DNA of 14,743 nt from Bacteroidota bacterium (GTDB lineage Bacteria > Bacteroidota > Ignavibacteria > UBA10030 > UBA8401). A model generated the notes under the pieces. The model did not search any database. It saw nothing but the letters and a program-made list of their open reading frames with translations, and was not told the origin of the DNA. The position numbers and the translations under genes were made by a program. Below, one piece after another: positions 1 to 14,743 of this stretch (position 1 is the first letter of the stretch; each line of letters starts with the position of its first letter). The stretch covers positions 14,532 through 29,274 of the forward strand of contig DMPG01000251.1 of the NCBI GenBank assembly GCA_003456055.1, written 5' to 3'.

Positions 1-258
1 AAGCTCTATAGTGATGCTAAATTAATTTCAGAAATTTCAGATTTGAATTCAATCGGTCAATATATTGAAGAAAAAGAGAATGGACTAGGGACAGGCGGAA
101 TGACCTCAAAAATAAATGCGATAAAAATTTGTTTTGAGAAAGACATTACCGTGTATATTGTTAACGGGTCAAAACAAAATTTTATTGAAGACAGTCTGAA
201 TGGAACGATACCATTTACGAAATTGATACCAATCAAAAAACCTGAATCCAACAATTGA
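1..258 (+). CDS. proB: Glutamate 5-kinase, C-terminal end (partial)
   Basis: This is the 3' end of a gene entering from the left edge; frame 1 is open from base 1 to TGA at 256-258, giving 85 visible residues. The stretch GLGTGGMTSK followed by NAIKICFEKDI and VNGSKQNFIEDSLNGT matches the end of the amino-acid kinase domain of ProB, where GTGGMxTK helps bind nucleotide and a GSKxxxI...G segment follows. ProB phosphorylates glutamate to gamma-glutamyl phosphate, the first step of proline synthesis, in the cytoplasm. The protein stops about 20 residues after the kinase core, so there is no C-terminal PUA domain such as E. coli ProB carries; short forms are known elsewhere. No proA follows on this side. 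Another amino-acid kinase is possible but fits less well. Confidence 0.8.
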   Translation, partial: KLYSDAKLISEISDLNSIGQYIEEKENGLGTGGMTSKINAIKICFEKDITVYIVNGSKQNFIEDSLNGTIPFTKLIPIKKPESNN

Positions 259-284
259 TCTACGATCAGTATCGATGCGGTTTG

Positions 285-312
285 TTGTTACCGAAGATGC
301 TTTGTGTACAAT
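285..312 (+). promoter_or_regulatory. Candidate sigma70-type promoter for apaG
   Basis: TTGTTA (285-290) and TACAAT (307-312) are separated by 16 bp in the gap after proB. Transcription would start near 319, about 50 bp before the preferred apaG ATG. This is a pattern match only. Confidence 0.35.
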
Positions 313-368
313 TTTTTTACTGATTTTGTTTGTTGCACTATGCTCCTTTTCTCATTACTTTTCTTGTA

Positions 369-752
369 ATGACACCATTCAGCGAAACAACCGAAAACAT
401 CAAAGTCTCCGTTCGACCTCTCTATATTGAGTCGGAATCAAATGTTCTTTCGCGAAAATTCGTTTTTGCATATTTCATTACGATTGAAAATCTCGGCAGC
501 GATACTGTTCAACTGCTTCGCCGCCATTGGTATATCACCCATGATACTGGAAAAGTGGAGGAAGTGGAAGGTGAAGGAGTGATCGGCAAGCAGCCGGTGA
601 TCCAGCCGGGAAAATTTCATGAATACAACAGCTTCTGCATTCTGGAATCGCTGGAAGGGTTTATGGAAGGAACATATCTTATGAAACGATCGAACAATGA
701 AACATTTCGTATAACCATACCCCGTTTTGTTCTCCGCGCAATGGCAAACTAA
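369..752 (+). CDS. apaG: ApaG family protein (DUF525)
   Basis: A 127-residue protein that is essentially one ApaG domain, an immunoglobulin-like beta sandwich. Visible family features are FVFAYFITIENLG (about 31-43), the LLRRHWYITHDTGKVEEVEG block (49-68), GEGVIGKQPVIQPG (68-81) and a closing EGTYLM...IPRF. ApaG is linked to Co2+/Mg2+ resistance in enterobacteria, and the fold also occurs in some F-box proteins; its biochemical role is unsettled. I chose ATG 369 because it gives the usual family length. The frame also opens at TTG 330, which would add 13 hydrophobic residues unlike the family. It sits 110 bp after proB and 35 bp before a lipoprotein gene on the same strand. Confidence 0.9.
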   Translation: MTPFSETTENIKVSVRPLYIESESNVLSRKFVFAYFITIENLGSDTVQLLRRHWYITHDTGKVEEVEGEGVIGKQPVIQPGKFHEYNSFCILESLEGFMEGTYLMKRSNNETFRITIPRFVLRAMAN

Positions 753-787
753 AAGATCAATTGATAATTAATAATGGATGATGAATT

Positions 788-1867
788 ATGCTAAAACATT
801 CTACTGTCGCAATTCTGATCGTTGTATCGATCGTTCTTTCCTCATGTTCAAGTATTTCAACACTTTCGCCGGAACAGTCCATCGATACGATAATGTCTGA
901 ATATCGGTCGGTCAATGTTCCCGGCGCAAGCGTGCTGGTGATGAAGAATGATACGGTTGTCTTCAAAAAAGCATACGGCTCTGCAAACCTTGATGAACAA
1001 CGTTCTGTTACAACAAGCACTAATTTCCGACTTGCTTCGGTAACAAAAGAATTTACGGCAATGTGCATTATGCTCTTGGTTGAGCGAGGAGAATTGTCGT
1101 ACGATGATCGGTTGGAGAAGTTCTTTCCGGATTTTTCAGCACAAGGAAAATTCATCTCGGTTCGTCAATTACTGAATCATACTTCCGGTCTATTGGATTA
1201 CGAATCATTTGTTCCGGATTCTCAAACTGTTCAGGTGTTAGACAGTGATTGTCTAAAAATTTTGACGAATGTTGATTCACTATACTTCCCTTCCGGCACA
1301 AAATATCAGTACAGCAATTCCGGTTATGCACTTCTTGCTCTTATCGTTGAAAAAGTTTCCGGCAAACGATTTGCAGATTTTTTGAATGAAAATATTTTTG
1401 ACAAGATTGGTATGCAAACTTCTGTTGCTTATGAACGCGGGGTTTCCACTGTCCCGAATCGAGCATATGGGTACTCATTGAGCAATGGAGCGTGGATCCA
1501 AACAGATCAAAGCAATACCAGTGCGGTCTTAGGCGACGGCGGAATTTATTCCAACGTGGAAGAAATGGCGACTTGGATTTCAGCGCTGTGGAATTACAAA
1601 CTTGTCTCTCCTCAAACACAACAAGTAGCGTGGAGCGATGCAAAACTGAACGACGGCACACCGATTGATTATGGAATGGGATGGCACATCGAAACATACC
1701 GCGGCATTCGTCATCCGCATCACGGCGGAAGCACGCGCGGATTTCGGAATCATATTCTTGTGTTCCCCGATCAGAAATTAATGGTGATTATATTGACAAA
1801 CCGCAACCAGGGTGATCCCATTATTCAAGCCCATGCCATAGCAGATCTTTATTTGAATGGAAAGTAA
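788..1867 (+). CDS. Lipoprotein serine hydrolase, class C beta-lactamase family
   Basis: This 359-residue protein begins with a lipoprotein signal peptide: a hydrophobic run then lipobox LSSC with Cys20 as the lipidated residue. The rest is a beta-lactamase/transpeptidase-like domain (PF00144). The three catalytic elements are present: SVTK with Ser84 and Lys87, YSN at 175-177, and HHGG at 311-314 in place of KTG. Length and motifs fit the broad family of esterases, D-aminopeptidases and beta-lactamase-like hydrolases; the substrate cannot be read from sequence and I would not call it a resistance gene. It should be membrane-anchored outside the cytoplasm. GGATGA lies just upstream of ATG 788 as a weak ribosome site. 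Its last 11 bases overlap the next gene, suggesting translational coupling. Confidence 0.9.
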   Translation: MLKHSTVAILIVVSIVLSSCSSISTLSPEQSIDTIMSEYRSVNVPGASVLVMKNDTVVFKKAYGSANLDEQRSVTTSTNFRLASVTKEFTAMCIMLLVERGELSYDDRLEKFFPDFSAQGKFISVRQLLNHTSGLLDYESFVPDSQTVQVLDSDCLKILTNVDSLYFPSGTKYQYSNSGYALLALIVEKVSGKRFADFLNENIFDKIGMQTSVAYERGVSTVPNRAYGYSLSNGAWIQTDQSNTSAVLGDGGIYSNVEEMATWISALWNYKLVSPQTQQVAWSDAKLNDGTPIDYGMGWHIETYRGIRHPHHGGSTRGFRNHILVFPDQKLMVIILTNRNQGDPIIQAHAIADLYLNGK

Positions 1868-2282
1868 GAACGATCTAACAGTATTGTACGACGGTGTATG
1901 CGTTTTTTGTAATTTGACCGTTCAATTGATCATACATCACGACAAAAAAGGAACCATGCGATTCGCACCCATTCAAAGTTCCTATGCGGCGGCGTTGTTT
2001 GAACACCATCCGGCACTTAAGAAAATTGATTCGTTAATAGTGATCGAATCAATCAATTCTCCGGTAGAGAAAATATCCATTCGTTCAACCGGTGCGTTGG
2101 TTATTGCACGATATCTATCCGGCTGGTGGAATATTTTTTTACTTGGATATATTGTTCCAACCGCCGTACGAGATTGGTTTTACGATATTTTAGCCAAATA
2201 TCGTTACCGCTTGTTCGGGAAATATGATTCCTGCCTGCTTCCTTCTTCTGATGTTCGCTCACGATTTTTAGATATTTCATAA
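1857..2282 (+). CDS. DCC-family thiol-disulfide oxidoreductase-like protein (DUF393)
   Basis: A 141-residue protein with the DCC family signature near the N terminus: LYDGVCVFCN, with Asp12 and the CxxC pair Cys15/Cys18. The conserved C-terminal block is also present: GKYDSCLLPSSDVRSRFL at about 121-138, with Cys126. The family has a thioredoxin-like fold and is assumed to do thiol-disulfide chemistry, though few members have been studied. No signal peptide is visible; a mildly hydrophobic stretch around 88-105 (SGWWNIFLLGYIVP) may touch the membrane. The ATG lies inside the end of the upstream hydrolase gene in another frame, so the two are probably co-translated. Confidence 0.88.
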   Translation: MESKNDLTVLYDGVCVFCNLTVQLIIHHDKKGTMRFAPIQSSYAAALFEHHPALKKIDSLIVIESINSPVEKISIRSTGALVIARYLSGWWNIFLLGYIVPTAVRDWFYDILAKYRYRLFGKYDSCLLPSSDVRSRFLDIS

Positions 2283-2290
2283 GATTTTTC

Positions 2291-2308
2291 AACTTATTTT
2301 TATAAGTT
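2291..2308 (+). terminator. AT-rich hairpin followed by T-rich run
   Basis: AACTTAT (2291-2297), a TTTT loop and ATAAGTT (2302-2308) form a perfect 7-bp stem, followed by TTTCTTATCTT. It lies 9 bp after the DCC gene stop and 25 bp before the next ATG, so it could be a weak intrinsic terminator or a leader hairpin. The stem has few G:C pairs, so confidence is limited. Confidence 0.35.
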
Positions 2309-2333
2309 TTTCTTATCTTGGCGTACATTTTTT

Positions 2334-2771
2334 ATGAAGACTTTCGTTCTTATTATCTCGTTGTTTGTTGGAAACGCTGTAAATGCTCAGAGCAGTGAGC
2401 AAAGCAAACAGCAAATACGACATGTGATGGATCGACAAATTGCCGGATGGAACAGCGGCAACATTGAATCATTTATGAGTGGTTATGCACAGTTTGATTC
2501 TCTCCGTTTTGCATCCGGAGGTACGGTTACGTACGGATGGAAAGAAATGCTGCAACGATATAAAAAAAGTTATCCTACAAATGATAAAATGGGAATTCTA
2601 ACATTCAGTGAAATTTCTATCGACCTCATTTCATTCGATGCTGCTGTGGTGTTCGGAACGTGGAGATTGAAACGTTCGAACGATTCACCATGGGGACTCT
2701 TCACATTATTATTCAGACACAACAATGGTGAGTGGCGGATCGTTCACGACCATACTTCATCAGGGAATTGA
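2334..2771 (+). CDS. Exported SnoaL-like / DUF4440 protein
   Basis: A 145-residue protein with a signal peptide (hydrophobic residues 3-13, likely cleavage after VNA-Q around 18-19). The mature part looks like one NTF2-like cone fold domain: helix IRHVMDRQIAGWNSGNIESFM, then strands ending in GLFTLLFRHNNGEWRIVHDH (about 121-140), the common ending of DUF4440 and SnoaL-like proteins. These domains bind small ligands or act as simple enzymes; no specific reaction can be assigned. It should act in the periplasm or outside the cell. The histidine-kinase-like gene begins 8 bp after its stop, so they are probably co-transcribed, and this protein may feed the same response. Confidence 0.82.
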   Translation: MKTFVLIISLFVGNAVNAQSSEQSKQQIRHVMDRQIAGWNSGNIESFMSGYAQFDSLRFASGGTVTYGWKEMLQRYKKSYPTNDKMGILTFSEISIDLISFDAAVVFGTWRLKRSNDSPWGLFTLLFRHNNGEWRIVHDHTSSGN

Positions 2772-2779
2772 ACTTACCA

Positions 2780-5092
2780 ATGGAAATCATTATTTATTCG
2801 TTTTTTATCGTGTCAGGCGCAGCAGGTATCTCGTATTACGCAATTAAAAAACGCTACGCACGATTGTTAGAAGAAGAACAAGAAAAAGCATATTCTGCGA
2901 AGAACAATGAACTGCAGCTTGCCGTTGAAAAACAAAAATTAGAGTTAGCACTGAAAGAGAAAGAACATCTTCTTGCCTCTGTCCGTACTCACGAAGAGTC
3001 AAAATCAATATCGTTAAGCGGTGAAGTATTATCAAAGGATAAGCAGATCCAATCATTGTCCGCACAGCTTCACAAAGAAACGGCCGATCGAACGATGATA
3101 GAACAGAAATTGTCCGAAAAAGAACAGAGGGAAAAATTGCTTACACAACAAATATTACAAGAGGAAACCCGCACATCATTGCTTCACAACGATGTTGTAT
3201 CAAAAGAACAAACGATTCAATCACTCAATGAAGAATTATCAAAAGAAACTGCTCATCGTTTAAAGATCGAAGAAGAGCTTTCAACAAAAGTGCGTGCCAT
3301 CGAGATCCTATCGGAGAAGATACAACAAGAGACTACACGAGCAGGTTCACTGGACGATGTTGTGTCCAACAAAGATGCAGATATTCATTCATTGTCATCG
3401 CAGTTACAACAGGAATCCGATCAACGGAAAAAGCTTGATGATCAAATACAACAAGAAGAAATTCAGCGATCGTTTCTTTTAAATGAAATAGCAGCAAAAG
3501 AAAAAGAATTTCAAACTATACGAGCTACACATTCTATGGAACAACAACAGCTCAGGGATGAATTGCAAAAAGAAATTGAAAATCGAAAGTCAATGGAAGA
3601 ACGCATGAGCATTCAAGATTCAGCGTTTCGAGGAATAATTCAAGAACTTGAACAACGCGCGCAATCACTTCAAGAAGAACTTTCTACTGTCAATTACAGT
3701 AATGAGTCGCTCCGGACCACACGCGAGCAGTACGCCGAGGAATTCCGACAACGTGAAGATGAATACAAGGCAGCGATTTCTGAAACATCACTTCAACTGA
3801 CCACGACAAAAATTGAACTGGAAAGAACTGCAGAGCTCCTTCAGGAACAAACAGACATTCGCCAGGCGACGGAACATGCGCTTCAGGAAAGCAAGCAGAA
3901 ATTGTACGCATTGATCAATGAACAGGAGCAGAAACTAAAGGAGCAGGTAAACGCAATTACTGTATTGCAATCCGAACTCGCTGAATCTGTCAACGATCTT
4001 ACACTGGCTGAGCAGAGTATTCATAACATGATTCGACTCATTCCAATTCCGGCTTTTGTTGTCAATACCAATGGTGTTTGTGAATTTTGTAATTCATCAT
4101 TGGAACAATTGGTTGGCTATGGAATGAATGAACTTCGCGACAAACATTTCTCCCGATTTTTCCCTGATGATGAGCGTGGTTTTTTTGAGGATCAATGGAA
4201 GAATTCAATGAACCGTTCGGAACAATTCCATGGTGAGACCAATATTATTGCCGCAACGAATGATACAATCTCCGCATCGATGAACATTGTGGAGATCCAG
4301 ACCAACAGCAGTGAAAAGAAATTCGTTGGGTTTTTGATGGATCATACCATCGAACATGAAGGCAAAAAGCATTTTATCGCCGCGAAAGAACGCGAACAAG
4401 AACTGCTCAATTTAAAGTCGCGATTCATTGGAATGGTCAGCAATCAGCTTCGCACATCGCTGGTGACGATCGCAACAAATACGGAATTACTGGAGCGATT
4501 CATTGATAAATGGAGCGATGAGCGGCGCTATCATTCATTTATGCGTATCAATGAGTCCATCAGTCAATTGATCGAACTTGTACGTGATGTAACATTCACC
4601 ACGCGGGTAACCACAGAACCGTACACCCTGGCCATCGCCAATATCAATCTGGAAAAACTGTTTCAGTCGTCTGCACGAGAGTTGATGGCAGACCTTGAAT
4701 CGCAGCATCATTTTATTCTTTCAGAGCAGGGAGATATTTCTTCTGTTCCGTTGGATGAAAAACTTGTCAGGACTATTGCTCAGCAATTACTATCCAATGC
4801 GTTCAAATATTCACGCGATACAACGGAAGTGAAAGTTCATATTGAACAGAATCCTACATCGTGCATTATAACGATCTCCGATCATGGTATCGGCATTCCT
4901 GCTGCAGATCAGAAACATTTGTTCTCCTCGTTCTTCCGGGCATCGAACGTAAGCAATATTTACGGAACCGGTTTGGGTTTGACCATTGTTCAACAATGCG
5001 TGCAAATGCATCATGGAACAGTCTCCATCGAAAGCGAATTACAGAAAGGAACAACTGTTACAGTATCGCTGCCGCTTTCAAGAAATTTTTGA
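2780..5092 (+). CDS. Coiled-coil PAS sensor histidine-kinase-like protein lacking the phospho-acceptor His
   Basis: A 770-residue protein starting at ATG 2780; the frame opens further upstream (GTG 2732), but that would overlap the previous gene. Order: one membrane helix (2-20), a long coiled coil (about 25-410) with tandem 55-56-residue repeats, a PAS domain (about 413-520) containing CEFC (Cys434, Cys437), a HisKA-like dimerisation region (545-605), and a HATPase domain (657-767). ATP-binding boxes look intact: N-box QQLLSNAFKYS, G1 DHGIGIP, F-box FSSFFRA, G2 GTGLGLTIV. The H-box, normally SHELRTPL, reads SNQLRTSL, with Asn555 in place of the phosphorylated His. It may therefore be a scaffold or a partner of another kinase. 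No response regulator is adjacent. Almost all of the protein should be cytoplasmic. Confidence 0.88.
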   Translation: MEIIIYSFFIVSGAAGISYYAIKKRYARLLEEEQEKAYSAKNNELQLAVEKQKLELALKEKEHLLASVRTHEESKSISLSGEVLSKDKQIQSLSAQLHKETADRTMIEQKLSEKEQREKLLTQQILQEETRTSLLHNDVVSKEQTIQSLNEELSKETAHRLKIEEELSTKVRAIEILSEKIQQETTRAGSLDDVVSNKDADIHSLSSQLQQESDQRKKLDDQIQQEEIQRSFLLNEIAAKEKEFQTIRATHSMEQQQLRDELQKEIENRKSMEERMSIQDSAFRGIIQELEQRAQSLQEELSTVNYSNESLRTTREQYAEEFRQREDEYKAAISETSLQLTTTKIELERTAELLQEQTDIRQATEHALQESKQKLYALINEQEQKLKEQVNAITVLQSELAESVNDLTLAEQSIHNMIRLIPIPAFVVNTNGVCEFCNSSLEQLVGYGMNELRDKHFSRFFPDDERGFFEDQWKNSMNRSEQFHGETNIIAATNDTISASMNIVEIQTNSSEKKFVGFLMDHTIEHEGKKHFIAAKEREQELLNLKSRFIGMVSNQLRTSLVTIATNTELLERFIDKWSDERRYHSFMRINESISQLIELVRDVTFTTRVTTEPYTLAIANINLEKLFQSSARELMADLESQHHFILSEQGDISSVPLDEKLVRTIAQQLLSNAFKYSRDTTEVKVHIEQNPTSCIITISDHGIGIPAADQKHLFSSFFRASNVSNIYGTGLGLTIVQQCVQMHHGTVSIESELQKGTTVTVSLPLSRNF

Positions 5093-5115
5093 TAGACTAT
5101 TCTTCAATCACTACC

Positions 5116-5119
5116 GGAG
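5116..5119 (+). promoter_or_regulatory. Ribosome binding site fixing the DUF2461 start
   Basis: GGAG at 5116-5119 lies five bases before ATG 5125. It supports this start over upstream codons in the same open frame, which would run deep into the kinase gene. Confidence 0.5.
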
Positions 5120-5124
5120 TGTTA

Positions 5125-5832
5125 ATGTTAAAAGAATTCGACGAACTGCATTTCCCTCCTTTTGAAGGCTTTCCTAAAGAGAGCGTCAGTTTTTTAAAAA
5201 AGCTGAAAAAGAATAATAACCGGGAGTGGTTCAACGCTCACAGGGATGAATTTGAGCAGTTTGTAAAATTTCCCATGCAAAGTTTTATAGCATCAATGCA
5301 GCCGCATTTCTCAGACTTCGCGCCGGAGTTCGACGTCCATCCGAAACGATCGATGTTCAGAATTTACCGCGATACGCGTTTCAGTAAAAACAAAACACCT
5401 TATAAAACTCACATGGCCGCACACTTCGTTCTGAAAGGAAAGCCCAAAGGATTTGAAGGTTCGGGATATTATCTTCATATCGCTCCGGGTGAAGTGTTTA
5501 TCGGCGGCGGAATCTATATGCCGGACAATGACCAATTGAAAATGATCAGGAAAGCGATCGCTAACGATTCAAAAACATTTTTGGCAATCATCAATAAACC
5601 ATCATTCAAAAAAACATTCGGCACCATCAACGGGCAAAAACTTTCCCGGGCTCCGAAAGGCTATGAACCAAACCATCCGATGATCGAATGGCTGAAGATG
5701 AAACAATTCTTTACCGGAGTCGATCTAAAAGAAACAACGTGTTATAAAAAAGATTTCCCAAAACGGATTGCTCAGTTATGCAAAGAGCTTGCGCCGCTCG
5801 TTGATTTCATGAACAAAGCGATGGGATTTTGA
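5125..5832 (+). CDS. DUF2461 family protein
   Basis: A 235-residue soluble protein with no signal peptide or membrane segment. It matches the DUF2461 (TIGR02453) family along its length: N-terminal FPPFEGFPKESVSFLKKLKK, NNREWFNAHRDEFE (31-44), the central RDTRFSKNKTPYKTH (82-96), GGGIYMPDNDQLKMIRKAI (127-145), and the late PKGYEPNHPMIEWLK (177-191). Family length is about 215-235 residues, in agreement. The function is unknown; the many conserved basic residues have prompted guesses of nucleic-acid or phosphate binding, but nothing here proves that. It lies 32 bp after the kinase-like gene. The frame is open for another 264 bases upstream, but that part overlaps the kinase and is a shadow. 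Confidence 0.9.
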   Translation: MLKEFDELHFPPFEGFPKESVSFLKKLKKNNNREWFNAHRDEFEQFVKFPMQSFIASMQPHFSDFAPEFDVHPKRSMFRIYRDTRFSKNKTPYKTHMAAHFVLKGKPKGFEGSGYYLHIAPGEVFIGGGIYMPDNDQLKMIRKAIANDSKTFLAIINKPSFKKTFGTINGQKLSRAPKGYEPNHPMIEWLKMKQFFTGVDLKETTCYKKDFPKRIAQLCKELAPLVDFMNKAMGF

Positions 5833-5878
5833 AAATTACAATATTACATGATTGCAAGATTATAAAATTTCCCTTGCG

Positions 5879-6448
5879 ATGAACCAAATAAAATTTATTC
5901 TCTTCTATAAACCATACGCTGTTCTTTCACAATTCTCACCTGAAGCAGGCAAACAAACACTGAAAGATTTTCTTTCGCTTCCCAAAGACGTCTATCCTGT
6001 CGGACGACTTGATTTTGACAGTGAAGGTCTTCTTCTTCTCACTAACGACAACGCAATAAAAAATAAACTCACCGATCCCAAATTTGGACATCCGAAAACC
6101 TATCTTGCACAAGTGGAACGAATTCCAACAGAAGAAGCGATAAAAAAACTTCGCAATGGTGTTACCATTGAAAGAGAAAAAACAAAACCAGCAGAAGTAG
6201 AATTGCTAACGGAAGAACCTCAGATTCATCCACGATCAATACCAATTCGTTTTCGGAAAACTGTCCCCACTTCGTGGCTAAAAATTGTATTACGCGAAGG
6301 TCGTAACAGACAAGTTAGAAAAATGACTGCATCTATCGGACATCCAACACTACGATTAGTGAGAATTAAAATTGGAAACATTGGAATCGAAATGATGAAA
6401 CCGGGTGAATGGAGAGAAATTACCCATCAGGAAATCATACAATTGTAA
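5879..6448 (+). CDS. rluE: Large-subunit rRNA pseudouridine synthase, RluE-like (RsuA family)
   Basis: A 189-residue enzyme of the RsuA/RluB/E/F pseudouridine synthase family. It starts directly with the catalytic domain (FILFYKPYAVLSQF) and has no S4 RNA-binding domain, as in RluE. The catalytic motif is GRLDFDSEGLLLLTND with Asp45 as the presumed nucleophile. The C-terminal signature REGRNRQVRKM...GHPTLRLVRIKIG is complete. RluE converts U2457 of 23S rRNA to pseudouridine in E. coli; position specificity here is inferred from domain layout only. I prefer ATG 5879; TTG 5852 would add nine residues with no family support. It lies 46 bp after the DUF2461 gene. Confidence 0.88.
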   Translation: MNQIKFILFYKPYAVLSQFSPEAGKQTLKDFLSLPKDVYPVGRLDFDSEGLLLLTNDNAIKNKLTDPKFGHPKTYLAQVERIPTEEAIKKLRNGVTIEREKTKPAEVELLTEEPQIHPRSIPIRFRKTVPTSWLKIVLREGRNRQVRKMTASIGHPTLRLVRIKIGNIGIEMMKPGEWREITHQEIIQL

Positions 6449-6619
6449 ACCAATTATAATTTTCTATTCTATTCATCACAAAACAACGCTGTTTTATCAC
6501 CCTCTTTCTTCCCTTTAACACAATTTAACGTTTACGAAGAAACTTTTTCTCTCTCGTTTCGTTTGAATAAGCACCCACCGAGAAATCACCAATCATCCAA
6601 TATTCAATGAGGAGGAGTT
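6449..6619. other. Intergenic region, 171 bp
   Basis: Between the pseudouridine synthase and the small exported protein. It is AT-rich with pyrimidine-rich tracts. A TATAAT (6455-6460) is present but has no fitting -35 element, so I do not call a promoter. I see no RNA gene or convincing terminator hairpin. Confidence 0.5.
6610..6617 (+). promoter_or_regulatory. Strong Shine-Dalgarno
   Basis: AGGAGGAG at 6610-6617 sits two to four bases before ATG 6620. It is by far the best ribosome binding site in the window; many neighbouring genes have none that is obvious. It fixes the start and hints at high translation. Confidence 0.7.
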
Positions 6620-7012
6620 ATGAAAACAATGCGCGTTATGCTTGCTGTTTTACTCGGTAGTACGTTCGTTATTGCAGCAACACCGGAAAACACCAATAAA
6701 TCAATGGTGAATTGGGCTAAAGCTGAAATGAATTATAAAGCATGCTTAAAATCCAATAATAACGGTGTTAAAGTAAGTTCAGCAATTCACATTCGGAAGT
6801 ACAGCTTAACCGGAGCTGTGGAAGAGTTAAAATCCCTTTTAGCAATTGACAATGCAGAGAACGTAAAGATTGCCGGTGCGCTCGCATTGGTTAGTATTGG
6901 AGGAGATGAAGGAAGAACATCCGTACTAAATGCATTGAAAACTGAAGAGAATGAAGTTGTTGCCGAGTTCTACAAAACGATCTTGAGTAACCAGATTATT
7001 GCACAACACTAA
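6620..7012 (+). CDS. Small exported HEAT-repeat-like protein
   Basis: A 130-residue protein with a signal peptide (MKTMRVMLAVLLGSTFVIAA, cleavage near 19-20). The mature part is predicted to be helical: an amphipathic pair at about 52-72 (SSAIHIRKYSLTGAVEELKS) and another at 78-106 (NVKIAGALALVSIGGDEGRT) that resemble HEAT-like repeats. The second contains the pattern A-x-A-L-x-x-I-G-x-x-x-G. There is a single Cys at about 42. I do not recognise a characterised family. It probably acts outside the cytoplasm, perhaps as a protein-binding surface. It stands alone between a 171-bp gap and a convergent gene 58 bp downstream. Confidence 0.75.
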   Translation: MKTMRVMLAVLLGSTFVIAATPENTNKSMVNWAKAEMNYKACLKSNNNGVKVSSAIHIRKYSLTGAVEELKSLLAIDNAENVKIAGALALVSIGGDEGRTSVLNALKTEENEVVAEFYKTILSNQIIAQH

Positions 7013-7070
7013 ATAAACATAGAAACAAACAACCGACATACAATTGTAACAGCAGGCTGCTGAATAAGTA

Positions 7071-8822
7071 TTATTTCTTTTCCATCATTTTTGCTGCGGT
7101 CGATCCGCCTGCTTGCAGGCGGTATTCAATTGGTCCCGAGGAAAAATATTTTGCATCAAATGCAACAATGTGCATACCGGGTTCCATCGTCTTTTTCACA
7201 ATAGTTGTTTCCTGCTGAGTGACGGAATGTTTCAATGTTAGTGAAACGAAATTGCGCTTCGTAATTTCAAACGAAATGTATGTCATCGATACGACCGGGT
7301 TAGGAAAATTTTGAACCAGAGTTATAGAGCTGTTCGGTTTTGCATAACGTGAAAAAAGTGTTTGAGCCTCTGCCAACGGAAGTCCAGTTGCAATGCTTTC
7401 ATTCCCCGCCCGATCAACCGCCGTCACCGTATAGAAATATTCTTTTCCATTCGATGTTTCATCACGGAAGGAAAATTGATCTGAATTTAGAATTGCTAAA
7501 ATATTCTCCGGTTTACGGATGGTAATATTTTTATCGGATGAATGATATACAACATAGTGAAATGGTTTTTCATTATCCGCAGAGATTTCCGGTTCACTCC
7601 ATTTAATCGACACGACAAACTTATCTTTAGAATCAATTGATATATTCCTTGGTACATTCGGCGGAATGGAATCTTTCCAGATCATTCTTGGAACCAGTGC
7701 GGGGTAGCGATAAGCAGGCTCAATCTGATCGATAAGCGCAGCAGCATGTTCGTATCGGAAGAATGCCTGTCCTTCGGCAAAAGCACTCCGCGTAACGTCA
7801 ATTTGTTCACGAATTTCATCTTGAATATTATCGCGGTATGCACCAATTCCGATATAAATATGCCGTCCGTAATTCTCTTTCATCCAGTCATTGCATAATG
7901 CTTCAAAGTCCGGATCATTCGGATTTTTCTGCTCACCGATCGACCAATACAGCTGAGGTACGATATAATCTAGAATTCCTTCACTCAGCCATCGTCGCGA
8001 ATCTTGGAAGACTCCTGAATAACCGTTGAACATCGATTGTGCCCCATTGATGGACTGATAAATACCAAGCGGTGTTGCACCAACTTTGATCCACGGTTTT
8101 TCTTTTTGAATGAATGTATAACACGATCGAACAAATGTTGTGATGTTGTTCCGGCGCCAATCTGCTTTATTCACTCCGTCACTCCAGGTTCTGTACGATC
8201 TCCAATCATCAAATTTTTCCGATGGATATCGGATAAAATCGAAGTGGACACCATCAATATCATATGAGTTCACAATTTCCTTCACAAGATTTTCGGTGTA
8301 TTCACGGGCATCGGGATTTCCCAGATCTACCCACCATTCATTTTCAAATTGACGCACCCAATCACGATGAGCCCGTGTAATATGTTGGTGGTGCTGCGGA
8401 AGAACATCCGCTCCCCATACCTTTGCAACATTGAACCATGCATGCAACTCTAATCCTCGTTTTCGGGATTCGTGAATGGCAAATGCAAGCGGATCCCAGC
8501 CGGGATCTTTTCCCAATTCACCGGTTAGTTGTGCGGACCATGGTTCAATTGAAGATTTATATAATGTATTTCCACGGGGACGAACTTGAAAGAAGATGGT
8601 ATTGAAATTATGTTTTTTCAGTTTATCAAAAATTTCAACAAGCGAACGTTGTTGCTCAACAACATCAGTGGATTTCGGCCAATCGCCGCCAGCAGAAGAG
8701 ATCCAGACAGCCCTGAGTTCATGTTTGGGGGGTTGTGAAAGTGCAATGGAGGAAAGGAAAAAAAGGAATAAAATTAAAATATTACGCTGAGTAATATGTA
8801 CCGACAATAAAGGTGCATCCAT
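7071..8822 (-). CDS. Exported GHL10 glycosidase-like protein with Fn3 and sorting tail
   Basis: A 583-residue protein starting at ATG 8822; TTG 8846 in the same frame would overlap the cyclase gene. Order: signal peptide (hydrophobic about 15-30), a GHL10 (PF02638/DUF187) TIM-barrel domain (about 34-385) opening with ELRAVWISSAGGDWP and containing DGVHFDFIRYP (190-200), a fibronectin type III-like domain (about 390-482), and a C-terminal domain beginning NFPNP (505-509) and ending YRLQAGG near 567-573. That tail resembles the FlgD-like/type A sorting domains of FCB bacteria that use type IX secretion, so the protein is probably surface-bound or secreted. GHL10 relatives are thought to act on glycans; the substrate is unknown. 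It starts one base after the cyclase stop (TAA-A-ATG), so it is the last gene of that unit. Confidence 0.88.
   Translation of the reverse strand: MDAPLLSVHITQRNILILFLFFLSSIALSQPPKHELRAVWISSAGGDWPKSTDVVEQQRSLVEIFDKLKKHNFNTIFFQVRPRGNTLYKSSIEPWSAQLTGELGKDPGWDPLAFAIHESRKRGLELHAWFNVAKVWGADVLPQHHQHITRAHRDWVRQFENEWWVDLGNPDAREYTENLVKEIVNSYDIDGVHFDFIRYPSEKFDDWRSYRTWSDGVNKADWRRNNITTFVRSCYTFIQKEKPWIKVGATPLGIYQSINGAQSMFNGYSGVFQDSRRWLSEGILDYIVPQLYWSIGEQKNPNDPDFEALCNDWMKENYGRHIYIGIGAYRDNIQDEIREQIDVTRSAFAEGQAFFRYEHAAALIDQIEPAYRYPALVPRMIWKDSIPPNVPRNISIDSKDKFVVSIKWSEPEISADNEKPFHYVVYHSSDKNITIRKPENILAILNSDQFSFRDETSNGKEYFYTVTAVDRAGNESIATGLPLAEAQTLFSRYAKPNSSITLVQNFPNPVVSMTYISFEITKRNFVSLTLKHSVTQQETTIVKKTMEPGMHIVAFDAKYFSSGPIEYRLQAGGSTAAKMMEKK
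7105..7122. repeat. Perfect 18-bp palindrome inside the GHL10 tail
   Basis: CCGCCTGC-TT-GCAGGCGG: two 8-base arms around two bases, much more GC-rich than its surroundings. It lies in coding sequence for RLQAGG, 34 bp before the gene end. It may be a dispersed palindromic element or simply codon choice in a conserved tail motif. Confidence 0.6.
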
Positions 8823-8823
8823 T

Positions 8824-11001
8824 TTAATCTTTTGCCTTCGCTTCAAAAATCTGGATTAACGCTTCTTTACCTTTTACTTTAATCGGTTCAAGCTTTTTTA
8901 AGACAATGGAAGTTTCATTCAAGATATAGTTTGCAGAATATTCAGAAATAATAATTTGTCCGCCAATTGCAGCGCTGCACAAACGCGCACCGAGATTCAC
9001 TGAATCACCGATCACCGTAAAATCCATCCGGTCTTCACTTCCCATTGCACCCATGATCATTTCACCGGTATTGATACCAATACCGATTGCAATTTTGTCA
9101 CCGATCAATTCCGGGATCGATCTCATCATCCTCTGAATTTCAATGGAGCACTGCACGGCATGCTTCACCATCTGCTCTCCTTGAAACACTGCAACAAGTT
9201 CGTCACCGACAAACTTATCAATATCTCCTCCGTATTTTTTCACAATAGCTGCTTGCCGGCTCAAAATTGAATTGAGCATCGCAACAACTTTCTCCGGTTC
9301 CACTTTTTCTGAAAATGCAGTGAAACCGCGCACATCGGAGAAAAAGACTGTTGCCACTTTTCGCTCGCCGCCAAGTTTAACTCCCATTTCGGATGCCCGC
9401 TGCACATAATCGACTGTCTCTTTTGACACAAATTTTTCAAGATGGAACCGCTCACGTAAACCTATGATCATCTCGTTAATACGTGTACCAAGTTCGCCAA
9501 TCTCATCCCGCGATCGTATGGTGGTTGAAACAGAGAAATTACCTTTTCCCACCTCACGAACAACATTTCCTAATGCACCAATCGGAGCGACGACTACTAT
9601 GTTCATAAATAAACGAAGAACAATCCACACAAGAAGAATGGTTGCAATGCCTGCAAGAATGGAATACAATTGATTTCGCTCAATGGTTGCATTGATCATC
9701 GCCATCGATGACGTAACACCGACAACACCCCGTATTGTATGGTCGTCACCGTGACAAATCTGACATCGCTTTTCATTCTTCAAGGCAGCATATCGAACGA
9801 AAAATTGTTCTCCGTTGATCCATTGCATTGATTCGATGACAGAATCTTTCTTTAATGATTCACGAACAAATGCCAAACTGCTGCTGTCCTGTTGAATGTT
9901 TACGAATCGTTCATTCGCGAGTTTATCAAATACGCGCAGATCCTTTATCGCAGCGATCTTTCGAACATCGTTGATGAACATTCGCGCATAACTTCCTTTT
10001 CCCACCACCATAATGCTTCGAAAACCCACCCCGATTACCGATTGAAGCATTTCTGTTAACCGAAGTTCTATCTCCGCAGGCTTCATTGTCAATTGCGAAA
10101 GGTCCAATGAAACTTCCATCACACCGCGCCATTGACTTTTTGAGCCATGACACACCTGACATCGTTCTTCATTCCGAAACGGAACCAATCGTGTAAGAAC
10201 AGCATTCTTTTTTTCCCAGCGCTGCACCGGTTGTTCTTGTTCGATTGCAACAACAATAGACTCTGGTTCCGTAGCGTTTTCCTCGTTGCCAAAATGAAGT
10301 GCTCCAAAACGGTCATACACTTTTATTTTTTTAATAAACGGGAGTTGCGATGCACGGTAGACCAGTGTATCCATCAATTCACCCTGACCTGCAAGCATGA
10401 TATTTCTGAAACTTGCAGCGAGCGTATTACTGATGATCTCTGCTACTTCTTGCTGCGTTTCAGTGACTGAATTCGCTCTTATGTCCTTTGAATGAACGGA
10501 CATCAGCATCGGGTTCAGCGTAAGGCGAGTAACTCCACGTACCAAATGATTTCCACTGTGACATTGCTGACATTCGTGGTCATTCAATAATGGTTCTATA
10601 CGAACAAATTCTTTTCCGGAAGAATCATGGGTATTGAACATTACTTCCACTTGGGATTCAATTGCTTTTCGCACATTGATATCACCGGCATCGGCAATAA
10701 TTCCACGTCCCTCATCCGGAAAAACTTCATTGGTTTGATTATCATATACCCGCAATGTTCCCATTTGCAGATTTTCCCGCGCATCTTTCACCAATTCTGC
10801 AGCATACGGGGCTTTGCCGGAAAGCATTACGTTACGAATGCCAACCATTACCGTTTCACCGTACAATCGGGATTTATCCCGCTGCTGCTCAAGCAATACG
10901 TTCGACTCCCGATTGATCGAAAAAATAACATACGACCCGAATCCAACGACCAACACGAGGATGAGAAGCAGGAGAATTTTTATTTCAAGACGATTTTTCA
11001 T
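8824..11001 (-). CDS. Membrane class III adenylate cyclase with triplicated heme c sensor domain
   Basis: A 725-residue protein from ATG 11001; TTG 11013 would add four residues. Order: membrane helix (about 6-28), a large extracytoplasmic region (29-443), second helix (about 444-471), HAMP domain (472-525), and class III cyclase domain (about 545-720). The sensor region is three tandem domains of about 135 residues, each with a helix like FRNIMLAGQG, a strand like IKKIKVYDR, and CQxCH-x6-RGV (CxxCH at 144-148, 281-285, 413-417). CxxCH attaches heme c outside the cytoplasm. The cyclase has both metal-binding Asp (FSDVRGFT Asp556; FVGDE Asp600), adenine-specifying Lys596 and Thr662, and Asn669/Arg673, so it should be active and make cAMP. 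The heme domains resemble DUF3365/Tll0287-like sensors. The signal, perhaps redox, NO or oxygen, is inferred. Confidence 0.9.
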   Translation of the reverse strand: MKNRLEIKILLLLILVLVVGFGSYVIFSINRESNVLLEQQRDKSRLYGETVMVGIRNVMLSGKAPYAAELVKDARENLQMGTLRVYDNQTNEVFPDEGRGIIADAGDINVRKAIESQVEVMFNTHDSSGKEFVRIEPLLNDHECQQCHSGNHLVRGVTRLTLNPMLMSVHSKDIRANSVTETQQEVAEIISNTLAASFRNIMLAGQGELMDTLVYRASQLPFIKKIKVYDRFGALHFGNEENATEPESIVVAIEQEQPVQRWEKKNAVLTRLVPFRNEERCQVCHGSKSQWRGVMEVSLDLSQLTMKPAEIELRLTEMLQSVIGVGFRSIMVVGKGSYARMFINDVRKIAAIKDLRVFDKLANERFVNIQQDSSSLAFVRESLKKDSVIESMQWINGEQFFVRYAALKNEKRCQICHGDDHTIRGVVGVTSSMAMINATIERNQLYSILAGIATILLVWIVLRLFMNIVVVAPIGALGNVVREVGKGNFSVSTTIRSRDEIGELGTRINEMIIGLRERFHLEKFVSKETVDYVQRASEMGVKLGGERKVATVFFSDVRGFTAFSEKVEPEKVVAMLNSILSRQAAIVKKYGGDIDKFVGDELVAVFQGEQMVKHAVQCSIEIQRMMRSIPELIGDKIAIGIGINTGEMIMGAMGSEDRMDFTVIGDSVNLGARLCSAAIGGQIIISEYSANYILNETSIVLKKLEPIKVKGKEALIQIFEAKAKD

Positions 11002-11021
11002 ACTAATACTCAAAGTCCTAA

Positions 11022-11038
11022 TTTTTAGATCCTAAAAA
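11022..11038. repeat. AT-rich hairpin in the HerA-cyclase gap
   Basis: TTTTTAG-ATC-CTAAAAA forms a 7-bp stem with a 3-base loop in the 85-bp gap between the ATPase and cyclase genes. The adjoining 11046-11078 carries three TTAGAA copies. On the transcribed strand no U-run follows the stem, so it is not a convincing terminator; a leader or processing hairpin is possible. Confidence 0.35.
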
Positions 11039-11086
11039 ATTGTTCTTTAGAATTTTGATATTAGAACTTAGAATTTTTCTTTTTTT

Positions 11087-12682
11087 TTAACCTCTCTCTT
11101 GTTTCCACCAGCGGTCAACAACTTCTCCAACATTGGTAGGAAATTCGGTCGCAACCCATTTATCATAGAAGAGAATATCAGCACTATTCGGCGGCGGCTG
11201 AGGAAAATCCAACTGCACTCGCGAAGGAAGTGCCGTTGCATCACCCACAAATAATGCTTCGCCTTGCCGCATAGAAGGGAGCATATCAAACATACCGGCA
11301 AATGAATCGGGAACCAATTTCTTTACAAAATTTTGATCGGCCGGATTTGTAAGCCGAAGAATGACAAAATTATTGCATTGCGAAAGAATTGTTTCAGAAA
11401 GTTCCGAAGGGCGCTGGCTGACGATCATACATGCCACGCCGTACTTTCTCCCTTCTTTTGCAATACGTTCCACGATCTTTCGTGCTGCACGGTTTTGAGG
11501 AGTGGGGATCTGCGGAAGGTAATTGTGTGCTTCTTCAAACAGCATGAGAATTGGAAATTCCTTTTTGTTCTTATTCCAAAAATTGAAATCAAATACTGTT
11601 CGGGCAAGCAGCGCAACGATAGTATTGACAATATCAAATGGAACTCCGCTAAGATCGATCGCTGTGATCTGTTTTTTATTGTCGAGTCCAAGAAGACGAT
11701 TGAGAATATCTTTCAGAGCATTTGAATCCTTGAATTTTTTTGGACGAAACATAAAGCCATATCTCAAGTCGGTCATCTTGCTGTCTAAACGAACAAGGAA
11801 ACGGGTAAATTGTCCGAAGAATGGCCCTTCTCTTACACCGGTACTGGTTGAAATACGTTCGGTATCATAGAATTGGAACTTTGCGCGCACTTCATTCAAA
11901 TCATAAAAGACGGGCGAATCAACGGTGATAATTGATTGCAATTCCTGGTTTCGTGCTTTCTTTGCATTTAAGACAAGGTCTTTCAACATCATGATCTGAC
12001 TTTGAGAGGATGATTCATTTTCATCAACGAACATCTCACGCATCTCTTCAAAATTCATGAACCAGTACGGCATTTCTAACTCGGTGATGTTGATAAGATT
12101 TCCATACTCGCGGAACGCTGCGGAATATTCATTATGAATATCCAATATAATGACGTGAGTATTTTCAAACATTTGTACCTTTTGCAGAATGGAAGCAACG
12201 GTTGTCGATTTTCCGGAACCTGATGAACCGAGTACTGCAATATGTTTTCCGAAGAATTTATTCGGATCGATATATTGACGTTCACCCGGATAACCGGAAA
12301 TATCACCCACCGCGAATCCATATTGAGCAAAGGAAGTAAACATGGCGGAAACACTCTCTTCATCAGTCATAAAGACATCACCGCCAAGCGTAGGAAATGT
12401 TGCAACGCCTTTTTGGAACTTTCCATCGCTAACAGAACCGATGATTTGCGCTTCCAACTCCCTGTTCAATTCGCTCACCTGATACGCTCGATTGATAATA
12501 CCAATAACCTCCACAGTTCCAACGGGCATAACAATAAAAGAACCGATCTGACCGATACGGTAAACTTTTTCATCTACCGTTCGTTCCATCGTATAGAGAT
12601 CTTCATCCAGCGATACTATGAATGCTGAACTGGTTATGCTTTTTATTTTTCCGATGTGGTGTTCTTTAGAAAATTGAGCCAT
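11087..12682 (-). CDS. HerA-like (DUF87) hexameric ATPase
   Basis: A 531-residue cytoplasmic protein of the HerA/FtsK superfamily. An N-terminal beta-barrel (HAS-barrel-like, about 8-75) opens with IGKIKSITSSAFIV. The ATPase core has Walker A GSSGSGKST (152-160), a following strand IILDIHNEYSAAF (178-190), Walker B ILMLFEEAHNYLP (378-390; Glu383-Glu384), and VSQRPSELSETILSQCNNF (421-439), typical of HerA sensor and arginine regions. HerA proteins are DNA-translocating hexamers that usually pair with the nuclease NurA in end resection, or with other effectors in defence loci. No NurA or nuclease is visible here, so its partner is unknown. It is the first gene of a minus-strand unit; the cyclase follows after 85 bp. 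Confidence 0.88.
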   Translation of the reverse strand: MAQFSKEHHIGKIKSITSSAFIVSLDEDLYTMERTVDEKVYRIGQIGSFIVMPVGTVEVIGIINRAYQVSELNRELEAQIIGSVSDGKFQKGVATFPTLGGDVFMTDEESVSAMFTSFAQYGFAVGDISGYPGERQYIDPNKFFGKHIAVLGSSGSGKSTTVASILQKVQMFENTHVIILDIHNEYSAAFREYGNLINITELEMPYWFMNFEEMREMFVDENESSSQSQIMMLKDLVLNAKKARNQELQSIITVDSPVFYDLNEVRAKFQFYDTERISTSTGVREGPFFGQFTRFLVRLDSKMTDLRYGFMFRPKKFKDSNALKDILNRLLGLDNKKQITAIDLSGVPFDIVNTIVALLARTVFDFNFWNKNKKEFPILMLFEEAHNYLPQIPTPQNRAARKIVERIAKEGRKYGVACMIVSQRPSELSETILSQCNNFVILRLTNPADQNFVKKLVPDSFAGMFDMLPSMRQGEALFVGDATALPSRVQLDFPQPPPNSADILFYDKWVATEFPTNVGEVVDRWWKQERG

Positions 12683-12721
12683 AAGCGTATTGTTTGGTGA
12701 AAAATAATGATTGACTTCTTA

Positions 12722-12750
12722 AGTGTAGCGAAAATTGTATATAGTGTCAA
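12722..12750 (-). promoter_or_regulatory. Sigma70-type promoter of the HerA-cyclase-GHL10 unit
   Basis: On the minus strand, TTGACA (12750-12745) and TACACT (12727-12722) are separated by exactly 17 bp. Transcription would start near 12715, giving a leader of about 33 bases before ATG 12682. The -35 is a perfect consensus match. Confidence 0.6.
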
Positions 12751-12785
12751 TGCAGATTAATCGCTCTTATTTTTGGCTTTTACAC

Positions 12786-12802
12786 ATTGATATTGGATCA
12801 AT
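12786..12802. promoter_or_regulatory. Inverted repeat over a -35 box, possible operator
   Basis: ATTGAT-ATTGG-ATCAAT: 6-base arms with a 5-base centre, 17 bp overall. It covers the -35 of the rightward promoter, a common place for a repressor site. No regulator gene is present in the window. Confidence 0.35.
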
Positions 12803-12815
12803 AAACAAGTACAAT
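12787..12815 (+). promoter_or_regulatory. Sigma70-type promoter of the VIT-VWA gene
   Basis: TTGATA (12787-12792) and TACAAT (12810-12815) with a 17-bp spacer. Transcription would start near 12822, about 36 bases before ATG 12858; AAGGAA at 12845-12850 is the ribosome site. Confidence 0.6.
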
Positions 12816-12857
12816 TCTGCCATAGAGTTTTAGCATTACAATAAAAGGAACCCTCTC

Positions 12858-14743
12858 ATGAAATCCCTTTCTCTTTTACTTCTCATTTTTGTTGTAACAT
12901 TTGTTCAAGCAAACGGCGTTGGCGTTATCAATGCCTCAACCGGTGTTTACGCCAGAATGAACGCCTCAATTGTTACTGTCAATGTTGACGATCAGGTTGC
13001 AATTGTATCAACAAAACAAACTTTTAAAAATATTTTAGCTGTAGAACAAACAATAAAATATGCATTTCCATTACCTGAAGGAGCCAGCGGATTAAATTTA
13101 CGATGGTATATTAACGGAGTGTGGTCAACTGCAGTATTTTCATCTTCTCCGCAGGATACAACACTTCCCGGTGGAGGAGGAACCGTTGCTCAAAACTTAA
13201 AAAATTTCCTTGGGACCACTCCGCTCTATTTTGGGATTCCAGAAAAACTAAAAAAAGATTCCTTATTGATAATTGAATTAACGTACGTTCAATTACTGTC
13301 ATATAAAAATGGAAATGTTGATTTTGTATACCCGAACGACTATCGGTTGATACAAACCGCATCTGTCGATTCCCAAATAATCAATTTTTCGGTGAAGTCT
13401 CAACGGACGATCGATTCCATTACATCATTGAATCATTCCGGATCAGTAATTCAAAACTCCGGTAATTCCGCATCAATTGTCTGGAAAAAAATTGAAGGTT
13501 ATGCTGATGCCAATTATCAATTTCGATATACATTACGATCTACAGAATTAGGTCTGTTCAGTTTGAGCACGAATCTCCCTGATTCACTTGGATATTTTGC
13601 GTTCATTGTAGAACCGAATCCGAATACTTCTGTGGATGTACTTAAAAAAGTTTTTACACTCATCATTGATCGTTCAGGCAGTATGTCCGGAACAAAAATG
13701 ATACAAGCAAAGAATGCTGCCAGCTTCATTGTTAATAATCTTAATGAAGGAGATAAATTCAATCTGATCGATTTCGATGATATTATCTCTTCGTTCAGGC
13801 CAAAACATGTTCTATTTACCACGCTATCTCGCGATTCAGCGTTGCAATATATTGCTCAGGTCGACGCCCGTGGAATGACAAGTATCTCCGGTGCATTTGA
13901 AATGGCAATACCGCAGTTTGCATTCACCGCTGATAGCACCACGGCGAACATCATAATTTTTCTTACCGACGGACAGGCGACAGCAGGATTGGTCAACACA
14001 CAAGATATTTTAAATAAAATTCAGACCCTTACAACAACGCTCGAGCGAAAAGTTGCCATCTTTGCTTTTGGAATCGGTGGGGATGTAAACTCGCAATTGT
14101 TAAGCCTCATCTCATCGCAAAACAATGGAATGACAGAGTTTTTAGGAAATGACGAGTTGGAAAAACGCATCACCGATTTTTATTTGAAGATCCGAAATCC
14201 GGTTCTTGTCAATACAACAATGACACTTTCTTCAAACAAAGTCCGTGAAGTCTTCCCAAATCCACTGCCGAATCTCTATAAAGGAGAGCAAATGCTGGTT
14301 ACCGGTATCTATTCTCAAACACCGCCGATCGATCTAACGTTGAAAGGAACTGCATTTGGAAAACCTGTAACGTACAATTATTCATTGGCTCTTTCTGACA
14401 CAGCGATTGCAAAGAATCAATTCCTGCCAAAGATTTGGGCGAAAAAGAAAATTGAAAACCTTTTGGTGAAATTTTACAATCTTCCAACGGGAAGTTTACA
14501 AGCTGATTCTGTAAAAAAACAGATTGTTGCTTTAAGTATCAGTTATGGCGTGATCAGTCCGTTCACAAGTTTTTCAATTGTGAATCCCGGAACTTCGGTT
14601 GAAGATGGTACAACGGCAAATCAAAACAATGTTCCAAACACCTATCGGATTGATGGAAATTTCCCGAATCCATTTAATCCCACAACAACGTTGCGATTTA
14701 CGGTTTCTTCCGACATCCAAAAAATTGTCCGGATAAGAATTTA
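12858..14743 (+). CDS. Exported VIT-VWA domain protein with FCB sorting tail (3' end cut off)
   Basis: The frame is open from ATG 12858 to the window edge (628 codons visible), with AAGGAA seven bases upstream. A signal peptide covers residues 1-18 (cleavage near VQA). A VIT domain follows (about 25-150), seen in ASIVTVNVDDQVAIVSTKQTF and the YAFPLPEGASGLN block. A von Willebrand A domain runs from about 263 to 445 with a full metal site: DRSGSMS (Asp271, Ser273, Ser275), Thr341 and LTDG Asp371. A later region resembles the C-terminal half of inter-alpha-trypsin-inhibitor-like bacterial proteins. NFPNPFNPTTTLRF begins at 601, the start of the roughly 80-residue sorting tail seen in FCB exported proteins, so the whole protein is probably near 690 residues. 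Likely role: metal-dependent protein binding or adhesion at the surface. Confidence 0.9.
   Translation, partial: MKSLSLLLLIFVVTFVQANGVGVINASTGVYARMNASIVTVNVDDQVAIVSTKQTFKNILAVEQTIKYAFPLPEGASGLNLRWYINGVWSTAVFSSSPQDTTLPGGGGTVAQNLKNFLGTTPLYFGIPEKLKKDSLLIIELTYVQLLSYKNGNVDFVYPNDYRLIQTASVDSQIINFSVKSQRTIDSITSLNHSGSVIQNSGNSASIVWKKIEGYADANYQFRYTLRSTELGLFSLSTNLPDSLGYFAFIVEPNPNTSVDVLKKVFTLIIDRSGSMSGTKMIQAKNAASFIVNNLNEGDKFNLIDFDDIISSFRPKHVLFTTLSRDSALQYIAQVDARGMTSISGAFEMAIPQFAFTADSTTANIIIFLTDGQATAGLVNTQDILNKIQTLTTTLERKVAIFAFGIGGDVNSQLLSLISSQNNGMTEFLGNDELEKRITDFYLKIRNPVLVNTTMTLSSNKVREVFPNPLPNLYKGEQMLVTGIYSQTPPIDLTLKGTAFGKPVTYNYSLALSDTAIAKNQFLPKIWAKKKIENLLVKFYNLPTGSLQADSVKKQIVALSISYGVISPFTSFSIVNPGTSVEDGTTANQNNVPNTYRIDGNFPNPFNPTTTLRFTVSSDIQKIVRIRI

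Follow-up and report, generated by a model that had tools for sequence, protein, structure and literature searches.

Extracytoplasmic heme-c sensors have recently been grouped as a Cache family that includes a NO-binding member (PMC12889525). The Geobacter sensors GSU0582 and GSU0935 have two transmembrane helices and a HAMP domain (PMC3460858), a layout they share with the protein described here. In GSU0935 the reduced heme probably has Met60 as its distal ligand. Release of the Met by NO or CO, or by oxidation, is reported for both proteins, and these Met-bearing sensors have been interpreted mainly as redox switches (PMC8396549). A stable oxy complex is not seen with a HAMP-linked sCache_heme protein whose koff for NO is 6.25e-4 per s; this protein is without an axial Cys, and its sixth ligand is thought to be water (PMC12889525). 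Guanylate_cyc is named among the sCache_heme (DUF3365/Tll0287) fusions in the legend to Figure 2 of the same paper. Sensors with an additional heme motif have been noted in Anaeromyxobacter and Geobacter (PMC3831638), which provides a precedent for more than one motif per sensor.

We analysed a window of 14,743 nucleotides, the whole stretch of DNA under study, which encodes a predicted tri-heme receptor adenylate cyclase (Table 1). The order of the protein is TM1, three divergent heme-c Cache domains (D1, D2, and D3), TM2, HAMP, and an adenylate-type class III cyclase. A TTG codon lies four codons 5' of the ATG and would extend the open reading frame to 8824-11013. In nine full-length homologues examined, the start is the equivalent of the ATG or lies within about a dozen residues of it, and most full-length proteins among the best 120 of 149 homologues are 723-727 aa long. 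Pfam identified three PF21563 (Mcp40H-20_sensor) stretches, with a whole-protein E of 6e-33, as well as HAMP and Guanylate_cyc, every one above its cut-off, and hydropathy brackets the sensor part with two hydrophobic stretches, at about residues 9-30 and 446-470. An earlier note on this DNA, made from the sequence, had described three tandem domains between two membrane helices followed by HAMP and a cyclase, and the Pfam and hydropathy results bear this out. Its label of ‘DUF3365-like’ is also correct, as PF11845 (Tll0287-like, formerly DUF3365) matches above cut-off too. In a genome-wide scan D1, D2, and D3 scored 46.0, 43.4, and 35.3 bits against a PF21563 cut-off of 27, and matches to this family in the assembly (2.94 Mb in 405 contigs, 80% complete) are confined to the three domains of the cyclase. 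The fold assigned to the sensor domains is also that of the Cache family.

Table 1. Features of the predicted tri-heme cyclase gene and its neighbours (positions in the window)
Feature	Position	Strand	Basis or remark
GHL10 glycosyl-hydrolase-like gene	7071..8846	-	PF02638
Tri-heme receptor adenylate cyclase	8824..11001	-	725 aa from ATG 11001; alternative TTG start 11013
Class III nucleotidyl cyclase domain, K/T adenylate signature	8854..9354	-	PF00211, 86.1 bits, cut-off 21.9
HAMP domain	9454..9594	-	PF00672, 37.3 bits, cut-off 25
TM2, residues about 446-468	9598..9666	-	hydropathy
D3, third sCache_heme domain, residues 308-432	9706..10080	-	PF21563; PDB 3b42/3b47 match
CQICH, heme-c site 3	9751..9765	-	motif, conservation
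Met331 codon, D3, GSU0935 Met60 column	10009..10011	-	alignment and numbering
D2, second sCache_heme domain, residues 176-300	10102..10476	-	PF21563; predicted secondary structure
CQVCH, heme-c site 2	10147..10161	-	motif, conservation
Met202 codon, predicted distal ligand of D2	10396..10398	-	domain alignment, conservation
D1, first sCache_heme domain, residues 31-162	10516..10911	-	PF21563; predicted secondary structure
CQQCH, heme-c site 1	10558..10572	-	motif, conservation
Met59 codon, predicted distal heme ligand, D1 helix-turn	10825..10827	-	equated with GSU0935 Met60 via D1-D3 alignment
TM1, residues about 9-30	10912..10977	-	hydropathy
HerA-like ATPase	11087..12682	-	PF01935; 85 bp upstream of cyclase ATG

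The CxxCH motifs begin at residues 144, 281, and 413 (ATG numbering), with a spacing of 137 and 132 residues, and x6-RGV follows each of them, so that the CQxCH-x6-RGV ending proposed for each domain is present in all three. Each motif precedes a predicted strand, which is where the family criterion places it (CXXCH just before the last strand). Over all six reading frames, the window has CxxCH at these three sites and nowhere else. Chance occurrence was ruled out, as the composition of the protein predicts about 0.001 CxxCH and the motifs are conserved in homologues. We aligned the best 120 of 149 homologues, a set of 120 rows comprising the window protein and 119 others. The columns of the heme sites do not vary in any row that has a letter there (113, 118, and 120 rows for sites 1, 2, and 3). 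At the distal-Met position, such rows hold Met in 112 of 112 cases for D1, 115 of 116 for D2, and 120 of 120 for D3. A PDB search with a profile of four sensor regions returned 3b42 (GSU0935, E 5e-17) and 3b47 (GSU0582, E 1.8e-12). With the numbering of 3b42 set by Cys140 as in PMC8396549, Met331 aligns directly with Met60, and the Met residues of D1 and D2 were equated with it through pairwise domain alignments. Since CxxCH and a Met occur at the equivalent place in D1, D2, and D3, neither half of a His/Met heme site has been lost from any of the three, and by analogy with these relatives each would carry a covalent heme.

Cytochrome c maturation genes, whose absence the earlier note had set as grounds for rejecting its reading, are present in the genome: CcmB, CcmE, and three cytochrome-c assembly (PF01578) genes. 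One PF01578 gene lies between CcmB and CcmE and is probably CcmC, judging by its size and place. A further one runs into N, and the third, on another contig, has a CcmF_C match. An ABC ATPase that lies in line with CcmB and CcmE is, from its place, the likely CcmA.

The cyclase domain has D556, D600, N669, R673, K596, and T662 in place, and at these six catalytic or specificity positions no row that has a letter (115 to 120 of the 120 rows listed) departs from the window protein, in agreement with the claim that this class III cyclase has all its catalytic residues. Class IIIb-type adenylate cyclases feature two metal Asp residues, a transition-state Asn and Arg, and a Lys/Thr purine pair. In alignments to 3r5g and 2w01 the purine pair of our protein is K/T, as in the adenylate cyclase CyaB, versus the E/G of the guanylate cyclase Cya2. 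Assignment to the adenylate type, with cAMP as the predicted product, is thus supported by the residues present.

The pairwise identity of the three domains is 23.5% (D1-D2), 27.5% (D1-D3), and 21.5% (D2-D3), and their pairwise alignment scores lie 17-21 s.d. above shuffles. A protein search returned 149 homologues at E <= 1e-3, the window's own protein first. Among the best 120 of these, 113 contain three CxxCH, five contain two, and two contain one; the seven that fall short of three have lengths of 408-566 aa, and none of the 120 has four. In single-domain trees the copies from divergent homologues cluster by position, giving one group apiece for D1, D2, and D3. Bootstrap/SH-aLRT values for D1, D2, and D3 were 100/98, 76/88, and 97/92 in a tree of 18 proteins and 99/99, 84/83, and 88/79 in a tree of 11 proteins, the support for D2 in both trees and for D3 in the second being moderate. 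A single common clade of D1, D2, and D3 apart from single domains gave a p-AU of 0.354, and the three may have arisen from one another or have been assembled from different single domains. The triplication had been proposed to be not recent; the grouping by position agrees, and on the evidence of these sequences the triplication is old and its design conserved.

We searched 98 genomes of the same order, and every one gave a match, which in most cases fell in the cyclase half. A match at E <= 1e-100 was present in 24 of the 98, and in 21 a single frame was matched from residue 1-2 to at least 450, that is, over all three domains. G093, from the same genus and given as 100% complete, had no match over all three domains. 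In a survey of 296 genomes of the phylum, 15 had any PF21563 and four, our own included, had three in one frame. Twenty-one loci in named genomes comprised 19 of the triple family, from MAGs with Bacteroidota, Bacteroidetes, Bacteroidia, or Ignavibacteria(e/les) in their titles, and two from Tectomicrobia with one heme motif. A homologue with 78% identity (P0016) is named Bacteriovoracaceae, and its bin may be mislabelled.

The Candidatus Tectomicrobia locus L052 encodes a single-heme Cache domain with HAMP and cyclase, and 1210 proteins match it at E <= 1e-3. Among the best 120 of these 1210, L052 included, all 120 have one CxxCH, and the names include Tectomicrobia, Nitrospinota, Rokubacteria, Methylomirabilota, and Deltaproteobacteria. 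The distal-Met column of the same set is Met in all 117 proteins with a letter in the alignment, and a pattern asking for Gly besides Met matched only 48 of the 120. The metal/purine region of the cyclase is divergent in L052 and in L053, both Candidatus Tectomicrobia. Closer to home we found no single-heme cyclase intermediate: the 17 stretches recovered from the order consist of 15 cyclase frames, all without CxxCH, and two fragments of the triple family. Nor did Pfam find a cyclase among 12 single-heme frames, out of 16 single matches that the phylum survey gave; these sensors (L018-L028 and L032) are seven chemoreceptors and five histidine kinases. Three cyclases of ~570 aa (L076, L077, and L078, from G078, G340, and G322) share 44-47% identity with the HAMP-cyclase half and have a sensor without CxxCH, which suggests an exchange of sensors in this lineage.

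The HerA-like ATPase, cyclase, and GHL10 genes of the window lie in a row on one strand, and a possible GHL10 ATG at 8822 is one base past the cyclase stop. A HerA-like ATPase is conserved beside the cyclase in divergent genomes: it adjoins the cyclase or is one or two genes off in 17 of 21 triple-cyclase loci (the window, L015, and L033-L051, with L041 and L042 from one genome). Besides the window, these are L015, L033-L041, L043, and L045-L049. The gene is missing from L042, L050, and L051, where the contigs are cut inside the cyclase, and from L044, where the flanks are present and the gene is absent. The best NCBIfam match of the HerA-like protein, anti-phage-associated HerA, is far below cut-off (430 of 850 bits), and we see no functional connection with heme sensing. 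A deeper branch (L043, L045, L046, L048, L049, and in part L047) has the fixed order cyclase, SpoIIE-type phosphatase (5 loci), HerA-like ATPase, MsrP (6 loci), and MsrQ (5 loci), where the gene names come from scans of L043 alone and the other loci were assigned by BLAST cluster. MsrPQ repairs oxidised periplasmic methionine, and its presence beside a Met-ligated sensor fits only loosely; MsrP was not found in our own genome, the assembly of which is 80% complete. Elsewhere in the window, positions 2732-5092 (+) encode a sensor kinase whose long N-terminal stretch is repetitive and precedes PAS, HisKA, and HATPase_c.

By analogy with its relatives, the tri-heme cyclase is most likely an extracytoplasmic NO/redox sensor that operates through release of the Met ligand. 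On balance we consider it probable that the protein is a dimeric extracytoplasmic heme-c receptor adenylate cyclase in which NO/CO or oxidation frees the Met and changes cAMP; from relatives we infer the heme attachment, the Met release, the NO/redox signal, and the dimer. Each chain would contain three Cache domains with covalent heme c, with the His of CxxCH as the proximal ligand and a Met from the helix1-helix2 turn as the distal ligand. Binding of NO (or CO) at the ferrous heme, or oxidation of the heme, would free the Met, and the helical layer would then shift against the sheet. This shift would pass via TM2 and HAMP to the cyclase dimer and alter the level of cAMP, which CRP-type proteins may read. 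With three hemes per chain and six per dimer, the response could be broader or sharper.

The genome contains NrfA (E 1.3e-169), CtaD-like and CcoN-like oxidase genes that score below the NCBIfam cut-offs (the CcoN-like one in pieces), and five cNMP-binding matches above cut-off. A NosZ search gave no match in this genome and none in its controls either. We favour NO as the signal because the HAMP-linked relative holds NO and releases it slowly, and because the genome has the ammonifying NrfA. The NO selectivity may not carry over, since the NO-tested relative has no axial Cys and probably has water as its ligand, whereas the tri-heme cyclase has a Met. Collectively, the homology to structurally solved heme-c sensors, the three conserved heme sites, the adenylate residues, and the maturation genes support the proposal of the earlier note that this is a multi-heme-c extracytoplasmic sensor setting cAMP.

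Alternatively, the protein could be a pure redox-poise sensor in which three midpoint potentials allow cAMP to track the outside redox state widely and gas binding is incidental. The potentials of GSU0582 (-156 mV) and GSU0935 (-251 mV) lie 95 mV apart, and both proteins are regarded as redox switches (PMC8396549). The three domains differ mutually at about 72-79% of aligned positions, and an Arg is conserved in D1 (R75, in all 112 rows with a letter) and D3 (R347, in 118 of 120) at a place that in D2 is mostly Ser or Ala. However, divergence of sequence alone is no proof of different potentials, and the HAMP-linked relative acts as a NO binder (PMC12889525). We regard this alternative as possible but rather unlikely.

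We consider it quite improbable that one heme domain, probably that coupled to TM2, does the signalling while the others are spacers or shields that hold heme for folding. A single heme suffices on other cyclases, as in all of the best 120 of 1210 L052 relatives, but D1 and D2 conserve the distal Met to the same degree as D3, which argues against a heme used for folding only, as such a heme would hardly need a Met. The earlier note had raised electron passage between the hemes; that the protein is an electron-passing multiheme cytochrome reporting electron flux is very doubtful, since, for all that it would have three c hemes in one extracytoplasmic chain and that sCache_heme fusions with a cytochrome c-like domain occur in Flavobacteria (PMC12889525), the flanking HerA-like and GHL10 genes do not look like redox proteins.

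Returning to the sensor that acts by Met release, a structure model of residues 31..445 hints at an exchange of helices between D1 and D3. In helix-swapped heme sensors such as GSU0582 and GSU0935, the N-terminal helices of one unit lie against the sheet of another. In the arrangement of the model, which we judge unlikely, the D1 helices would rest on the D3 sheet and the reverse within one chain, and D2 would be self-contained or exchanged with a partner chain. The coevolution signal (APC-corrected mutual information, 113 rows, Neff 51.5) was slightly higher for own-domain helix-sheet pairs than for swapped pairs, with none above about 1.1 s.d. of the shift control, and if anything it argues against the swap. 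The strongest coevolving pairs link the stretch before D2 (residues 173-179) with Q371 of D3, perhaps as a gap effect. Fold searches with the full-length model returned matches filled by cyclases and were uninformative on the sensor. If the swap were true, Met59 would be the ligand of heme 3 and Met331 that of heme 1, a ligand change at either heme would move both TM1 and TM2, and the dimer would be a six-heme, intrachain-swapped cooperative switch for cAMP without counterpart in the literature examined.

Among known systems, no report of the three-domain form was found by title or the start of the abstract, in a search with subscription journals mostly outside it, and the words ‘tandem’ and ‘three’ do not occur in the available main text of PMC12889525. 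The three-heme cyclase architecture appears to be undescribed in the literature searched, and it appears to be a multiplied form of a known kind, as single-heme cyclases are numerous and such fusions are in print (PMC12889525). GSU0582 and GSU0935 (PDB 3b47 and 3b42; PF21563) share with the tri-heme cyclase the domain family, the CxxCH placement, and the distal Met60 column; they differ in having one heme domain on a chemoreceptor rather than three on an adenylate cyclase. The single-heme cyclase fusions, such as that of L052, are alike in the heme-c Cache domain, HAMP, class III cyclase, and distal Met. They have one CxxCH per chain (120 of 120 among the best 120 of 1210) versus three, and the cyclase of L052 reads GEINETAGD where ours reads GDIDKFVGD. 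P. aeruginosa CyaB and the cyanobacterial CyaC and Cya2 (3r5g, 1wc1, and 2w01) have other sensor parts, and Cya2 is a guanylate cyclase by the title of its structure entry, whereas the tri-heme cyclase has an adenylate signature. To our knowledge, WalK-type single Cache and double Cache sensors do not bind heme covalently and have no more than two Cache units. The tri-heme cyclase would tie the outside NO/redox state to cAMP in uncultured Bacteroidota/Ignavibacteria, and as a conserved three-heme cyclase it offers a natural case for asking whether the hemes of tandem sensors are graded or cooperative. The presence of three heme units where known relatives carry one suggests a graded or cooperative NO/redox detector.
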